From the NCBI GenBank assembly GCA_012521395.1, contig JAAYML010000127.1:38949-102948 (forward strand): a stretch of 64,000 nt of DNA, read 5' to 3'. A program made the translations under genes and the position numbers. The stretch is from Candidatus Epulonipiscium sp. GTDB taxonomy: Bacteria > Bacillota > Clostridia > Lachnospirales > Defluviitaleaceae. The notes under the pieces were generated by a model. The model saw only the letters and a list, made by a program, of their open reading frames with translations. It was not told where the DNA came from and searched no databases. Of this stretch, positions 1-64,000 are shown piece by piece. Within the stretch, counting starts at the first letter, position 1; the number at the start of each line of letters is the position of its first letter.

Positions 1-472
1 GACTCGGCATGGTTTGATGAAATGCAGTATCAAAAACTGCCACCATAGGTGTATCTGGCATTAAATTTCTGCAAGCTTCAATTCCAATTAAATTGGGAGG
101 ATTGTGTAAGGGTGCCAAATCACTACATTCTTCAATGGCTTTAATCACTTCATCGTCAATAATAACAGAAGCACTGAATTTTTCTCCTCCATGAACTACC
201 CTGTGACCAACGGCTGCAATTTCATCCATACTGCGGATAACCCCATATTCTTCATGAGTTAATGCAGACAAAACTTCTCTTACAGCATCTTTATGATTTT
301 CCATAGCGACTTCTTTCATAACTGTATCTTTGCCAGCCGGAGTATGTTTAAGTACAGAACCTTTAATCCCGATTCTGTCACATATTCCTTTTGCATATAC
401 TTTTTCTTCGACCATATTAATCAACTGATATTTTAAAGAAGAACTGCCGCAATTAATAACTAGAATATTCAT
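1..472 (-). CDS. ackA: Acetate kinase, N-terminal part (cut by window edge)
   Basis: Acetate kinase makes ATP and acetate from acetyl phosphate and ADP in the cytoplasm. Only the first ~157 of about 400 residues are present; the rest lies beyond the left edge. The N-terminus reads [16 protein letters not shown], with the phosphate-binding NCGSSS motif at residues 7-12. GHRVVHGG follows near residue 90, holding the substrate-contacting Arg, and DTAFHQTMP near 148-156 holds the conserved His. The ATG is preceded by a GGGGAGA-type ribosome site. It lies 109 bases downstream of pta on the same strand, so the two probably form a pta-ackA operon driven from the pta promoter. The assignment is secure. 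Confidence 0.96.
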
Positions 473-581
473 TATTATCGTCTCCCCATATAATATTTAT
501 ATAAAATTTATTTTTTATTCCTTCAGTGCTTTAATAAAGTATTTAGAATGGAAATACAATAATTGGATTTATATTGTATTA

Positions 582-1580
582 TTAATTTTCATTAATTTGT
601 GCTTGTACACATGTAATGGCTACAACACCAACAATGTCATCATCGCTGCAACCTCTGGACAAATCATTGACTGGTTTTGCAATTCCCTGAGTTATTGGAC
701 CATAAGCTTCAGCTTTTGCCAGTCTCTGAGTCAACTTATAGCCAATATTACCCGCATCTAAATCAGGAAAGATTAATACATTGGCTTTACCAGCTATTTC
801 ACTGCCTGGTGCTTTACTTGCGCCTACACTTGGTACAATCGCTGCATCCAGTTGTAATTCTCCATCTATCTTTAAATCCGGAGCCAATTCTTTAGCTATT
901 TTGGTTGCTTCAATCACCTTGTCTACATCGGGGTGACAAGCACTGCCTTTTGTTGAAAAAGAAAGCATTCCAACTATAGGTTCAGTAGCTACTAAATGTT
1001 CAAAGGATTTTGCTGAACTAACAGCAATCGCAGCTAATTCCTCAGAATTCGGATTTGGAACTAAACCAGCATCTGAGAAAATAAAAGTTCCATTTGCTCC
1101 ATATTCACAATCTGGAACAACCATAACAAAAAATGCAGAAACCAATTTTGTATTGGGAGCCGTTTTTAAAATTTGGAGAGAAGGTCTGAGAACATCAGCA
1201 GTAGAATTTACAGCACCTGCTACCATGCCATCTGCTATGCCTTTTTTTACCATCATCACAGCAAAATATAAAGGATTTTTAAGAAGCTCTTCTGCTTTTT
1301 CTCTGGTCATACCTTTATTTTTTCTTAATTCAACTAATGTATCAATAAAATCATTCATTTGGGCATAGTTTTCCGGATCTATGATTTTAACTCCGGAGAT
1401 ATCCAGTCCTTCTGCTTTTTCTAAGATCTCATTTTCTTTCCCAATAAGAATAATATTGGCTATATCTTCTTTTAAAATTTTCTCTGTTGCCTTTAAAGTT
1501 CTTAACTCTAATGATTCGGGCAATACAATAGTTTTTTTGTCACTTTTTGCTCTTTGCTTGATTGTTTGTATAAAGTCCAC
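582..1580 (-). CDS. pta: Phosphate acetyltransferase
   Basis: Phosphotransacetylase converts acetyl-CoA and phosphate to acetyl phosphate, feeding AckA for substrate-level ATP. The 332-residue length is that of the short single-domain clostridial Pta. Recognisable family segments are TIVLPES near residue 18, ADGMVAGAVNSTADVLRP near 115-133, ANGTFIFSDAG near 163 and the C-terminal NDLSRGCSDDDIV. The start is a GTG preceded 7 bases upstream by GAGAGGAG, so this unusual codon is well supported. A sigma-A-like promoter lies just upstream (1614-1642). The opposite-facing gene is tmcAL, another acetate-using enzyme. Confidence 0.95.
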   Translation of the reverse strand: MDFIQTIKQRAKSDKKTIVLPESLELRTLKATEKILKEDIANIILIGKENEILEKAEGLDISGVKIIDPENYAQMNDFIDTLVELRKNKGMTREKAEELLKNPLYFAVMMVKKGIADGMVAGAVNSTADVLRPSLQILKTAPNTKLVSAFFVMVVPDCEYGANGTFIFSDAGLVPNPNSEELAAIAVSSAKSFEHLVATEPIVGMLSFSTKGSACHPDVDKVIEATKIAKELAPDLKIDGELQLDAAIVPSVGASKAPGSEIAGKANVLIFPDLDAGNIGYKLTQRLAKAEAYGPITQGIAKPVNDLSRGCSDDDIVGVVAITCVQAQINEN

Positions 1581-1613
1581 AACAATACTCCTCTCAATAA
1601 TTTTCCACTAACT

Positions 1614-1642
1614 ATTATAAACAAACTGCTTATTGTATACAA
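1614..1642 (-). promoter_or_regulatory. Sigma-A-type promoter of pta-ackA
   Basis: On the minus strand TTGTAT (1637-1642) and TATAAT (1614-1619) are separated by 17 bases, close to the vegetative consensus. Transcription would start about 30 bases before the pta GTG codon. Confidence 0.65.
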
Positions 1643-1676
1643 TAGTCTTAAGGAAAGTTTATCTTTTTTTTAGTTT

Positions 1677-1683
1677 TTCGACA
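1677..1683 (-). promoter_or_regulatory. Candidate Spo0A binding site (0A box)
   Basis: The minus strand reads TGTCGAAAAA, matching the Bacillus 0A-box core TGTCGAA plus the following A-rich flank. It lies between the divergent pta and tmcAL promoters. It is about 35 bases upstream of the pta -35 element and just upstream of the tmcAL -35 element. A seven-base match occurs by chance several times in 64 kb, including inside genes here, so this is only a candidate. Confidence 0.3.
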
Positions 1684-1689
1684 GCTATA

Positions 1690-1719
1690 TTGACATAAAA
1701 ATATGGCATATAGAATAAT
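1690..1719 (+). promoter_or_regulatory. Sigma-A-type promoter of tmcAL
   Basis: TTGACA at 1690-1695 is a perfect -35 hexamer. AATAAT at 1714-1719 follows after 18 bases as a one-mismatch -10 element. The start codon is about 30 bases downstream. Confidence 0.6.
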
Positions 1720-1749
1720 ATAATTATCATCTTGATAGGGAGAATGATT

Positions 1750-3009
1750 ATGAAAGTATTAGGCATTGTTGCTGAATACAATCCTTTTCACAATGGACAT
1801 TTGTATCATTTAGAAGAATCCAAAAGAATCAGCCATTCTGACTTTACCGTTGTCGTTATGAGTGGCAATTATGTTCAAAGAGGCGAACCAGCTATCGTTG
1901 ATAAGTGGACAAGAACACAGATGGCTTTAGAATCAGGAGCTGACCTGGTTCTTGAATTACCGCTTATATATGCCACATCCAGCGCTGAGTTTTTTGCCTT
2001 TGGAGCAATATCCATCCTGCATCATTCAAATATTGTTGACCACTTATCCTTTGGCAGCGAATCAGGCTCTATAGATTTATTATCACAAATAGCCAGTTTT
2101 TTATTCTTGGAATCAGAGCATTATAAAATGAAACTTAAAGAATATTTGTCGGAAGGCCTTCCTTTCCCCAGTGCAAGAAATAAGGCCTTAATCAGCGATA
2201 TGTCAGATAAAAATACAAGCATTCCTGTAGAAGAATTAAGCCAGGTACTTTCTTCCCCAAATAATATTTTAGCCATTGAATATTTAAAAGCTTTAAAACG
2301 CTTAAACAGTCCTATTAAACCTTTTACCATTAAAAGAAAAGGGGCTTCATACCATTCAACCCAGTTAGATACGCTCTTTGCTTCAGCTACAGGCATCCGG
2401 CATGCCCTTAAGAATAAAGACCATAGTATATTATACAAAACCATGCCAAAAAAAGCGGCTGATTTATTTTTGGAAGCCATCCATTTGGGCAAGGCTCCTG
2501 TTTATTACGATGATTTTTCTTTTGAATTACAATACCTCCTTAGAAGTATGCCTATGGAAGAAATTAAAAAAATTATGGAAGTGGATGAAGGTATTGAAAA
2601 CAGAATAAATAAAGCTGCCATGAATCATTTTTACATTAAAGAGATCATTGAATCGGTTAAAACAAAAAGATATACGATGACAAGAATTCAAAGGACCTTG
2701 CTCCATATTCTTTTGCAGATTTATTCTGAAGACTTTTGGGAACTTCATAGACACGGGGGACCTCAGTATATAAGAATTCTTGGCTTTAGAAAAAGTGCAG
2801 CACCTTTACTAAAAAAGCTAAAGATAAATTCAAAACTCCCTATTATTTCTAATGTAAGAAGAGCCTACAGGGATTTTAGTGGTCTTCCTAAAAAAATGCT
2901 TGAAAAAGAAATTCAGTCAACAGATATTTACAGCCTTCACTATCCAAATCTTTGTCAAAGAAAAAGCGGCATCGAATTTTCTATGCCTTTAATCATCATC
3001 AATAAATAA
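1750..3009 (+). CDS. tmcAL: tRNA(Met) cytidine acetate ligase (YlbM family)
   Basis: TmcAL uses acetate and ATP to acetylate the wobble cytidine (C34) of elongator tRNA-Met. The protein opens MKVLGIVAEYNPFHNGHLYH, containing the nucleotidyltransferase HxGH signature. It continues with SGNYVQRGEPAI and FGSESG, both family hallmarks. From this start it is 419 residues, like Bacillus YlbM. I chose the third possible start because TAGGGAG lies 7 bases before it; the in-frame TTG at 1732 and ATG at 1744 are badly placed for that ribosome site. In Bacillus ylbM also lies near ylbJ, coaD and rsmD, and that grouping is kept here. It diverges from pta. Confidence 0.93.
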   Translation: MKVLGIVAEYNPFHNGHLYHLEESKRISHSDFTVVVMSGNYVQRGEPAIVDKWTRTQMALESGADLVLELPLIYATSSAEFFAFGAISILHHSNIVDHLSFGSESGSIDLLSQIASFLFLESEHYKMKLKEYLSEGLPFPSARNKALISDMSDKNTSIPVEELSQVLSSPNNILAIEYLKALKRLNSPIKPFTIKRKGASYHSTQLDTLFASATGIRHALKNKDHSILYKTMPKKAADLFLEAIHLGKAPVYYDDFSFELQYLLRSMPMEEIKKIMEVDEGIENRINKAAMNHFYIKEIIESVKTKRYTMTRIQRTLLHILLQIYSEDFWELHRHGGPQYIRILGFRKSAAPLLKKLKINSKLPIISNVRRAYRDFSGLPKKMLEKEIQSTDIYSLHYPNLCQRKSGIEFSMPLIIINK

Positions 3010-3080
3010 AACACACGTATGATTATCCCTCCTGAAACATATTTTATATAAGAGTTATTTTTAAAAAATTGAGGGATATG

Positions 3081-4274
3081 ATGAGATATAAGGATACGCT
3101 TTCTTTATCCAGACTTATTACTGTCTGCATTATTATTTTATTAACAACTGGCATTATTATCTTTCCCCAGGAAGTACTGGAGGCTTCTAAAAGAGGAATA
3201 CAATTATGGTTTAATACCTTGTTCCCTTCTTTATTTCCTTTTATGGTTGCTACTTATCTGTTAATTGAATTAGGAGTCGTTCACTTTATCGGTATTTTGT
3301 TTGAACCTGTGATGGGACCTATTTTTAATGTCCCAGGAGAAGGCGCCTTTCCCTGGATGATGGGAATTATTTCCGGTTATCCCATTGGGGCAAAAATAAC
3401 TGCTGATTTACGGTGTAAAGGAAAGATCAGCCAGGTTGAAGCCCAAAGGCTTATAGCTTTTACAAATAATAGCGGCCCCTTATTTATTTTAGGGGCCGTC
3501 TCTGCAGGCATGCTTTCAAAAGCCGAAACAGGGTTTTTTTTATTAGCTATTCACTATCTTTCTTCCTTAACCGTTGGCTTGCTTTTTAGATTCTATAAAA
3601 AAGAAAAAAAAGTACATGGAAAAAAATACAAAAATATTATTAAGAAATCCTTCCAACAACTTTCCCTCATTCAAAAGAACAACTCAAAAAAAATAGGTTT
3701 AATTCTTAAAGAAAGCATTATGTCTTCCATGGATACTGTTGTTCAAATAGGTGGCTTTGTCATCCTTTTTTCAGTCACATCACAATTGCTTGAATTATCT
3801 TCCCTGTTAGATTTATTCACTAAATTGTTTAAACCATTTTTTAAGCTGATTGTTTTTAGTCCCAAACTAATAAGTGCATTTCTTCTGGGGATTATTGAAA
3901 TCACCAATGGTATCAGCAGGATTGGTCTTTGTTCAGCGAGTCTTAAAGAAGAACTTGCATTAGTCAGCTTTTTAATTGCCTTTGGAGGTCTGTCTGTATT
4001 CATGCAGACTGTCAGTGTCATTAGTTCTTCGGATATTAACATTCCCATCTATGCCTGTGCAAAACTACTGCAAGGCCTTTTTGCATTTATTTATTCTGTA
4101 ACCTTCTATCCCCAAATGACAAAAATATCTGCTTATACACAAACGGTTTTTAATCCTATTTCTTACAATATCACCAACAGCTTCTGGTTCAAAAGCGGAC
4201 CTTATCTTTGTGCCTTTATTTGTATCCTTTTTATTCTCTTTAATATCAAACTCTTTCGGACTAAAGAAAATTAA
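3081..4274 (+). CDS. ylbJ: Sporulation integral membrane protein YlbJ
   Basis: YlbJ is a polytopic membrane protein of the nucleoside-recognition (Gate) domain type, needed in Bacillus for spore cortex formation. The 398-residue protein has a hydrophobic helix near residues 11-28 and several more along its length. It carries the family segments FPSLFPFM, GIISGYPIGAKITADL and FTNNSGPLFILGA. GAGGG lies 5 bases before the chosen ATG; an adjacent ATG three bases earlier and a TTG at 3069 are alternatives. It sits 71 bases after tmcAL on the same strand and is probably cotranscribed with it. It converges on the coiled-coil gene with only seven bases between them. Confidence 0.9.
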   Translation: MRYKDTLSLSRLITVCIIILLTTGIIIFPQEVLEASKRGIQLWFNTLFPSLFPFMVATYLLIELGVVHFIGILFEPVMGPIFNVPGEGAFPWMMGIISGYPIGAKITADLRCKGKISQVEAQRLIAFTNNSGPLFILGAVSAGMLSKAETGFFLLAIHYLSSLTVGLLFRFYKKEKKVHGKKYKNIIKKSFQQLSLIQKNNSKKIGLILKESIMSSMDTVVQIGGFVILFSVTSQLLELSSLLDLFTKLFKPFFKLIVFSPKLISAFLLGIIEITNGISRIGLCSASLKEELALVSFLIAFGGLSVFMQTVSVISSSDINIPIYACAKLLQGLFAFIYSVTFYPQMTKISAYTQTVFNPISYNITNSFWFKSGPYLCAFICILFILFNIKLFRTKEN

Positions 4275-4281
4275 CAAAGGA

Positions 4282-4791
4282 TTACTTTTGAGCATTCCCT
4301 TTTAATTCCTGACGGTTGGTATAAATGGTATTAATGACTCTGCCCAAACTATCTTCTAATTCCATATTTTGATTATGTATAACTTCTAAAGCTTGCTTTA
4401 AGCTTTTTTCAACTTCTGCTAAAATTTCATCTGCATAATCTAAAGCACCTAAACGCATTTCCCTGGCATTTTGCTTGGCAGCTTCAATGATTTCTTCAGC
4501 TTGTTCATAGGCTCTTTTTGTAATTTCATGCTCGTCCACCAGTTTTGCCAGTTTTGCATCTGCTTCTTTTAAGGTATTTTCAGCTTCTTTTTGAGCATCA
4601 ATCAATATTTTATTTCTTTCTTCAATAACCCACTTGGATTGCTTAATCTCATTAGGAAGTTTTAAACGGATATCCGTAATAATCTCATATAATTCGTCTT
4701 TATCAATCATCACTTTACCTGTAAAAGGTACTGCACTGCTTGAATCCAGCATGTCTTCGATTGCCTCTAATAATTGTAAAATACTATCCAT
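4282..4791 (-). CDS. Coiled-coil protein next to coaD, unknown function
   Basis: I cannot assign a function. The 169-residue protein begins MDSILQLLEAIEDMLDS and has a phospho-site-rich-looking segment SSSAVPFTGKVMID near 18-32. From about residue 50 to 135 it is a charged Ala/Glu/Lys-rich helix typical of a coiled coil. It has no membrane segment. Similar proteins next to coaD in Clostridia are often mislabelled as ATPase or ATP synthase subunits because of coiled-coil similarity; a DivIVA-like scaffold is another possibility. GAGGTGGG lies five bases before this ATG, which decides the start over an in-frame GTG at 4806. It follows coaD by 11 bases, so it is the last gene of the rsmD-coaD operon. 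Confidence 0.75.
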   Translation of the reverse strand: MDSILQLLEAIEDMLDSSSAVPFTGKVMIDKDELYEIITDIRLKLPNEIKQSKWVIEERNKILIDAQKEAENTLKEADAKLAKLVDEHEITKRAYEQAEEIIEAAKQNAREMRLGALDYADEILAEVEKSLKQALEVIHNQNMELEDSLGRVINTIYTNRQELKGNAQK

Positions 4792-4802
4792 ACCATCCCA
4801 CC

Positions 4803-5279
4803 TCACTTAAATTTTGATTTCAGGTATTCCTCAACTACAGGAGGTACCAATGCATGTATATCTCCGCCAAACATTGCAATTTCCTTTACAACACTGGAAC
4901 TTAAAAATGAATAATGGATGTTGGTGGCCAGAAATATCGTTTCTATATTTTTATTTAAACTACGGTTTGTCTGAGCCATCTGAAGCTCATATTCAAAATC
5001 CGACATTGCCCGTAAGCCTCTTACAATAATTGTAGCATTTTTCTTGGCAGCAAAATCAACAAGTAAACCAGAAAAAGCTTCTACCTCTACATTTTTTAAA
5101 TATTTTGTAGTGGCTTTTAAAAGATCAATACGTTCTTCTACAGTTAATAAAGGCTGTTTTTTTACATTAGACAAAACACCAATTATTAAGTGGTCTACCA
5201 TTTCTGAAGCCCTGAAAATAATATCAATATGTCCATTGGTAACGGGGTCAAAACTACCGGGATAAATCGCTATTTTCAT
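4803..5279 (-). CDS. coaD: Phosphopantetheine adenylyltransferase
   Basis: CoaD (PPAT) transfers AMP from ATP to 4'-phosphopantetheine, the penultimate step of coenzyme A synthesis. The protein is 158 residues, the normal length. It begins [17 protein letters not shown], with the catalytic TxGH motif at 14-17. It also contains [13 protein letters not shown] near 88-100 and SSSVVKEIA near 126-134, where the family usually has ISSTxxR. The start codon overlaps the end of rsmD by four bases, indicating translational coupling. CoaBC, the enzyme two steps earlier in the pathway, is encoded at 22775-23983. Confidence 0.96.
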
Positions 5280-5836
5280 AAAGATTCCTCCACTACTTTT
5301 AAAAAAGTCATCCTTGTCGTCTTAAAAATTTTTTCTTTCCATATCCATAAATCAGCAATAGCTTGTATTCGTTTTTCTGAAGAATGCTCAACAATAATAT
5401 AACCTGAAGGAGTAATAAGATTCAGCTTTGAAATCTTTTCCAAAATTTTCTCTATATCATTGTCCAAATAAGGAGGATCCATGAAAATGATGTCAAATAT
5501 TTCTCCTTTTTCTTTTAAGATATCTAATCCTTTATTGACATCATTCTGATAAATAACAGCCTTATCAATTAATTTTGTGTGGTTCAAATTATCTTCAATA
5601 ATTTTCCGGCAAATACGCGATCTATCTATAAAAACTGCTTTTTTAGCTCCTCTGCTTAATGCTTCTATCCCAATGGCTCCCGTACCACTATACAGATCTA
5701 AAAAATTGCAATCATAAAGATCTGGGGCAATTATATTAAAAAGGCTTTCTTTTATCTTATCTGTCGTTGGCCGGGTATCCATTCCTTTTGGCGCTTTCAG
5801 TTTGTGTCCTTTAGCAACTCCGGCAATCACTCTCAA
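5276..5836 (-). CDS. rsmD: 16S rRNA (guanine(966)-N2)-methyltransferase
   Basis: RsmD methylates G966 of 16S rRNA using S-adenosylmethionine. From the chosen start the protein is 186 residues and begins [17 protein letters not shown] after the initiator, as family members do. The SAM-binding motif [11 protein letters not shown] lies near 46-56 and the catalytic MDPPYL near 119-124. The start is a TTG: GGAGGA sits six bases before it, while the upstream ATG (5869) adds a non-homologous tail and lacks a ribosome site. It is the first gene of an operon with coaD and the coiled-coil gene. Confidence 0.93.
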
Positions 5837-5905
5837 ACATATTCCTCCAATTTGAACATAAAAACTCATTTTCTATCAAAATAAGAAAAATTACTTCATA
5901 CCTAT

Positions 5906-5934
5906 AATTTAATAATAAACTGAATAAAAGTCAA
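5906..5934 (-). promoter_or_regulatory. Putative promoter of rsmD-coaD operon
   Basis: The minus strand shows TTGACT (5929-5934), a 17-base spacer and TAAATT (5906-5911). The -35 element is strong and the -10 weak. It is the only sensible match in the 240 bases between the SASP gene and rsmD. Confidence 0.4.
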
Positions 5935-5989
5935 TTATTATGTTCATAATAATAGCGAATCCTTAAATATTCTTTCTGTTTCCTCTCCC

Positions 5990-6020
5990 TAATTACATCG
6001 ATATTTTATCGATGTAATTA
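5990..6020. repeat. Perfect inverted repeat, 14-bp stem
   Basis: TAATTACATCGATA and its exact complement are separated by three bases. The hairpin lies between the SASP terminator and the rsmD promoter. On the plus strand ATTTTATAT follows it, but no plus-strand gene needs a terminator there. It may be a back-up terminator for the SASP gene or a protein-binding palindrome. Confidence 0.5.
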
Positions 6021-6029
6021 ATTTTATAT

Positions 6030-6062
6030 AAAAAGGAATGACATAAAATGCCATTCCTTTTT
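6030..6062 (-). terminator. Rho-independent terminator of the SASP gene
   Basis: Downstream of the SASP stop codon the minus strand forms a hairpin with AAAAAGGAATG pairing CATTCCTTTTT around a short loop. The descending arm provides the run of T. Confidence 0.7.
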
Positions 6063-6076
6063 ATCTTTTATTTTTA

Positions 6077-6289
6077 TTATTGAAGAGTTGTATTTCCTGC
6101 CATTTGACGTTCTTGTTGTTCAATCATTCTTTTAACCATGTATCCGCCAACAGAACCGTTTTGGGCAGAAGTTAAATCTCCATTATATCCTTGTTTTAAA
6201 GGTACTCCAATTTCGTTTGCAATTTCAAATTTAAATCTGTCAAGGGCTGCTTTTGCTTCAGGAACTGCTTTACGGTTTCTACTTGCCAT
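6077..6289 (-). CDS. Alpha/beta-type small acid-soluble spore protein
   Basis: These proteins coat and protect DNA in the dormant spore and are degraded by the GPR protease at germination. The 70-residue sequence has the family's two conserved blocks. FKFEIANEIGV near 19-29 includes the GPR cleavage site after Glu22. GDLTSAQNGSVGGYMVKRMIE lies near 37-57. AAGGAGG precedes the ATG. It is monocistronic, with its own terminator and a sigma-G-like promoter upstream, consistent with forespore expression. Sequence alone does not tell which ssp paralogue it is. Confidence 0.96.
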   Translation of the reverse strand: MASRNRKAVPEAKAALDRFKFEIANEIGVPLKQGYNGDLTSAQNGSVGGYMVKRMIEQQERQMAGNTTLQ

Positions 6290-6348
6290 AATATTACCTC
6301 CTTTTAATTTCAGCCATTTTTTGATATACCTTGTTTAAGGTACATTCA

Positions 6349-6377
6349 TATTATGTGCAATTTTTTGTCGAATATAA
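6349..6377 (-). promoter_or_regulatory. Candidate sigma-G promoter of the SASP gene
   Basis: CATAATA (6349-6355, minus strand) fits the sigma-G -10 pattern CATnnTA. TTATA (6373-6377), 17 bases further upstream, matches four of five positions of the -35 GnATA/G pattern. A TGTCGAA sequence (plus strand 6366-6372) overlaps it and could be a 0A box or chance. Confidence 0.35.
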
Positions 6378-6395
6378 TAGTAAATTATGGCATTC

Positions 6396-8450
6396 TTATA
6401 AAGAAATATTTTTTGTTTTTTCTTCAAAAAATTTATTAATTTTTTCTTTTAATAAGTAGTGCTCTTCCGCTTTTAAATCTGGGTCAAGGCTTAATAATTC
6501 TTTTGATGCTTCCTGTACTTCTTTTAAAATATCCATATCCTTGTATAAGTTAGCAATTTTTAAATCCGGCAGGCCATGCTGACGGGTACCAAAAAATTCC
6601 CCTGGTCCTCTTAAAAGCAAATCGGTTTCTGAAATCTCAAAACCATTATTGCTTTTCGTCATAACCTTCATTCTTTCTTTTGTTATTTTATTGTCTGAAT
6701 CCGTCACCAAAATGCAATAGGATTTATGTTTTCCTCTGCCTACCCTTCCTCTTAGTTGATGGAGTTGAGACAAACCAAATCTTTCCGCATTTTCTATCAG
6801 CATAATGCTGGCATTGGGAACATTAACCCCTACTTCAATAACAGTAGTAGAAACCAAAAGATCAATCTCCCCTTTTTGAAAAGCTTCCATGATTTCCTGC
6901 TTTTCCTTTGCTTTCATTTTTCCATGTAAAAAACAGACTTTATATTCGTTAAACACTTTTTTAATCTGTTCTGTGTATTGAATAACTGATTGAAGACCTT
7001 CAATATCTGATTCTTCAACAGCCGGACAAATCACATATGCTTGTCTTCCGCTTGCTAATTCTTTCTTAATAAATCGGTAAATCCTCTCCCTGTAAGATGT
7101 ATTGACACAGTAAGTATCTACTTTTTGCCGGCCTGGGGGAAGCTCATCAATTATTGAAATATCCAAATCCCCATAAAGGATTAAAGCCAGAGTTCTTGGT
7201 ATAGGTGTGGCAGTCATGACCAGGACATCCGGATTTTTGCCTTTTTCGAATAAAAGCCTTCTTTGTTCCACACCAAAGCGATGCTGCTCATCGGTAATCA
7301 CTAAGCCTAAAGATTTAAAAGCTACCTTTTCCTGAATTAAGGCATGGGTTCCAATGACAATATCAATCCTGCCTTCTTCGATTTCTTTTAAGAGCAACTC
7401 TTTATTTTTCTTAGTTAAAGAACCTGTTAAAAGACCAATGTTAATATTTTCTTTTTCAAATAACGAAAGCAGGCTTTGATAATGCTGATTGGCCAGAACT
7501 TCTGTCGGTGCCATCATAACCCCCTGATAATTATTTTTTACGGCCATATAAAGAGCCAGAGCAGCAATAATGGTTTTACCTGAACCTACATCTCCCTGAA
7601 CCAGGCGGTTCATAGACCTGTCGGATAGCATATCCTTCTTTATCTCATTTATAACCCTTAACTGTGCCTGGGTTAATTCAAAAGGCAAATGGCGAATTAA
7701 ATCATTTACTTCTTCCACATCTTCAAATTTTATGGCTTTTTTATTATTTTTAATTTTATTTTTTATTCTCAGCAAGCCTGTTTGAAGAAGAAATAATTCT
7801 TCAAATACCAAACGTCTCCTGGCAATAAAAAAACTTTCTCTGGACTGGGGAAAGTGAATATTCAGCATGGAATAATTATAATCTGCTAATTGGTATTTTT
7901 TCCTTATCCACTTGGGTAAAAACTCCGTTAACTGGTTCTTCGTTTCTTTTATGGCCTGGTATATCATTTGACGTATAAGCTTTTGAGACAACTTATAGGT
8001 CGATGGATAAACTGGAATAATTCTGCCAAAAGAAAGAACTTCTTTGCCATTATTTAATTCGTATTCCGGAGATTCCATTTGAATTTCCCCATATTTATAT
8101 AAAACTTTTCCGGTAAAGATATAAGAATCATTTGGTTTAAAATGCTTTTTTAAATATGGTTGTCCATACCAAACCGCAAAAATACTTCCTGTTTCATCTT
8201 TTATTCTGACTTTGGTCAGAATAAGATTTCCTTTCTTAATATTCTGTGGCAAAGCAGATACTTGAGCGATAATTGTATTGATTTCATTAAAAGTAATTTC
8301 CTCTATTTTTTTAATTTCTGACCTGTCTTCATAGTCCCGCGGAAAATGATATAATAAATCTTCTATGGTATAAATATCCAATCTATTAAGCTTTTTTAAG
8401 GTTTGTTCTCCGACACCTTTCAGCTCTTTTACGGAATCGGAAAGATTCAT
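6396..8450 (-). CDS. recG: ATP-dependent DNA helicase RecG
   Basis: RecG remodels stalled replication forks and Holliday junctions. The 684-residue protein has the family layout. An N-terminal wedge/OB region covers roughly residues 60-150 and includes FPRDYEDRS near 35. It is followed by a superfamily-2 helicase with Walker A GDVGSGKT near 286-293, the Walker B variant DEQH near 386 and motif [11 protein letters not shown] near 413. The C-terminal helicase lobe holds QLRGRVGRG near 566. The ATG overlaps no other gene. A weak terminator-like hairpin (8471-8494) separates it from fakA, so it may be read through from the yloU-fakA promoter. Confidence 0.97.
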
Positions 8451-8470
8451 AAAAAACCCCTTTCATAATT

Positions 8471-8494
8471 TTATAAAGGCACCCTGTGGGTGCC
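8471..8494 (-). terminator. Terminator-like hairpin between fakA and recG
   Basis: GGCACCC and GGGTGCC pair around three bases and are followed on the minus strand by TTTATAAAATT. The U-tract is poor, so partial termination or read-through into recG is likely. Confidence 0.5.
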
Positions 8495-8507
8495 CTGGAA
8501 ATAATCT

Positions 8508-10169
8508 TTATTCTACAGAGAAAATATAATAATACAATGGTTGACCACCATAATGAATTTCTACTTCACAATCCGGATAAACTTGTTCGATATATTTTCT
8601 TATTTTATCGGTTTGACTTTCATCAACATCTTCTCCGTAATATATACTGATGATTTCACTATCATCATCAACAATCTTATCAATGAGTTCTAAAGTTGCC
8701 TTATCTAAATCATCGGAAACAACAGCAATATCTCCTTCAATCAATCCTAAAATATTGCCTTCTTTTATTTCTCTGTCGCCAATCTCGGTATCTCTTATAG
8801 CAAAGGTAATCTGTCCCGTCTTAACATAAGACATGGACTCTTTCATGGATTCTATGGTATCATCAATCGTCCTGTGTGGCTCATAACCTATCATGGCTGC
8901 AATACCTTGAGGAATGGTTTTTGAAGGAATGACTTCAATTCTTTTTTCTTGTGATAATTTCTGAGCTTGTTCTGCAGCCAATATGATGTTTTTATTATTC
9001 GGTAAAACAACTATGGTATCTGCATTCACTTTTTCAACTGCATTTAAAATATCTTCTGTACTGGGATTCATGGTCTGGCCGCCCTGAATCACATAATCCA
9101 CGCCCAAACCTTTAAATATTTCTTTAAGGCCTTCTCCTGCGGATACAGCAATAAAACCTATTTCTTTCTTTTCAGAAGGAGACTCTTTTGCTTTTGATTC
9201 TTCTTTTTCAATACTGAGATGGCTACTGTGCTGTTCTCTCATATTATCTATTTTAATATTGGTTAGAGGACCAAAGGATAATCCCTTTTCAATGACTTTT
9301 CCGGGGTGATTTGTATGTACATGAATCTTAATCACCTCATCATCTTCAACCACAACGATAGAATCTCCTAAAGTATTAAAATATTGTCTTAATTCATCCG
9401 CTGCACTTTCATTATTTTCTGAACAGTTTATAATAAATTCAGTGCAATAACCAAAAGTAATCTCTTCTTGACTTACAGAAGCCAAAGCAGAATAAGTTCC
9501 TGCATCTTTTGCAGTTAAACTGTTATCTACTAAACTAATGTCTCCGGAAATATAAAGCGCAGAGATTGCCCCTTCTAAAATTTCTAAAAGACCCCTTCCA
9601 CCAGCATCTACAACCCCTGCTTGTTTTAATACTGGAAGCATATCCGGTGTCTTTTTTAATACCTGATGTCCATGAGCAAAAATATCTTGTAAAAAGCTCT
9701 CTATATTATTATTATCCGTTTCTTCTGCAAGTGCCTGGGCTTTTTCTGCCATACCTCTTGCCACGGTTAAAATGGTTCCTTCTTTGGGCTTCATAACAGC
9801 CTTATAAGCTGTTTTTACCCCTGAATCAAACGCATTGGCCAAAGCCTTTGTATCCGCAACCGAATAACCCTGAAGTCCTTTTGAAAAACCTCTGAACAAT
9901 TGAGATAAAATAACTCCAGAATTACCTCTTGCACCTCTTAATGAACCAGATGCTGCTGCTTTCGCAATTTCAAAAACATCTTTAGATTCTGTTTTTTCTA
10001 CTTCTCTTGCAGCAGACAAAATGGTCAGATACATATTGGTTCCAGTATCTCCGTCAGGAACCGGGAATACATTCAATTCATCGACCATGCGCTTATTTTT
10101 ACCTAAATTATTGGTAGCGGCAATGATCATACGTTTTAACATTTCTCCGTCTATCTTAGATATATTCAC
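8508..10169 (-). CDS. fakA: DAK-domain protein YloV / fatty acid kinase FakA
   Basis: FakA phosphorylates fatty acids held by a FakB carrier protein so they can enter phospholipid synthesis; Bacillus YloV is the homologue. The 553-residue protein has an N-terminal DhaL domain. Its metal- and nucleotide-binding motif is VPDGDTGTN (Asp39 and Asp41), followed by SLRGARGNSGVILSQLFRG near 73-91. A central domain and a C-terminal DegV-like part follow. No fakB gene is in the window. It lies 21 bases after yloU with GGAGGCAGC before the ATG, the same arrangement as Bacillus yloU-yloV. Confidence 0.9.
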   Translation of the reverse strand: MNISKIDGEMLKRMIIAATNNLGKNKRMVDELNVFPVPDGDTGTNMYLTILSAAREVEKTESKDVFEIAKAAASGSLRGARGNSGVILSQLFRGFSKGLQGYSVADTKALANAFDSGVKTAYKAVMKPKEGTILTVARGMAEKAQALAEETDNNNIESFLQDIFAHGHQVLKKTPDMLPVLKQAGVVDAGGRGLLEILEGAISALYISGDISLVDNSLTAKDAGTYSALASVSQEEITFGYCTEFIINCSENNESAADELRQYFNTLGDSIVVVEDDEVIKIHVHTNHPGKVIEKGLSFGPLTNIKIDNMREQHSSHLSIEKEESKAKESPSEKKEIGFIAVSAGEGLKEIFKGLGVDYVIQGGQTMNPSTEDILNAVEKVNADTIVVLPNNKNIILAAEQAQKLSQEKRIEVIPSKTIPQGIAAMIGYEPHRTIDDTIESMKESMSYVKTGQITFAIRDTEIGDREIKEGNILGLIEGDIAVVSDDLDKATLELIDKIVDDDSEIISIYYGEDVDESQTDKIRKYIEQVYPDCEVEIHYGGQPLYYYIFSVE

Positions 10170-10190
10170 TTTGCTGCCTCCTTCGTACCC

Positions 10191-10547
10191 TTAATTGTCG
10201 ACTCTGATACCTTCGACAAATATATTTATTTTCTTAACTTCTAAACCAGTAGATTCTTCAACTTTATACTTAACTGTGCTAATTAAGTTATCTGCCACTG
10301 CTGATATCTTCGTACCATATTCAACAATAACATGAAAATCTATGCTTACTGCATCTTCTTCAACGATAACTTTAACACCTTTTGTAAGACTTTCGCGTTT
10401 CAAGAGTTGAACCAAACCATCGGTAACATTTTTTATGGCCATACCTACGATTCCATAACATTCTATAGCAGCTAAACCAGCTATTCGAGCAATAACTTCA
10501 TTGTCTATAAAAATATTCCCGTACTCATTCACAATTTTACCTGACAT
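10191..10547 (-). CDS. yloU: Asp23/Gls24 family protein YloU
   Basis: This is a small (118 aa) Asp23/Gls24 envelope-stress family protein. It has the typical core GNIFIDNEVIARIAGLAAIECYG split over residues 10-33, and a second half with VIVEYGTKISAVADNLI near 73-89. The biochemical role is not established. Members are linked to the membrane in staphylococci, and YloU accompanies YloV in Bacillus. It precedes fakA and is divergent from rpmB, as in Bacillus. GGAGGG precedes the ATG. A paralogue, yqhY, lies at 42350-42763. Confidence 0.88.
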   Translation of the reverse strand: MSGKIVNEYGNIFIDNEVIARIAGLAAIECYGIVGMAIKNVTDGLVQLLKRESLTKGVKVIVEEDAVSIDFHVIVEYGTKISAVADNLISTVKYKVEESTGLEVKKINIFVEGIRVDN

Positions 10548-10594
10548 ACTAACCCTCCTGAGTATATTCTTTTCATATAAAAACTTTATTATAT

Positions 10595-10621
10595 ATTATA
10601 TCATCTTTTATTATTTTTCAA
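10595..10621 (-). promoter_or_regulatory. Putative promoter of yloU-fakA
   Basis: A perfect TATAAT (10595-10600) is preceded on the minus strand by TTGAAA (10616-10621) after only 15 bases. TTTTGA two bases further upstream gives a 17-base spacing. Either can serve as the -35 element. Confidence 0.45.
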
Positions 10622-10655
10622 AATAGAATTGAAAATAATATAGCTAGAATTTTTC

Positions 10656-10684
10656 TTGCATTCTTTTCGAGTATCTGATAAAAT
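10656..10684 (+). promoter_or_regulatory. Sigma-A-type promoter of rpmB
   Basis: TTGCAT (10656-10661), a 17-base spacer and TAAAAT (10679-10684) form a good vegetative promoter. It sits about 50 bases before the rpmB start. Confidence 0.6.
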
Positions 10685-10732
10685 ATCTTTGTTGTGTTTA
10701 TAGGGCTATGGTTATAAAGGAGGTGTAGTGCT

Positions 10733-10924
10733 ATGGCAAAATGTGATGTTTGTCAAAAAGGTGTGCACTTTGGTATACAACTGAGTCACTCTCATAGAAG
10801 AAGTAATAAACAATGGAAACCTAACGTTAAAAAAGTGAAGGTATTATTAGACAACGGGACCAAAAAAAGAATGAATGTTTGTACAAGATGCTTACGTTCT
10901 AATCTTGTTACCCGTGCCAACTAA
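10733..10924 (+). CDS. rpmB: 50S ribosomal protein L28
   Basis: L28 is a small structural protein of the large ribosomal subunit. The 63-residue sequence has the family pattern MAKCDVCQKGVHFG, then SHSHRRSNKQWKPN and a C-terminal CTRCLRSN. Two Cys-x2-Cys pairs, at residues 4/7 and near 54/57, make this the zinc-binding (C+) type. AAGGAGGTG precedes the ATG. It is a single-gene transcript with its own promoter and a terminator shared with convergent spoVM. The spoVM-rpmB-yloU-yloV neighbourhood is conserved with Bacillus. Confidence 0.97.
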   Translation: MAKCDVCQKGVHFGIQLSHSHRRSNKQWKPNVKKVKVLLDNGTKKRMNVCTRCLRSNLVTRAN

Positions 10925-10929
10925 TTATT

Positions 10930-10960
10930 AAAACAAAGTTCAGAAGAACTTTGTTTTTTT
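10930..10960. terminator. Bidirectional terminator between rpmB and spoVM
   Basis: AAAACAAAGTTC pairs with GAACTTTGTTTT around AGAA. A T-run follows on the plus strand and an A-run on the left arm serves the opposite strand. It can end both rpmB and spoVM transcripts, and it touches the spoVM stop codon. Confidence 0.8.
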
Positions 10961-11037
10961 TATTCGTTTTTTATACCCCATATTTTTCTAATCAGCTTAG
11001 ATAATATTTTTGGCATTTTAACTACCATTATCCTCAT
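10960..11037 (-). CDS. spoVM: Stage V sporulation protein M
   Basis: SpoVM is a tiny amphipathic helix that recognises the convex forespore membrane and anchors the coat ATPase SpoIVA. This 25-residue ORF reads MRIMVVKMPKILSKLI then RKIWGIKNE. It aligns without gaps to the start of Bacillus SpoVM, keeping the Lys7-x-Pro9-Lys10 motif; Pro9 shapes the helix. GAGGTG lies six bases before the ATG. It sits between thiN and rpmB, exactly where Bacillus keeps spoVM. It follows the 47-aa membrane-protein gene by 13 bases and is likely cotranscribed with it. It is far below usual gene-finding length limits. Confidence 0.88.
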   Translation of the reverse strand: MRIMVVKMPKILSKLIRKIWGIKNE

Positions 11038-11050
11038 TTTTTTCACCTCA

Positions 11051-11194
11051 CTAATATTTTTTAAAAAAGATATATCCTAAAAATAAAAATAGTATGGCAG
11101 TAATAACAACAAAACTAGTCCCCGGAAGAAGAAACACCAAAAGCATACCCATTCCAACTGAAAAAAGAAATAAGCCAAGTATCCTGCTCTTCAT
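11051..11194 (-). CDS. Small two-helix membrane protein upstream of spoVM
   Basis: This 47-residue ORF reads MKSRILGLFLFSVGMGMLLV, then a short turn FLLPGTSF and a second hydrophobic run ending GYIFFKKY. It is two transmembrane helices in a hairpin with a basic start and end. AAAGGA lies just before the ATG, and a TATAAT-like box sits at 11221-11226. I recall similar short hypothetical proteins in Clostridia but know no function. It lies between thiN and spoVM and probably shares a transcript with spoVM, so a role at the forespore membrane is a guess. Confidence 0.7.
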   Translation of the reverse strand: MKSRILGLFLFSVGMGMLLVFLLPGTSFVVITAILFLFLGYIFFKKY

Positions 11195-11254
11195 ATCCTT
11201 TCTCTTCCCTTAATTTTTTCATTATATTTTATTCATACTTATAAAAATGTGTGC

Positions 11255-11286
11255 AAAAAAAGGTCTCAATCGATTTGAGACCTTTA
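11255..11286 (-). terminator. Terminator overlapping the thiN stop codon
   Basis: AAAGGTCTCAA pairs with TTGAGACCTTT and is followed by TTTT on the minus strand. The hairpin begins within the last codons of thiN and closes the long yicC-to-thiN operon. Confidence 0.75.
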
Positions 11287-11931
11287 CTCTTTTAATACTT
11301 GAATGACTAAAAGAAAACCCGCCTTTATGCAGATGCTTGCCGTAGATGCAGTCATCACATTACTGATCCCATATGAACTGCCACTGTATAAGACCGCTTC
11401 ATTCAAAGGATATTCTAAACCTTTTGTCGTAACACCATGGACTTCTAAAGAAAAAGGAATAAGTGAGACAAAATTACCCTTTTCTCCCTTAAGGGTAATT
11501 TCTTTATCAATTAAATAAATCTTCTGAGTTGAAGTTATAAGTGAAATAGCTATCTTCTTTTGTAAACCATAATATAATAAATGGATATTCGCTAAAGTAT
11601 GGTCCAGCCGGTTTCCAGTTCCACCAATAATATAAATTTCCCGGGGATTTTTTTCTATGGCAATATCCAGGGCAAGTTCCGTATCGGTTTTATCTTTTTT
11701 GGAAGGAAAACTTTTAAAAATGATATTTTTATCTTGATAATAATGCATATCTTCCTTTGAAGCAGAATCAAAATCGCCTACGATTAAATCCGGAACTAAG
11801 GACATTGCCCTTGCATGGCTTATACCCCTGTCTGCACAGATAATATAATCTGAATCATCCGCATAACTTCTGGCAAAAGAATAATCCTCAATATCTCCGC
11901 CGGCAATAATTAATATTTTCACTTTTTCCAT
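11284..11931 (-). CDS. thiN: Thiamine diphosphokinase
   Basis: ThiN transfers pyrophosphate from ATP to thiamine to make thiamine diphosphate. The 215-residue protein shows ICADRGISHA near 31-40, PDLIVGDFDSAS near 47-58, KDKTDTELALDIA near 78-90 and GGTGNRLDHTLANI near 104-117. These are the conserved substrate- and Mg-binding segments. Its start overlaps the end of rsgA by 13 bases. In Bacillus rpe lies between rsgA and thiN, but here it is absent. The SteA-like protein at 29710-30687 has a distantly related fold. Confidence 0.93.
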   Translation of the reverse strand: MEKVKILIIAGGDIEDYSFARSYADDSDYIICADRGISHARAMSLVPDLIVGDFDSASKEDMHYYQDKNIIFKSFPSKKDKTDTELALDIAIEKNPREIYIIGGTGNRLDHTLANIHLLYYGLQKKIAISLITSTQKIYLIDKEITLKGEKGNFVSLIPFSLEVHGVTTKGLEYPLNEAVLYSGSSYGISNVMTASTASICIKAGFLLVIQVLKE

Positions 11932-12806
11932 CTCCTTTGCTCATTGGATTCGAGTTCATTATAGAGACTCTTGTAACGCTGATACCGTTCAAAATCAATG
12001 AGACCTTCCTCTACCATTTCCTTAATTTTACATTGAGGTTCATGTATATGACTACAAGGTATAAATTTGCAAGCATTATTATAAGGAACAAACTCCCTGT
12101 AATAATCTTGCAGTTTCATTGAATCCAAATGAGAAAGGGAAAGGGAACTGAAGCCTGGCGTATCAAGAACAAAACCACCATTATCCAGGGGTAACAGTTC
12201 TACATGTCTTGTCGTATGTTTTCCTCTTTTTATTTTTTCACTAATCATTCCTGTTGCTAATTTTAAAGAAGTATCAATGGCATTCAGCAAAGAAGATTTA
12301 CCAACACCTGAGGGGCCAGCAAAAACTGTTGTTTTATCCGCTAAAGCTTCTTTTAGTTCTAAAATACCTTCATTGGATACTGTACTGCTTAATATGGTTT
12401 TATAACCAGCCTTCTTATAAATGGCTGCCAGCTCTTTACAAACCTTTTCTTCTTCTAAATCAATTTTATTAAAGCAAATAACAATCTCCAGACCTTGTTC
12501 TTCAGCTAAAATTAAAAATCTGTCCAGAAGCTGCAGATTGACATTAGGATTTTTTACAGCAAATACAATCACTGCCTGATCAACATTGGCCACCGGTGGA
12601 CGAATTAAGTAATTCTTCCGTGGCAATATATTCACAATACTGCCACGGTTTTCTTCATTTAAAAGTGTTATTTCTGCTTTATCACCTACATAAGGAATTA
12701 AATTGATGTTTCTAAATTTCCCCTTAGCTTTACATTCATATACCTTGTCATCAACTCTGACATAATAAAAGCCAGCAATACCTTTTACAATCGTTCCTAC
12801 AATCAT
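11919..12806 (-). CDS. rsgA: Ribosome small subunit GTPase RsgA
   Basis: RsgA is a circularly permuted GTPase that acts late in 30S ribosome maturation. The 295-residue protein has an N-terminal OB fold. G4 FNKIDL near 112-117 comes before G1 GPSGVGKSSL near 163-172 and G3 DTPGFSS near 214-220, the diagnostic permuted order. A C-terminal zinc knuckle follows, CKFIPCSHIHEPQC near 244-257. Its start overlaps the prkC stop by four bases. Bacillus encodes the same prpC-prkC-rsgA trio, where RsgA (CpgA) is a PrkC substrate. Confidence 0.96.
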   Translation of the reverse strand: MIVGTIVKGIAGFYYVRVDDKVYECKAKGKFRNINLIPYVGDKAEITLLNEENRGSIVNILPRKNYLIRPPVANVDQAVIVFAVKNPNVNLQLLDRFLILAEEQGLEIVICFNKIDLEEEKVCKELAAIYKKAGYKTILSSTVSNEGILELKEALADKTTVFAGPSGVGKSSLLNAIDTSLKLATGMISEKIKRGKHTTRHVELLPLDNGGFVLDTPGFSSLSLSHLDSMKLQDYYREFVPYNNACKFIPCSHIHEPQCKIKEMVEEGLIDFERYQRYKSLYNELESNEQRRWKK

Positions 12807-14851
12807 TCTGTCTCCTCCACAGTATTTACAGGATTAGTAAAAGATATATTTTCTCTATATTTTATAACATCATTAATATAGACTTCGATAAATCCTTCGC
12901 CTTCTCCAACAATTGGAACTTTTATAGGAAACTCAGAAATATCATGATTTTTATCATAAACAAATCTGTTTTCCCGGTTGAGTCTGATTTTTACATTGAC
13001 TATTGGCAAATCAATATCGGTTGGTGCCATAATCTCTATAACTTTTTCAACCGGTCCTCCCGTATTATTGTTGTCAGTAGGTTTATCTGGTTCTTCAGTT
13101 TTATTGGAACCTTCACTAATTACCAAATCTACTGCATAACCTTCTCTTACCAACTCACCTGGAGCAACACTCTGACTAATGACATAACCTTTTTCTACTT
13201 CATCACTAGGCACATAAGTCCTGCTGCCTACATTCAAACCTGAATTACGCAATTGGTTAACAGCAGCTTCTTCACTTAAATTGACTACCTTGGGCACAGG
13301 AATCGTTTGTATTTCTTTTCCTAAACTTATGGTAATTTTTACTGTATCGCCTTCTTTTAATAAAGTTCCCGCTTCAGGTTCCTGAGAAATTATATGATTT
13401 TCTTCTACTTCATCGCTATATTGGGAATCAACGGATACATCAAAGTATTCTTCTAACATACGAATAGCCGTATCATAATCTAAATCAACCACATCTGGTA
13501 CCTCAAAACTCTGGTAACCCTTGCTTACCTTTACTACAACTTCAGAATTAATGTTAATGACCGTTCCTTCTTGTGGATCCTGAAAAGCTATTTTCCCTTC
13601 TTCAATTTCATCATCAAATATTTCTTCCTCTTCAATAAGAATAAGTTTCCTTTCATCTAATAAAGCTTTTGCTTCTTCAACAGTCATATTTAATAATGAC
13701 GGAACTTCCACAACCTTAGGTGTTAAATAACTGCGAATCATTTTAATTCCTACAGCGCTTAAAATAACAATAATAATCAATGAAGTGAATACTGCTCCTG
13801 CAACCACCCACTTTTCTTTAGGATTTTTCTCTTCAAATGCCTCGTCCTCGGAATCCTCATTATCAAAATCCTCAAATTCTGCATCCATATCATCTTTTAG
13901 CCCGTTAAGTTCTTTTGAATAATTGTTTTGATATTCTCCTCTTAAAATTTTCATCTCATCCTGAGTCATTTCAATCGTAGGGGAATCTATTAAATCTCTT
14001 TGATTCATATAAACAAATTTTCCTGTTGGCTCATCTATAGCTCTTTCCATGTCCCTTATCATTTCATCAATACTTTTATATCTGTTTTCAGTTTTCTTTT
14101 GAGTGGCTTTTAAAATAATATCTTCGAGACTTGGAAAAATATCAGGATTAACCGTTGACGGAGCAGGAAGCTCTTCATTAATATGTTTAAGCGCTACTGT
14201 AACCGGACTATCTCCTTCAAAAGGCAAAGTTTTTGTAATCATCTCATACATAACAATTCCTAAAGAATATATATCACTTGTTTTGTCAACAAAGCCGCCC
14301 CTGGCCTGTTCAGGAGAAAAATAATGTACAGAGCCAATCGCATTGCCCGTTGTAACGACTGTTGAAGAATCAACTGCTCTTGCAATTCCAAAATCTGCAA
14401 CTTTCAAAACGCCTTCATCGGTTACCAATATATTTTGAGGTTTTATATCCCTATGGATAATATTATTCTTATGGGCATGCTGTAATGCCGATGCAATATC
14501 CAACCCAAACTTCAGGGTTTTGGTAGAAGAAAAGGGTGCTTCTTCGTCAATCATTTGTTTAAGGGTTTTTCCCTGAATATATTCCATGACAATGTAATAT
14601 AGGTTATCTTCATTGCCGACATCATAAATGTTTACAATATTAGGATGAGACAAGCTTGCTGCAGACTGCGCTTCAACCCTAAATCTTGTCACAAACTCCT
14701 CATCACTGACAAATTCTTCTCTTAATACTTTTATTGCTACATAACGTTGTAATTTATTACATTTCGCTTTATATACAATAGACATGCCGCCAGCACCAAT
14801 TTTTTCAATTATTTCATAGCGATTGCTTAGTATATATCCTTTTTGCAGCAT
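12803..14851 (-). CDS. prkC: Ser/Thr protein kinase with PASTA domains
   Basis: PrkC is a membrane kinase whose extracellular PASTA repeats sense muropeptides and promote spore germination and stationary-phase responses. The 682-residue protein has a kinase domain at about 10-270. It has glycine loop GAGGMS, Lys42 in VAIKVL, HRDIKPQN near 133 and DFG near 152. A very acidic juxtamembrane stretch lies near 320-345 and a transmembrane helix near 350-372. Three PASTA domains span about 376-580, followed by a Thr/Asn/Pro linker and an extra C-terminal beta-rich segment of about 80 residues. It follows prpC by four bases, so phosphatase and kinase are coupled. Confidence 0.95.
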   Translation of the reverse strand: MLQKGYILSNRYEIIEKIGAGGMSIVYKAKCNKLQRYVAIKVLREEFVSDEEFVTRFRVEAQSAASLSHPNIVNIYDVGNEDNLYYIVMEYIQGKTLKQMIDEEAPFSSTKTLKFGLDIASALQHAHKNNIIHRDIKPQNILVTDEGVLKVADFGIARAVDSSTVVTTGNAIGSVHYFSPEQARGGFVDKTSDIYSLGIVMYEMITKTLPFEGDSPVTVALKHINEELPAPSTVNPDIFPSLEDIILKATQKKTENRYKSIDEMIRDMERAIDEPTGKFVYMNQRDLIDSPTIEMTQDEMKILRGEYQNNYSKELNGLKDDMDAEFEDFDNEDSEDEAFEEKNPKEKWVVAGAVFTSLIIIVILSAVGIKMIRSYLTPKVVEVPSLLNMTVEEAKALLDERKLILIEEEEIFDDEIEEGKIAFQDPQEGTVININSEVVVKVSKGYQSFEVPDVVDLDYDTAIRMLEEYFDVSVDSQYSDEVEENHIISQEPEAGTLLKEGDTVKITISLGKEIQTIPVPKVVNLSEEAAVNQLRNSGLNVGSRTYVPSDEVEKGYVISQSVAPGELVREGYAVDLVISEGSNKTEEPDKPTDNNNTGGPVEKVIEIMAPTDIDLPIVNVKIRLNRENRFVYDKNHDISEFPIKVPIVGEGEGFIEVYINDVIKYRENISFTNPVNTVEETE

Positions 14852-14855
14852 TTTC

Positions 14856-15605
14856 TCACCTTCCTTCCCTTCCCCTTATAATGATGACGGAAATATTATC
14901 AAATCCTCCCTTTTCATTGGCTCTGTCAACTAAAGCTTGAGATAAGTCTTCTAAATCCGCGTTTCCCTTTACTATATGTAAAATTTCCTCTTCATCTAAC
15001 ATATTGGATAAACCATCTGAACACATTAAGGTCAGGGTTTCATCCGTAATATCTTCTGTATAAAAATCAACATCGACAGTAGAATTTGTTCCTACTGCCC
15101 TTGTAATGATATTACGATTAGGATGATGCAGGGCTTCTTTTTCAGTAATTTCTCCTTTTCTAACCATTTCTTCCACAAAAGAATGGTCCAGGGTCAACTG
15201 ACGGATACGGTCACCTTGAATAAGATATACTCGGCTGTCACCTACATGTGCTACATAGATTTTATCTTCCAGAAAAACAGCTACTAAAAAAGTTGTCCCC
15301 ATTCCATTATAATTGGGATCATTTTGAGCTTTAGAATAAACATGATTATTCGTATAAAGAATTGCATCATGTAAAAAAGCATTTAAATTATCCCGCGTAA
15401 TTTCATGATCTCTATGCTCTCTAACAAATTCGCAAAAGCACTGTATGGCTAAAGAACTGGCATATTCTCCTGCCTGATGACCACCCATGCCATCAGCAAC
15501 AATATAAAGATTTGGAAGACAACCATATGGCTGATCGTGTAAAAAAATGGCATCTTCATTTTTGTTTCTGTGTCTTCCAATATGGCATTGCCCTGCTGAA
15601 ATCAT
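14856..15605 (-). CDS. prpC: PP2C-type Ser/Thr phosphatase
   Basis: PrpC removes phosphates placed by PrkC. The 249-residue PP2C (Stp1) protein shows the metal-binding motifs HIGRHRNKNEDAIF near 8-21, VADGMGGHQAGEYAS near 37-51, HVGDSRVYL near 120-128, LMCSDGLSNML near 193-203 and GGFDNISVIII near 233-243. Its start overlaps the rlmN stop by four bases and it precedes prkC by four, giving tight translational coupling. The phosphatase-kinase-RsgA order is the same as in Bacillus. Confidence 0.96.
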   Translation of the reverse strand: MISAGQCHIGRHRNKNEDAIFLHDQPYGCLPNLYIVADGMGGHQAGEYASSLAIQCFCEFVREHRDHEITRDNLNAFLHDAILYTNNHVYSKAQNDPNYNGMGTTFLVAVFLEDKIYVAHVGDSRVYLIQGDRIRQLTLDHSFVEEMVRKGEITEKEALHHPNRNIITRAVGTNSTVDVDFYTEDITDETLTLMCSDGLSNMLDEEEILHIVKGNADLEDLSQALVDRANEKGGFDNISVIIIRGREGR

Positions 15606-16651
15606 TTTCCCACCCCATTTCCTTCTAAGTACCTTCGCCTCAATTGTCCGCAGGCTGCATCAATATCACTGCCCAATCTTCTTCTTATGGTCGTTTGAAT
15701 ACCTTTTGACTCTAAAATCTTTTTGAAATAGTTAATCCTTTCCTGGTGACTTTCACGATAATGACTTTCCTTAACAGGATTCATCGGAATTAAATTGACA
15801 TGACACAATAACGCTTTTAATTTATCTGCCAGCTCGTAAGCATGTTCTTCCCTGTCATTTACCTGATTAATTAAAGCATATTCAAAAGTAATTCTTCGAT
15901 GGGTCTTTTCAATATAATAAGAACAAGCTTTTAATAATTCATCCATATAATATCTTTTAGCTATAGGCATAATTTCCTGTCTTATCCTATCGTTAGGCGC
16001 ATGCAAAGAAATCGCTAAAGTAATTTGTAAATTTTTATCTGCCAAATCATATATTTTATCCACTAAACCACAGGTTGATAAGGTAATATGTCTTTGACCA
16101 ATATTTGCACCTTTTGGATGATTGATGATCGAGATAAACTTAAGAATATTATCATAATTATCTAAGGGTTCTCCAGCACCCATAATAACAATATTTGATA
16201 TTTTTCTATTGCTATCTTTTTCAATTTGATAAATTTGTCCTGCCATTTCACCAGCAGACAAATTACGTATCAACCCTTCTAAAGTTGATGCGCAAAAAGC
16301 ACATCCCATTCTGCAACCCACTTGAGATGAAATACAAGCACTATTTCCATAATTATAACTCATCAAAACACTTTCTATTATATTATTATCCTTTAGACGA
16401 AACAAGTATTTTATTGTTTTGTCAATTTTAGAGATATATTTTTGTTCCAGGCTAACAAGATTGCAATCAAAACTTGCTTTAAGCTTTTCCCTTAATTCTC
16501 CTGGAAGATTTGTCATTTCATCAAAAGCTACTGTCCTTTTCCCATGAATCCAATGAAATATTTGCTCTCCACGGAATTCTTTTTCTCCCATTTCCAGCAT
16601 AAGCTTCTTCAATTCTTCTACGGTTAATGAAGCAATTTCTCTATCTTGCAT
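15602..16651 (-). CDS. rlmN: 23S rRNA (adenine(2503)-C2)-methyltransferase
   Basis: RlmN is a radical-SAM enzyme that methylates A2503 of 23S rRNA, and some tRNAs, at carbon 2. The 349-residue protein has the iron-sulfur cluster motif CRMGCAFC (Cys-x3-Cys-x2-Cys) near 112-119. Other segments are IVIMGAGEPLDNYDN near 154-168 and ITLSTCGLVDKI near 190. The C-terminal GSDIDAACGQLRRRY holds the methyl-carrying Cys. It lies ten bases after rsmB and overlaps prpC. The two rRNA methyltransferases, rsmB and rlmN, sit side by side as in Bacillus. Confidence 0.97.
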   Translation of the reverse strand: MQDREIASLTVEELKKLMLEMGEKEFRGEQIFHWIHGKRTVAFDEMTNLPGELREKLKASFDCNLVSLEQKYISKIDKTIKYLFRLKDNNIIESVLMSYNYGNSACISSQVGCRMGCAFCASTLEGLIRNLSAGEMAGQIYQIEKDSNRKISNIVIMGAGEPLDNYDNILKFISIINHPKGANIGQRHITLSTCGLVDKIYDLADKNLQITLAISLHAPNDRIRQEIMPIAKRYYMDELLKACSYYIEKTHRRITFEYALINQVNDREEHAYELADKLKALLCHVNLIPMNPVKESHYRESHQERINYFKKILESKGIQTTIRRRLGSDIDAACGQLRRRYLEGNGVGK

Positions 16652-16660
16652 TTTATCCTC

Positions 16661-18010
16661 CTATTTTTTTCTCAGTCTTGCAATAAAGAAACCATCGGTA
16701 TTATGAATATGAGGGTATAATTGTATATATCCTTTTTTTGTATCATGATTTTGAATACTTTCAGGAATATAAGGATTAAGGTCTTCGAGCTCAAAATCAA
16801 AATTTTTAATAAACCATTTTATATTTTCAAGATTTTCTTTTTCAGAGATAGTGCAAGTGCTGTATACCAGAACCCCATTCCTCTTCAGATATTGCGAAGA
16901 AATTTCTAATATCTTTCTTTGAATATTTATCAGGCTCTCTAAATCCCTGTTTTCTTTTTTCCATTTGATATCTGGCTTTTTACGGATGATTCCAAGACCA
17001 GAACAAGGGGCATCGACTAAAACCTTATCCATTGTATTTACCAGCTTTTCATCCAGTTCAGTTGCATCTTTTTCTTCGGTTTCAATGATACAAATCCCTA
17101 ATCTTTTAGCAGTGTCTGCCACTAAATTTAATTTTTTTTCATGAATATCCCTAGCCAATATATAACCTTCGTTATGCATCAATTCTCCTAAATGGGTTGC
17201 TTTCCCTCCTGGAGCACTGCAAACGTCAAGAATTCTTTCCCCTTTCTCTGGAGCCAAAATATGTCCTACCAGCATGGAACTTTCATCTTGAACTTGAAAT
17301 AAACCCTTATTAAAGGATTCTAAGTCTCCAAGTGATGAAGTCTTAGAAATATAAAGAGCTTCTTTTAAATACAAACCTTGGGAAACTTGAACTCCTTCTT
17401 TTAATAAAGATTTTGCTAAAGAGGAAATATCATTTTTTAATAAATTACAACGAATACTGATCGGGGGATTGATATTCGATGCCTGACATAATTCTTCTAC
17501 GAAATCTGCTTCGTAATATTGCAGCCAGTAGTCTAAAATCCATTGAGGAAAAGAGTATCTAACTGACAAATAATTCAGAAAATCCTTCTTTGGATCCGGA
17601 TAAGAAATCATATCCTTATGCCGTACGATATTTCTTAATACTCCATTTACAAAAGCCGATAAGCCGGATAAACCTTTCTTCTTTGTTATTTCAACGGCTT
17701 CATTACAAGCTGCTGAAGGAGGTACTTTATCCATAAACAATATCTGGTATACCGAAGCTCTTAAAATACTTCTAATAATTGCTTTCATCTTTTTTGTTTT
17801 TATTTTGGAAAAAGAATTAATGACATAGTCAATGGTTAAAAGATAGCGGACTGTTCCATTAACAATATTTGTAATAAAGGCTTTGTCTAAATCCGTTAAG
17901 TAACCGTAATAACTTAAATTATCCTTAAGAGATATATTGCTATATGCACCTTCTTCATTGATTTCAGAAATAATATTGACTGCTATTTCCCTTGGCTTTA
18001 ATTTTTCCAT
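16661..18010 (-). CDS. rsmB: 16S rRNA (cytosine(967)-C5)-methyltransferase
   Basis: RsmB (Sun) methylates C967 of 16S rRNA. The 449-residue protein begins with a NusB-like RNA-binding domain, residues 1-150, containing VPPSAACNEAVEI near 96-108. It is followed by a Rossmann methyltransferase with ILDVCSAPGGKATHLGE near 254-270. VDAPCSGLGIIRKKPDIKW (near 325) and VYSTCTISEKEN (near 385) carry the two catalytic cysteines. It is separated from the upstream YugP-type gene by a strong terminator, so it may have its own promoter, which I could not identify confidently. Confidence 0.96.
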   Translation of the reverse strand: MEKLKPREIAVNIISEINEEGAYSNISLKDNLSYYGYLTDLDKAFITNIVNGTVRYLLTIDYVINSFSKIKTKKMKAIIRSILRASVYQILFMDKVPPSAACNEAVEITKKKGLSGLSAFVNGVLRNIVRHKDMISYPDPKKDFLNYLSVRYSFPQWILDYWLQYYEADFVEELCQASNINPPISIRCNLLKNDISSLAKSLLKEGVQVSQGLYLKEALYISKTSSLGDLESFNKGLFQVQDESSMLVGHILAPEKGERILDVCSAPGGKATHLGELMHNEGYILARDIHEKKLNLVADTAKRLGICIIETEEKDATELDEKLVNTMDKVLVDAPCSGLGIIRKKPDIKWKKENRDLESLINIQRKILEISSQYLKRNGVLVYSTCTISEKENLENIKWFIKNFDFELEDLNPYIPESIQNHDTKKGYIQLYPHIHNTDGFFIARLRKK

Positions 18011-18087
18011 ATGCGTACTCCTTAATCAATAAATTACATTTCAATAGAATCTAATATTCTCCTTAATTTTTATATATCATTCATGAT

Positions 18088-18114
18088 AAAAAGCGTTACA
18101 TAGTAACGCTTTTT
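18088..18114 (-). terminator. Strong terminator after the YugP-type peptidase gene
   Basis: A perfect 12-bp stem, AAAAAGCGTTAC with GTAACGCTTTTT around three bases, ends in a T-run. It lies 17 bases past the peptidase stop codon and splits the long operon into an upstream (yicC to yugP) and a downstream (rsmB to thiN) part. Confidence 0.8.
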
Positions 18115-18130
18115 ATAGATGACTTTTCTG

Positions 18131-18820
18131 CTACCTTCTTCTGCGACCACCATTAGCAAGTAATATTAAGCGGAGCAAATTTGCTACTGCAACTGCAGCC
18201 GCTGCGACATAAGTCAGGGCAGCAGCGCTCAAAACTTTCCTTGCAGGTCTTATTTCATTGTCCGACAATATCCCCTGTCCTTCTAAAGCAACTAAAGCTC
18301 TTTTGGACGCATTAAATTCTACTGGCAAAGTAATGATTTGAAAAAATACCACCGCACAAAATAAGATTATCCCTAATTCAACAAGGAAAGAAAACGACAA
18401 AACAAATCCAAGCATAATCAAAGGAATGGCCATTCTTGAACTAATACTGACAACTGGAAAAATAGAATGTCTTACTTTTAAGAAACTATAGCTTTCATTA
18501 TGCTGTATGGCATGACCCGCTTCATGGGCAGCAACCCCTACCGATGCGATACTTGTACCATCATATACCGGACCAGACAGTCGAAGGGTTTTCGTTCGGG
18601 GATCATAATGATCAGTTAAATTTCCAGGAATTCTTTCGATGGTTACATCGTATATCCCCTGGTTTTGCAGTATGATTCTTGCCGCCTCTGCCCCAGTCAT
18701 ACCTCTTAAATTTCTAACCTTTAAATACTTGTTAAAAGTTGAATGTACTCTTACCTGAGCATAAATGGTTAAAAGAATTGCTGGTAATACAAAAATGATA
18801 TAATAGGTATCAATATACAT
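18131..18820 (-). CDS. Membrane zinc metallopeptidase, YugP family
   Basis: This family is a predicted membrane-embedded neutral zinc peptidase; its substrate is unknown. The 229-residue protein starts with a transmembrane helix (residues 6-24). It has the HExxH-type motif VAAHEAGHAIQH near 97-108 and a downstream LPVEFNASKRA near 166-176, whose Glu is a likely third zinc ligand. Two hydrophobic segments lie between them and one is C-terminal. In Bacillus yugP lies elsewhere, but in Clostridia it often sits between fmt and rsmB, as here. It starts 14 bases after fmt. Confidence 0.88.
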   Translation of the reverse strand: MYIDTYYIIFVLPAILLTIYAQVRVHSTFNKYLKVRNLRGMTGAEAARIILQNQGIYDVTIERIPGNLTDHYDPRTKTLRLSGPVYDGTSIASVGVAAHEAGHAIQHNESYSFLKVRHSIFPVVSISSRMAIPLIMLGFVLSFSFLVELGIILFCAVVFFQIITLPVEFNASKRALVALEGQGILSDNEIRPARKVLSAAALTYVAAAAVAVANLLRLILLANGGRRRR

Positions 18821-18834
18821 TCTATCACCCCTGC

Positions 18835-19791
18835 TTATTTTATTTCATTTCTATTATTGCCTAAAACAATATTTTTTTCTATCTTATGTCCTCTTAAATA
18901 ATCAACAACAGACATTCTTTTCTTATTTTCAGCCTGAATTTCTGTTATCATAAGGCTTCCATCTCCTGTTTTTACAACAATACCTTTATCTTTTATGATT
19001 TCAGTTATTTCTCCCATGACATGAGCATCATATTTCTCATGATATTCTTCAGCTTTCCAAACTTTTATCATTTGATCTTTATAGTAAGTATAGGCACTTG
19101 GCCAGGGAGATAAACCCCTAATTAAATTAATAATTTCTTTTGAGGATTTTGACCAATCGATGCAGCCCATTTCTTTTTGCAACATCGGTGCATAAGTTGC
19201 CTCCTGGTCATTTTGTTTTTGCCTAATTAATTGCCCTGTTTGCAGTTGTTTTAATGTTTCTATTAAAAGGCTGGCCCCCTCAACAGAGAGTCTGTCGTGA
19301 AGTTCCTGGGCCGTATCTTCAGGATATATTTTAACTTCTTTCTTTAATAAAATATCTCCTGTATCCATTCCTTCATCCATAAACATGGTGGTTACACCTG
19401 TGATTTCTTCTCCATTAATGATGGACCATTGGATAGGAGCAGCTCCCCGGTATTTAGGTAAAAGAGAAGCATGAACATTAATACAGCCATATTGGGGCAT
19501 CTCCAATATAGCCTTAGGAAGTATCTGACCAAAGGCCACCACCACAATCAAATCCGGATGAATTTTCTGAAGGCTGTCTATAAATTCAGGTGTTTTAACT
19601 TTCTCTGGCTGATAAACAGGAATATGATATTGAAGAGCCAATTCTTTTACAGGAGGAGCCAGGGTTTTTTTCCCCCTGCCCCTGGGACGGTCTGGCTGAG
19701 TAACCACAGCAGCAATTTCATACTTTTCATCAATTAATTTTTGTAAAGTCGGAACAGCAAAATCTGGTGTCCCCATAAAAACGACTTTCAT
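18835..19791 (-). CDS. fmt: Methionyl-tRNA formyltransferase
   Basis: Fmt formylates initiator Met-tRNA with 10-formyltetrahydrofolate. The 318-residue protein opens MKVVFMGTPDFAVPTLQ. It contains the active-site block INVHASLLPKYRGAAPIQW near 104-122, with catalytic Asn and His, and the MFMDEGMDTGDIL segment near 138-150. A C-terminal tRNA-binding domain begins near 210. AAGGGG lies seven bases before this ATG; earlier in-frame starts would add a basic tail overlapping def. It follows def, the deformylase that later removes the formyl group. Confidence 0.96.
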   Translation of the reverse strand: MKVVFMGTPDFAVPTLQKLIDEKYEIAAVVTQPDRPRGRGKKTLAPPVKELALQYHIPVYQPEKVKTPEFIDSLQKIHPDLIVVVAFGQILPKAILEMPQYGCINVHASLLPKYRGAAPIQWSIINGEEITGVTTMFMDEGMDTGDILLKKEVKIYPEDTAQELHDRLSVEGASLLIETLKQLQTGQLIRQKQNDQEATYAPMLQKEMGCIDWSKSSKEIINLIRGLSPWPSAYTYYKDQMIKVWKAEEYHEKYDAHVMGEITEIIKDKGIVVKTGDGSLMITEIQAENKKRMSVVDYLRGHKIEKNIVLGNNRNEIK

Positions 19792-19807
19792 TCTCATACC
19801 CCTTTTC

Positions 19808-20269
19808 TTATTCTTCTTCCTCATCTAAATAGCGGATTACCTTATCGGTAAAAATGATGCCATCCAAGTGATCGATTTCATGACACAAGGCCCTGGCAAG
19901 AAGGCCTTCTCCTTCTATAATAAATTCTTCACCTTTTCTGTTTAAGGCTTTTACTTTAACTTTCAAAGGTCTTTCCACTTCTCCTGTAACACCTGGCACA
20001 CTTAAGCAACCTTCTGGTCCGATTTGCTCTCCTTCTGTTTCAATGAGTTCAGGGTTAATGAGTTCAATAACCCCCTCGCCTATATCAATCACAACAACTC
20101 TTCTTAAAACGCCTACCTGAGGTGCTGCCAGACCCACCCCGTCAGCATTATACATCGTTTCTACCATATCTTCCAGTAACGTAATAATAGAAGGCGTAAT
20201 TTGTTCAACTTTTTTTGCCTTTTTTCTCAATATTTCATCTCCGTCGGTTCTGATTTGTCTTAAAGCCAT
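19808..20269 (-). CDS. def: Peptide deformylase
   Basis: Def removes the N-formyl group from new proteins. The 153-residue protein has the three family motifs. [10 protein letters not shown] lies near 45-54, EGCLSVPG near 88-95 (Cys metal ligand) and [11 protein letters not shown] near 127-137 (HExxH metal ligands and catalytic Glu). The length fits the short type-1 or clostridial class. It lies between priA and fmt, with GGAGGAAAA before the ATG. The priA-def-fmt order is widespread in Firmicutes. Confidence 0.97.
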
Positions 20270-20287
20270 ATTTTTTCCTCCTTTAGC

Positions 20288-22762
20288 TTAATAAATCATC
20301 AGCGGGTCAATATCCGTTTGAATTAATAGCTGGTTATTATCAAACTTTTTCTTATACTGGTCAATGCAATAAAAAGCATATTGCATTAATAGATTCCTGT
20401 CATTACATTTAATAATGATCCGCCACCTGTATTTATTTTTTATTTTAGAAATCATGGCAGGTACAGGTCCATATAATTTAAAATTCCCTTTCCTGTTATA
20501 ATATTTCATTATCTCCATCAGTTTGTAAGCAGATTGGATGACCTCTTTTTCATTGGAAGCAACCAATAAAACCGTAAAGATATGAGTAAAAGGTGGATAA
20601 TCCAGTTCTTTTCTAATGCTGATTTCCTGATTATAAAAAGTCAGAAAGTCGTGATTTTTAGCCGCTACGATACTATAATGCTCCGGATCATAGGTCTGGA
20701 CAATGACTTTTCCTGGTAAATCACCTCTGCCTGCTCTTCCACTTACCTGAGTCAGAAGCTGAAAAGTCCTTTCAGACGAACGAAAATCCTGAATATGAAG
20801 TGTTAAATCAGCTGCTAAAATACCTACCAAAGTCACATTGGGAAAATCATGACCTTTCGCTACCATTTGAGTACCAATTAAAATATCTGCCTTTTGAGTT
20901 CTAAATTGCTCAATGATTTTTTCATATCCATATTTTCCTTTAGTTGTATCCAAATCCATTCTCAAAACTGAAGCTTCAGGAAATAATTTTTTGACTTCAT
21001 TTTCTACCCTTTCTGTTCCCACTCCAAAATACCTAATGTGCTTTGAGCCACATTGGGGACAAACAGAAGGGCTTAATATCCTGTCACCGCAATAATGACA
21101 AACCAAAGAATGGTTATAGGCATGATAGGTATAAGAAATACTGCAACTTTTGCATTTTAATACATATCCACATTTTCTGCAAGAAACAAAATTAGAAAAG
21201 CCTCTCCTGTTTAAAAATAAAATAATTTGTTCTTTATTCTTAAGTTTTTTTCCCATCTCTTCTTTAAGATAATTGCTAAAAATTGAGCGGTTGCCTTCTT
21301 CTAACTCATTTCTCATGTCGACAATTTCTACTTGAGGAAGGCTACTATTATTCGCTCTATAAGTCAATTCCAATAAGTCTCTTATCCCTGTTTTTGCTCC
21401 ATAATAAGCTTCCAGGGAAGGCGTTGCTGAAGCAATTAAGCATACCGCTCCAGTCAATTCACATCTTTTTTCTGCTACTTCTCTGGCATGATATTTGGGA
21501 GCAAATTCTGATTTATAGGTGTTTTCATGCTCTTCATCAATAATAATTAATTTTAAAGAAGAAAAAGGCGTAAAAACTGCCGATCTGGGACCAATCATAA
21601 CAGAAACTTCCCCATCTCTTGCCCTTTTCCACTGATCATATCTTTCTGCCAGAGAAAGTTTACTGTGGGTCACAGCCACTTTTTCACCAAAGCGGCTTTT
21701 AAATCTCTGAACTGTTTGTGGGGTTAAAGATATTTCAGGAATCAGGACAATCGCCTGACCCTCTCTTTTTATGACTTCTTCAATCAGTTGGAGATAGACT
21801 TCTGTCTTTCCACTTCCTGTAATACCATGGAGAAGAATTTTTCCTCCTTTTAGGCTGTCTATTTTATTTAATACATATCTTATCACATTTGCCTGCTCAA
21901 AAGTAGGTGTAAAAGCTTCTGTTTTCTCATTATATAAGTGTCTGTATGAATCCCTGCTGACCTCTATTTCTTCAATTTCAATGATATCTTTTTTTAACAG
22001 GGCATTAATTGAAGGACTGGATACTTCTAATATTTTTTTCATTTCATTAAGAGGGATGGTCTCATTCATCATTAAAAATTCGATTATTCTACATTGCGCC
22101 CTGTAATTTTTTTTGGACTGATATTCCATCAGGATATTTTCCAATTGCTCCATGGTCATTTCTTTATGAAGAGATACGTATTTTATAACACACTTATAAT
22201 CTTTTATAAGTTCTTTCTCTCGAACTTCAAGCAGTTTTTCATCTCTTAACTTTTTTAGTTCTTTTTTAATTTGTCCTCCAAATAAATCCAATAAATCTTC
22301 CATAAGAACATAGCTGTCTTTATTCAATAAATATAAAAGGATTTCTTTTTCTTTTTCTGTTCGTTTTTCCAACTCTAAAACTTCCGGGTTCTTAAAATCC
22401 GGATTAAGTCTGACAAAAGTCTGTGCCTTTATTTTTAGCCCAGAAGGGAGAATACAGCGCAGGCAATCTACCATATTAGCACCATAATATTCCCGCATCC
22501 ATTTGGCCAAAGCAAGCATATGATCATTAAACAAAGGACTCTTATCTACAATGGAATAAAGTTCTTTTAATTTATCTGTTTCTATAGAACTGTTTTCACA
22601 AAAACCAATAATGTAGCCTTCTATTTTTTTGTTGCTCTTTCCAAAAGGTACAAGAACCCTCACCCCTATTTGAGCTTTTGATTCTAATTCTTTCGGTACA
22701 ATATAATGAAAAATCTTATCCAGTTTTTCATGAGATATGCCTACAATTACTTCTGCAATCAT
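20288..22762 (-). CDS. priA: Primosomal replication restart helicase PriA
   Basis: PriA recognises stalled forks and reloads the replicative helicase. The protein is 824 residues from this start. It has an N-terminal 3'-DNA-binding domain, a superfamily-2 helicase with Walker A GITGSGKTE near 318-326 and DEEH near 413, and an eight-cysteine zinc region near 526-565. The motif SGRAGRG follows near 680. The ATG is preceded by GGGTGG at five bases; the in-frame GTG three codons earlier lies inside that ribosome site. It follows coaBC by a dozen bases. Confidence 0.97.
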   Translation of the reverse strand: MIAEVIVGISHEKLDKIFHYIVPKELESKAQIGVRVLVPFGKSNKKIEGYIIGFCENSSIETDKLKELYSIVDKSPLFNDHMLALAKWMREYYGANMVDCLRCILPSGLKIKAQTFVRLNPDFKNPEVLELEKRTEKEKEILLYLLNKDSYVLMEDLLDLFGGQIKKELKKLRDEKLLEVREKELIKDYKCVIKYVSLHKEMTMEQLENILMEYQSKKNYRAQCRIIEFLMMNETIPLNEMKKILEVSSPSINALLKKDIIEIEEIEVSRDSYRHLYNEKTEAFTPTFEQANVIRYVLNKIDSLKGGKILLHGITGSGKTEVYLQLIEEVIKREGQAIVLIPEISLTPQTVQRFKSRFGEKVAVTHSKLSLAERYDQWKRARDGEVSVMIGPRSAVFTPFSSLKLIIIDEEHENTYKSEFAPKYHAREVAEKRCELTGAVCLIASATPSLEAYYGAKTGIRDLLELTYRANNSSLPQVEIVDMRNELEEGNRSIFSNYLKEEMGKKLKNKEQIILFLNRRGFSNFVSCRKCGYVLKCKSCSISYTYHAYNHSLVCHYCGDRILSPSVCPQCGSKHIRYFGVGTERVENEVKKLFPEASVLRMDLDTTKGKYGYEKIIEQFRTQKADILIGTQMVAKGHDFPNVTLVGILAADLTLHIQDFRSSERTFQLLTQVSGRAGRGDLPGKVIVQTYDPEHYSIVAAKNHDFLTFYNQEISIRKELDYPPFTHIFTVLLVASNEKEVIQSAYKLMEIMKYYNRKGNFKLYGPVPAMISKIKNKYRWRIIIKCNDRNLLMQYAFYCIDQYKKKFDNNQLLIQTDIDPLMIY

Positions 22763-22774
22763 TTTTTCCACCCT

Positions 22775-23983
22775 TTAAATATGGTCCTGCTCCATCAACA
22801 AGTCTTTTATTTCATCTAAAATCATATTGGCTAACTCTTTTTTGCTCATTAAAGGCAGACTTTTTTCTTCTCCTGTTTTCTTAACAAGAGTTATTTTATT
22901 GGTATCATAGCCAAAGCCGACATTTTCCTGTGCAACATTATTAATACAAATCATGTCTAAATTTTTTTCTTCTAATTTCTTTTTTCCATATTCCAGTTCA
23001 TTATCAGTTTCAGCTGCAAAACCAACAAGAATTTGCTTCTTTTTTAATCTGCCTAATTCTTTTAGTATATCTTTATTTAATTTTAACTTTATGGTGAGTC
23101 CTTCTTTGTTCTTTTTTATTTTATGGTCTGATACAAATTCAGGAGTGTAATCACTGGGCGCCGCAGCCTTAATCAGAACATCGGCATTCTCATAATGCTT
23201 TATGACTTCCTGATACATTTCTTCTGTCGTTGTTACAAAAATGGTTTGACAACCACAAGGAGGCTTAATATGAGTAGGACCTGAAATCAAAATAACTTCC
23301 GCCCCTCTTTTTACAGCAGCTTCTGCAAGACTATAGCCCATTTTCCCAGAACTATGATTACTAATGTATCGGACAGGATCCAAAGCTTCTCTGGTAGGTC
23401 CTGCCGTAACAACGACTTTTTTACCTTTATAATCTTGGGGTTGCTGGTCTAAAAGCTCCAGGACTTTTTCAACAATAATATCTACATCAGCCAGTTTTCC
23501 TATACCTGTATCCCCGCAAGCCAAACGGCCTTCTGCCGGGCTTATAAAATGATATCCTAAATCCGATAGAGTTTGTATATTTCTTTGTACAATAACATTA
23601 TTATACATGGCAGTATTCATTGCTGGAGCAATGACTACCGGAGCTTTTGTTGCCATTACCGTTGTTGAAAGCATATCATCCGCAATCCCTGCCGCAATTT
23701 TTCCGATAATATTTGCCGTTGCAGGTGCAATTAAAAACAAGTCAGCTTTTTTAGCAAGAGAAATATGCTCAATATCCCAGGTAACAGGTTCCTTAAACAT
23801 ATCTGTTGCTACAGGCCTGTTCGTAAGGGACTGAAAAACTAAAGGTCTTACAAATTCTTGTGCAGACCTGGTCATAATCACATTCACTTCTATTCCTGAC
23901 TTAACCAGGCGGCTGGCAATTTCACAGGCTTTATAAGCAGCTATACCTCCTGTTACTCCCAGAACAACGGTTTTATTCATCAT
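22775..23983 (-). CDS. coaBC: Bifunctional phosphopantothenoylcysteine decarboxylase/synthetase
   Basis: CoaBC (Dfp) joins cysteine to phosphopantothenate and then decarboxylates it, giving 4'-phosphopantetheine, the CoaD substrate. The 402-residue protein has the FMN-binding CoaC half (residues 1-180), with VLGVTGGIAAYK at the start and the substrate loop PAMNTAMYNN near 118-127. The CoaB half follows, with GPTREALDPVRYISNHSSGKMG near 192-213 and AAAPSDYTPE near 272. It follows rpoZ after a small hairpin. The gmk-rpoZ-coaBC-priA order is standard. Confidence 0.96.
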   Translation of the reverse strand: MMNKTVVLGVTGGIAAYKACEIASRLVKSGIEVNVIMTRSAQEFVRPLVFQSLTNRPVATDMFKEPVTWDIEHISLAKKADLFLIAPATANIIGKIAAGIADDMLSTTVMATKAPVVIAPAMNTAMYNNVIVQRNIQTLSDLGYHFISPAEGRLACGDTGIGKLADVDIIVEKVLELLDQQPQDYKGKKVVVTAGPTREALDPVRYISNHSSGKMGYSLAEAAVKRGAEVILISGPTHIKPPCGCQTIFVTTTEEMYQEVIKHYENADVLIKAAAPSDYTPEFVSDHKIKKNKEGLTIKLKLNKDILKELGRLKKKQILVGFAAETDNELEYGKKKLEEKNLDMICINNVAQENVGFGYDTNKITLVKKTGEEKSLPLMSKKELANMILDEIKDLLMEQDHI

Positions 23984-24045
23984 TTAATTTCTTCCCTTCT
24001 TTAGCAAATAGTATTTATATATGGTTCTTTGCTCTAGTATAATAA

Positions 24046-24064
24046 AATCGCCCAAAGGGCGATT
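24046..24064 (-). terminator. Hairpin between rpoZ and coaBC
   Basis: AATCGCCC and GGGCGATT pair around three bases and are followed on the minus strand by TTATTATA. The stem is GC-rich but the U-tract is short. It may attenuate rather than stop transcription. Confidence 0.45.
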
Positions 24065-24082
24065 GCAAAAAATTATCTCTGA

Positions 24083-24391
24083 TTAATTATCTTCATTGTC
24101 ACTAGCCTTCACATCTTCCTCAAATACTTCTTCTATTTCTTCAACATTATGGCCTGTTTTACTTTCATTATATTTAATAATGGTCTTTCCCTGGTAAAGC
24201 TCTTCTACAGCAACCGATACGGGTTTATTAGATTTAGATTCTACCCTTGGATCCCCTTTATCTACAATTTCGCGGGCTCTTTTGGCAGTCGCTATAACAA
24301 TGGAATAGCGGCTCGTAATAATCGGTTTTTCCTCATCAGAACTTTTCTCATTTAATTTTTCTATTAAATCTGAATATGAAGGTTTAAGCAC
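24083..24391 (-). CDS. rpoZ: RNA polymerase omega subunit
   Basis: Omega assists RNA polymerase assembly and ppGpp sensing. The protein has the family core SRYSIVIATAKRAREIVD near 27-44 and KPVSVAVEELYQGK near 57-70, followed by a long acidic tail. I chose the GTG that gives an MLKPSYSDL start because AGGAG lies eight bases before it. The ATG at 24397, which overlaps the gmk stop by one base, is only two bases from the ribosome site but cannot be excluded. It lies directly after gmk. Confidence 0.9.
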   Translation of the reverse strand: MLKPSYSDLIEKLNEKSSDEEKPIITSRYSIVIATAKRAREIVDKGDPRVESKSNKPVSVAVEELYQGKTIIKYNESKTGHNVEEIEEVFEEDVKASDNEDN

Positions 24392-24396
24392 AATCA

Positions 24397-25005
24397 TCAC
24401 TCCTCTTTAAATTTTTCAATTAAAGACATCCTTTTATTCACCTTTAAATGTTCAGCCTTAATAATCGTATTGATATCCATGACAGCCTGTTCAATGCAGT
24501 CATTGATGACCAGATAATCGTAGTCATTTATAAATTCTAATTCTTCCAGGGCACGTCTAAGCCTTTTTTCAATGATTTCACTGCTTTCCGTTCCCCGATT
24601 AATCAGTCTGTTCTTTAGTTCTTTTAAACTCGGAGGAACAATAAAAATCAAAACAGCTTCGGGATAAAGTTTTTTAACCTGCAATGCCCCCTGGACTTCT
24701 ATTTCTAATATAACATCTTTACCTTCGTTCATCTTACTTTCTACATAAAATTTGGGTGTACCATAATAATTATCACAAAACTCAGCCCATTCAACTAATT
24801 CTCTCTTTTCAATCATATCCATAAATTCTTCTTTGCTTTTAAAGAAATAGTGAATCCCTTCTTCTTCTCCTAATCTGGGTTTTCGTGTCGTGGCTGAAAT
24901 AGAAAGGGCATACTGCTCATTTTTTATTAATTCACTGACGATGGTGCCTTTCCCTGAACCAGAAGGGCCCGAGACAACTACGATGATTCCTTTAGTATTA
25001 TTCAT
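24397..25005 (-). CDS. gmk: Guanylate kinase
   Basis: Gmk phosphorylates GMP to GDP. The 202-residue protein has the P-loop VVSGPSGSGKGTI near 10-22, the GMP-binding SATTRKPRLGEEEGIHYFF near 36-54 and FCDNYYGTP near 76-84, with the typical C-terminal EKRLRRALEELE. It follows remA by 15 bases and precedes rpoZ. This yicC-remA-gmk-rpoZ order is found across Firmicutes. Confidence 0.97.
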   Translation of the reverse strand: MNNTKGIIVVVSGPSGSGKGTIVSELIKNEQYALSISATTRKPRLGEEEGIHYFFKSKEEFMDMIEKRELVEWAEFCDNYYGTPKFYVESKMNEGKDVILEIEVQGALQVKKLYPEAVLIFIVPPSLKELKNRLINRGTESSEIIEKRLRRALEELEFINDYDYLVINDCIEQAVMDINTIIKAEHLKVNKRMSLIEKFKEE

Positions 25006-25020
25006 GATTTATCACCTATA

Positions 25021-25296
25021 TTATTCATCTATTTCAGTATTAAGACTATCCTGATTTTTAGAAGTCAGCCGGTTGGCAACAGTCTCTGGCTGTACGGCAG
25101 ATAAAATCACATGATCACTATCCATAATAATCACGGCCCTTGTTCTTCTGCCGTAAGTCGCATCGATTAACATTCCACGGTCTCTTGCTTCCTGAATGAT
25201 TCTCTTAATGGGGGCAGATTCCGGGCTTACTATGGAGATGATTCGATTAGCAGAAACAATGTTCCCAAATCCGATGTTAATTAATTTTATACCCAT
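25021..25296 (-). CDS. remA: Extracellular matrix regulator RemA (DUF370)
   Basis: RemA is a small DNA-binding protein; in Bacillus it activates biofilm matrix operons and osmoprotection genes. The 91-residue protein has the family core [20 protein letters not shown] near 8-27 and [15 protein letters not shown] near 47-61, whose arginines contact DNA. A short polar tail, less conserved, follows about residue 78. In Clostridia the targets are unknown. It lies between yicC and gmk, as in Bacillus yloC-remA-gmk. Confidence 0.94.
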
Positions 25297-25316
25297 ATTA
25301 ACCTCCTAAACAATCT

Positions 25317-26195
25317 TTACTCGAGATTTTGAATTTGTTCCCTAATTTTTTCTATTTCACTTTTTAATTCTATCACACTCTGACTAATTTGAAGGTCATT
25401 GGCTTTAGAGCCTATGGTATTGACTTCCCGGTTCATTTCCTGTACTAAAAAATCTAATTTGCGTCCAACGATTTCTTCATGATTTAAGATATTTCTAAAT
25501 TGATTAATATGACTTTCTAGACGGACAATTTCTTCGTCGATACTACAGTGGTCAGCAAAAATTGCTATCTCCATAGCAAGCCGGTTCTCATCGATGGAAT
25601 GATCCGGTAAAAGCTCCTGCAATCTTTTTTCTAATTTATTTTTATATTCCTCTGCCAGATTTGGGCTTCTTTCCTTAATTTTAGCCAAATAATTTTCACA
25701 AACTTTTAATTTAGCCAATAAATCCTCTTTTAAATTTTCTCCTTCTTTTTCTCTCATGGCAAGAAAATCATTAAAAGCTTCTTTTAAAGCTTCCTCTAAC
25801 AACTGCCATAAAATATCTTTATCGTCTTCTTTTTTATTAACGATAATGACCTCAGGAAATCTTGCTAATAAAGATACCGATATATCATCAATCACAGTGC
25901 TTTTATTTTTAATTATATTAAGTTGTTCTAAATAGGCATCCAATAAGTTTTCATTTAAGTAAACCTCAAAATCATCTTTTGAAGTCGTTTCAAAAGAAAC
26001 AAAGACATCTATTTTACCCCTTGAAACCCTTTCTTTTATAAAGGTTCTTATTTTGTCTTCAAGATAATTTAAAGTCCTTGGAAGCCGTACATTAATATCA
26101 TTATATCTATGATTAACAGAACGAATTTCAACCGTAAACTTTCTGTCATCCGAAATAAGCTTCCCCTGACCGTATCCAGTCATGCTACGAATCAT
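25317..26195 (-). CDS. yicC: YicC/YloC family endoribonuclease
   Basis: YicC-family proteins are endoribonucleases that affect small-RNA turnover in Escherichia coli; the clostridial role is untested. The 292-residue protein opens MIRSMTGYGQG, the family signature. It has EIRSVNHRYNDINVRLPR near 24-41, a central coiled coil, and the conserved C-terminal block LDFLVQEMNREVNTIGSKAND. I chose the ATG at the family start; a GTG three codons upstream is equally near a ribosome site. It is the first gene after the 26243-26271 promoter. Confidence 0.92.
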   Translation of the reverse strand: MIRSMTGYGQGKLISDDRKFTVEIRSVNHRYNDINVRLPRTLNYLEDKIRTFIKERVSRGKIDVFVSFETTSKDDFEVYLNENLLDAYLEQLNIIKNKSTVIDDISVSLLARFPEVIIVNKKEDDKDILWQLLEEALKEAFNDFLAMREKEGENLKEDLLAKLKVCENYLAKIKERSPNLAEEYKNKLEKRLQELLPDHSIDENRLAMEIAIFADHCSIDEEIVRLESHINQFRNILNHEEIVGRKLDFLVQEMNREVNTIGSKANDLQISQSVIELKSEIEKIREQIQNLE

Positions 26196-26242
26196 TTTAT
26201 TCACTCTTTCCTTTTTTTCCTTTGAATTTCTCTTATTTTTGT

Positions 26243-26271
26243 ATTATATCGCAGCTTTTTGGCTAAGTCAA
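26243..26271 (-). promoter_or_regulatory. Strong sigma-A-type promoter of the yicC-to-thiN operon
   Basis: TTGACT (26266-26271), a 17-base spacer and a perfect TATAAT (26243-26248) lie on the minus strand. The site is about 50 bases before yicC. It is one of the best promoters in the window and would drive up to fifteen genes. Confidence 0.8.
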
Positions 26272-26344
26272 TAAAAGAGACAGGGACAGTATACTTCCTT
26301 TTAAATCGTAAAGATAAATACTTTTAAAGCAAAAGACTTAATGG

Positions 26345-26350
26345 TATACT
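26345..26350 (+). promoter_or_regulatory. Putative -10 element of rqcH
   Basis: TATACT lies about 28 bases before the rqcH start codon. The -35 region 17 bases upstream (TTTTAA) is weak. Confidence 0.35.
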
Positions 26351-26377
26351 AATCTAAGACTAAAAGGAGGAATTTTT

Positions 26378-28144
26378 ATGGCATTAGACGGCCTTGTAAT
26401 TTCTAATATTGTTTACGAAATCAAAAAACTTATGCTGGCTGGCAAAATCGATAAAATTTATCAACCGGAATCGGATGAAATTATTCTTCAAATAAGAGGA
26501 AACGGGGCCAATTACCGCTTATTGCTGAATTCTAACAGCAATTACCCCAGAAGCCACATTACAAATATTCAAAGAAAAAATCCCTTAAGTCCTCCGATGT
26601 TTTGTATGCTTCTTCGAAAGCATTTAAGCGGAGGCAAATTAATCGATGTTGTTCAGCCAGATTTTGAAAGAATCATAGAATTTCATATTGAAAACATTAA
26701 TGAATTAGGTGACTTAACGGTTAAAAAGCTCATTATAGAAATCATGGGACGCCATAGCAATATTATCTTAACGGACGAAAAAAACTGTATCTTAGACAGT
26801 GTGATCCGGGTTTCAAAGGATAAAAGTTCTGTCAGAGAAGTATTACCAGGAAAAATCTATCAAAGGCCACCATCTCAGGATAAAATAAATCCTTTAAGCC
26901 TTGAAGAAGCTGACTTTGTAACACAGCTTAAAGGCAATAAAGGTACAAAACTGCAACAAACCATTTACAAAACTTTTACTGGCATCAGTCCTCTTGTTGC
27001 TTCAGAAATATGTCACAGGGCTAATATCGATGCTTCTGCTTACTTAGAAGAATTAAGAGACGAAGATTTAAAACGGCTATCTAAAGTCATGAATGGGATT
27101 TTTAAACAAGTAAAAGCTAATCTTTTTCAGCCTCAAATTATTTATGATCCCCATACTGGTGAGCCTGTTGAGTTTTCTTCTATTGATTTAAGCCAATTTA
27201 CAGGCTATGCAAAAAAATATTATGACTCTGTTTCAGAAGCCATTGAAGATTATTATAAGGTAAAAGACAGGCTTTCCAGAATCAAAGAAAAGTCAAGGAA
27301 CATTCATAAAATCATTCAAAACAACCTGGAAAGATGCTATAAGAAAAAAGAGATTCAGATCCGCCAGTTACAGGAAGTATCAGACTGTGATTATTTAAGG
27401 GTTTTTGGAGAACTGATTACTTCTAATATATACTCTATTTCAAAAGGAATGACCTCATTCACTACCGTAAATTTTTATGATGAAAATATGACAGAACTAA
27501 CCATTCCCTTAGACCCTGTTTTAACACCAGCTCAAAATGCCCAGTATTATTTTAATAAATACAATAAGGCAAAAAGGACGAAAAATGCCGTCCAAGAGCA
27601 GCTTAAACGGGTAAATGAAGAAATCAGCTATCTGGAATCCTTGCTTTCTTCCTTAGAAGCTTCTACAGATATTGAAGATATTGAGGATATCAAAAAAGAA
27701 TTACAAGAAGAAGGCTATATTAAAAATAAAAAAGGAAAAAGTTCTAATGAAAAAGTAAAATCAAAACCCCTGCATTTTAAATCTGCCAAAGGCTTTGATA
27801 TTTACGTTGGAAAAAACAACCGTCAAAATGATGAATTAACTCTGCATTCTGCTCCTACGGATTTATGGCTCCACACAAAAGACATTCCTGGTTCCCACGT
27901 GATTATAAAAACAGAAAATAAAGAAGTACCAGAGGAAACCCTCCTTCTGGCTGCCCATCTTGCCGCATATTATAGTAAAGCAAGAAACTCCAGTAATGTT
28001 CCTGTAGACTATACCTTAAGAAAAAACGTTAAAAAACCCAGAGGTGCTAAGCCTGGAATGGTCATCTATGAAAATCAAAAAACCCTTTATATCACCCCCG
28101 ATGAAATAAAAATTAAACAATTGATTTCAAAGTCAATACAATAA
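26378..28144 (+). CDS. rqcH: Ribosome quality-control protein RqcH (NFACT family)
   Basis: RqcH binds stalled 50S subunits and recruits tRNA-Ala to add C-terminal alanine tails that mark the nascent chain for degradation. The 588-residue protein has an NFACT-N domain at the start (MALDGLVISNIVYEI). Helix-hairpin and coiled-coil regions span about 200-450. The C-terminal NFACT-R domain carries DLWLHTKDIPGSHVII near 503-518. AAGGAGG precedes the ATG. It is divergent from the yicC operon and ends at a bidirectional terminator. The same family was once annotated as fibronectin-binding protein. Confidence 0.95.
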   Translation: MALDGLVISNIVYEIKKLMLAGKIDKIYQPESDEIILQIRGNGANYRLLLNSNSNYPRSHITNIQRKNPLSPPMFCMLLRKHLSGGKLIDVVQPDFERIIEFHIENINELGDLTVKKLIIEIMGRHSNIILTDEKNCILDSVIRVSKDKSSVREVLPGKIYQRPPSQDKINPLSLEEADFVTQLKGNKGTKLQQTIYKTFTGISPLVASEICHRANIDASAYLEELRDEDLKRLSKVMNGIFKQVKANLFQPQIIYDPHTGEPVEFSSIDLSQFTGYAKKYYDSVSEAIEDYYKVKDRLSRIKEKSRNIHKIIQNNLERCYKKKEIQIRQLQEVSDCDYLRVFGELITSNIYSISKGMTSFTTVNFYDENMTELTIPLDPVLTPAQNAQYYFNKYNKAKRTKNAVQEQLKRVNEEISYLESLLSSLEASTDIEDIEDIKKELQEEGYIKNKKGKSSNEKVKSKPLHFKSAKGFDIYVGKNNRQNDELTLHSAPTDLWLHTKDIPGSHVIIKTENKEVPEETLLLAAHLAAYYSKARNSSNVPVDYTLRKNVKKPRGAKPGMVIYENQKTLYITPDEIKIKQLISKSIQ

Positions 28145-28165
28145 AGGCTGGTAAAAACCAGCCTT
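28144..28165. terminator. Bidirectional terminator between rqcH and the GT4 gene
   Basis: AAGGCTGGT pairs with ACCAGCCTT around four bases. It overlaps the stop codons of the two convergent genes and has T-rich sequence on both sides. Confidence 0.75.
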
Positions 28166-28982
28166 ATTGTATTTTATCCCTTCCAAGATTATCTAAATAG
28201 TGTAGAAAAGGAACTTTAAGAATGATTTCAGAAAGGGATTTTTTTTCTGCAATTAAATGAAGAAAAAGAAATAATCCAATACTAAGCATTTTATAATAAG
28301 GCGTTAAGGAAATCACGGCAGTAAAACCCAGACTATAGCCCAATATATTAGCGCCTATATCCCCCAACATGTACTGTTCTTTCAAATCCCCCTTCCATAT
28401 AGGAAAACTACTGCCTATCAGTAAAAAAGTCAAATACTTGTCAGAAAAATCCCCAATCAGCCAAATTATAGCACTCATTAAGAAAAATACCTTTAAAGCC
28501 CTTCCTGGTCTTAAATCAAATAAATTGATGATATTTATAGAAAAAAGAATCAACAATAAGTTAAGAATTAAATCGCTTAAAGTCCCTGATAATAAAAAGG
28601 CTATATAAAAAGCTGCAAAAATTCCCGCTAATGCCTTTATTGCACCAGCTGATAACTCTCCTTTAAATAATTTCCTTAAGTGTCCTTTTAATCCTTTTAC
28701 CTCTTTTTCATCAATACTGTCATCCAGAATACCAGCAAATGCAATGAGCGAAAGACCAAATAAAAAAAGATAATAGATAAAAGCCTGCTCAGTAAAAAAA
28801 ATAATAAAATAAGCAGCAATCAGGGTTGAAAAAAATAATAAGATACCCATTCCTACAGGAACTTTTTTATTTCTGTAATTAACTTTTTTAAAATTATATT
28901 TTATTAAAAAATCTAATATAATATCTCTCCAAAAAAAAGAGCTCAAAAAACCTATAAGTCCTCCAATCAAATAAAAAATCAT
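28164..28982 (-). CDS. MraY-like glycosyl-1-phosphate transferase (GT4-type)
   Basis: The protein belongs to the polytopic MraY/WecA family, which moves a sugar-phosphate from a UDP-sugar to an undecaprenyl-phosphate-type carrier. The 272-residue sequence has about eight hydrophobic helices. Cytoplasmic loops resemble family motifs: KKVPVGMGIL near 40-49, AGILDDSIDEKEVKGLKGHL near 83-102 with an Asp-Asp pair, and NIINLFDLRPGRALK near 150-164. It is shorter than MraY (about 320), so it may be a divergent or specialised member. It lies four bases after a GT2 gene downstream of spo0A, suggesting a shared lipid-linked glycan pathway. Confidence 0.75.
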   Translation of the reverse strand: MIFYLIGGLIGFLSSFFWRDIILDFLIKYNFKKVNYRNKKVPVGMGILLFFSTLIAAYFIIFFTEQAFIYYLFLFGLSLIAFAGILDDSIDEKEVKGLKGHLRKLFKGELSAGAIKALAGIFAAFYIAFLLSGTLSDLILNLLLILFSINIINLFDLRPGRALKVFFLMSAIIWLIGDFSDKYLTFLLIGSSFPIWKGDLKEQYMLGDIGANILGYSLGFTAVISLTPYYKMLSIGLFLFLHLIAEKKSLSEIILKVPFLHYLDNLGRDKIQ

Positions 28983-28986
28983 AGCT

Positions 28987-29694
28987 TCACCATCGATTCC
29001 AGGGATTCTTATACTGAAAATATTTTTTTATTAATATCTGCAAAATTTGAATAAATTCTTTCCCTCTATGAATAAAACCTTTTAAATCTCTCTTACTTTC
29101 TCTGTGCCTCATAAAAACAGGAATTTCCCGCACTCGGAAACCATGATTTAAAAGATCAATAAGCATGCCCACTTCCACTGCAAAACCATCAGGAATTGCA
29201 ATATCTGCAAGAATCTCTTTTCTAAAAATCCGTTGTCCGCATATAGGATTTTTTATCTTTTGACCTGTCAAAAAATAAACGCCTTTTTGCGAAAGTTTCT
29301 TTACAAAACCAAAACCTCCCTTATGCAAAGGGGGAGGAAAATCAGCAATCACGAAATCTACACTCTTATCATCAATCGCTTTTAAAAGTTTTTTAATTTC
29401 CTTAGATGAATAGCCTAAATCCCCATCTAAAAAAACAATCACCGGGTATCTGGAAAGTTCCAGACCTTTTCTTAAGGCAGCCCCTTTCCCCCTGTTACGG
29501 GCTAAAGAATAATAATAAATAAAAGCGCTTTTGATTTCACAGACTTTCTTTTTCGTTTCGTCTACGGAACCATCGTCCACAACAATAATTTCCCCTAAGT
29601 TTTTTATATCCGCTTCTAAAAGTCCTTTTAATGTATCCTTTATAAAGTCTTCTTCATTGTAAACCGGAATAATTATGGATATCTTTTCATTCAA
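28987..29694 (-). CDS. Family 2 glycosyltransferase
   Basis: This GT-A fold protein resembles dolichyl/undecaprenyl-phosphate sugar transferases. The 235-residue sequence has ISIIIPVYNEEDFIKDTL near 5-22, the nucleotide-binding IVVDDGSVDETKKK near 37-50, GKGAALRKGLE near 69-79 and the metal-binding FLDGDLGYS near 89-97 (a D-x-D motif). It has no membrane helix, so it acts at the cytoplasmic face. It sits between a SteA-like gene and the MraY-like gene. Its sugar donor and acceptor cannot be read from sequence. Confidence 0.85.
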   Translation of the reverse strand: MNEKISIIIPVYNEEDFIKDTLKGLLEADIKNLGEIIVVDDGSVDETKKKVCEIKSAFIYYYSLARNRGKGAALRKGLELSRYPVIVFLDGDLGYSSKEIKKLLKAIDDKSVDFVIADFPPPLHKGGFGFVKKLSQKGVYFLTGQKIKNPICGQRIFRKEILADIAIPDGFAVEVGMLIDLLNHGFRVREIPVFMRHRESKRDLKGFIHRGKEFIQILQILIKKYFQYKNPWNRW

Positions 29695-29709
29695 AAATAA
29701 TCACCATCT

Positions 29710-30687
29710 TTAAAAAAGCTTAAAAAATCCTTTTGCATCAATGAGTTTCGAACCTACTAAGATTCTGGTTAAAACAGTACTCGCCATACCTTTTCGGTTT
29801 TTTTCCAAAAAGTCGATTAAGTTATTATGACTTCCTACAATGACAATATAAGAAGCGTTCATATAATAACACATTAAAATTGCCCCATCTTCACTGGTAC
29901 CAAAGCAAGAGTATTTAGAATAAGGCAGACCAAGTTTTTTTATACGCGCCTCTCCAGGACAGATACCATTGTCGTAACTATGTAATACAATATTTTTGGC
30001 TTTTTTTAAACTTTCATCCGATACACTGTCCATATCACCAAAAATAATATCAGGAATATAATTTAGAAATGCCAGTCCGTCTGCTCCACCATCAACACCC
30101 AGCAAAACTGGCTGCTGTTTTTTAATAAAATTTTCTAGTCTCATTAAGTCTTCAATATAATATTCTCCCCTGGTTACAAGCAATACTGGCCGGTGGGCAA
30201 CAGGAATATTGATAGCAGGGAGTCTGGGAGGATGGAATAATTTACCTTTTTCTTTTTTCATATAATATAAGGTGTTATCAATAAAAGCAAACATTTCATT
30301 TTTAAGATTGTTCAAGGATTTTTTTTGAAATTGGTCACAATCCCGTTTACTAATAGATTTTAAAGGAACGGCAATTTCATTTTTATATAATAAATTATCT
30401 TTTATTTCAATTTTGTCATTTTCTTTAATATACTTAAAAATCGAATGGTCTATATTTTCATATAAGGGAATTTGATGCTCTAAAAGGATATAAGGCCCCC
30501 GATTAGGATATTTTCCTGAACTAAAAGAGGATTTATTGATGACTGCTTTAACTTTTTTAGAAGCTAATGCATAGGCACATACATAATCTAAATCTTCATG
30601 ATCGATAATCGCAATATCTTTAGGAGTCAGCCGGTGGATGAGTTTTTTAGTACTGCTGTCAATTTTGGCAACGCCTACTATACTCAA
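29710..30687 (-). CDS. SteA-like protein (thiamine-pyrophosphokinase-like fold)
   Basis: The family is named for SteA, a Corynebacterium cytokinetic-ring protein that acts with SteB. The 325-residue protein has an N-terminal domain with RLTPKDIAIIDHEDLDYV near 20-37. A C-terminal domain shares the thiamine pyrophosphokinase pattern: GVDGGADGLAFL near 196-207 and PDIIFGDMDSVSD near 211-223. I chose a TTG because AAGGAG lies seven bases before it and family members begin there. The ATG at 30744 also has a modest ribosome site and would give 344 residues. Unlike the actinobacterial proteins it ends without a membrane helix, and no steB follows. It lies between spo0A and the GT2 gene. Confidence 0.75.
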   Translation of the reverse strand: MSIVGVAKIDSSTKKLIHRLTPKDIAIIDHEDLDYVCAYALASKKVKAVINKSSFSSGKYPNRGPYILLEHQIPLYENIDHSIFKYIKENDKIEIKDNLLYKNEIAVPLKSISKRDCDQFQKKSLNNLKNEMFAFIDNTLYYMKKEKGKLFHPPRLPAINIPVAHRPVLLVTRGEYYIEDLMRLENFIKKQQPVLLGVDGGADGLAFLNYIPDIIFGDMDSVSDESLKKAKNIVLHSYDNGICPGEARIKKLGLPYSKYSCFGTSEDGAILMCYYMNASYIVIVGSHNNLIDFLEKNRKGMASTVLTRILVGSKLIDAKGFFKLF

Positions 30688-30820
30688 TTTTTCACTCCTT
30701 TCAGCACAAACAAGCCTTTTCCTTTTATGATCAATCCTGCTCATTATCTCCCTACACTGAACATCTCAAACTACCTTATCTATAATTAGTATGGATGATT
30801 TTTCAATAAATATAACAAAT

Positions 30821-30862
30821 AAAAAAGCTTCCTTACTTCGAATAAGTAAGAAAGCTTTTTAT
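30821..30862 (-). terminator. Terminator of spo0A
   Basis: On the minus strand just beyond the spo0A stop, AAAAAGCTT and CTTACTT-type arms fold back on AAGTAAG and AAAGCTTTTT. It is a long stem with small bulges and ends in a T-run. Confidence 0.7.
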
Positions 30863-30868
30863 AAAATA

Positions 30869-31669
30869 TTAGCCCACTTGTAACTCTAATCTTAAACGGT
30901 CTGCAATAAGAGCTATAAATTCACTGTTCGTAGGCTTCCCTTTGCCATTATTAATTGTATAACCAAAAAGCTTATTAATGGTATCCATTTTTCCTCTGCT
31001 CCAGGCTACTTCAATGGCATGGCGAATGGCTCTTTCTACCCTGCTGGGCGTCGTATTATATTGTTTAGCAATGGATGGATACAATTGTTTTGTAATAGAA
31101 TTTAATATCTCCATATCATTAATAGACATGATAATTGCATCCCTGAGATACTGATATCCTTTAATATGAGCAGGTATACCTATTTCATGAATAATATTGG
31201 TCACTTCCGTTTCTAAATTATGAGCAGTGGGTACATAAGAACCTTTGCTAAGGGACATCGTTGAACCTCTGCTTTTTATAATTTCATGATGTCCTTTTAA
31301 CTGACGAATACGATTAATAAGGGTTTCCATATCAAAAGGTTTTATAATATAATATTCCGCCCCTAAATTTAATGCTTTTTCAGTAATTTTATCTTGTCCT
31401 ACAGCAGAAAGCATCACAAATACTGGTCTTTTTTCCATTTGAACTTTTTTAAGCTTTTCAATTACACCTATTCCGTCTAAATGGGGCATAATGACATCCA
31501 ATATTACAACATCCGGAGTCTTTTCTAAAATCATCTCATATGCTTCTGTCCCATTATTAGCTGTACCAATAACTTCCATATCACTTTGTCTATTGAGGTA
31601 TTCAGCTAAAATTTCGCAAAAATCTTTGTTATCATCTGCTAAAACGATTTTAATTTTATCCGTATTCAA
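30869..31669 (-). CDS. spo0A: Sporulation master regulator Spo0A
   Basis: Spo0A is the response regulator that commits cells to sporulation and, in Clostridia, also alters fermentation. The 266-residue protein has a receiver domain ([11 protein letters not shown] at 9-19, phosphorylated Asp in [13 protein letters not shown] near 54-66, KPF near 109-111) and a C-terminal DNA-binding domain. That domain has the family-specific [17 protein letters not shown] near 210-226. It lies downstream of spoIVB, the conserved order, but after a leader of about 170 bases and with its own candidate promoter. The start follows AAGGGGGTC. Confidence 0.98.
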
Positions 31670-31697
31670 AAAAATGACCCCCTTGTAATTTGATAAC

Positions 31698-31717
31698 GGC
31701 TTATCTTAGCGTAAGCC
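31698..31717 (-). other. Small hairpin in the spo0A leader
   Basis: GGCTTA and TAAGCC pair around eight bases within the untranslated stretch upstream of spo0A. Function is unknown; it could be a regulator site or an RNA structure. Confidence 0.3.
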
Positions 31718-31728
31718 TTGAAAAACTC

Positions 31729-31760
31729 ACTTTCCATAGAAATATCCAATCTATTCCTAT
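31729..31760 (-). promoter_or_regulatory. Candidate sigma-H promoter of spo0A
   Basis: The minus strand has ATAGGAATA (31752-31760), an exact match to the sigma-H -35 pattern RNAGGAWWW. After 14 bases ATGGAAAGT (31729-31737) partly matches the -10 pattern RNNGAATWW. Spo0A genes in Bacillus and Clostridia have sigma-H promoters, which fits. Confidence 0.4.
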
Positions 31761-31842
31761 TATAATGAATGCATAAAATAAAATCAAGATTGATTATTCA
31801 CAAAAAAGAACTTCTTAATAAAATAGAGTATATATTTCAATT

Positions 31843-33135
31843 TTATTCCAAATCACTTTCATTTTTTAGCATATTTTCTATAAATATTCCGTAACCTTTC
31901 GTTGGATCATGAACAAAAACATGGGTTACTGCACCTACCAGTTTTTCATCTTGTATGATAGGACTGCCACTCATTCCCTGGATAATACCATTCGTCTTAT
32001 CCAATAGTCTTGGATCAGTGATTTTAATAATCATTCCTTTCGAAATATCCTGTTGAAATCTGGATACTTTTTGTATTACAATTTCAAATTCTTCTATTTT
32101 GTCACCCGAAATATTCGATAGAATGATTGCCTTTCCCTCATGTATTTCATTTTGAAAAGCAATAGGAAAACTTTTTTTAGGAAAAGCTTTCATTTTTTTA
32201 GGGTCTAATTTTCCAAAAATACCTTGACTGGTATTTAATTCAATGGTCCCTAACTGAGCTTCTTCTGTGTCATAGATAGCTCCGGTCAGTTCTCCAGGTA
32301 TTCCTCTTCGACCTTTTTTTATGGAAGTAATTTCTGCTTTCATGATTTTTCCGTTCTTTATAGGAATAATCTTCCTGGTATCTATATCCGTTATACCATG
32401 ACCTAAAGCACCAAAGGTATAGCTTTTAGGATTATAATAAGTAATCGTTCCAATGCCCTGGGTTTCATCCCGTACCCAGGCTCCTATTTTATAGCTTTTA
32501 TCGATTTCACTTTTTATCGGGGTAACATAAATTTCAAGCAGCTCATTATCTCTTTTTATGGTCATTTTTAAGACTTTTCCATTGGAATTCTCAATAGCAG
32601 AAATCAGTTCTTCTTTATTTTCTATACTTTTTTCATTGACTTTTAAAATTAAATCTCCCGTTTTAAGTATGCCCCTGGAGGGCGTATACTCTTTACCATC
32701 TTCTGAAATGACTGTTCCTGTCCCTAAGACCATTATGCCATCAGTAGATACGTTTACGCCTACGGTCATTCCGCAAGGAACCAATTCTTTTTGAGATATG
32801 ATATCGACTTTTACGGTTTTTAGTGGAACTATTCCTAAAAATTTTAATTTTACATCAAGCGTTGCTTGTTCTGTTGGCTGAACAGAAAAAGGAGAACGTA
32901 AATCAATTTGAAAATTATTGCTTTCTATTGGTTTATTATTAAATTTTAAAACACCTATTTTTTCTGATGAAATTTTCGCCTGAAGCGGGAGATTAAATTC
33001 AAAATCATGATTTCTCCCTGCCATCATTTCTATTTCTTTTGGTATATAATAATAAGAAGCTGCATAAGGACTGATCAAAAGTACAAAAATAACAAATAAA
33101 ACAGCAAATCTTAAAAACTTTTTATTATTCATCAT
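31843..33135 (-). CDS. spoIVB: SpoIVB serine peptidase
   Basis: SpoIVB is secreted by the forespore and signals through SpoIVFA to release sigma-K in the mother cell. The 430-residue protein has an N-terminal membrane anchor (about 5-25). A PDZ domain follows at about 100-190, with GILKTGDLILKVN near 156. The S55 peptidase domain has its catalytic His in FGALGHGITD near 245-254 and catalytic Ser in GMSGSPIIQ near 389-397. GAGGG lies five bases before this ATG; an ATG three bases later and a TTG at 33147 are alternatives. It lies between recN and spo0A, as in Bacillus. Confidence 0.96.
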   Translation of the reverse strand: MMNNKKFLRFAVLFVIFVLLISPYAASYYYIPKEIEMMAGRNHDFEFNLPLQAKISSEKIGVLKFNNKPIESNNFQIDLRSPFSVQPTEQATLDVKLKFLGIVPLKTVKVDIISQKELVPCGMTVGVNVSTDGIMVLGTGTVISEDGKEYTPSRGILKTGDLILKVNEKSIENKEELISAIENSNGKVLKMTIKRDNELLEIYVTPIKSEIDKSYKIGAWVRDETQGIGTITYYNPKSYTFGALGHGITDIDTRKIIPIKNGKIMKAEITSIKKGRRGIPGELTGAIYDTEEAQLGTIELNTSQGIFGKLDPKKMKAFPKKSFPIAFQNEIHEGKAIILSNISGDKIEEFEIVIQKVSRFQQDISKGMIIKITDPRLLDKTNGIIQGMSGSPIIQDEKLVGAVTHVFVHDPTKGYGIFIENMLKNESDLE

Positions 33136-33156
33136 TTTCACCCTCAATACAAATTA

Positions 33157-33214
33157 AAAAAGGTTAATTTATGTTTCTGGAGCATGTAGCTTATAAACAT
33201 AAATTAACCTTTTT
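33157..33214 (-). terminator. Long hairpin terminator after recN
   Basis: A perfect 20-bp stem (33157-33176 with 33195-33214) encloses an 18-base loop. It is flanked by A and T runs. It probably ends recN transcription upstream of spoIVB, which implies a separate spoIVB promoter that I could not identify. Confidence 0.75.
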
Positions 33215-33251
33215 AAATTGTTCTTATACTAGTCAAAAGCTTACAAGAAAA

Positions 33252-34952
33252 TTAATTCAGCTTTGCCTTAAAATGCTTTGCCAGCAATCTCATTTCTTCT
33301 GCATTTTTTAAACTAATGTCCGTTATCTGTGCACCACTGATTAGTCGTGCCAATTCATAAATTACTTCATCTTCTTTTAACGCTTTAATGGAAGAAATTG
33401 CCTTGTTTTCGTCAATTCTTTTTTCAATTTTGTAATTACAATCGCCCATGGCAGCAATTTGTGGCAAATGGGTAATACAGATGACCTGTCTTTTTCTGGA
33501 TATGTAACCTAATTTCTCAGCAACTTTTTGTGCCGTTGCCCCACTAATTCCTGTATCAATTTCATCAAAAATCAATGTTCCTATTTCATCAATATCAGCA
33601 AGTACACATTTTAATGCCAGCATAATTCTTGACATTTCTCCACCAGATGCAATTTTAGCCAGAGGCTTTAATTCTTCACCAGGGTTTGTAGAAATCAAAA
33701 ATTCAACATTATCCCAACCATTTTCATTAAAGCTGTCTTTTTGGCTAAACATGACAGAAAACTTAGCTTCTTTCATTGCTAATTCAGCCAGGATACTTTC
33801 AATTCTTTCTTCAATAATTTTGGCTTTTTCTTTACGGATGTCAGAAATTTTTCCTGAAAGTCTTTTAATTTCATCCTCTAAAAGGGCATATTGATTTTTT
33901 AAATTTTTTAAGGTTTCTTCACTATTAACAATCCGTTCTAATTCTTCTTCAATTTTATCTTTATAAAGAAGAATTTCCTCTATAGAATTTCCATATTTTC
34001 TTTTTAAATCAAACAATAAATCCAGACGTTCTTCTACAGCTTTTAATTCATATGGATCATGGTGGATCTGATCTTTGTACTGTCTGATATCTCTAACCAT
34101 GTCATCCAGTAAAAGCTGTATATTCTCAAGATTTTCATATAAAGGCATCAGTTCATCATCGACATCTGCTAAATCCCTTAAAAGCCTCAGCGCTTCAGAT
34201 AAGAATAAGGAGGTAGAATGATTTTCATAATCATTCCCATATAATAAGCCATAAAGTTCTTCCATGCCTCTTACTAATTTTTCGGAATTAGACAGCTTTT
34301 TTAATTGATTTTGGAGTTGTTCTTCTTCACCAATTTCAAATTTTGCATTTGTAATTTCATCTAACTGATACTGCAGAAGATCAATTTTCCGTTCAATCTC
34401 TTTTTCATCACCTATCAGGGAACTTATTTGTTTTTCAATATTTTTATATTCTTTATATTTGCTTTCCAGTTCTTTTTTTAAAGCCGCTAACTCATCTTTA
34501 CAAAAAGAATCCAATAGTTCTATATGTTTTCCCACATCCAATAAGGACTGATGCTCATGCTGACCATGGACATCTATCAATTTAGAAGATACTTGTCTTA
34601 ACATGCCGGTTGTTACCGTTTGACCATTAATCCGACATACAGTTCTGCCCGATTGATTAATCGCCCTTGTAATAAGGACATAACGGTCTTCTTCTACTTC
34701 TATTCCCTGATTTTTTATAAGCTCCAGGATTTCATCATTTTCAACAAAAAAAAGAAGTTCCACAAGGGCATTTTCTTCACCGGTACGGATAATATCTCTT
34801 GAACCACGCTCTCCTAAAGCAAAATTAATAGAACCAATTAAAATAGACTTTCCAGCGCCCGTTTCCCCTGTTAAAATGTTTAAAAATTCTTTAAAATCAA
34901 TGGTTATTTCATTAATTAAGGCTATGTTTTTTATATAGATATGTACAAGCAT
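33252..34952 (-). CDS. recN: DNA repair protein RecN
   Basis: RecN is an SMC-like ATPase recruited to DNA double-strand breaks. The 566-residue protein has an N-terminal Walker A LTGETGAGKSILIGSI near 26-41. Two coiled-coil arms span about 150-370. The C-terminal head has the ABC signature LASGGEMSRIMLALK near 432-446 and Walker B LIFDEIDTGISG near 458-469. AGGAG lies nine bases before the ATG; a TTG three codons earlier is less likely. It lies between argR and spoIVB, the standard Firmicutes order. Confidence 0.97.
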   Translation of the reverse strand: MLVHIYIKNIALINEITIDFKEFLNILTGETGAGKSILIGSINFALGERGSRDIIRTGEENALVELLFFVENDEILELIKNQGIEVEEDRYVLITRAINQSGRTVCRINGQTVTTGMLRQVSSKLIDVHGQHEHQSLLDVGKHIELLDSFCKDELAALKKELESKYKEYKNIEKQISSLIGDEKEIERKIDLLQYQLDEITNAKFEIGEEEQLQNQLKKLSNSEKLVRGMEELYGLLYGNDYENHSTSLFLSEALRLLRDLADVDDELMPLYENLENIQLLLDDMVRDIRQYKDQIHHDPYELKAVEERLDLLFDLKRKYGNSIEEILLYKDKIEEELERIVNSEETLKNLKNQYALLEDEIKRLSGKISDIRKEKAKIIEERIESILAELAMKEAKFSVMFSQKDSFNENGWDNVEFLISTNPGEELKPLAKIASGGEMSRIMLALKCVLADIDEIGTLIFDEIDTGISGATAQKVAEKLGYISRKRQVICITHLPQIAAMGDCNYKIEKRIDENKAISSIKALKEDEVIYELARLISGAQITDISLKNAEEMRLLAKHFKAKLN

Positions 34953-34967
34953 GAAAATCAACTCCTA

Positions 34968-35420
34968 TCAGGAATTCAGGATGCGGTTTAGTTTTTCCAT
35001 TAACTTCAAAGCTTCCTGGTCGGATCTTACAGCACAAAAAATCGTATCATCTCCTGCAATGGTCCCAACAATTTCAGGATAATTAAATGCATCCATCGCT
35101 GCTGCGACTGCCATAGCCATTCCCGTTATTGTCTTCACCACCAAAATGCTTTGCGCAATGTCCATACTGACAAAGCCTTCTTTAAATACCCGGATATATT
35201 TAGAGGAAATATTCTTTTCACTTTGGCCAATTACAGAATACTTTTGAATGCCTTTCTCGTTAGCAACTTTCGTAAGTTTTAATTCTCTGATATCTCGTGA
35301 AACTGTAGCCTGAGTGACTTCAAATCCTGCTTCCCTTAATCTGTCCGCCAATTCCTCCTGGGTTTCTATATCATAATTGTTAATGAGTTCAAGAATTTTG
35401 GCTTGACGTTTAAGCTTCAT
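34968..35420 (-). CDS. argR: Arginine repressor
   Basis: ArgR (AhrC) is a hexameric, arginine-binding regulator of arginine metabolism. The 150-residue protein has a winged-helix N-terminal domain with TQATVSRDIRELKLTKV near 36-52. The C-terminal arginine-binding domain has GTIAGDDTIFCAVRS near 118-132. It lies four bases after nadK and seven before recN. No arginine biosynthesis gene is nearby, which is usual for this locus. Confidence 0.96.
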   Translation of the reverse strand: MKLKRQAKILELINNYDIETQEELADRLREAGFEVTQATVSRDIRELKLTKVANEKGIQKYSVIGQSEKNISSKYIRVFKEGFVSMDIAQSILVVKTITGMAMAVAAAMDAFNYPEIVGTIAGDDTIFCAVRSDQEALKLMEKLNRILNS

Positions 35421-35424
35421 CTAC

Positions 35425-36288
35425 TCACTTCCTTATCCCAACGATTTTCTTCCTTAATATATCATAAAAATTATAGTCCGAAGTCTTAATGATTTTTGTC
35501 ATATAAGTTGATTTCGTTACCTGTATGATATCATGATTATCTAATTGATAGCCTAATTGTCCGTCTATCGTAAGGATAATATCACAGTTGTGGTTTTCGC
35601 AAATCTCAATTTCTATATAATCTTCATCTGAAACGACAATAGACCTTGCACTTAAACTATGGGGACAAATAGGCGTTATTACCATCATCTTAGAATTAGG
35701 ATCAAGAATGGGACCTCCCGCTGATAAATTATAAGCCGTAGAACCAGTAGGAGTTGATACAATGATACCATCAGCTGAATAATAATCCACAAACTGATTG
35801 TTAATGTATACTTTTAAATTAATAATTCTGGATAAGGAACTCCGGGTCACCCCAATATCGTTTAAACAAATTAGTTTCTGCTGGTTATTTTTTTTACAAT
35901 CCTTTACCTTTACTTCCAGCATCATTCTCTTCTCAATAGAATAATTCCCGGCCAGGACTTTTTCTAAAGCCTGAAGGGAGGATGCTTTTTCTACTTCGGC
36001 CAAAAAACCTAAAGTACCTAAATTAATCCCTAAAATAGGTGTATCATAAATTGCCGCTTTTCTGGCAGCACTTAAAAAAGTACCATCGCCTCCTAAAACC
36101 ACAATAAAATCTGAATCCTGATAAATTTCTTCTTCTTTTTTTGACAGATGAGGCTTTTCTAAAATTTTTGCCAGATTTTCAGGGATATAAACCAAGCAAT
36201 TTCTTTGCATCAGCCAATCCATAATTTTTATACTACTATCCAGATTAATATCCTTTTTTATATTAACGATAAGGCCTGCTTTTTTCAA
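35425..36288 (-). CDS. nadK: NAD kinase
   Basis: NadK phosphorylates NAD to NADP. The 287-residue protein has the family motifs VVLGGDGTFLSAAR near 63-76, GINLGTLGFLAEVE near 88-101 and the substrate-binding VSTPTGSTAYNLSAGGPI near 177-194. It is inserted between tlyA and argR, an arrangement typical of Clostridia; Bacillus keeps nadK genes elsewhere. It follows tlyA by 34 bases. Confidence 0.96.
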   Translation of the reverse strand: MKKAGLIVNIKKDINLDSSIKIMDWLMQRNCLVYIPENLAKILEKPHLSKKEEEIYQDSDFIVVLGGDGTFLSAARKAAIYDTPILGINLGTLGFLAEVEKASSLQALEKVLAGNYSIEKRMMLEVKVKDCKKNNQQKLICLNDIGVTRSSLSRIINLKVYINNQFVDYYSADGIIVSTPTGSTAYNLSAGGPILDPNSKMMVITPICPHSLSARSIVVSDEDYIEIEICENHNCDIILTIDGQLGYQLDNHDIIQVTKSTYMTKIIKTSDYNFYDILRKKIVGIRK

Positions 36289-36322
36289 GAAAAATCCCTC
36301 CCTTTATAAGAAAAGCCCATCC

Positions 36323-37135
36323 TTATCCATTTAACGTTTCATGAGCTTTTCTTACAACTTCTCTAATAAGTTGATGATCCGCATGATATATATGATTATT
36401 GCTATTTTTAACAAAATAAACTAAATATTCAATATTTCCTTCTGGTCCCTTGATAGGGGAATGGGTTAAACCTTTCAAATATAAATTTTCACTTAAGCCA
36501 TATTCAATAACATTCATAATCACTTCTTCATGGACCTTAGGATCCCTGACAACACCTTTTTTCCCCACCTTTTCCCGTCCAGCTTCAAACTGTGGTTTTA
36601 TTAAGGCTACAATTTCCCCTTCTTCTTTCAATAAATTCATAACAGGTCTTAATACTTTGCAAAGAGAAATAAAAGACACATCAATAGAAGCAAAATCTCC
36701 CTTATCATCTAAATCTTCTTCCCTGACATAACGGATATTAGTCTTTTCCATGCAAACAACCCGTTCATCGTTTCTAAGCTCCCAGGCAAATTGTCCATAG
36801 CCAACATCAATGGCATAGACTTTTTTTGCTCCCTTTTGAAGCATACAGTCTGTAAAACCTCCAGTAGACGCCCCTATATCCAAAGCAATTTTATCTTCTA
36901 AATGAATTGCAAAACAATCCAGGGCTTTTTCTAATTTATAACCTCCACGACTGACATATTTCATTGTCCCTTTGACTTCTAACCGGGCCTCTGTACTCAC
37001 TTTTGCCCCAGCCTTATCTTCTCTGATACCATCTACAAATACTAAACCTGCCATAATGCTTCTTTTGGCTTTTTCCCTTGAATCAAAAAAACCTTTTTTA
37101 ACAAGAAGTAAATCTAATCTTTCTTTGCTGCTCAT
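36323..37135 (-). CDS. tlyA: TlyA family rRNA (cytidine-2'-O)-methyltransferase
   Basis: TlyA-type proteins 2'-O-methylate rRNA cytidines; they were formerly called hemolysins. The 270-residue protein has an N-terminal S4 RNA-binding domain (about 1-62). It is followed by an FtsJ-like SAM domain with ALDIGASTGGFTDCMLQ near 82-98 and a catalytic-type FASIDVSFISL near 145-155. IKPQFEAGREKVGKKGVV lies near 177-194. It lies seven bases after dxs. The same dxs-tlyA-argR-recN block is in Bacillus (yqxC). Confidence 0.92.
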   Translation of the reverse strand: MSSKERLDLLLVKKGFFDSREKAKRSIMAGLVFVDGIREDKAGAKVSTEARLEVKGTMKYVSRGGYKLEKALDCFAIHLEDKIALDIGASTGGFTDCMLQKGAKKVYAIDVGYGQFAWELRNDERVVCMEKTNIRYVREEDLDDKGDFASIDVSFISLCKVLRPVMNLLKEEGEIVALIKPQFEAGREKVGKKGVVRDPKVHEEVIMNVIEYGLSENLYLKGLTHSPIKGPEGNIEYLVYFVKNSNNHIYHADHQLIREVVRKAHETLNG

Positions 37136-37142
37136 TACATAA

Positions 37143-39014
37143 TCATCCTTTAGCCGTTAATTGACGAATAATTTCTTCTTCCATTGTTTCAGCATCCAGT
37201 CCATATTCCCTGTATAATTCTTCAACGCTTCCCTGGGCAATAAATTCATCGGGAAAAGCAAAAATCCTGACCTCAACATCTTTTATATGGTGTTTTGCAA
37301 GCAATTCCAGCACTTTACTGCCAAAACCACCGGATAAAACATTATCTTCCATAGTAAAAATTTTATTATGCTGCTTCGCAAGCTCGACAATACTTTCTTC
37401 ATCCACTGGTTTAATAAATCTTGGATTGATCAAAGTTAAATGATAGCCTTTTTCTTTTAAATTTTCAACAATTATTTTAGCCTTTTCCATCATTTTACCA
37501 ACCGCAATAATTGCAGCATCTTTTCCTTCATACAAAATCTCTGCTCTTTGATATTCAATAGGTTGATGCACTGAAGGGAACAAATCTGGCGCTTCCCCTT
37601 TAGGGTAACGGATGGCCACTGGTCCATTTATACTAAAAGAATACTTCAGCATTTCAACAAATTCACTTTTATCTTTTGGTGCCATAATGGTCATATTAGG
37701 CATATGGGATAAAAAAGACAAATCAAATATCCCCTGATGGGTTTCTCCGTCAGGTCCTACAATACCTGCCCTGTCAATAGCAAAAACAACGGGTAAATTT
37801 TGAATGCAGACATCATGGATAATTTGGTCATAAGCTCTTTGTAAAAAAGACGAATATACCGCAAATACAGGATGAAAGCCCCCTTTTGCCAGACCTGCTG
37901 CAAAAGTCACGGCGTGCTGCTCTGCAATACCTACATCAAAAAATCTTTGGGGAAATTTTTTACTAAACTCCTTTAGACCGGTCCCATCAGGCATTGCTGC
38001 TGTAATGGCAACCAGCTTCTTATTTTCTTTAGCCAGTTCAACTAAGGTTTTTCCAAAAACATCTGAATAACTTTCTTTATTGTCTTTTCTTAAAGATTCT
38101 CCTGTTTCTATATCAAAGGTATCTACACCGTGATAACGGCTGGGATACTTTTCGGCAAAACTATAGCCTTTTCCTTTTACCGTATTGACATGAAGTAAAA
38201 TAGGTCCTTTCATCTTTTTAACCCGTTGAATTACCGTAACCAATTCTTTAATATTGTGACCATCAACAGGACCAACATAAGTAAAGCCCAGTTCTTCAAA
38301 CAGGCTTCCTGGAACCAGTAAATAGCGAATACCTTCTTTCGTCTTTTTCACAGTTTTTTCAAGGCTTTCCCCTATCCCGGGGATTTTCTTAAGAGCCTGG
38401 GATATATCTTCTTTCACTTCAAGATAAACTGGTTCTGTACGTAACTTATTTAAGTATTTTGAAAGTCCTCCCACATTTGGCGCAATCGACATTTGGTTGT
38501 CGTTTAAAATAACAATTAAATCACTATTGGATCTGCCTGCATTATTTAAAGCCTCAAAAGCCATTCCTCCCGTTAAAGAACCATCTCCAATGACTGCAAT
38601 CACAGAAAATTTTTCATTATTTAAATCCCGGGCAGCAGCAAGCCCCAGGGCTACAGAAATTGATGTAGAACTATGACCAGTATCAAAAATATCGTGGATG
38701 CTTTCTTTATGTTTTGGAAAACCACTTATCCCTTTATATTTTCTTAAACGGTCAAATTGATCTTTTCTGCCTGTAAGAATTTTATGGACATAACTTTGAT
38801 GACCAACATCCCAAATAATTTTATCCTTGGGGGAATCAAAACAATAATGCAATGCCAAAGTTAACTCCACAACACCCAGGTTGGAAGCTAAATGACCTCC
38901 GGAATGACTAATTTTCTCAATTAAAAAGGCTCTTATTTCTTTGGCAAGGATGTTTAATTTATCTGCATTTAACTTTTTTAAATCTTTAGGTGAATGAATG
39001 CCATCCATAATCAT
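37143..39014 (-). CDS. dxs: 1-deoxy-D-xylulose-5-phosphate synthase
   Basis: Dxs joins pyruvate and glyceraldehyde 3-phosphate using thiamine diphosphate, the first step of the MEP isoprenoid pathway. The 623-residue protein has DVGHQSYVHKILTGR near 70-84 and the thiamine diphosphate/Mg motif GDGSLTGGMAFEALNNAG near 143-160. The transketolase-like pyrimidine domain starts near 318 and contains DVGIAEQHAVTFAAG. ThiN in this window would supply its cofactor. It sits two genes downstream of ispA, which makes the polyprenyl diphosphates from its product. Confidence 0.97.
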   Translation of the reverse strand: MIMDGIHSPKDLKKLNADKLNILAKEIRAFLIEKISHSGGHLASNLGVVELTLALHYCFDSPKDKIIWDVGHQSYVHKILTGRKDQFDRLRKYKGISGFPKHKESIHDIFDTGHSSTSISVALGLAAARDLNNEKFSVIAVIGDGSLTGGMAFEALNNAGRSNSDLIVILNDNQMSIAPNVGGLSKYLNKLRTEPVYLEVKEDISQALKKIPGIGESLEKTVKKTKEGIRYLLVPGSLFEELGFTYVGPVDGHNIKELVTVIQRVKKMKGPILLHVNTVKGKGYSFAEKYPSRYHGVDTFDIETGESLRKDNKESYSDVFGKTLVELAKENKKLVAITAAMPDGTGLKEFSKKFPQRFFDVGIAEQHAVTFAAGLAKGGFHPVFAVYSSFLQRAYDQIIHDVCIQNLPVVFAIDRAGIVGPDGETHQGIFDLSFLSHMPNMTIMAPKDKSEFVEMLKYSFSINGPVAIRYPKGEAPDLFPSVHQPIEYQRAEILYEGKDAAIIAVGKMMEKAKIIVENLKEKGYHLTLINPRFIKPVDEESIVELAKQHNKIFTMEDNVLSGGFGSKVLELLAKHHIKDVEVRIFAFPDEFIAQGSVEELYREYGLDAETMEEEIIRQLTAKG

Positions 39015-39038
39015 TGCAGATTAATCCCTTCTTTCCTG

Positions 39039-39482
39039 TCAGAAAAATATTAACCCGATTACAATCCCTAAAAGGGCCCCCGCAATCACTTCAACAGGTG
39101 TATGACCAAGAAGCTCTTTTAACCTTTCTTCAAAATGAAAATCCATATTTTCTATTTCTTCAATAATTTTATTTAAAACAGCGGCCTGTTTTCCAGCAGC
39201 CCTTCTTACACCTGCTGCATCATACATCACAATAAATCCTATGACAACTGCAACACCAAACAAAGGCGAATCATAACCGACAGTTTCCCCTACTTTTACA
39301 CACATAGCCATTACAAAAGCCGAATGGGAACTGGGCATACCTCCAGAACCAACCAATCTGGAAAAATCAAGCTTACGGCTCTGTATTAATACAACAATTA
39401 CTTTCAATAACTGTGCTATAAACCAAGCGACTACGGCAGCTTTTAAAACATTATTATTCCATATAGCTTGAATAAGTTGCAA
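39039..39482 (-). CDS. Divergent PAP2 family membrane protein (YuiD-like)
   Basis: This is a small membrane protein of the acid phosphatase/vanadium-dependent haloperoxidase-related family. The 147-residue sequence has hydrophobic helices near 15-33, 76-94 and 127-147. The conserved motif GSGGMPSSHSAFVMAM lies near 46-61 and YDAAGVRRAAGKQA near 87-100. The PSSH and HxxxxD-like pattern resembles PAP2 phosphatases, so a lipid-phosphate phosphatase activity is possible but unproven. Lying between ispA and dxs, it may act on a polyprenyl phosphate. Confidence 0.85.
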   Translation of the reverse strand: MQLIQAIWNNNVLKAAVVAWFIAQLLKVIVVLIQSRKLDFSRLVGSGGMPSSHSAFVMAMCVKVGETVGYDSPLFGVAVVIGFIVMYDAAGVRRAAGKQAAVLNKIIEEIENMDFHFEERLKELLGHTPVEVIAGALLGIVIGLIFF

Positions 39483-39494
39483 AATAAATCCTCC

Positions 39495-40382
39495 TTAATA
39501 CGTACGTGTCATCAAATAATACGACAGCCAGGCTAAAAAAGCAGCTTTTTCTCCGAAAACTTCCAAAGCACTGATTCCCTGTTTGGTAAGCTTTTCTACA
39601 TATTTCCTTGACGCTTCAAGACCTACGATGGAAACAAGAGTTGCTTTTTCATTTTTTATATCGCTGTTTATAGCTTTACCTAATTTTTCTTGTGAACCTG
39701 TAATGTCTAAAATATCGTCCTGAATTTGAAAAGCCATTCCAATACAATAACCCAGCTGTCCCAGAGCCTCTATCTCCTCCTTAGTTCCTTTGCCTAAGAT
39801 TCCACCAGCTTTTAATGAAGCTTCTATCATGGCTGCAGTTTTATTTTTATGAATAAAAAGCAGGGTTTCCATATCCACCTGACGGCCTTCTGAAAGCAAA
39901 TCAATAACTTGTCCGCCAATCATGCCCTCTGTTCCTGCACAAGTTGCAATAATATCCATTGCTTCAAGCGCTTCTCTTCCTGAACAAGTCAAGGAAGCCT
40001 TAATCATCAGTTCATATGCTTTATTTAAAAGCGCATCACCAGCTAGAATAGCCATTCCTTCTCCATAAACTTTATGGTTGGTTGGTTTGCCTCTTCGTAA
40101 ATCATCATTGTCCATGGCAGGTAAATCATCATGGATTAAAGAATAGGTATGTATCATTTCAATGGCACAGGCAAAAGGATAAATGATTTCACCTTCTCCA
40201 CCAACCGCTTCAAAAGCTGATAGCATTAAAACTGGTCTAAGTCTTTTACCACCTGCAAAAATACTATATGCCATGGCATCATAAATGATTTTAGCCTGTG
40301 AATCTGGAATACTATTAAATAGTTTGTCCAAATAATGATTGATTAATTTTATTTTTTGCTCTAATGCTTCTTTATAGTTCAT
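39495..40382 (-). CDS. ispA: Polyprenyl (farnesyl/geranyl) diphosphate synthase
   Basis: IspA condenses isopentenyl diphosphate with allylic diphosphates. The 295-residue protein begins MNYKEALEQKI. It has the first aspartate-rich motif DDLPAMDNDDLRRGKPTNH near 89-107 and the second, FQIQDDILDITG near 231-242. The spacing pattern of the short-chain class suggests farnesyl diphosphate as the main product. GGGAGAAAG lies just before this ATG, which overlaps the end of xseB. An upstream in-frame start would add residues with no family support. Confidence 0.95.
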   Translation of the reverse strand: MNYKEALEQKIKLINHYLDKLFNSIPDSQAKIIYDAMAYSIFAGGKRLRPVLMLSAFEAVGGEGEIIYPFACAIEMIHTYSLIHDDLPAMDNDDLRRGKPTNHKVYGEGMAILAGDALLNKAYELMIKASLTCSGREALEAMDIIATCAGTEGMIGGQVIDLLSEGRQVDMETLLFIHKNKTAAMIEASLKAGGILGKGTKEEIEALGQLGYCIGMAFQIQDDILDITGSQEKLGKAINSDIKNEKATLVSIVGLEASRKYVEKLTKQGISALEVFGEKAAFLAWLSYYLMTRTY

Positions 40383-40623
40383 TGTCTTTCTCCCATGCAT
40401 CAAATACTTTTTCAACAAATTTACCTTCAAAATCTTTTTGCAACTCAACCACCTGCTTCTCTGCTTCCTCTAACTGTTTAGAGCAAAGCAGACTTAATTC
40501 CATTCCTTCTTTATAATATTTTAAAGCGTCTTCTAAACGAATATCCCCTTCCTGCAATAATTCAACCAATTCTTCCAAACGCTTAATTCCTTCCTCAAAA
40601 GATAAGGGCTTTTTCTTAGCCAT
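40372..40623 (-). CDS. xseB: Exodeoxyribonuclease VII small subunit
   Basis: XseB is the small subunit of the bidirectional single-strand exonuclease VII. The 83-residue protein begins MAKKKPLSFEEGIKRLEELV. It has the family core LQEGDIRLEDALKYYKEGMEL near 22-42, a helical hairpin that coats the large subunit. GAGGAGGGG lies four bases before this ATG and decides the start. It overlaps xseA by eight bases and ispA by eleven, the usual compact xseA-xseB-ispA arrangement. Confidence 0.94.
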   Translation of the reverse strand: MAKKKPLSFEEGIKRLEELVELLQEGDIRLEDALKYYKEGMELSLLCSKQLEEAEKQVVELQKDFEGKFVEKVFDAWEKDNEL

Positions 40624-41842
40624 CAAACCCCTCCTCATCTTCCTGAATTCCTTTAACAACTGCATCAATGATACCATCTTTTAACTTTATATAAATAGCA
40701 TCTTCCACTTTGACATCCCCTATTGAAGAAATATTCCGGCCTTCTTTGCTTAAAGTAATGGAATAACCCCTTAATAAAGTGTTCAAAGGGGATAAAGCTT
40801 CTAAAGCTTTTATTTCTTTACCAAACTGGCTCCTTTTTTTTTCTAAAATGTGCTTCATACTGTTATTCAGGATTTTTTCCAGGCTATCTAAGTCCTGCTG
40901 CTTTTTATAAATCCTGTCTAAAGGCTTTCTAAAAGGAACCGATTGATTAATCTTCTTTAATTTTTCTAATTCTGAATAGATTTTGTCTTCCATTAAATGA
41001 TTAAGCGTTTTATAAGCAATGTGCACCCTTAATCTTAAGTCCTTTAATAAAGGTACAGCCAATTCTGCAGCTGCTGAAGGGGTTGGAGCTCTCAAATCTG
41101 CAACAAAATCTGCTATCGTATAGTCAGTTTCATGGCCTACTGCAGAAATAACAGGTATCTTTGATTCAAAGATAGCTCTTGCGACAATTTCCTCATTGAA
41201 TGCCCATAAATCTTCCAGAGAGCCTCCGCCTCTTCCTACAATAAGAACATCGGCTTGTCCCCACTGATTCATCTCATAAATGGCATGGGCAATTTCCCCC
41301 GGAGCCTGCTCGCCCTGCACCAAAACCGGATAGACCACCAATTTGATATTAGGGTTTCTTCTTTTGGATATTTGGATAATATCTCTGATCGCTGCCCCCG
41401 TAGGAGAAGTAATAATCCCTACAACCTCTGGAAAAGCGGGTATAGCTTTTTTATGCGCCTGCAAAAAAAGGCCTTCCTTTTCCAGTTTTTCTTTCAGCCT
41501 TTCATAAGCCTCATATAAAGCTCCAATACCTTTTTGCTCCATCTGACTGACATAAATTTGATACTGCCCTGTTTTTTCATACACAGAGACAGAACCTTTT
41601 ACAATAACATTCATACCATTTTGGGGATCAAAACGAAGGAATGCTGCACTACTTCTGAACATAATGCATGAAATGGCTCCATCTTTATCTTTCAAAGTAA
41701 AATAGATATGACCAGAACTATGTCTTTTAAAATTTGAAATTTCTCCTTCAACCCAGATATTGCTCAAAACATAATCACTATCAATTAAGGCTTTAATATA
41801 ATGGTTTACATCAGATACCGTTAAAACTTTTTTATTCATCAT
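40616..41842 (-). CDS. xseA: Exodeoxyribonuclease VII large subunit
   Basis: XseA carries the catalytic centre of exonuclease VII. The 408-residue protein has an N-terminal OB fold, VEGEISNFKRHSSGHIYFTL near 31-50. Catalytic-region motifs are IITSPTGAAIRDI near 138-150, GRGGGSLEDLWAFNEE near 191-206 and AVGHETDYTIADF near 223-235. A long coiled coil follows to the end. AGGTG lies six bases before this ATG; an in-frame GTG three codons upstream is also possible. It overlaps the end of nusB. In Bacillus folD lies between nusB and xseA, but not here. Confidence 0.96.
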   Translation of the reverse strand: MMNKKVLTVSDVNHYIKALIDSDYVLSNIWVEGEISNFKRHSSGHIYFTLKDKDGAISCIMFRSSAAFLRFDPQNGMNVIVKGSVSVYEKTGQYQIYVSQMEQKGIGALYEAYERLKEKLEKEGLFLQAHKKAIPAFPEVVGIITSPTGAAIRDIIQISKRRNPNIKLVVYPVLVQGEQAPGEIAHAIYEMNQWGQADVLIVGRGGGSLEDLWAFNEEIVARAIFESKIPVISAVGHETDYTIADFVADLRAPTPSAAAELAVPLLKDLRLRVHIAYKTLNHLMEDKIYSELEKLKKINQSVPFRKPLDRIYKKQQDLDSLEKILNNSMKHILEKKRSQFGKEIKALEALSPLNTLLRGYSITLSKEGRNISSIGDVKVEDAIYIKLKDGIIDAVVKGIQEDEEGFDG

Positions 41843-42254
41843 AAGGCTCACCTAAAGATGAAGCAATACTTCCTAATACTCCGTTTACAAAAGACGGAGA
41901 CTGATCTCCACTGTACTTTTTAGCTAATTCGACAGCTTCATTAATGGCAACGCTGTTGGGGATGTCTTCTCTGTATTGCATTTCAAATACAGCAAGTCTG
42001 AGAATAGACAAGTCAACACGGGACATTCTTTCTATTTTCCATTTCTTTGAATGCTGTGAAATCAATTCATCAATAGTTTCTAATTTAGAAAGAACTGCTT
42101 TAAGCTCTTCTGTAATATATTTTTTATCTTCTTCTTTAATATGACTGTGTTGTTCAAAATATAATTCTATTCTTTCATCTGTTTCCTCTTGATTAATAAA
42201 AGTCATTTGAAATAAGAGGATGAAAACATGTTCTCTGGCTCTACGGCGGCTCAT
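41832..42254 (-). CDS. nusB: Transcription antitermination factor NusB
   Basis: NusB forms the rRNA antitermination complex with NusE (S10) at boxA RNA. The 140-residue all-helical protein starts MSRRRAREHVFILLFQ. It has KKWKIERMSRVDLSILRLAVFE split near 65-87 and the conserved IPNSVAINEAVELAKKYS near 97-114. It ends FVNGVLGSI near 122-130. AGGAGG lies six bases before the ATG. It follows yqhY after a strong hairpin, so part of its transcription may start inside this gap. Confidence 0.95.
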   Translation of the reverse strand: MSRRRAREHVFILLFQMTFINQEETDERIELYFEQHSHIKEEDKKYITEELKAVLSKLETIDELISQHSKKWKIERMSRVDLSILRLAVFEMQYREDIPNSVAINEAVELAKKYSGDQSPSFVNGVLGSIASSLGEPYDE

Positions 42255-42294
42255 TTTTTTCCTCCTAGTAAATGCATTTGTAAATTTGCTTAAA

Positions 42295-42329
42295 TTAACC
42301 CTTAAATATATAACATATTTAAGGGTTAA
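42295..42329 (-). terminator. Terminator-like hairpin between yqhY and nusB
   Basis: A perfect 15-bp stem (TTAACCCTTAAATAT with its complement) encloses five bases. It is followed on the minus strand by TTTAAG. The weak U-tract suggests partial termination before nusB. Confidence 0.6.
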
Positions 42330-42349
42330 TTTCTCCTTTTCTTATTTTC

Positions 42350-42763
42350 TTATTCAAAAAATTCCGCTTCCTGATTTGTATTATCTGCTTTATTTTTATC
42401 AAAATGAACACCCGTTATATGAAGATTAATTTCTATTACTGAAAGACCTGTCATGGTTTCAACTGCATTTTTAACTTTTTTCTGAACAGCCAGGGCAACC
42501 TCTGGTATCTTTACGCCAAATTTTACAACAAGGAATAAATCAATAGAAACTTCACTCTCTCCTACTTCTACTTTTACCCCTTTGGATAAATTCTTCTTGC
42601 CTAAAATTTCTGCAATACCTCCAGTAAAAGAACCTGCCATTCCGGCAATACCTTCTACCTCTGTTGCTGCTAAACCGGCAATAATTGCAATCACTTCATC
42701 GGCAATCTGAATTTGACCTATTTGGTTGCTTTCTGCCATTGAAGAAACGTTTCTTTCGTCCAT
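42350..42763 (-). CDS. yqhY: Asp23/Gls24 family protein YqhY
   Basis: YqhY is a second Asp23/Gls24 family protein. In Bacillus its loss leads to mutations in acetyl-CoA carboxylase, suggesting a link to fatty acid synthesis. The 137-residue sequence has GQIQIADEVIAIIAGLAATE split near 16-35 and KGVKVEVGESEVSIDLFLVV near 60-79. GGAGGAA precedes the ATG. It has its own promoter (42827-42854). In Bacillus accB and accC separate spoIIIAH from yqhY; they are missing here. Its paralogue YloU is at 10191-10547. Confidence 0.88.
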   Translation of the reverse strand: MDERNVSSMAESNQIGQIQIADEVIAIIAGLAATEVEGIAGMAGSFTGGIAEILGKKNLSKGVKVEVGESEVSIDLFLVVKFGVKIPEVALAVQKKVKNAVETMTGLSVIEINLHITGVHFDKNKADNTNQEAEFFE

Positions 42764-42826
42764 TTAAATTCCTCCTACCTAAGCATAACTTAAACTTTCA
42801 CACGATAAAGTATATACTTTTACACT

Positions 42827-42854
42827 ATTATAACAGATTTATTTCTATTTGCAA
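42827..42854 (-). promoter_or_regulatory. Sigma-A-type promoter of yqhY-nusB
   Basis: A perfect TATAAT (42827-42832) and TTGCAA (42849-42854) are 16 bases apart on the minus strand. The -35 element lies just before the spoIIIAH stop codon. The site separates a vegetative unit from the spoIIIA operon. Confidence 0.65.
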
Positions 42855-42861
42855 ATTGCTT

Positions 42862-43590
42862 TTAGTGAGATTTGAGGGGAATTATTTGAATTTTGTCAAC
42901 ATCGTATCCCGTTGTTGAGCGGACGATACTTTCAATTTGTGCCAGTTCTTGTTCAGTTAACTTTTCTTTATTAACAACTACATCAACCCTGTCATCGCTA
43001 ATTCTTACATAAACTTCTTTAAAGCCTTTGGCTTCAATCATAGCTTCCATGGCTGATTCTTTTTCAATCCGCCTTTGCAGCTTTAACATTTCATCTGCTG
43101 CCTGGGATTTCTTTTCTTTGTCCAGGGATTTATTATTTAAGATTTCAGATAAAATTTCTCTTTCTTTCGCCCTTGCTTGCTCCCTGCTGAGCTTTGCCTG
43201 GGCAAAATAAGGTGTATCCGTACTACTGTTGACAAAAACAGCAGCCCCATCATCTTCACCTTCATCTGCGACGGCTGACTCTTCTCCCGCAGCTGTCTCA
43301 ACAATGCTATCGAAATCTTCTCCTAAATCAGCAGAATTAATTTGAGCTAAGATTTCTGGATCCGTTGATATAGCTTCTCCAATAATTCCTTCTTCCATTT
43401 CGTCCGTCAGATCCATTTCTCCCATAATCATTGCATCATCGGGAATGGTATCCGTTATATCCAGGTTTTCATTATACACAATGTCTGCATCTTTAACCTG
43501 CTGACTGTCTGTATAATTTAAATAGCCGGCAATAGCAATCATAGCAACTAAAGCCGTAACAATGATTTGATTTCTTTTTAAAACGAACAT
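42862..43590 (-). CDS. spoIIIAH: Stage III sporulation protein AH
   Basis: SpoIIIAH sits in the mother-cell membrane and pairs with forespore SpoIIQ to form the feeding-tube channel. The 242-residue protein has a membrane helix at 8-26, a long acidic linker (about 35-125) and a charged helix. The C-terminal ring-building motif domain has YVRISDDRVDVVVNKEKLT split near 195-215 and TTGYDVDKIQII near 226-237. It is the last gene of the spoIIIA operon, 12 bases after spoIIIAG. The acidic linker is long and variable in the family. Confidence 0.94.
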   Translation of the reverse strand: MFVLKRNQIIVTALVAMIAIAGYLNYTDSQQVKDADIVYNENLDITDTIPDDAMIMGEMDLTDEMEEGIIGEAISTDPEILAQINSADLGEDFDSIVETAAGEESAVADEGEDDGAAVFVNSSTDTPYFAQAKLSREQARAKEREILSEILNNKSLDKEKKSQAADEMLKLQRRIEKESAMEAMIEAKGFKEVYVRISDDRVDVVVNKEKLTEQELAQIESIVRSTTGYDVDKIQIIPLKSH

Positions 43591-43602
43591 ACAGAATTCC
43601 CC

Positions 43603-44202
43603 CTATTCTTTATTCATTTTAAATACCTGAACCTTATGTGCAGGAACTCCTAATAAAGTTTCAGCAGCTGCTGTCAGCTGTTGTTTAACTCTAGGATCTT
43701 CTCCCCCCTCTGCTAAAATTAATACCCCCTTTATCTCCGGATACTTTTCTTTCAAGATGACTGGCTGTGTACTACCCGAGCCCGTATTTTGCATAACAGT
43801 TTTACTTTGTATATCTTCACTCGTTATTTCTCTTTTTCCTCCCTGGCTATCCTCTTCAATGGTTCTTGAATAATTTGAATTGACATCTTCTGCAAGAAAT
43901 ATTTCTTTACCATAAGATATTGTAACCATTACTTCAACTTTTCCTACACCTTCCATCTTAGAAAATATCTCTTTCAATCTTTCTTCTATGACATCTTCGT
44001 ATGTCTTATTCATTTCTTTTAAGTTTCCCTCATTGCTTACTAAATTATCCCTCTTTTCTTCTAATTTTCGAGGAAGATTATTAAACGCCGTATCGCCAAG
44101 AATGATTAATAAGACACCAATCCCAATAAAAAAGGTAATATTGTATAAGAGATTTTTATTTTTTTTATCCTGTAATTTTAACCATTCCATGATTTTTCCC
44201 AT
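43603..44202 (-). CDS. spoIIIAG: Stage III sporulation protein AG
   Basis: SpoIIIAG forms a large ring in the intermembrane space of the engulfing forespore. The 199-residue protein has a transmembrane helix near 20-41. Its YscJ/FliF-like ring-building domain contains GVGKVEVMVTISYGKEIF near 84-101. Its C-terminus ends AAETLLGVPAHKVQVFKM. GGGGTGGGAAC lies just before the chosen ATG, whereas upstream in-frame starts add an unrelated tail overlapping spoIIIAF. It is the seventh gene of the spoIIIA operon. Confidence 0.93.
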   Translation of the reverse strand: MGKIMEWLKLQDKKNKNLLYNITFFIGIGVLLIILGDTAFNNLPRKLEEKRDNLVSNEGNLKEMNKTYEDVIEERLKEIFSKMEGVGKVEVMVTISYGKEIFLAEDVNSNYSRTIEEDSQGGKREITSEDIQSKTVMQNTGSGSTQPVILKEKYPEIKGVLILAEGGEDPRVKQQLTAAAETLLGVPAHKVQVFKMNKE

Positions 44203-44212
44203 GTTCCCACCC

Positions 44213-44842
44213 CTAATATTTCTTTTGTACAGTAATATGTATATTATCACTGGACAAATTATAGAAGTTAATTAATAAATTTTTTATATTTTTTTCTATT
44301 TCCGGATTAATATTAGAATTTTCTGTCTTGTTTTCGTTTTTTATACTTGTATTGATATGAATCGGTTTTACAACACCAATAGTATTGTCCCGGGCATTAT
44401 GATCTTCTTTTTCTGTAAGCAATATTTTTATTGCTTCAATCGCCCCGAAATTTTGAGAACTTCTGTCTTCGTTTATTTGGATTTCTATAACCTGGGGACT
44501 ATAGTGACTATTACTCTCAATCAATTTTATGATTTGCATTTCAAGCTTTTCTTTATAAGTTTCAATAATTAAGTCATCTTGTTTTTCCTGGAAAACGATT
44601 GTTTCTTTCAGGATGGACTGTCTTTCAAATTCCAGTTCATTAATGATGGTCCGGTCGGCGACAGAAGAAGCTTCTAATAAAAAAGAGCCCACAGGCCTGG
44701 TAAGGATTAAAATTAAAATAAGCGATAAAAGCATTCGGATATATTTTCGAAAGCTGCCATCAGGCATGAGCATCTCTAAAAAAACAGTAAAAATTATAAA
44801 AAAGGCGATATTTCTAAGCCAATTTCCTAAATAATCAATCAT
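44213..44842 (-). CDS. spoIIIAF: Stage III sporulation protein AF
   Basis: SpoIIIAF is a membrane protein of the SpoIIIA channel. The 209-residue protein has two N-terminal transmembrane helices, about 8-25 and 34-52. A helical linker and a C-terminal ring-type domain end at NFYNLSSDNIHITVQKKY. This C-terminal part is poorly conserved in the family. It starts 21 bases after spoIIIAE. A GGGGGGG stretch precedes its ATG as ribosome site. The next gene, spoIIIAG, starts inside its 3' flank. Confidence 0.9.
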   Translation of the reverse strand: MIDYLGNWLRNIAFFIIFTVFLEMLMPDGSFRKYIRMLLSLILILILTRPVGSFLLEASSVADRTIINELEFERQSILKETIVFQEKQDDLIIETYKEKLEMQIIKLIESNSHYSPQVIEIQINEDRSSQNFGAIEAIKILLTEKEDHNARDNTIGVVKPIHINTSIKNENKTENSNINPEIEKNIKNLLINFYNLSSDNIHITVQKKY

Positions 44843-44863
44843 TTTACCCCCCCAGTCAAAAAT

Positions 44864-46021
44864 TTAGTTTAAAGTCATACTGCCTATGCCTATTAAAATC
44901 GTTATTGCCACAATAAAAATCAAAGAACTTGTAAAGACAAGGCTAAATAACTTAATACATGCCTCACCAGTATCGGAAATACAATTAACAATTCTTTTAT
45001 CCGATATGGGTTCTATAAGCGCTGCAGTCAATTTATACACCATGAAAAAAAGCAAAATTTTAATTAAGGGCAATATACAATAAACGGCCAGAAGTATAAT
45101 AACGCCCACACCCACTGCATTTTTTATTAACAAAGAACAATTCATTACAATATCAATCGCCCCTGTTAAAGTTTCCCCTACAACTGGAACCACTCCTACT
45201 GCTGTTTTGGCAGCCCTGTTAATAATCCCGTCTAATACCGGTGCTGTAAAACTGCTTAAGCTCATTAGAGCAATAAATAAGATGGCAATTCCTTTAATCA
45301 ACCAATCGATAGCTTGATTAAATAATTCCAGCATTTTTTTTAATAAATTCTTATCTGAAAGCGAATTAATTACTGACAAAATTGCTGTAAAAAAAATGAA
45401 GGGAAGTAAAATTTTTTTAATAAGAACACCCATGATTTGAATAGCAAATAGTAAAACCGGCTCATATACTGCCCCACTTGTCAGTTCCCCAGATGCCATC
45501 ATTAAAGTCAAAAGGGCAGGCAAAGAAGCCTGAATGATCAGGACCATGTTTTCAAGAGTCGACTGTGAAAGCTGTATAGCAATCTGAAACGATTGCAGTA
45601 GCAGTATAATTAATACCATGTAACAAACATAAAAAGCGACATTTGAAGTAGATTTGCTTTGAAAAGATTCTGCCAAGCTATTTAAAAAAGCACTGAGCAT
45701 CGAAATAACCATTAATTTCCCTATAAGACTAAAATATGCCGGCATTTCTTTAAAGAATAAAAATATTATACTTTTTATAATATTGCCTAAAGAAAAATCC
45801 AGTTCACCTTTAATGCTTTTAATGACAATATCCTTGAAATCAAATCCCTGCAAGAAAGGATTTTCTTTTTGGCTTTTAATGTTTGTTACCATTTGATCGA
45901 TTCTGGAAAAGTCTAAACTTTCAATTTGTCTTGTCCAAATTTCATCCACAGACTGAGAATAAGCTTTTACAGGCATAAACAGCCATAATAAACCAATTAA
46001 CAATATCTTTACTTTTTTCAT
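44864..46021 (-). CDS. spoIIIAE: Stage III sporulation protein AE
   Basis: SpoIIIAE is the polytopic core of the SpoIIIA export apparatus. The 385-residue protein has a signal-like start (KKVKILLIGLLWLFMPVKAYS). About seven further helices follow, with PALLTLMMASGELTSGAVYEP near 162-183 and GVVPVVGETLTGAID near 272-286. AGGAG lies seven bases before this ATG; an upstream in-frame ATG would overlap spoIIIAD and lacks a ribosome site. Length fits the family (about 390-400). Confidence 0.95.
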   Translation of the reverse strand: MKKVKILLIGLLWLFMPVKAYSQSVDEIWTRQIESLDFSRIDQMVTNIKSQKENPFLQGFDFKDIVIKSIKGELDFSLGNIIKSIIFLFFKEMPAYFSLIGKLMVISMLSAFLNSLAESFQSKSTSNVAFYVCYMVLIILLLQSFQIAIQLSQSTLENMVLIIQASLPALLTLMMASGELTSGAVYEPVLLFAIQIMGVLIKKILLPFIFFTAILSVINSLSDKNLLKKMLELFNQAIDWLIKGIAILFIALMSLSSFTAPVLDGIINRAAKTAVGVVPVVGETLTGAIDIVMNCSLLIKNAVGVGVIILLAVYCILPLIKILLFFMVYKLTAALIEPISDKRIVNCISDTGEACIKLFSLVFTSSLIFIVAITILIGIGSMTLN

Positions 46022-46034
46022 TTCACAACTCCTA

Positions 46035-46421
46035 TTATGGTATAATGTCAGATATAATATCAATTAACGCCAGCATCACTGGTGATGAAACGGTAATAAT
46101 CAATACTTTTCCTGCAAATTCAATCTTGGAAGCAATGGAAGATTCCCCGGCATCTTTACAAAGTTGGGCTCCAAATTCTGATATGTATGAAATACCTAAT
46201 ACTTTAAAGACTATTCCTATATAAACAAAATCCATATCTATTTTTTCACTCATTTTTTTTGCAATTTCCAAAAGAATTCCCAGCTTTTGAATGATAATAA
46301 AAAATATCAATATTCCTGCGACAATTCTTATATACATACTCCACTCCGGATTGTGTTTTTCCAGCATCAAAGCTAAAGCAACTGAAATCAGTCCAATAAT
46401 AACAATTTGGCCTATTTCCAT
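46035..46421 (-). CDS. spoIIIAD: Stage III sporulation protein AD
   Basis: SpoIIIAD is a small membrane component related to SpoIIIAC. The 128-residue protein has about four hydrophobic helices and the conserved segment KVLGISYISEFGAQLCKDAGES near 71-92, which is shared by SpoIIIAC/AD proteins in general. It lies 11 bases after spoIIIAC and 13 before spoIIIAE. Its role within the channel base is inferred from the operon. Confidence 0.94.
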   Translation of the reverse strand: MEIGQIVIIGLISVALALMLEKHNPEWSMYIRIVAGILIFFIIIQKLGILLEIAKKMSEKIDMDFVYIGIVFKVLGISYISEFGAQLCKDAGESSIASKIEFAGKVLIITVSSPVMLALIDIISDIIP

Positions 46422-46432
46422 AGCAATTACCC

Positions 46433-46627
46433 CTATAATTGAAACAAGGTTTGAACAGTTTTAAATAAATCGCTTATATATTGAATAATCCAAAAAAGCA
46501 CAACAATAAGACCAGCTAAAGTAGTCAGCATGGCTTGTTCTTCTCTTCCTGAGCGGACCAAAACCTGATTTAAAACAGAGACCAGAATACCCACCGCAGC
46601 AATTTTAAATACAATCGTAATGTCCAT
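46433..46627 (-). CDS. spoIIIAC: Stage III sporulation protein AC
   Basis: SpoIIIAC is a two-helix membrane protein of 64 residues, the expected length. It begins MDITIVFKIAAVGILVSVLN and has the conserved VRSGREEQAMLTTLAGLIVVL near 24-44. Part of it resembles a secretion-system membrane ring component. GGGGAGGGC precedes the ATG. It is the third gene of the operon, between spoIIIAB and spoIIIAD. Confidence 0.95.
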   Translation of the reverse strand: MDITIVFKIAAVGILVSVLNQVLVRSGREEQAMLTTLAGLIVVLFWIIQYISDLFKTVQTLFQL

Positions 46628-46653
46628 AAAAGCCCTCCCCTTTTGTAAACAAT

Positions 46654-47172
46654 TTAATAAAGTAGTATCACAATCAAAATTCCTCCTAAAAAACCTAAAG
46701 TCTTATATAATCTGCCATTTTTATGACGGTGAAGTTTTAGTCTGTTGATTTCATCTTCTAAATAAACCAGTAGTAAGTCGATATTGTTTTTTTGCATTTC
46801 TTTATCCAGATAGCCAAGGGCAGTACCCAGGGCCAATAAATTATTAATATCCTCTTTGGATAAATAAGTACTGTCTTTATAAAGTTCTACCGACTCCTTC
46901 CATAACTTCTCTGCACTATAACCCCTTTTATTTTTCATACTTTCTCCGACATGGCTGAAAATTTTACCTATATTCGTTCCCACCCGTGAACCAACTTCCT
47001 CCATGGCAACTGGCAAAGAAGCAATCATATAATCTATTTCTCCTTTTAAAAATAACAGGGCTCTCTTTATGTTTTCTAAATCTTTCATTCTATATAATTC
47101 AAAACGGTCAAAAAGGTAACCAATAAAAGCCGTTCCCGTTATAATCATCAAGGCCCCTGTCATTTTAATCAA
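46654..47172 (-). CDS. spoIIIAB: Stage III sporulation protein AB
   Basis: SpoIIIAB is a membrane protein with a GspF-like fold, thought to help anchor the ATPase SpoIIIAA. The 172-residue protein has N- and C-terminal hydrophobic helices (about 4-20 and 155-172). Between them is a helical soluble part with ALLFLKGEIDYMIASLPVAM near 39-58 and LGYLDKEMQ near 115-123. Its start overlaps the spoIIIAA stop by four bases, so translation is coupled. Confidence 0.93.
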   Translation of the reverse strand: MIKMTGALMIITGTAFIGYLFDRFELYRMKDLENIKRALLFLKGEIDYMIASLPVAMEEVGSRVGTNIGKIFSHVGESMKNKRGYSAEKLWKESVELYKDSTYLSKEDINNLLALGTALGYLDKEMQKNNIDLLLVYLEDEINRLKLHRHKNGRLYKTLGFLGGILIVILLY

Positions 47173-48137
47173 AGTTCTCTTCCTTTCATCAGTGAATTCA
47201 GATTAATACCGTCTATAATATCTTCTACCGTTCCTGGTCCTTTTCGGTTACTTAAAACAACAAATCTTTCAAAGATTTTTTTGTTAATTAATTCGCTCAG
47301 CACTGGTTTTCTTTGTATGTCTGCAAGTGAACTGCCGTGAACAGTGCAAATTAATTTAACCCCTGCATTCATTACATCTTCAATAGCAAAAATATCTTCC
47401 ATTTTCCCTATTTCATCGACAGCAATAACCCGTGGAGACATGGAGCGCAACAGCATCCTCATTCCTTCTGCTTTGGGACATCCGTCTAACACATCGGTCT
47501 TAATCCCAACATTATTTTGAGGAATACCTTGATAACACCCCCCAATCTCCGACCGCTCGTCGACAACGCCTACCGTTATACCCGAAAAAAGATTTTCAAC
47601 CCCATCACTGACTAAGCGGATTAGATCCCTAAGCATCGTGGTTTTACCGCAGCCAGGCGGAGAAATAATCAAAGTATGATTAATATTTTCACCATTAATG
47701 ATATGGGGAAAAAGTTCTCTGGCACAATCTATGATTTGATGAGATATCCTGATATTCATAGCCCCGAAATATTTAATGGTTTTTATTACCCCTTTTTCGA
47801 TAACAACTTTACCTGTGATTCCTACGCGGTGTCCTCCCTGAAGCGTAATATAACCATTTTTTAATTCCTGCTCTAAAGCATACATCGAATAATCACTCAT
47901 AAGTTGTGCGGTATCAATAATATCCTTTTGAATGACAATAAAAGCTTGTTCAAGCTTTTTTGTTAAATAGCCGTCGCTCCTTACAAAATAATATTGACCT
48001 TCTTTTAAAAGAATCAGGGGCTTATTTACTCTCAGTCTTATTTCGTATATCTTTTCAAATTCTTCTTCTGGTATATGATAGAACAAACTTTTTATCCTGG
48101 AACTAAGAAAGCTTAGAATAACTTCTTTTGTTTTCAA
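47169..48137 (-). CDS. spoIIIAA: Stage III sporulation protein AA (ATPase)
   Basis: SpoIIIAA is the cytoplasmic ATPase powering the mother-cell channel. The 322-residue protein has a Walker A motif SPPGCGKTTMLRDLIRL near 158-174 and DERSEIGGCYQGIPQN near 189-204. Walker B PRVIAVDEIGKMED lies near 229-242. It begins with TTG, supported by AGGAGGGG seven bases upstream. It is the first gene of the eight-gene spoIIIA operon. A sigma-E promoter is expected upstream, but I could not identify one convincingly. Confidence 0.95.
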   Translation of the reverse strand: MKTKEVILSFLSSRIKSLFYHIPEEEFEKIYEIRLRVNKPLILLKEGQYYFVRSDGYLTKKLEQAFIVIQKDIIDTAQLMSDYSMYALEQELKNGYITLQGGHRVGITGKVVIEKGVIKTIKYFGAMNIRISHQIIDCARELFPHIINGENINHTLIISPPGCGKTTMLRDLIRLVSDGVENLFSGITVGVVDERSEIGGCYQGIPQNNVGIKTDVLDGCPKAEGMRMLLRSMSPRVIAVDEIGKMEDIFAIEDVMNAGVKLICTVHGSSLADIQRKPVLSELINKKIFERFVVLSNRKGPGTVEDIIDGINLNSLMKGREL

Positions 48138-48200
48138 ACTTTCCCCTCCTTTAACCTGTCTATATATATTTCTATGAGGGGATGTCCCTGTTTAGAACAA

Positions 48201-48238
48201 AAAAAGCTGTGCACTAATAAATAAGTGCACAGCTTTTT
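48201..48238 (-). terminator. Strong terminator of efp
   Basis: A 15-bp stem, AAAAAGCTGTGCACT with its complement, encloses eight bases. On the minus strand it is followed by a T-run. It separates efp from spoIIIAA. Confidence 0.85.
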
Positions 48239-48256
48239 AAGAGATTTGTAAAGCAA

Positions 48257-48814
48257 TTAAACCCTGCTTAAATATTCTCCAGTTCGGGTATCAATTTTAA
48301 CCTTATCCCCAATTTCAACAAATAAAGGAACCTGTATTGTAGCACCAGTTTCTACTACCGCAGGTTTCGTTGCCCCAGTCGCTGTATCTCCTTTAAAACC
48401 AGGTTCGGTATGAGTGATTTCTAATTCCACAAATAATGGAGGCTCTACACCAAATACCAGACCGTTGTGAGATAAGATTTTTACCATATCATTTTCCTTT
48501 ACAAACTTTAAGGAATCACCCAGTTGGTCTTTGTTTAAGGCAATTTGATCATAGGTTTCAGAATCCATAAAATAATACAAATCACCGTCATTATATAAAT
48601 ACTGCATATCTTTTCTTTCTATATGGGCTTTAGGTAACTTTTCAGTTGGTCTGAAAGTTTTTTCAATAATTCCACCTGTTTTTAAATTTTTCAATTTTGT
48701 TCGTACAAATGCAGCTCCTTTTCCAGGTTTAACATGTTGAAATTCAACAACTGTATATATTTCTCCTTCTAATTCAATAGTTAATCCATTTCTAAAATCT
48801 CCTGCAGAAACCAT
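48257..48814 (-). CDS. efp: Elongation factor P
   Basis: EF-P relieves ribosomes stalled at polyproline stretches. The 185-residue protein has the KOW-like domain I with [16 protein letters not shown] near 27-42, whose loop Lys32 is the usual modification site. Two OB domains follow, ending [17 protein letters not shown], which is the family signature. GAGGAGG lies six bases before the chosen ATG; a TTG five codons upstream overlaps that site. It follows papQ, the efp neighbour in many Firmicutes. Confidence 0.97.
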
Positions 48815-48896
48815 ATATTTCCTCCTCAATCATAAATTCGATATATTACACCTTGTTTAGTTTAAAACAAAATGAAAACTTTTTCAATTATTAATT

Positions 48897-49964
48897 TTAA
48901 ATTTCTATAAGTTCTTTAGGGGATTTCGTTAAAATTTCAATACCATCATCCGTAATAAGAACCAGGTCTTCAATCCGAACGCCACCAAAATCAGGAATAT
49001 AGATACCTGGCTCTACTGTAACCACCATACCAGGCAAAAATTCTTCTTCCTCATTCTTAGATAATCTTGGATTTTCGTGGATTTCCATACCCACACAATG
49101 ACCTAAACCATGACCAAAACAAGACCCATAGCCTTTCATTTCAATATAATCTCTGGCTATCTTATCAATTTCTTTTCCTCTTTTAAAAGGACCAAGACCT
49201 TCAAGAGCAGCCATTTGTGCCTGAAATACAATATCATAGATTTCTTTTTGACGGCTGCTTGCCTTGCCAATCACAACCGTTCTGGTCATATCTGAACAAT
49301 ATCCCTTATAAATACAGCCAAAATCCATGACAACAAAATCCCCCACCTCAAGCTTTCTTTCTCCAGGTTCCCAATGAGGTAAAGCAGAAAAAGCCCCGGA
49401 AGCAACTATAGTACTAAAAGACAAATCCGAAGCTCCATGTTTTTTCATATAATATTCTAATTCTAAAGCAATATCTCTTTCAGATATACCTGCTTTCAGG
49501 AAAGATAAAATATGCCTGAAAGCCTCGTCTCCAATTGCTGCTGCCTGCTTTATTCTCTTTATTTCATCTTTATCTTTTATTTTTCTGATATTTTCTACAA
49601 GCTTTTCTGTCGGAACAAGCTGGGCATCCAGCTTTTCATTATATTCTCTGTATTCTTTATAAGAAAGCTTTTCTGCTTCAATAGCTAGACGGTTTATATT
49701 TTCCTTTTTGATAAATTTATTTATTTCATTATATAAACCTTCCGCCATGTAATCTATTATGATAAAATCAGTTGCCTGCTTTTTGGCCTGTTCTATGTAA
49801 CGGAAATCTGTCAGCAAAACCGCCAAACTCTGAGAAATTAACAATATTCCTGCAGAGCCCGTAAAACCACTAAGGTATTTCCGGTTAACCGGACTGTGAA
49901 TCATTATCCCATCAAGCTGATTATCTATTAATAGTTTTCTAATCTTTGTCAGTCTTTCCTTCAT
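48897..49964 (-). CDS. papQ: M24-family Xaa-Pro aminopeptidase
   Basis: This aminopeptidase P/Xaa-Pro dipeptidase removes N-terminal residues before proline. The 355-residue protein has an N-terminal creatinase-like domain with SPVNRKYLSGFTGSAGIL near 24-41. The pita-bread metal centre consists of MDFGCIYKGYCSDMTRT near 212-228, GHGLGHCVGMEIHENP near 280-295 and VTVEPGIYIPDFGGVRIEDL near 310-329. These provide the two Asp, one His and two Glu ligands. Its start overlaps the end of aroQ. It sits immediately before efp, a common pairing. Confidence 0.95.
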   Translation of the reverse strand: MKERLTKIRKLLIDNQLDGIMIHSPVNRKYLSGFTGSAGILLISQSLAVLLTDFRYIEQAKKQATDFIIIDYMAEGLYNEINKFIKKENINRLAIEAEKLSYKEYREYNEKLDAQLVPTEKLVENIRKIKDKDEIKRIKQAAAIGDEAFRHILSFLKAGISERDIALELEYYMKKHGASDLSFSTIVASGAFSALPHWEPGERKLEVGDFVVMDFGCIYKGYCSDMTRTVVIGKASSRQKEIYDIVFQAQMAALEGLGPFKRGKEIDKIARDYIEMKGYGSCFGHGLGHCVGMEIHENPRLSKNEEEEFLPGMVVTVEPGIYIPDFGGVRIEDLVLITDDGIEILTKSPKELIEI

Positions 49965-50427
49965 CAGAATTCTCCTTTGATGTCTCGTGATAATTTAATA
50001 TTTCATATAAGGCATGAAGTCCTAATATATAACTGTTAATCCCAAATCCTGAAATTTGACCAATGCAGGAAGGGGCAGTTACAGACTGATGCCGGAATGT
50101 TTCTCTTTTATAAATATTAGAAATATGTACTTCAACCGTTGGAATATCTATCGAGGCTATAGCATCCCTAAGCGCATAACTATAATGGGTCAAGGCGCCT
50201 GGATTAATAATTATTCCATCCACTTTATCATAATAAGCTTTTTGCAGGCAATCAATAATAGCACCTTCTGAGTTGGACTGGAACACTTCCACTTTAAAAC
50301 CCATACTCATACCCTTTTTTAAAAGTAAATTGTTTAAAGCCTCAAAAGAAGTTTCTCCATAAATTGTTTTTTCTCTGATACCTAAAAAATTTAAATTAGG
50401 TCCATGAATAACTAATATTTTTTTCAT
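49939..50427 (-). CDS. aroQ: 3-dehydroquinate dehydratase, type II
   Basis: AroQ dehydrates 3-dehydroquinate in the shikimate pathway. The protein has ILVIHGPNLNFLGIREKTIYG near 4-24 with catalytic-loop Arg and Tyr, and IINPGALTHYSYALRDAI near 74-91. VEVHISNIYKRETFRHQS near 98-115 carries the catalytic His and Arg. The length is 162, slightly above the usual 145-150 because of a charged C-terminal tail. It overlaps aroK by four bases and papQ by 26. With aroK and aroE nearby, the window carries three shikimate steps. Confidence 0.96.
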   Translation of the reverse strand: MKKILVIHGPNLNFLGIREKTIYGETSFEALNNLLLKKGMSMGFKVEVFQSNSEGAIIDCLQKAYYDKVDGIIINPGALTHYSYALRDAIASIDIPTVEVHISNIYKRETFRHQSVTAPSCIGQISGFGINSYILGLHALYEILNYHETSKENSDEGKTDKD

Positions 50428-50951
50428 AAACGATAACCTTCCTCTAAATAATCAATAATCGATTTTGTAATTTCATCAACAGCTTTGCCGTCAACCTCGA
50501 CGATATAATCAGAGTATTTTTCATAAAGACTTTTTCTTTCTTCTAATAAGGATTGAATCCTGGTATATTTATCTTCTACATTTAATAAAGGCCTTGAAAA
50601 ATCATTCTTCAGATTATTATAGATATGTTCAGCCGAAGCCTTTAAGTAAATAATCAGACCATTTTGTTTTAAATGATAAATATTTCCGGGATTTTTAACT
50701 ATACCGCCTCCTGTGGCAATAATCTTTCTTGTGCCAGAAGCCAGCTTTTGGATTATTTTTTCTTCTATAAGCCTAAAATTATTTTCTCCATATTTCTTAA
50801 AATAATCCGATATCGTCATACCAATTTCTTTTTCAATTTCCAAGTCAGAATCTACAAAAGGATATGACAGCTTTTTTGAAAGATTCTTTCCTACCGTTGT
50901 CTTCCCGCAGCCCATAAATCCAATTAATACAATGTTTAAATGATTATTCAT
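50424..50951 (-). CDS. aroK: Shikimate kinase
   Basis: AroK phosphorylates shikimate. The 175-residue protein has the P-loop GFMGCGKTTVGKNLSKKL near 11-28, DSDLEIEKEIG near 34-44 with the Asp pair and shikimate contacts, FRLIEEKII near 59 and ATGGGIVKN near 79-87. The lid region lies near 115-125. It overlaps comFB and aroQ by eight and four bases, so the block is translated as a unit. Confidence 0.95.
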   Translation of the reverse strand: MNNHLNIVLIGFMGCGKTTVGKNLSKKLSYPFVDSDLEIEKEIGMTISDYFKKYGENNFRLIEEKIIQKLASGTRKIIATGGGIVKNPGNIYHLKQNGLIIYLKASAEHIYNNLKNDFSRPLLNVEDKYTRIQSLLEERKSLYEKYSDYIVEVDGKAVDEITKSIIDYLEEGYRL

Positions 50952-51216
50952 CGCTATGTTGGGGATTCCTTTTTACGATAATTGCTGCCTTAATCAATGC
51001 CGTTAATACATCAATACCAAATTGCTGCTGAAGCGTATTAATCTTTGTATACAATCTTCCTTTTTCTGTAACAACATAATGGGGCTGCAAAGAATTTAGT
51101 GCAATGGCAGCAATATCCATTCTGCATTTTTCACAATTACAGCACTGGATATCTTTAATAACAGCATCCATTTCTTCGAAAACTAAATCTTCCATATAGT
51201 TTTTAATTTCTAACAT
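50944..51216 (-). CDS. comFB: ComFB-family late competence protein
   Basis: ComFB homologues are small proteins first found in the Bacillus comF operon. Cyanobacterial members bind cyclic di-GMP and affect natural competence and pili. The 90-residue sequence has NYMEDLVFEEMDAVIKD near 6-22, a cysteine cluster CCNCEKC near 25-31, ALNSLQPHYVVTEKGRLYTK near 40-59 and a helical end. The cysteines suggest a zinc site. It lies between an isolated pseudopilin and aroK. That location makes a pilus or competence link plausible, but this is inference. Confidence 0.85.
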   Translation of the reverse strand: MLEIKNYMEDLVFEEMDAVIKDIQCCNCEKCRMDIAAIALNSLQPHYVVTEKGRLYTKINTLQQQFGIDVLTALIKAAIIVKRNPQHSDE

Positions 51217-51252
51217 TAAATCCCCTCCTCAAAATTTGACTTCTTGCCTCTA

Positions 51253-51714
51253 TCAATGATTAGTTTTTATTTTTTCTATAGAGTAAATTTTAACCCTGCC
51301 TGTTGCCGGTACTACTGTAATTTTAACTCTAAAATGCTTTGAACGCAAACATATTCTTCCCCCTGAACCAGTCGTACCTTTAATCGTAAATTTTATGGTA
51401 TTATCCGTTGAAAAAACAGCTTCTTCTATTTCGATGCCTTCATTTAAGTATACAACTTTATGATGAGGACCAAAAGCATCAGAAGTAATAAAATATAAAT
51501 TACTATCTTTATATATTTTCATCCAATAGCGTTTACTGTCTTTTACAGCTTTTGTCTTTGTGTAGAGAATATCAGATTTTAATTCCATGGCTGCTGCTTT
51601 TAATGCGTACCGCTCTGTAATATGCAAAGAAGGTACTACAATTGCAGCAATAATTAAAATAATACTAAGGACAATAATAAGCTCAATTAAAGTAAAGCCG
51701 TCTTTTCTTTTCAA
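51253..51714 (-). CDS. GspH/FimT-like minor pseudopilin (isolated)
   Basis: The 153-residue protein has a prepilin signal KRKDG|FTLIELIIVL, with Gly at -1, Glu5 and a hydrophobic helix (about 7-28). A beta-rich globular domain follows, as in GspH/FimT minor pilins. The leader is only six residues, so processing by the prepilin peptidase at 62600-63397 is expected. It sits between aroE and comFB, four bases into the aroE overlap, about 1.4 kb from the main pilin block. The cargo or position in the pilus cannot be read from sequence. Confidence 0.85.
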   Translation of the reverse strand: MKRKDGFTLIELIIVLSIILIIAAIVVPSLHITERYALKAAAMELKSDILYTKTKAVKDSKRYWMKIYKDSNLYFITSDAFGPHHKVVYLNEGIEIEEAVFSTDNTIKFTIKGTTGSGGRICLRSKHFRVKITVVPATGRVKIYSIEKIKTNH

Positions 51715-52610
51715 GAAAATCCTTCTTTCCAGTCCTTATTTTCCTTCAGTTTTTTCTTAAGGCTTTGGTACAAACTCGCTATTTTATCTTTTGAGATCTC
51801 TTGTCCAATCCAAATTTCATAAGCTTTTACAGCCTGATAAAAAAGCATACCAAATCCATTGACTGTTTTACAGCCAGCTTTTTTAGCCTGTTTTAAAAAT
51901 AAGCTTTCCCAAGGGTTATAAATAATGTCTACGGCAACTGTAATTTTATTAAAAAAGCTATCGTCATTTACAGGGGATTGTCCTTCCTGGGGATGCATAC
52001 CTAAAGAAGTCGTCTGCAGGCATATATCCACGTCATTGAGTAAATGGATATCGGACAGGGGCAAAACTTCAATTGGCAGAGAATAATATTGCTGAACAGC
52101 CTTAGCCAAATCTTCTGCTCTTTTTTCTGTACGGTTCGCAATATAAATTTTTTTTGCCTTTTGTGAACTCAAAGCCATGGCCGCAGCTTTTGCTGCCCCA
52201 CCTGCACCAATAATAAGAATGTTATGATTTTCTATCTGGATTTGTTCTTCTTTAAGGGACATTAACAGCCCACAGGCATCCGTATTATAACCTACATAGC
52301 CTCCCTCAGATTTTTTCAGGGTATTCACTGCCCCAATTTGTTTTCCATATGCATCCATTTCAATCAGATGGGGTATGACAGCTTCTTTATAGGGATAAGT
52401 AACATTTAAGCCCTGAATATTTAGTTCATAGGCTCCTTCTAAAGCAGCTTTTAATCCCTGGGAAAAAACTTCAAAAGGTACATAAACAGCATTATTTCCT
52501 AAAATTTTATTTAGACTGTTATGAATTAAGGGGGATAAAGTATGGGCAATTGGATTCCCAATTAAACCATATACTCTTGTATCTCCCTGAACGAAATTTA
52601 CTACTGTCAT
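51711..52610 (-). CDS. aroE: Shikimate dehydrogenase
   Basis: AroE reduces 3-dehydroshikimate to shikimate with NADPH. The 299-residue protein has IGNPIAHTLSPLIHNSL near 17-33 and LNVTYPYKEAVIPHL near 69-83, with catalytic Lys. IGAVNTLKKS near 92-101, GYNTDACGLLMSL near 105-117 and the Rossmann loop GAGGAAKAAAMAL near 135-147 follow. It touches yqeG by one base and overlaps the pseudopilin start by four. Its place inside a pilus operon is a synteny oddity shared with other Clostridia as far as I recall. Confidence 0.95.
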   Translation of the reverse strand: MTVVNFVQGDTRVYGLIGNPIAHTLSPLIHNSLNKILGNNAVYVPFEVFSQGLKAALEGAYELNIQGLNVTYPYKEAVIPHLIEMDAYGKQIGAVNTLKKSEGGYVGYNTDACGLLMSLKEEQIQIENHNILIIGAGGAAKAAAMALSSQKAKKIYIANRTEKRAEDLAKAVQQYYSLPIEVLPLSDIHLLNDVDICLQTTSLGMHPQEGQSPVNDDSFFNKITVAVDIIYNPWESLFLKQAKKAGCKTVNGFGMLFYQAVKAYEIWIGQEISKDKIASLYQSLKKKLKENKDWKEGFS

Positions 52611-53116
52611 TATTTCTTACTCCTTTGACGCTGATATAGACGGATAATAATTCTTTCCAGGCCTCTTTTTATTTTGGTAATCCACTCATCACGGGCACTG
52701 ACAGGAACAACTAAAATGGTTTTAAGACCTAAACGATTACCTCCCCATACATCCGTAAATACCTGATCTCCTATAACCACCGTGTTGTCTTTATGTGTCC
52801 CCATAAGATTCATTGCCTTAAGAAAACTCTTTCTTCTGGGTTTTGAAGCCTTATGAATGGCATAGAGTTTTAAGTCTTCGTTAAACTTTATAACCCTTTC
52901 CTCAGTATTATTGGAAACTAAACAAATTTTAAACCCTTTTTCCTTTAATTTCTCAAAAAAAGAGATTAATTTTTGATTTGGATACGCTACGTCATAAGGA
53001 ACGAGCGTATTATCAATATCAAAAATTAATCCTTTAATCTTAAGTCTCATTAATTCTTCTATATTCAGCTCAAAAACCGAATCAATATAATCAAAAGGAA
53101 ATAATTGTCTTAGCAT
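52610..53116 (-). CDS. yqeG: YqeG family HAD-IIIA phosphatase
   Basis: YqeG is a HAD-superfamily phosphatase; in other organisms this family acts on phosphatidylglycerol-phosphate-like substrates, but the Bacillus role is unclear. The 168-residue protein has the nucleophile motif GLIFDIDNTLVPYD near 32-45, CLVSNNTEE near 77-85, and GDQVFTDVWGGNRLG near 117-131 with the metal-binding Asp pair. It has a C-terminal basic tail. In Bacillus yqeG also precedes aroE (with yqeH between). Confidence 0.9.
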   Translation of the reverse strand: MLRQLFPFDYIDSVFELNIEELMRLKIKGLIFDIDNTLVPYDVAYPNQKLISFFEKLKEKGFKICLVSNNTEERVIKFNEDLKLYAIHKASKPRRKSFLKAMNLMGTHKDNTVVIGDQVFTDVWGGNRLGLKTILVVPVSARDEWITKIKRGLERIIIRLYQRQRSKK

Positions 53117-53157
53117 GCCACACCTCGCTGTAAATCATAGATTAGAAAGCAGTCATT

Positions 53158-54549
53158 TTAAAAATTTGATGGTACATTTTCTGAACCTTTAGTTCCCTCA
53201 GAATTATTAGTTGTTGCTCCCTCATTTTCATTTGCATTTTGATCTGTTTGTGTATTATCCGCCGAAATATCGGATCCACTTATTTCAAGGTCAAATGCAG
53301 GGAAAGGTCTCTTGATATACTCATACTGAATTCTTGTAATTCTGGTAACCGTTTCTTCGTCAATTTCCACCTCTTCTACCTGGAAATAATATCTGTATTC
53401 TACCTTTTCTTTTGAGTAATCTGACAACTCTGCTACAGCTGGAATGTTAACAATATAGACTCTTCCACCTCTGGAAGTTCTTGAATGAACATCCACTTTA
53501 ATATCCTGTATGTTTACATTTAAATTAATGATATCATCTTTTGTAGGAATAATCATCTTCGGATATTGATTTCTATAATTGTTTTCATCCGGAACAAGGT
53601 ATTCTGCAATTGCTAAATCAGTCAGAGCCTGAGCAAAAATATCAAAATTTGCATCAAAAGCATATTCATAATATAAATGGTCATCTTTATTCATGTTGAA
53701 AAATTTATTAACAAACTCTCTGATTAAAAGGGAATCTGCACTAAGTGGCTTATCAATATAATTTATAGGTTTTGCAAAGCTGTTGTTTACAATAGTTCTT
53801 CTGTCTTCTTCTGAAACAGCTTTTTCTCCTTCTTCCTTTAAATAGTAAAATTTAATTTTATTATTTTTATCCTGTATTTTGGCAACATAAGTACATTCAA
53901 GCAAGATTTCATCTTTTTCACTGTCTTCAATAATGATATTGGGATTAATTAAATCATAATAATTTGTCTCAGGATTAAAGCTGAATAATTCATAAAATCT
54001 TTCCTGTGGTATTGTATTGGCCTTTACTTTTACATGAATTAAATAAGTATACGCTTTATCTTTACCATCATTAATATCTTCCTGACTTATTAAATTATAT
54101 TCCAGGTCTTCTACCTTGTTGTAATTAACAACTACATTACCGTTGATTAATAAAAATCGTGGGAAATGGATATCCGTGGTGAAATAATTCTTTTTTAAAT
54201 TTTTTTCCAGTTCTGCAGTCATATAATTTTCTAAACGTTCAAGACTAGCCTGCTTAAAGCTTTCATATACTTCCCTGTAATTGTCATTAGGAATTATAGG
54301 ATAACGGTTTAAGTCTATTAAAACATTCGTTGGAGCATTGTAATACTGATTAAAAAACTTTACAAGTTCATTTTTGATTTTGTCCTGGTCTGGCTTTACG
54401 TCTACTTCTTCTTTCTCCTCAATATTCTCCACCTCTTCAGAAATTAAGTCTGTAACATCCCTGGAAGTAGAATTAAGGAAACTGCACCCAACTAATAATA
54501 GAGACATCAAAACAAACGCAAGCCAGGATTTCCAATGTATATACTTCAA
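53158..54549 (-). CDS. Putative surface lipoprotein in the pilus operon
   Basis: I do not recognise this protein. From the TTG start (GGAG lies eight bases upstream) it is 463 residues with the lipobox SLLLVGCSF near residue 19. It should be processed by signal peptidase II and lipid-anchored outside the membrane. A Glu/Asp-rich stretch (about 32-50) and then mixed alpha/beta sequence follow. The C-terminus is Asn/Gln/Ser/Thr-rich (about 430-463), a flexible tail. A GTG two codons earlier is an alternative start. It is the last gene after the giant pilin and probably cotranscribed. A pilus-anchoring or pilotin-like role is a guess. Confidence 0.8.
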   Translation of the reverse strand: MKYIHWKSWLAFVLMSLLLVGCSFLNSTSRDVTDLISEEVENIEEKEEVDVKPDQDKIKNELVKFFNQYYNAPTNVLIDLNRYPIIPNDNYREVYESFKQASLERLENYMTAELEKNLKKNYFTTDIHFPRFLLINGNVVVNYNKVEDLEYNLISQEDINDGKDKAYTYLIHVKVKANTIPQERFYELFSFNPETNYYDLINPNIIIEDSEKDEILLECTYVAKIQDKNNKIKFYYLKEEGEKAVSEEDRRTIVNNSFAKPINYIDKPLSADSLLIREFVNKFFNMNKDDHLYYEYAFDANFDIFAQALTDLAIAEYLVPDENNYRNQYPKMIIPTKDDIINLNVNIQDIKVDVHSRTSRGGRVYIVNIPAVAELSDYSKEKVEYRYYFQVEEVEIDEETVTRITRIQYEYIKRPFPAFDLEISGSDISADNTQTDQNANENEGATTNNSEGTKGSENVPSNF

Positions 54550-54566
54550 AGTCACCACTCCATTCG

Positions 54567-57224
54567 TTATTTCATTCTCAAGGTTTCTAATTCATAGCGA
54601 ACCCCTTTGAAAGCTTCTATATCACTTGTGTAAAATACTGATTCAGGACTAAGTTGAATTTTTTGACTTTCTTCAGTCTTAATAGTTGCATTCATAAAGA
54701 TTTTTTCTGAATCATCTGGTTTCGCATTATAATTAGTTAATCCCAGATAATCCATCACCACTCTCTTTGCTCCAAAATTTTTACATTTTACCTTAAAGAG
54801 AATATCAGGATCATATGTTATTTCTAAATTGTTTCTAACAAGAATTCCTGCATGACTGCCACTCACTAATTGTCTTGTTGTAAGTGAATAACCTTCATGT
54901 TTACCTTTAGTAATAATAATGCCTTCGAATTCTGACACTCCATCAAAAACAACCCGTCCGTTAGAAACAATTAAAGCTTTTAACTTCTGTAAACTACCGT
55001 CTGCTCTTAAAACAATCGTTCCATTGCCCCGGTCTACAATAATGGTTTCTAAGGGCTCATCCTCTTTATCTTCTACATGAAAATCACTAATATTAATTAT
55101 TTTTTCTTCATTTTCTGCGGTTCTCACAAAGAATACAGGATTATCTGTAGACCATGTAACTTCTTCAGTAGTAAAGTCATTAAACGCATTATAAACTTCT
55201 GTTGTGGCACCAGATGGAGTTTCCGCATATACAATATCTTTATCAAAATCCATCAGATTTACGCTAACAGCCGATGTATTAATATTTTTTATGAAAATGT
55301 CCCTTCTTACAAGCATATAACCTTCGATGCCTCTGAAAGCACCCATGCTATAAAATCCAGATCCGCCATCTGAAAAATATTTTCTTTTGAGCAAGTTCAT
55401 GCTTTCATCTCCAGATAAGTAAGCGAATGCTTTTCCGCCACTGCTAATAATATCAACAGCGGTTAAATCTTCTGCCCCCTGAATACCTGCTGACCAATTA
55501 GGATTAATTTGCATTAAATTACTTTCACTGATACCACCGGCATTAAATAAACGTAAAACTTCTTCTTGCTCATCAAAAGCACCATGTGTATTAATTTGGG
55601 TCTCGCCTATACTTGTGTCAACATCAGCAGGATTACTTTTAGTAACGTAAAAATAACCATTGGCACTTATTCTTGCTGGTGCATAAAAATATGCACTAGT
55701 ATTTAACGCAATTTTATCCTTTCTGATATAATCTTTTCTTTGAGCCAGATAAATTGAATTTCCTATTGGATTTCCATTAAGATATTCTGGAAGATAGTCA
55801 ACTTCTTCATATGGTTCTCCAATGCTCTCATACAAACGGCTAAATCTTGCACCATTATCAAAACTAATCCATGCCTGGCCGTGTACAAAGGCATTCTTTC
55901 CAATGGTAATTAAAGAATTATTTCCTATACAGTAAACACCGCTCGCCTGATTAGGATCATTATTGACACCTGGCCTGTTATTAATACCAAATAAATTACC
56001 GATTATAGTTATTGTAGATTCCTCTGCATAACGATCAATCGCAACATCATTGTCAACATAAACATCTCCGCGAATCAGAATATGATGATCTTTAATAAAA
56101 TCTGACCATGTACGACTTGTCGGGTCACAATATCCTGGATAGTCATCTTCAACAGCTACTGAATGGGCAATGACATTTCCAGTTACGTCAATGACTGTTG
56201 TAGCTGTACTATTGGTAGGTGCTATCGTATGAAGATTGGCTAAAGTTACCACATCACCTTCTACTTTTAGTCTCGAACCATTAGAAACATAAACACCTCC
56301 ATATTCTTCTAATTCAGGATAGGGATGGTCAATGGTAGAAGATGGAATATAGCCTCTTGCCCTTAAATCACCTTTAACCACAACTTCTGCACCATTAGCT
56401 ACTACAAAATCTCCAAAAGTTAATACCGGACTTCTAAAAGCATTGGGAATAATACTTTCCCTGCTACCTGAAGGATCTGTTTTCTTTTTCCATTCGTACT
56501 GTTCTAACAAAATTTCTTCATGTTCGTTAAGACCAGCTAAAATTACATCTCCTTCTAGATCAAGTTCTGATAAAATATCCGTTCCGTTTTGTAAGCTCGC
56601 ATGAACTTTTAATAATAATTTATCCTTTTTATAATATTCAGGATCATCGACACCTACACCTGCTGCTGCCGCATCAGGGTCTGGCACCCTTTCCAACTCA
56701 CCTGTAACAACAATTTTATTTCTTCCATCTTTAACTTCATATTCGATTTTTAATAATTCCGGTTCATTTATAAATTTATCATTTATGAGTGCAAAAGTTT
56801 TTTTGGTTAATGCCTCTTCATATAAATTCATCTTGTCAGTAACTGAATTATATAAATAATAATTATATTTATAAGCATTTGTTTCGCTTCCATCAGGTGA
56901 ATCATCGTATTTTAATCCACCAAAATCAGATGCTTCTACTTTTTTTAAAACAGTTGATTTGGCTTCATCTGAAGCCTCCTTCATAATTCTGGGCATTTCA
57001 GCGATAATAACCTTATTGACATTATCCAGTAACTTTTCGCTAGCTGCTTCTGCGACATGATACAAATTAGAAGTCTTTTTATAAGCATTACTTACTTCAA
57101 CATTTGAAAAAGATATTGCCATAATGGCCCCACCAATAAGGAGCATCACGAGGGTCAAGAATACAACCATAACCAGGGCACTACCTTTTTCAGATTTAAG
57201 GAGTGCTTTTAAATAACTAATCAT
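54567..57224 (-). CDS. Giant PilX/GspK-like minor pilin with beta-helix-like domain
   Basis: The 885-residue protein has a prepilin-like start, KSEKG|SALVMVVFLTL near residues 11-27, but no Glu at position 5. Such pilins (GspK/PilX type) act at the fibre tip in other systems. After the N-terminal helix (to about 100) come repeated short strands with a G-D-x-x-hydrophobic-x-N-G-A/S-x-hydrophobic-x-V-x-G-D/N pattern (about 260-490 and 740-830). This resembles a beta-helix or polymer-forming surface domain. Two unrelated segments lie between. It follows the GspI-like pilin gene by 22 bases and precedes the lipoprotein. An adhesin or tip role is inferred. Confidence 0.8.
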   Translation of the reverse strand: MISYLKALLKSEKGSALVMVVFLTLVMLLIGGAIMAISFSNVEVSNAYKKTSNLYHVAEAASEKLLDNVNKVIIAEMPRIMKEASDEAKSTVLKKVEASDFGGLKYDDSPDGSETNAYKYNYYLYNSVTDKMNLYEEALTKKTFALINDKFINEPELLKIEYEVKDGRNKIVVTGELERVPDPDAAAAGVGVDDPEYYKKDKLLLKVHASLQNGTDILSELDLEGDVILAGLNEHEEILLEQYEWKKKTDPSGSRESIIPNAFRSPVLTFGDFVVANGAEVVVKGDLRARGYIPSSTIDHPYPELEEYGGVYVSNGSRLKVEGDVVTLANLHTIAPTNSTATTVIDVTGNVIAHSVAVEDDYPGYCDPTSRTWSDFIKDHHILIRGDVYVDNDVAIDRYAEESTITIIGNLFGINNRPGVNNDPNQASGVYCIGNNSLITIGKNAFVHGQAWISFDNGARFSRLYESIGEPYEEVDYLPEYLNGNPIGNSIYLAQRKDYIRKDKIALNTSAYFYAPARISANGYFYVTKSNPADVDTSIGETQINTHGAFDEQEEVLRLFNAGGISESNLMQINPNWSAGIQGAEDLTAVDIISSGGKAFAYLSGDESMNLLKRKYFSDGGSGFYSMGAFRGIEGYMLVRRDIFIKNINTSAVSVNLMDFDKDIVYAETPSGATTEVYNAFNDFTTEEVTWSTDNPVFFVRTAENEEKIINISDFHVEDKEDEPLETIIVDRGNGTIVLRADGSLQKLKALIVSNGRVVFDGVSEFEGIIITKGKHEGYSLTTRQLVSGSHAGILVRNNLEITYDPDILFKVKCKNFGAKRVVMDYLGLTNYNAKPDDSEKIFMNATIKTEESQKIQLSPESVFYTSDIEAFKGVRYELETLRMK

Positions 57225-57246
57225 TCCCTATATCCCTCCTTTATCG

Positions 57247-58377
57247 TTAATATGTTAAAATACGATAATCGTGCGCATATATATCGATCATTTCCTTTAG
57301 TATTTTTCCATTTTGACTTTGACGGGCATCTCTTACAATAATTTTGATTAAATAATTCTTCCTTGGAATAAATTTAGTATTCATTTCTACATAAATATTT
57401 CCGCTGTTACTCATAATTTCTTCGAAGCTTTGATCACCATCGTTTACAACTTTTTGAATGGGTAAAATTGTTATTTTATCATCATATTGATCCGTTGAAC
57501 GGAAAGTGGATATAATTACTTTAGCTTTAGACTCATTTTCAACTCTTATCAGCATTTCCTCTTCATTTTTTAAATCATCGTTGGCTCTTGTCATATCAAT
57601 ATTAAGTCTAATAACATCCGTAGTGTTTAAAGTAGGATTTTTACCTACTTTAATATCATACTTCCTTTTTGTACCATCATACTTGATTGTTATATCCGTT
57701 CCATTTTTGGGAATAGCAGTGTTCCACGTACCGTTTATATAGCCAAAAGTTAAGTCTTCAACAATTTTACTGGGATCACCAGTAGGATTATAATTATAAG
57801 TTGAATCATAAGTATATTCTGACTTAAAATAAGTCACATAATTTTCAGATAACAAGGTGAAATCTACTGTATTTAAAGGAGTAGCAGGAAAAGAATCTCC
57901 TTCAACTACAGGAACGGTCATGGGACCTTTTTTCAAAATATATAAATCTGTGGGATCCCCCATAGAATAACTGTCAGTAGTCGCGTCTATTTCTTTAATA
58001 TAAACTTCGTAATAATAATCGTTTGCTTTAAAAATATTATTAAAAGCTGATTCTGTCATCTCTAAAAAACTGTCAATTTCAACTGGAACGCCCTTTTGAC
58101 CAATCGGATCATTTATGGTAGTGTCATGAAGTGGGTCATACTTGGCTAATTTTTCAGTAATTTTCTTTTTGATTTCTTCTGAAAGATTTTCAGACATTAC
58201 GGTTGCGTCATAGTATCTTTTGCTGTTAGCCGTATTATTTCCTGAGGTCAGAACCATTGAGAAAATCGGAATGATAAAAATAGAAAATATAGCAATTGCC
58301 ACAATAATTTCAATCAGAGTAACACCAGATTCATTTTTGATTATATAATTTTTTAACCAATCCTTTACCCTAACCAT
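57247..58377 (-). CDS. GspI/PilV-like minor pilin
   Basis: The protein carries a prepilin signal, ESG|VTLIEIIVAI near 17-31, with Gly at -1 and Glu5. It then has a large extracellular region, for 376 residues in all, far longer than typical GspI/PilV (about 120-200). The C-terminus has beta-rich sequence with a KVVNDGDQSFEEIM segment. AAGGAG lies seven bases before the chosen ATG, seven codons into the longer frame; the upstream ATG overlaps the neighbouring stop codon. It is the third of four minor pilin genes. Its place in the fibre is inferred. Confidence 0.8.
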   Translation of the reverse strand: MVRVKDWLKNYIIKNESGVTLIEIIVAIAIFSIFIIPIFSMVLTSGNNTANSKRYYDATVMSENLSEEIKKKITEKLAKYDPLHDTTINDPIGQKGVPVEIDSFLEMTESAFNNIFKANDYYYEVYIKEIDATTDSYSMGDPTDLYILKKGPMTVPVVEGDSFPATPLNTVDFTLLSENYVTYFKSEYTYDSTYNYNPTGDPSKIVEDLTFGYINGTWNTAIPKNGTDITIKYDGTKRKYDIKVGKNPTLNTTDVIRLNIDMTRANDDLKNEEEMLIRVENESKAKVIISTFRSTDQYDDKITILPIQKVVNDGDQSFEEIMSNSGNIYVEMNTKFIPRKNYLIKIIVRDARQSQNGKILKEMIDIYAHDYRILTY

Positions 58378-58397
58378 AGCGATTCTCCTTAACCTCA

Positions 58398-59714
58398 TTA
58401 TTTATAAACAACCATTATATTATCCACAACTTCACCTGGATTTATCTGAGTTGAACTCTTAGTTGAGAAAATACTTATTCTGTCTTTATAACTACCATTC
58501 ACTTCAACACGCAAAACTTTACCTGTATTATTGGTTATGTTAATTGTAGTGTGTAATAACTGACTTTCCCTTAGTTCTAACACTGTGGAATTAATGACTA
58601 ACCTACATTCTCCCAGTTCCATTTGCTTGCTGAAAGATTTTGTTCCTTCATCAACGGTCGTTAAACTATATTGATAACCATTAGGATTAAGAACAAGATC
58701 AAAAGTAGCTGGCTGAATCGTTGTTGCTTGCACAGTTGTATATTCTCCAGAATCACCAGGACCTACAATATAATAATTATCTCCTGATTCATAAGCATCC
58801 TTGATGGCAATTTTAAAGGTTTTAACACCAGGCTCCTCAGTCCCGGGATTCACTGGTGTAATGGGTGGCTTTACTAAATTGCTGACTTCTTTGATAAAAT
58901 CCCTTAATTCATCTGTTCTAGAACCCGCTGTATTACCACCAATTTCTTTATATATCTTTTCCTGGAGCTTTTCAATTTCTCTAATTGGATTATTATATTC
59001 AAAATCATATTCCATATAATTGCGGTTAATGATTTCATCATCTGCCTGTTGCCCATTATATAAGGAAAAGGTTCGCAAATAAATAGTAGCCAGAACATAA
59101 CCTTCCATATTGCTATTAAGATCAATATTATAGTAACCACGCATATACTCTTTGAAAGTCTCATCAATATCCGTAGTGAGTTTTACATAATAAATAGTAA
59201 AAGGTTTAATATTAGCCTTTAATTGTTCTAAATAAGTATTAACAGATTCATAATAACCGCCTACTTCCATCTCTACAAGCAATTCACGGTATTCTAAATC
59301 ACCCTGGAATTCCCCATTTGGAAGCTTATCAATATCTTCAATGTATTCACCTGAAAGTGAAACCGATTTTCTTTTCCCATTTCTAACTGTATATCTCTTA
59401 ATTATCAAATCGTTTAATTGAGCAGAGCTCTCAAAAAAATACATCTTATGAGCAAATTCTTTATAGGGAAGTATTTTTCTATTGGCAGTTGCAATTTCAT
59501 TTTCACATTCAGCAATTTCAGCTCTGACCGAATCTAATTGCAGTAATTCTGTTTCTTTTTGTTGAATTTGCCGCTTTACATCTTCTATATCATTATTTAA
59601 TTGTTTGATTTGCTGAAGTTGAGGATGTAAAATATACGTCCAGTAAAGGACTATTGATCCGATAATAAAAAGTCCAATCAGTATCACAAGCCCCCAATTA
59701 GTTTTACTCTTCAT
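58398..59714 (-). CDS. pilO: PilO-like pilus assembly protein with long C-terminal extension
   Basis: The N-terminal half resembles PilO, an inner-membrane alignment protein. It has a short cytoplasmic start (MKSKTNWG), a transmembrane helix near 9-28 and a coiled coil near 29-75. A ferredoxin-like region follows with YYESVNTYLEQLKANIKPF near 153-171. PilO is usually about 200 residues. Here 438 residues include an extra C-terminal beta-rich domain after a Pro-rich linker (PPITPVNPGTEEPG near 283-296). Its start overlaps the pilN stop by about ten bases. With pilM and pilN it forms the alignment complex. Extension function unknown. Confidence 0.8.
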   Translation of the reverse strand: MKSKTNWGLVILIGLFIIGSIVLYWTYILHPQLQQIKQLNNDIEDVKRQIQQKETELLQLDSVRAEIAECENEIATANRKILPYKEFAHKMYFFESSAQLNDLIIKRYTVRNGKRKSVSLSGEYIEDIDKLPNGEFQGDLEYRELLVEMEVGGYYESVNTYLEQLKANIKPFTIYYVKLTTDIDETFKEYMRGYYNIDLNSNMEGYVLATIYLRTFSLYNGQQADDEIINRNYMEYDFEYNNPIREIEKLQEKIYKEIGGNTAGSRTDELRDFIKEVSNLVKPPITPVNPGTEEPGVKTFKIAIKDAYESGDNYYIVGPGDSGEYTTVQATTIQPATFDLVLNPNGYQYSLTTVDEGTKSFSKQMELGECRLVINSTVLELRESQLLHTTINITNNTGKVLRVEVNGSYKDRISIFSTKSSTQINPGEVVDNIMVVYK

Positions 59715-60306
59715 CTTGACTCACCGATCCCTTCGTTTTGTCAACATAGAGTGTGATATCATATTCTATCTGCTTGACATAATAACCTTTATCAGCAATC
59801 GTTTCTGTTTGCGTATTGATTACAGTATCCCTGATAAATGGCAAATTCATTAACTGTCCCGCATAGTCAGATACAGTCCTGAAGTCATTTGCTGCTCCAA
59901 AGATACGTATATAAGGATAGTCCCCCTGAATTTTTTCATTACTAACCTGTATTTCTGAAATATGCATTCCTGGAGGCAAATGGCCTGTCAAAATATCTAA
60001 AGTAGTCCGACTTGCAATAGTATTATAGTCTACCTGTTCTAAAAGATTATTTAATAAGACTTTTTCATCTTGTTTTTGACTGAGTTCTTTCTTTAATTCA
60101 TCAATAGTATTATATTTAGGATCTTTCAGTTCAGCATTGAGTTGCGCTAAGGTCTGCTTTTTTTCATTGATAATTCGCATAGGCGTTGTAATTAAAACAG
60201 CTAAAACTGCGATTGCAAAAATGCCAACTATAATCATAAAAAAACCAAATTTCTTTCGTTTTTCTATAAGTATATACTCCTGAGGTATTAGATTAATATC
60301 TTTCAA
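59704..60306 (-). CDS. pilN: PilN-like pilus assembly protein
   Basis: PilN binds PilM through a short N-terminal cytoplasmic peptide and pairs with PilO. The 200-residue protein starts MKDINLIPQEYI, containing the PilM-binding INLIP-type motif at residues 4-8. It has a transmembrane helix near 22-42, a coiled coil (43-90) and a ferredoxin-like C-terminal domain. It follows pilM by 12 bases and overlaps pilO. The motif makes the assignment firm even though the rest is divergent. Confidence 0.9.
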   Translation of the reverse strand: MKDINLIPQEYILIEKRKKFGFFMIIVGIFAIAVLAVLITTPMRIINEKKQTLAQLNAELKDPKYNTIDELKKELSQKQDEKVLLNNLLEQVDYNTIASRTTLDILTGHLPPGMHISEIQVSNEKIQGDYPYIRIFGAANDFRTVSDYAGQLMNLPFIRDTVINTQTETIADKGYYVKQIEYDITLYVDKTKGSVSQDEE

Positions 60307-60318
60307 GTTGATTCCCCC

Positions 60319-61386
60319 CTATTGTACTCTCGTAATTAAACCAAGAACATTTGACAAATAAAGAAAATCATTTTTGAAATTAACCGCATCTCTTGCTTTA
60401 ATGTTGTCTAATATGTCTCCTCTGACAGTATTTATACCAAAAGCCTTGCCAATATATCTGTCAAAATTTTTAAGAAAAGCGCCTCCACCAATTAAATAAA
60501 TAGTTTTTACTTTTCTTGCATTATTTCTAGTATAGTAGAAGTCTAATACCCGGCTAATTTCCTGCACTAAATTTGTATCAATTATTGGCTTTATGATATG
60601 ACTGATATGGCTTCCATATAGATCATCATCAGGCGCTTTATCATCATCATAAATAGCCCCATATCTCCTTTTAAAAATTTCTACTTGTTCATAACTTTCT
60701 TCGCTAAATTCTTTAGCAATAATATTGTTTAACTCATCAAAACCATATAAGATGGTACGTGTAAATAATATTTTTCCATCAGACACAATAGTGGCTGTTG
60801 TGGTTTGTCCACCAATATCTAAAAGCATAATGGAATAAGGTTCTTCTCCCTGGAAGGACATCGATTTATGGGCATAAAGGTTAGCAACTGAATTAGCGGC
60901 TATGTCGATAAACTTAACCTTTAAATTTAACCGCCTTAGTAAATCCATAGCTCCATTAATCATATTATTGGGAGCAGCAACTAATAAAACGTTTAACTTT
61001 TTGCCTTCGTCTGTATTCAAGACCTCCAAAATCTTAAAATCCGTCTGATAGTCTGACACATCTATAGGAAAATACTCCTCTTTTTGGTATTCAAGGACAT
61101 TTCTTAGTTCTTTTTCTTCCATATATGGTACAACAACATCCCTGGTAATAATGGATGTACTCTGTATGGTAATAGCAGCATTCTGCTCCGTAATATGTTT
61201 CTTTTTTAACAAATGAAAAGCAGCATTATAAACAGCTTCCATATCTACTATGAAGCCGTCACGGACAGCATTATTAGGTGTTGGATCTATTCCATAGTTT
61301 TGGACATGAATAATCCTCCCTTTTTTTGTGCCCAGTACAAACTTAATATTACTGTTCCCAATTTCAATGCCAAGCAATTGTCCCAT
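60319..61386 (-). CDS. pilM: PilM-like actin-fold pilus assembly protein
   Basis: PilM is a cytoplasmic actin-like ATP-binding protein that anchors PilN. The 355-residue protein starts MGQLLGIEIGNSNIKFVLG, an actin-fold phosphate-1 motif. LLDIGGQTTTATIV lies near 197-210 (phosphate-2) and IYLIGGGAFLKN near 302-313 (adenosine motif). GAGGGG lies seven bases before the ATG. It heads the pilM-N-O group. PilP and PilQ homologues are absent, as expected for a single-membrane cell. Confidence 0.92.
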   Translation of the reverse strand: MGQLLGIEIGNSNIKFVLGTKKGRIIHVQNYGIDPTPNNAVRDGFIVDMEAVYNAAFHLLKKKHITEQNAAITIQSTSIITRDVVVPYMEEKELRNVLEYQKEEYFPIDVSDYQTDFKILEVLNTDEGKKLNVLLVAAPNNMINGAMDLLRRLNLKVKFIDIAANSVANLYAHKSMSFQGEEPYSIMLLDIGGQTTTATIVSDGKILFTRTILYGFDELNNIIAKEFSEESYEQVEIFKRRYGAIYDDDKAPDDDLYGSHISHIIKPIIDTNLVQEISRVLDFYYTRNNARKVKTIYLIGGGAFLKNFDRYIGKAFGINTVRGDILDNIKARDAVNFKNDFLYLSNVLGLITRVQ

Positions 61387-61410
61387 ATTCACACCCCTCA
61401 TTTGATTAAT

Positions 61411-61998
61411 TTAATTAGCCAAAATTTTTTTATATTTAATAGAAACTTCCCCCGTAATGTCATAATCAACATCTTTTTTAACGTGATTATCCTGGGGAAT
61501 CAGTGCCCTTATTCTAATTTTAAAGTTGTCATCGATTAAGCCATCCTTATTTTTATCTAAGTCAGGGTCAAGATTACCATCTGCGTCTACCAGATTAGCA
61601 GGTTCAAACTCAATCAATTCTATATTATCTGATAAAATAACTCCATTATAATAAACTTGTTTGGCTAAAGAGTCAAATTCAAAAACAACATCAGGAACAC
61701 TGGCAGATGTGTCAATCCCCGGTGTATCATTCATTTCAAGTGCCAGAATTTGATTACCAGTCAAATTATCGATTTGTATTCCTTTCGCCCTTCTTATCTC
61801 TTCAATCATAAAATCAAGCACTATTCTGGCATTTTCCAGGGTTTCAATTTGCCGTTGCGTCCTTCCTGTCGTAGAACTAAAGTTAATCATAATTCCCATT
61901 ATACTCACACTAAGAATAGCAAAAATCGTCAGAGCAATGATAACCTCTATTAAAGTAAAAGCTTTTTCATCATTAATTCTTTGGATAATATTTCTCAT
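61411..61998 (-). CDS. GspJ/PilW-like minor pilin
   Basis: The 195-residue protein has the prepilin region NDEKA|FTLIEVIIALTIF near 9-26, with Glu5 but Ala rather than Gly at -1. A hydrophobic helix and a beta-rich globular domain follow. They include RQIETLENARIVLDFMIEEIRR near 47-68, which is typical for GspJ/PilW. AGGTG lies five bases before the ATG; an ATG three bases earlier is an alternative. It sits between the FimT-like and pilM genes. Ala at -1 can slow prepilin peptidase cleavage. Confidence 0.82.
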   Translation of the reverse strand: MRNIIQRINDEKAFTLIEVIIALTIFAILSVSIMGIMINFSSTTGRTQRQIETLENARIVLDFMIEEIRRAKGIQIDNLTGNQILALEMNDTPGIDTSASVPDVVFEFDSLAKQVYYNGVILSDNIELIEFEPANLVDADGNLDPDLDKNKDGLIDDNFKIRIRALIPQDNHVKKDVDYDITGEVSIKYKKILAN

Positions 61999-62013
61999 CA
62001 TATCACCTACCAA

Positions 62014-62565
62014 CTACTCTGTAATAGTTGTTTTAGCAGTTAATTGATTAACTAGAACTTCCTTTTTGACATCAAAATCTTCTATTTCAACACTAATCCT
62101 GATTAGTGAATTAATCGCATTCCAATCGTAACAACTACCTGCTGCATCCTTTATTCTTACTCTACCCTTTTCGTCAAACTGAATTTCTTTAATCAGTATT
62201 TCTGTAGAATGCCCCATCACAGGTCTTATTAAGACTCCAGCAGGAATTTCTGGCTGAGTTCCTTCATATACTTCCGGACCACAAAGTTCATATTTCGTGA
62301 AATAGTCTTTTGTATTAACCGTTACAGGATCACTAAAAACAATTTTGTATTCATAATCCCCACCCACTATTGGATTATAATGTGTTCGGGCATAAGTATG
62401 AACTCGGTTAATATCCATGGCAATTTGAGAAGAAACGCTTTTAATACGGTTCCTCTGAACAACACCAAAAGAAGGAACAACAATAGCAGCCAAAATAGAC
62501 ATTATGGCCATAATAATAATCAGTTCTATAATCGTAAAGCCAAAATGGTTAAATAATTTTTTCAT
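62014..62565 (-). CDS. GspH/FimT-like minor pilin
   Basis: The 183-residue protein has a prepilin signal, NHFG|FTIIELIIIM near 5-18, with Gly at -1 and Glu5. A beta-rich C-terminal domain contains the region with FGVVQRNRIKSVSSQIAMDI near 27-46. FimT/GspH pilins recruit the other minor pilins in priming. A second FimT-like gene lies at 51253-51714. GAGGA lies nine bases before this ATG; an ATG three codons upstream overlaps that site. It follows pilD by 34 bases. Confidence 0.82.
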   Translation of the reverse strand: MKKLFNHFGFTIIELIIIMAIMSILAAIVVPSFGVVQRNRIKSVSSQIAMDINRVHTYARTHYNPIVGGDYEYKIVFSDPVTVNTKDYFTKYELCGPEVYEGTQPEIPAGVLIRPVMGHSTEILIKEIQFDEKGRVRIKDAAGSCYDWNAINSLIRISVEIEDFDVKKEVLVNQLTAKTTITE

Positions 62566-62599
62566 TACCACCATTCCTCACTTGACTCTATATTTATAA

Positions 62600-63397
62600 T
62601 TAGAAAAATACAAAACTGGATAAATACCATTCTATAATAAGATCTCCGTAAAACAACGCAATAAGAGCTGCAGTAGATATAAATGGTCCAAAAGGTATAG
62701 CTGACTTTCTTTCTTTGGATTTAAACATTAATAAAAAAGCTGCAAATATGCCTCCAATAATCACGGCAAAGAAAAATACAAGGATAATTTTTTTATAACC
62801 TAAAAATAAGCCAATGACTGCCATTAGTTTATAATCACCGGCCCCCATCCCGCCCCGGGAAATAAGAATAATCAAAATGATAATAAATGCTCCTAACAAG
62901 GAACCTGTTAGTCCGTCTCTGATAATATCCCATGATTGTGTTCCTATTGTTGTAAAAACAATATATATTAAACCTAAAATAAGTCCAAAAATAATAAGAG
63001 GATTGGGTATAATTCCTTCATTAAAATCAATCACAGATATCACTAAGAGTAATGAAGAAAATAATGCGAAAAAAAATGACTGATAAGAAAAACCAAAATG
63101 AATAAAGATACATAAAAAAAGCAAAGCATTTACTAATTCAATGACAGGATATTGAATACTAATTCTAGTTCCACAGTATCTGCATTTGCCCTTTAAAAAA
63201 ATAAAACTAAATACCGGGATTAAGTCTAAGACAGCTAATTGATGCTTACAATTTACACAATGAGAAGCCGGAAAAACAATGGATTCTTTTAAAGGGATTC
63301 TATAAATACAAACATTAAGAAAACTGCCAATGACTAAACCTGTGATAAAGACTAAAATATAAAATAAATACATCTGCACGGTCTTCTGTTCCTCCAT
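62600..63397 (-). CDS. pilD: Prepilin peptidase (PilD family)
   Basis: This membrane aspartic protease cleaves prepilin leaders and N-methylates the new N-terminus. The 265-residue protein has an N-terminal domain with VIGSFLNVCIYRIP near 21-34 and two Cys-x2-Cys pairs (CVNC near 48-51 and CRYC near 72-75), the zinc-linked motif. The catalytic Asp pair is VISVIDFNEGIIPNPL near 119-134 and GMGAGDYKLMAVIG near 183-196 (GxGD). About eight helices follow the family plan. The ATG has only a weak ribosome site, so initiation at a later codon is possible. It lies after a hairpin behind pilA. Confidence 0.92.
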   Translation of the reverse strand: MEEQKTVQMYLFYILVFITGLVIGSFLNVCIYRIPLKESIVFPASHCVNCKHQLAVLDLIPVFSFIFLKGKCRYCGTRISIQYPVIELVNALLFLCIFIHFGFSYQSFFFALFSSLLLVISVIDFNEGIIPNPLIIFGLILGLIYIVFTTIGTQSWDIIRDGLTGSLLGAFIIILIILISRGGMGAGDYKLMAVIGLFLGYKKIILVFFFAVIIGGIFAAFLLMFKSKERKSAIPFGPFISTAALIALFYGDLIIEWYLSSFVFF

Positions 63398-63407
63398 TTA
63401 GTATAAA

Positions 63408-63440
63408 TTCTTATCAGGCACATAATGTGCCTGATAAGAA
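63408..63440. terminator. Hairpin between pilA and pilD
   Basis: A near-perfect 16-bp palindrome, TTCTTATCAGGCACAT with its complement, lies just past the pilA stop codon. The following sequence is only modestly T-rich. It may partly terminate or stabilise the pilA message, giving much more pilin than peptidase. Confidence 0.55.
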
Positions 63441-63456
63441 AGAATTATATTTATTA

Positions 63457-63846
63457 TTATTGAGCAAAGTTTTGTTCATCAGGGGATAAAGTACTAATAA
63501 GAGCTTGAACATCTGAGTTTCCACTTACGTCAACCTTGAAACGGTTGTTTGTACCATCCCAAATAAATTGTGCACCACTAGTTTGTGGATTAGGAGCTGA
63601 ATCAATATATTTGTCATTTACCAAGTCATTAACAGAACTTGGATACCTTCCTTTGTCAGCATTATATAAAGCTGCTTCTCTGGTAAGTTCTCTTGCAGAG
63701 CTAATATCAGCTTTAAGTCTGCTTCTTGCAGTCATTCTTGCAAAACTTGGAGCAAGGATAGCACTGATGATAGCAATGATTGCAATAACGATAATTAATT
63801 CAATAAGTGTAAAACCTTTTTCATTTTTTAAGCTTTTCTTAAACAT
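63457..63846 (-). CDS. pilA: Type IV pilin, probable major subunit
   Basis: The 129-residue protein has a short leader, LKNEKG|FTLIELIIV, with Gly at -1 and Glu5, and a hydrophobic helix (about 11-33). A small globular domain follows with TREAALYNADKGRYPSSVNDL near 49-70, ending LISTLSPDEQNFAQ. This segment resembles GspG-type major pilins, which bind calcium in some systems. GGGGAG lies about eight bases before the ATG. It is first in the pilus operon, and its small size and position support it as the main fibre subunit. Confidence 0.88.
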   Translation of the reverse strand: MFKKSLKNEKGFTLIELIIVIAIIAIISAILAPSFARMTARSRLKADISSARELTREAALYNADKGRYPSSVNDLVNDKYIDSAPNPQTSGAQFIWDGTNNRFKVDVSGNSDVQALISTLSPDEQNFAQ

Positions 63847-64000
63847 TTACACATCTCCCCTTCATAAATTTTAAATAAATTTTGGATGATGACTAGAAAT
63901 TATTGTTTTATATATCTCTATATTTTACCCCCTTACTTTTTTGTCCCTCACCCCCTTAAGTGAATTTAAATATATATTGTAAAATATATATTTAGCTAAA
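63847..64000 (-). promoter_or_regulatory. Region upstream of pilA with 9-bp direct repeat
   Basis: This stretch up to the right edge contains ACCCCCTTA twice (63927-63935 and 63950-63958), 23 bases apart. They are separated by TTTTTTGTCCCTC-like sequence and surrounded by AT-rich tracts. It may hold an operator or promoter. I found no convincing sigma-A pair, and nothing matching a c-di-GMP riboswitch, but the leader is cut by the window edge. Confidence 0.4.

Follow-up and report, generated by a model that had tools for sequence, protein, structure and literature searches.

Tapirins allow bacteria of hot springs to adhere to cellulose, and their genes reportedly adjoin a type IV pilus operon, as is said in the abstract of the original papers. 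These proteins bind microcrystalline cellulose with micromolar affinity (reviewed in PMC7142884). ComZ of Thermus binds DNA and has been proposed as a tip subunit located next to a partner pilin; its crystal structure contains a large beta-solenoid between the penultimate and the last strand of a GspK-like pilin (PMC6561018). GspK and PilK lack Glu5 and are encoded together with the H, I and J pilins (PMC9934059; PMC10191384). The argument that places such subunits at the tip is standard: without Glu5, no salt bridge forms with a subunit above, and a bulky insert is unfit for the shaft (PMC9934059; PMC10191384). In the monoderm Streptococcus sanguinis, the modular pilins PilB and PilC carry bulky adhesive modules and are also proposed to be situated at the tip (PMC8179133; PMC9934059).

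In the 64,000-nucleotide stretch of Candidatus Epulonipiscium sp. DNA that we analyzed (hereafter, the window), the gene for a giant prepilin lies in the K slot of a complete set of minor-pilin genes, arranged H-J-PilMNO-I-K (Table 1). The genes of the locus are arranged in the order PilA, PilD, H, J, PilM, PilN, PilO-like protein, I, giant pilin, lipoprotein, yqeG-like gene, aroE and ComGD-like pilin, followed by more housekeeping genes, and this order is kept in Candidatus Epulonipiscium digester MAGs, Defluviitalea phaphyphila (Lachnospirales), Sporanaerobium and other Clostridia. The names of the H, I and J pilins were assigned from N-terminal matches and gene order, not from full-length family matches. 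Glu5 is present in all five of the other prepilins of the locus (PilA, H, J, I and the ComGD-like pilin); the giant pilin, encoded alongside H, I and J, lacks it, as is characteristic of a K subunit.

Several other features of the locus were observed. The J-type pilin (61411-62013) carries EKA before its putative cleavage site and FTLIE after it, and relatives in the same slot have Gly at -1. The I-type pilin (57247-58398) is oversized too, with 383 aa, and stays large in its relatives (325-428 aa). Further along, in 48257-53116, the operon continues into aroE, the ComGD-like pilin, shikimate kinase, dehydroquinase, a peptidase and elongation factor P, and the order of these genes is preserved among nearly all relatives. 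The lipoprotein encoded next to the giant pilin contains no Pfam domain above the cut-off and might assist the bulky tip as a partner or chaperone.

Table 1. Features of the pilus locus and predicted parts of the giant K-type pilin (positions in the window).
Feature	Position	Strand	Basis
Probable major pilin PilA, Glu5 present	63457..63846	-	N_methyl 1.5e-9; position
Prepilin peptidase PilD	62600..63397	-	Pfam A24_N_bact 1e-35, Peptidase_A24 4e-19
H-type minor pilin, Glu5 present	62014..62574	-	N_methyl; GspH N-terminal match
J-type minor pilin, Glu5 present, Ala at -1	61411..62013	-	N_methyl; ComGF/GspJ N-terminal matches
PilM	60319..61401	-	Pfam PilM_2 6e-44; TIGR01175
PilN	59704..60306	-	Pfam PilN above cut-off
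PilO-like protein, 438 aa	58398..59714	-	Position; weak PilO match
I-type minor pilin, 383 aa, Glu5 present	57247..58398	-	N_methyl above cut-off; PilV/GspI N-terminal matches below cut-off
Giant K-type minor pilin gene	54567..57224	-	885 aa + stop codon; ORF with Shine-Dalgarno; same-slot orthologues
Class III leader peptide, residues 1-14	57183..57224	-	Sequence; G14 invariant in two alignments of relatives
Long N-terminal helix, residues 15-97, PilX_N-like	56934..57182	-	AlphaFold; genome's best PilX_N match, below cut-off
Pilin head, residues 98-236; strands 169-181, 198-213, 216-229	56517..56933	-	AlphaFold
Inserted module, solenoid-like block 1, residues 237-469	55818..56516	-	Short strands, most pLDDT above 85; homologous to other giants' modules
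Inserted module, mixed helical middle, residues 470-696	55137..55817	-	AlphaFold, lower confidence
Inserted module, solenoid-like block 2, residues 697-804	54813..55136	-	AlphaFold, pLDDT mostly 85-98
Last strand, residues 877-884, proposed return to pilin sheet	54573..54596	-	AlphaFold; terminal-strand motif of K pilins elsewhere
Lipoprotein adjoining K pilin, conserved neighbour	53158..54558	-	Lipobox Gly-Cys invariant in 11 relatives

The original prediction, made from this DNA alone, had described an 885-residue protein with a prepilin-like N-terminus and Met at position 5. An open reading frame of exactly this extent was found on the minus strand, starting with ATG at 57224 behind an AGGAGG Shine-Dalgarno sequence at 57235-57240. 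It is not a chance ORF, since orthologues span approximately its whole length and the gene order is fixed. Full-length orthologues in the family and order have 850-974 aa, with M, L or I at position 5, and are 42-63% identical to the giant pilin within the family and 25-32% beyond it. The N-terminus also proved to be as described: MISYLKALLKSEKG is followed by SALVM, with Gly14 at -1, Ser15 as the mature start, and Met at +5 in place of the Glu5 that is usual, but not universal, in type IV pilins. With Gly at -1, a hydrophobic helix and PilD encoded in the locus, the protein bears the marks of a class III signal, and cleavage after Gly14 is expected.

The family assignment is less direct. The PilX_N family (PF14341) has a gathering cut-off of 25.5 bits, and the giant pilin scored below it (10.0 and 16.8 bits); direct family and PDB sequence searches likewise gave no matches above cut-off. 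Although sub-threshold, it is the top PilX_N scorer across the whole genome, and the cut-off was passed by its giant relatives L067 (35.1 bits) and L114 (29.8 bits) and by the short K pilin L038 (41.8 bits).

The giant gene is separated by 22 bp from the preceding I pilin gene and by 8 bp from the next gene. A single strong terminator-like hairpin was revealed, between PilA and PilD (63408-63440; 15 bp with a T tail), and the other hairpins within the pilus block are short and intragenic. The former is a candidate attenuator that would raise PilA above the minor pilins. The narrow gaps, in a block without a strong internal terminator, do not speak against expression of the gene with the pilus operon, a lack of which would have counted against the initial reading of this DNA. 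The monoderm setting that this reading assumed agrees with the genome content: no secretin was found in the genome by a search with a positive control, which is consistent with a monoderm. Exactly five N_methyl pilins were found by a search of the whole genome (85% complete), all of them in this locus, which is the one pilus locus detected; PilB, PilT and ComEC are encoded in the genome.

Relatives were sampled by profile search in 391 genomes of the class and 399 of the phylum. A single-sequence scan of the genome contigs revealed no relatives, and a profile scan of the contigs recovered them. The matches comprise giants (~600-990 aa), middle-sized proteins and short proteins, including short K pilins of 165-175 aa encoded in comparable operons of other Clostridia. 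Glu5 is absent from all of the more than 50 relatives examined in the K slot, where +5 is M, L, I, V, T, F, A or Y; the other pilins of their operons do carry it. The absence of Glu5 in a GspK-like position was thus confirmed among close homologues in the K slot of the operon. The size of the protein, which the original prediction regarded as exceptional, is not: K pilins of 600-990 aa recur across Clostridia and Caldicellulosiruptor and are common there, so that a giant size unique to the source organism was rejected. Short homologues with Glu5 had been named as evidence that would count against the prediction; short ones do exist, yet they lack Glu5 too and look like the same pilin minus the insert.

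The C-terminal strand of short K pilins has the form V.V..W(K/R). Outside the window's order, this pattern was found in the last 18 residues of all 7 short and 10 of the 15 giant K pilins. Overall, it occurs in 19 of 30 K pilins and in 6 of 918 length-matched internal stretches, a contrast that is descriptive because the pattern was derived from the same sequences. Since short K pilins and most giants have the same C-terminal strand motif, the simplest reading is an insertion of ~600-620 residues ahead of the last pilin strand, and this single insertion in the pilin fold would replace the alternative of a module attached as an end domain. In the window's own subgroup the motif is missing, having drifted to VRYELETLRM; the modelled strand order of the giant pilin is compatible with a solenoid between the penultimate and last strand.

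With a pI of 4.8 and a net charge of -30, the module is acidic. Within the family it is better conserved than the pilin head (consensus fraction 0.52-0.63 and 0.35-0.40, respectively), which points to a fixed function. The module of the window family is homologous to those of the clostridial giants (E 4e-16) and of a ~900-aa group (E 2e-7), compared with 0.1-1 for shuffled controls. This module family is undescribed by Pfam.

The first AlphaFold model, based on a 12-sequence alignment, had a pLDDT of 72.8; the second, of residues 43-885 with a 28-sequence alignment, reached a pLDDT of 82.8 and a pTM of 0.84 (the five models span pLDDT 78.8-82.8). Two blocks of strand repeats (residues 260-490 and 740-830) had been noticed originally and interpreted as a beta-helix. 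They correspond to the short strands modelled at residues 237-469 and 697-804, where most of block 1 and block 2 has a pLDDT of 85-98, and the model accordingly presents solenoid-like strands. The label "solenoid" is based on the pattern of strands, the model confidence and what the fold search matched, rather than on inspected model geometry. An alpha-helical insert of the GspK type was rejected, the modelled insert being beta-rich.

In a Foldseek search of the PDB, the second model matched a PL6 alginate lyase (E 2.2e-3), tapirin 4wa0 (E 2.4e-3; probability 0.63, TM 0.32 on target) and ComZ 6qvi (E 7.5e-3; TM 0.12), in this order. Nothing in the PDB fell under E 1e-3 and the TM-scores were low; we regard the result as supporting a predicted beta-solenoid and as pointing towards tapirins and ComZ. 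In the fold search with the first model, tapirins were ranked first and third. A viral fold library yielded solely beta-helix tail proteins, with E above 1e-3.

The links to tapirins and ComZ were added by the present analysis and were absent from the original prediction. The tapirin link was checked in one genus flagged by the phylum search (12 genomes), which we take to be Caldicellulosiruptor-like. Behind the I pilin of genome G650 lie two ORFs, 644 and 666 aa long. Both have matches to 6n2b (E 5e-84 and 1e-82, respectively), and the 644-aa one also matches the solved tapirin domain 4wa0 at E 1e-202. In genome G860, 6n2c is matched by an ORF scoring 1216 bits, and in G861 another ORF matches 6n2b at E 2.5e-26. 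All three solved tapirins match prepilin-like ORFs without Glu5 (V or I), located behind PilMNO/PilO. In other genomes of this genus, a ~900-aa protein occupies the tapirin slot (L114-L116). The head of the window family is homologous to that of this ~900-aa group (E 4e-8), and the head of the ~900-aa group, as the linking step, to that of the tapirins (E 4e-11); the direct comparison of the window family with tapirins gave E 3.6e-5. Homology of the window family's module to the cellulose-binding tapirin modules was rejected (E 0.15, equal to the 0.1-1 of shuffled controls). Since the modules are unrelated by sequence, a transfer of the ligand from tapirins is weak. At the sequence level, then, the giant pilin and the tapirins have the operon slot and the pilin head in common, but not the module.

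The neighbourhood of the tapirin genes has features of its own. No lipoprotein gene was seen beside them in the stretch read. The two neighbouring genes of G650 (L113:4432-6429 and L113:6812-8743) are identical at 668 of 669 nucleotides in their 223-aa head, and their modules diverge, which looks like gene conversion acting on the head while the tip diversified. In genome G862 (L138-L140), stop codons interrupt a second tapirin copy, which adjoins an intact first copy.

We consider it likely that the giant protein serves adhesion, plausibly to plant polysaccharide, as a modular tip pilin of the K type in a monoderm type IV pilus. It is probably located at the very tip, because it lacks Glu5 and its bulky insert is incompatible with the shaft. 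In the proposed scenario, PilD would cleave the giant prepilin after Gly14, and the head of the mature K protein would attach to the I-type pilin and, together with J and H, start fibre assembly. Lacking Glu5, it would not neutralise the N-terminus of a next subunit and the fibre would end there, and the ~620-residue insert before the last pilin strand would display the solenoid-like domain at the tip. This module would bind insoluble plant polysaccharide, and PilT-driven retraction would draw the cell to the substrate. Adhesion is our best guess for the most likely job of the module, and plant polysaccharide is plausible; the genome encodes one GH9 and three GH5 enzymes, in keeping with this idea, but a glycoside hydrolase repertoire does not establish that the pilus binds polysaccharide. 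What the analysis showed for the giant pilin is its N-terminus, the missing Glu5, the operon slot, the conserved module, the predicted fold and the homologies of head and module; we infer its tip position, ligand, expression, partner contacts and retraction role.

The same tip position would also suit a ComZ-like DNA receptor, with the solenoid capturing DNA and retraction handing it to ComEC. ComEC is encoded in the genome, ComZ was third in the fold search, its reported topology agrees with that proposed here, and it binds DNA (PMC6561018). We nevertheless find this function unlikely, as there is no sequence match to ComZ, cellulose adhesins occupy the same slot, and the strong acidity of the module makes DNA binding less favoured, although ComZ too is without an obvious positive patch. 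Rather improbable, in our opinion, is a mainly structural module, that is, a ligand-free bulky cap that primes assembly or aids the crossing of a thick wall. Its good conservation within the family would fit a structural part, and module-less short K pilins exist in comparable operons; however, a 600-aa solenoid would be costly where proteins of 165-175 aa seem sufficient elsewhere, and same-slot relatives bind cellulose. The sub-threshold PilX_N score could even suggest that the protein is no pilus part but a membrane-anchored beta-helix surface protein resembling a prepilin. We judge this very improbable in view of the operon position and synteny, the invariant Gly at -1, and the fact that it is the genome's best PilX_N match with giant relatives above the cut-off.

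Beyond the adhesive tip pilin proposed for the window, the giant K pilins, including the tapirins, may represent one unrecognised family of interchangeable tip modules in Clostridia and Caldicellulosiruptor, in which a constant head carries varied solenoid adhesins and many anaerobic polymer degraders attach to their substrate via retractable tips; we lean slightly against this broader view. Attachment by monoderm type IV pili is poorly understood, and monoderms are not known to have PilY1. A conserved giant K pilin in the tapirin slot is a concrete candidate for a tip adhesin of such pili, and tapirins, which were described as structurally unique adhesins, are recast as minor pilins. The novelty may lie in the breadth of the giant-K group and in the link between tapirins and pilins. 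PilFind accepts only proteins of up to 350 aa with D or E at +5 (PMC3244431), and modular pilins were surveyed by means of IPR012902 (PMC8179133); giant K pilins would therefore be missed, and, being common in Clostridia, they expose a blind spot in pilin finding.

In kind, the architecture of the giant pilin is already known from ComZ, and from tapirins if their N-termini are read as prepilins; the giant pilin is a new member of this kind. GspK/PilK also lack Glu5 and belong to a set with H, I and J, but the insert of GspK is alpha-helical and not a solenoid. In S. sanguinis, PilB and PilC differ by their C-terminal modules (vWA, lectin) and canonical SPIII, and Glu5 is missing there from the small PilA. 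ComZ of Thermus thermophilus (6qvi) belongs to a diderm, its module has ~380 residues compared with ~620, and PDB sequence searches detected no similarity between the two proteins; it resembles the giant pilin in its adjoining partner pilin and proposed tip position, and its large insert before the last strand agrees with the placement proposed for the module of the giant pilin. The tapirins (4wa0, 6n2b and 6n2c) are shorter (595-714 aa seen), and their cellulose binding has been measured; they are like the giant pilin in the prepilin N-terminus without Glu5, the slot behind PilMNO/I, the related head and the beta-helix module, reported for tapirins and predicted here.
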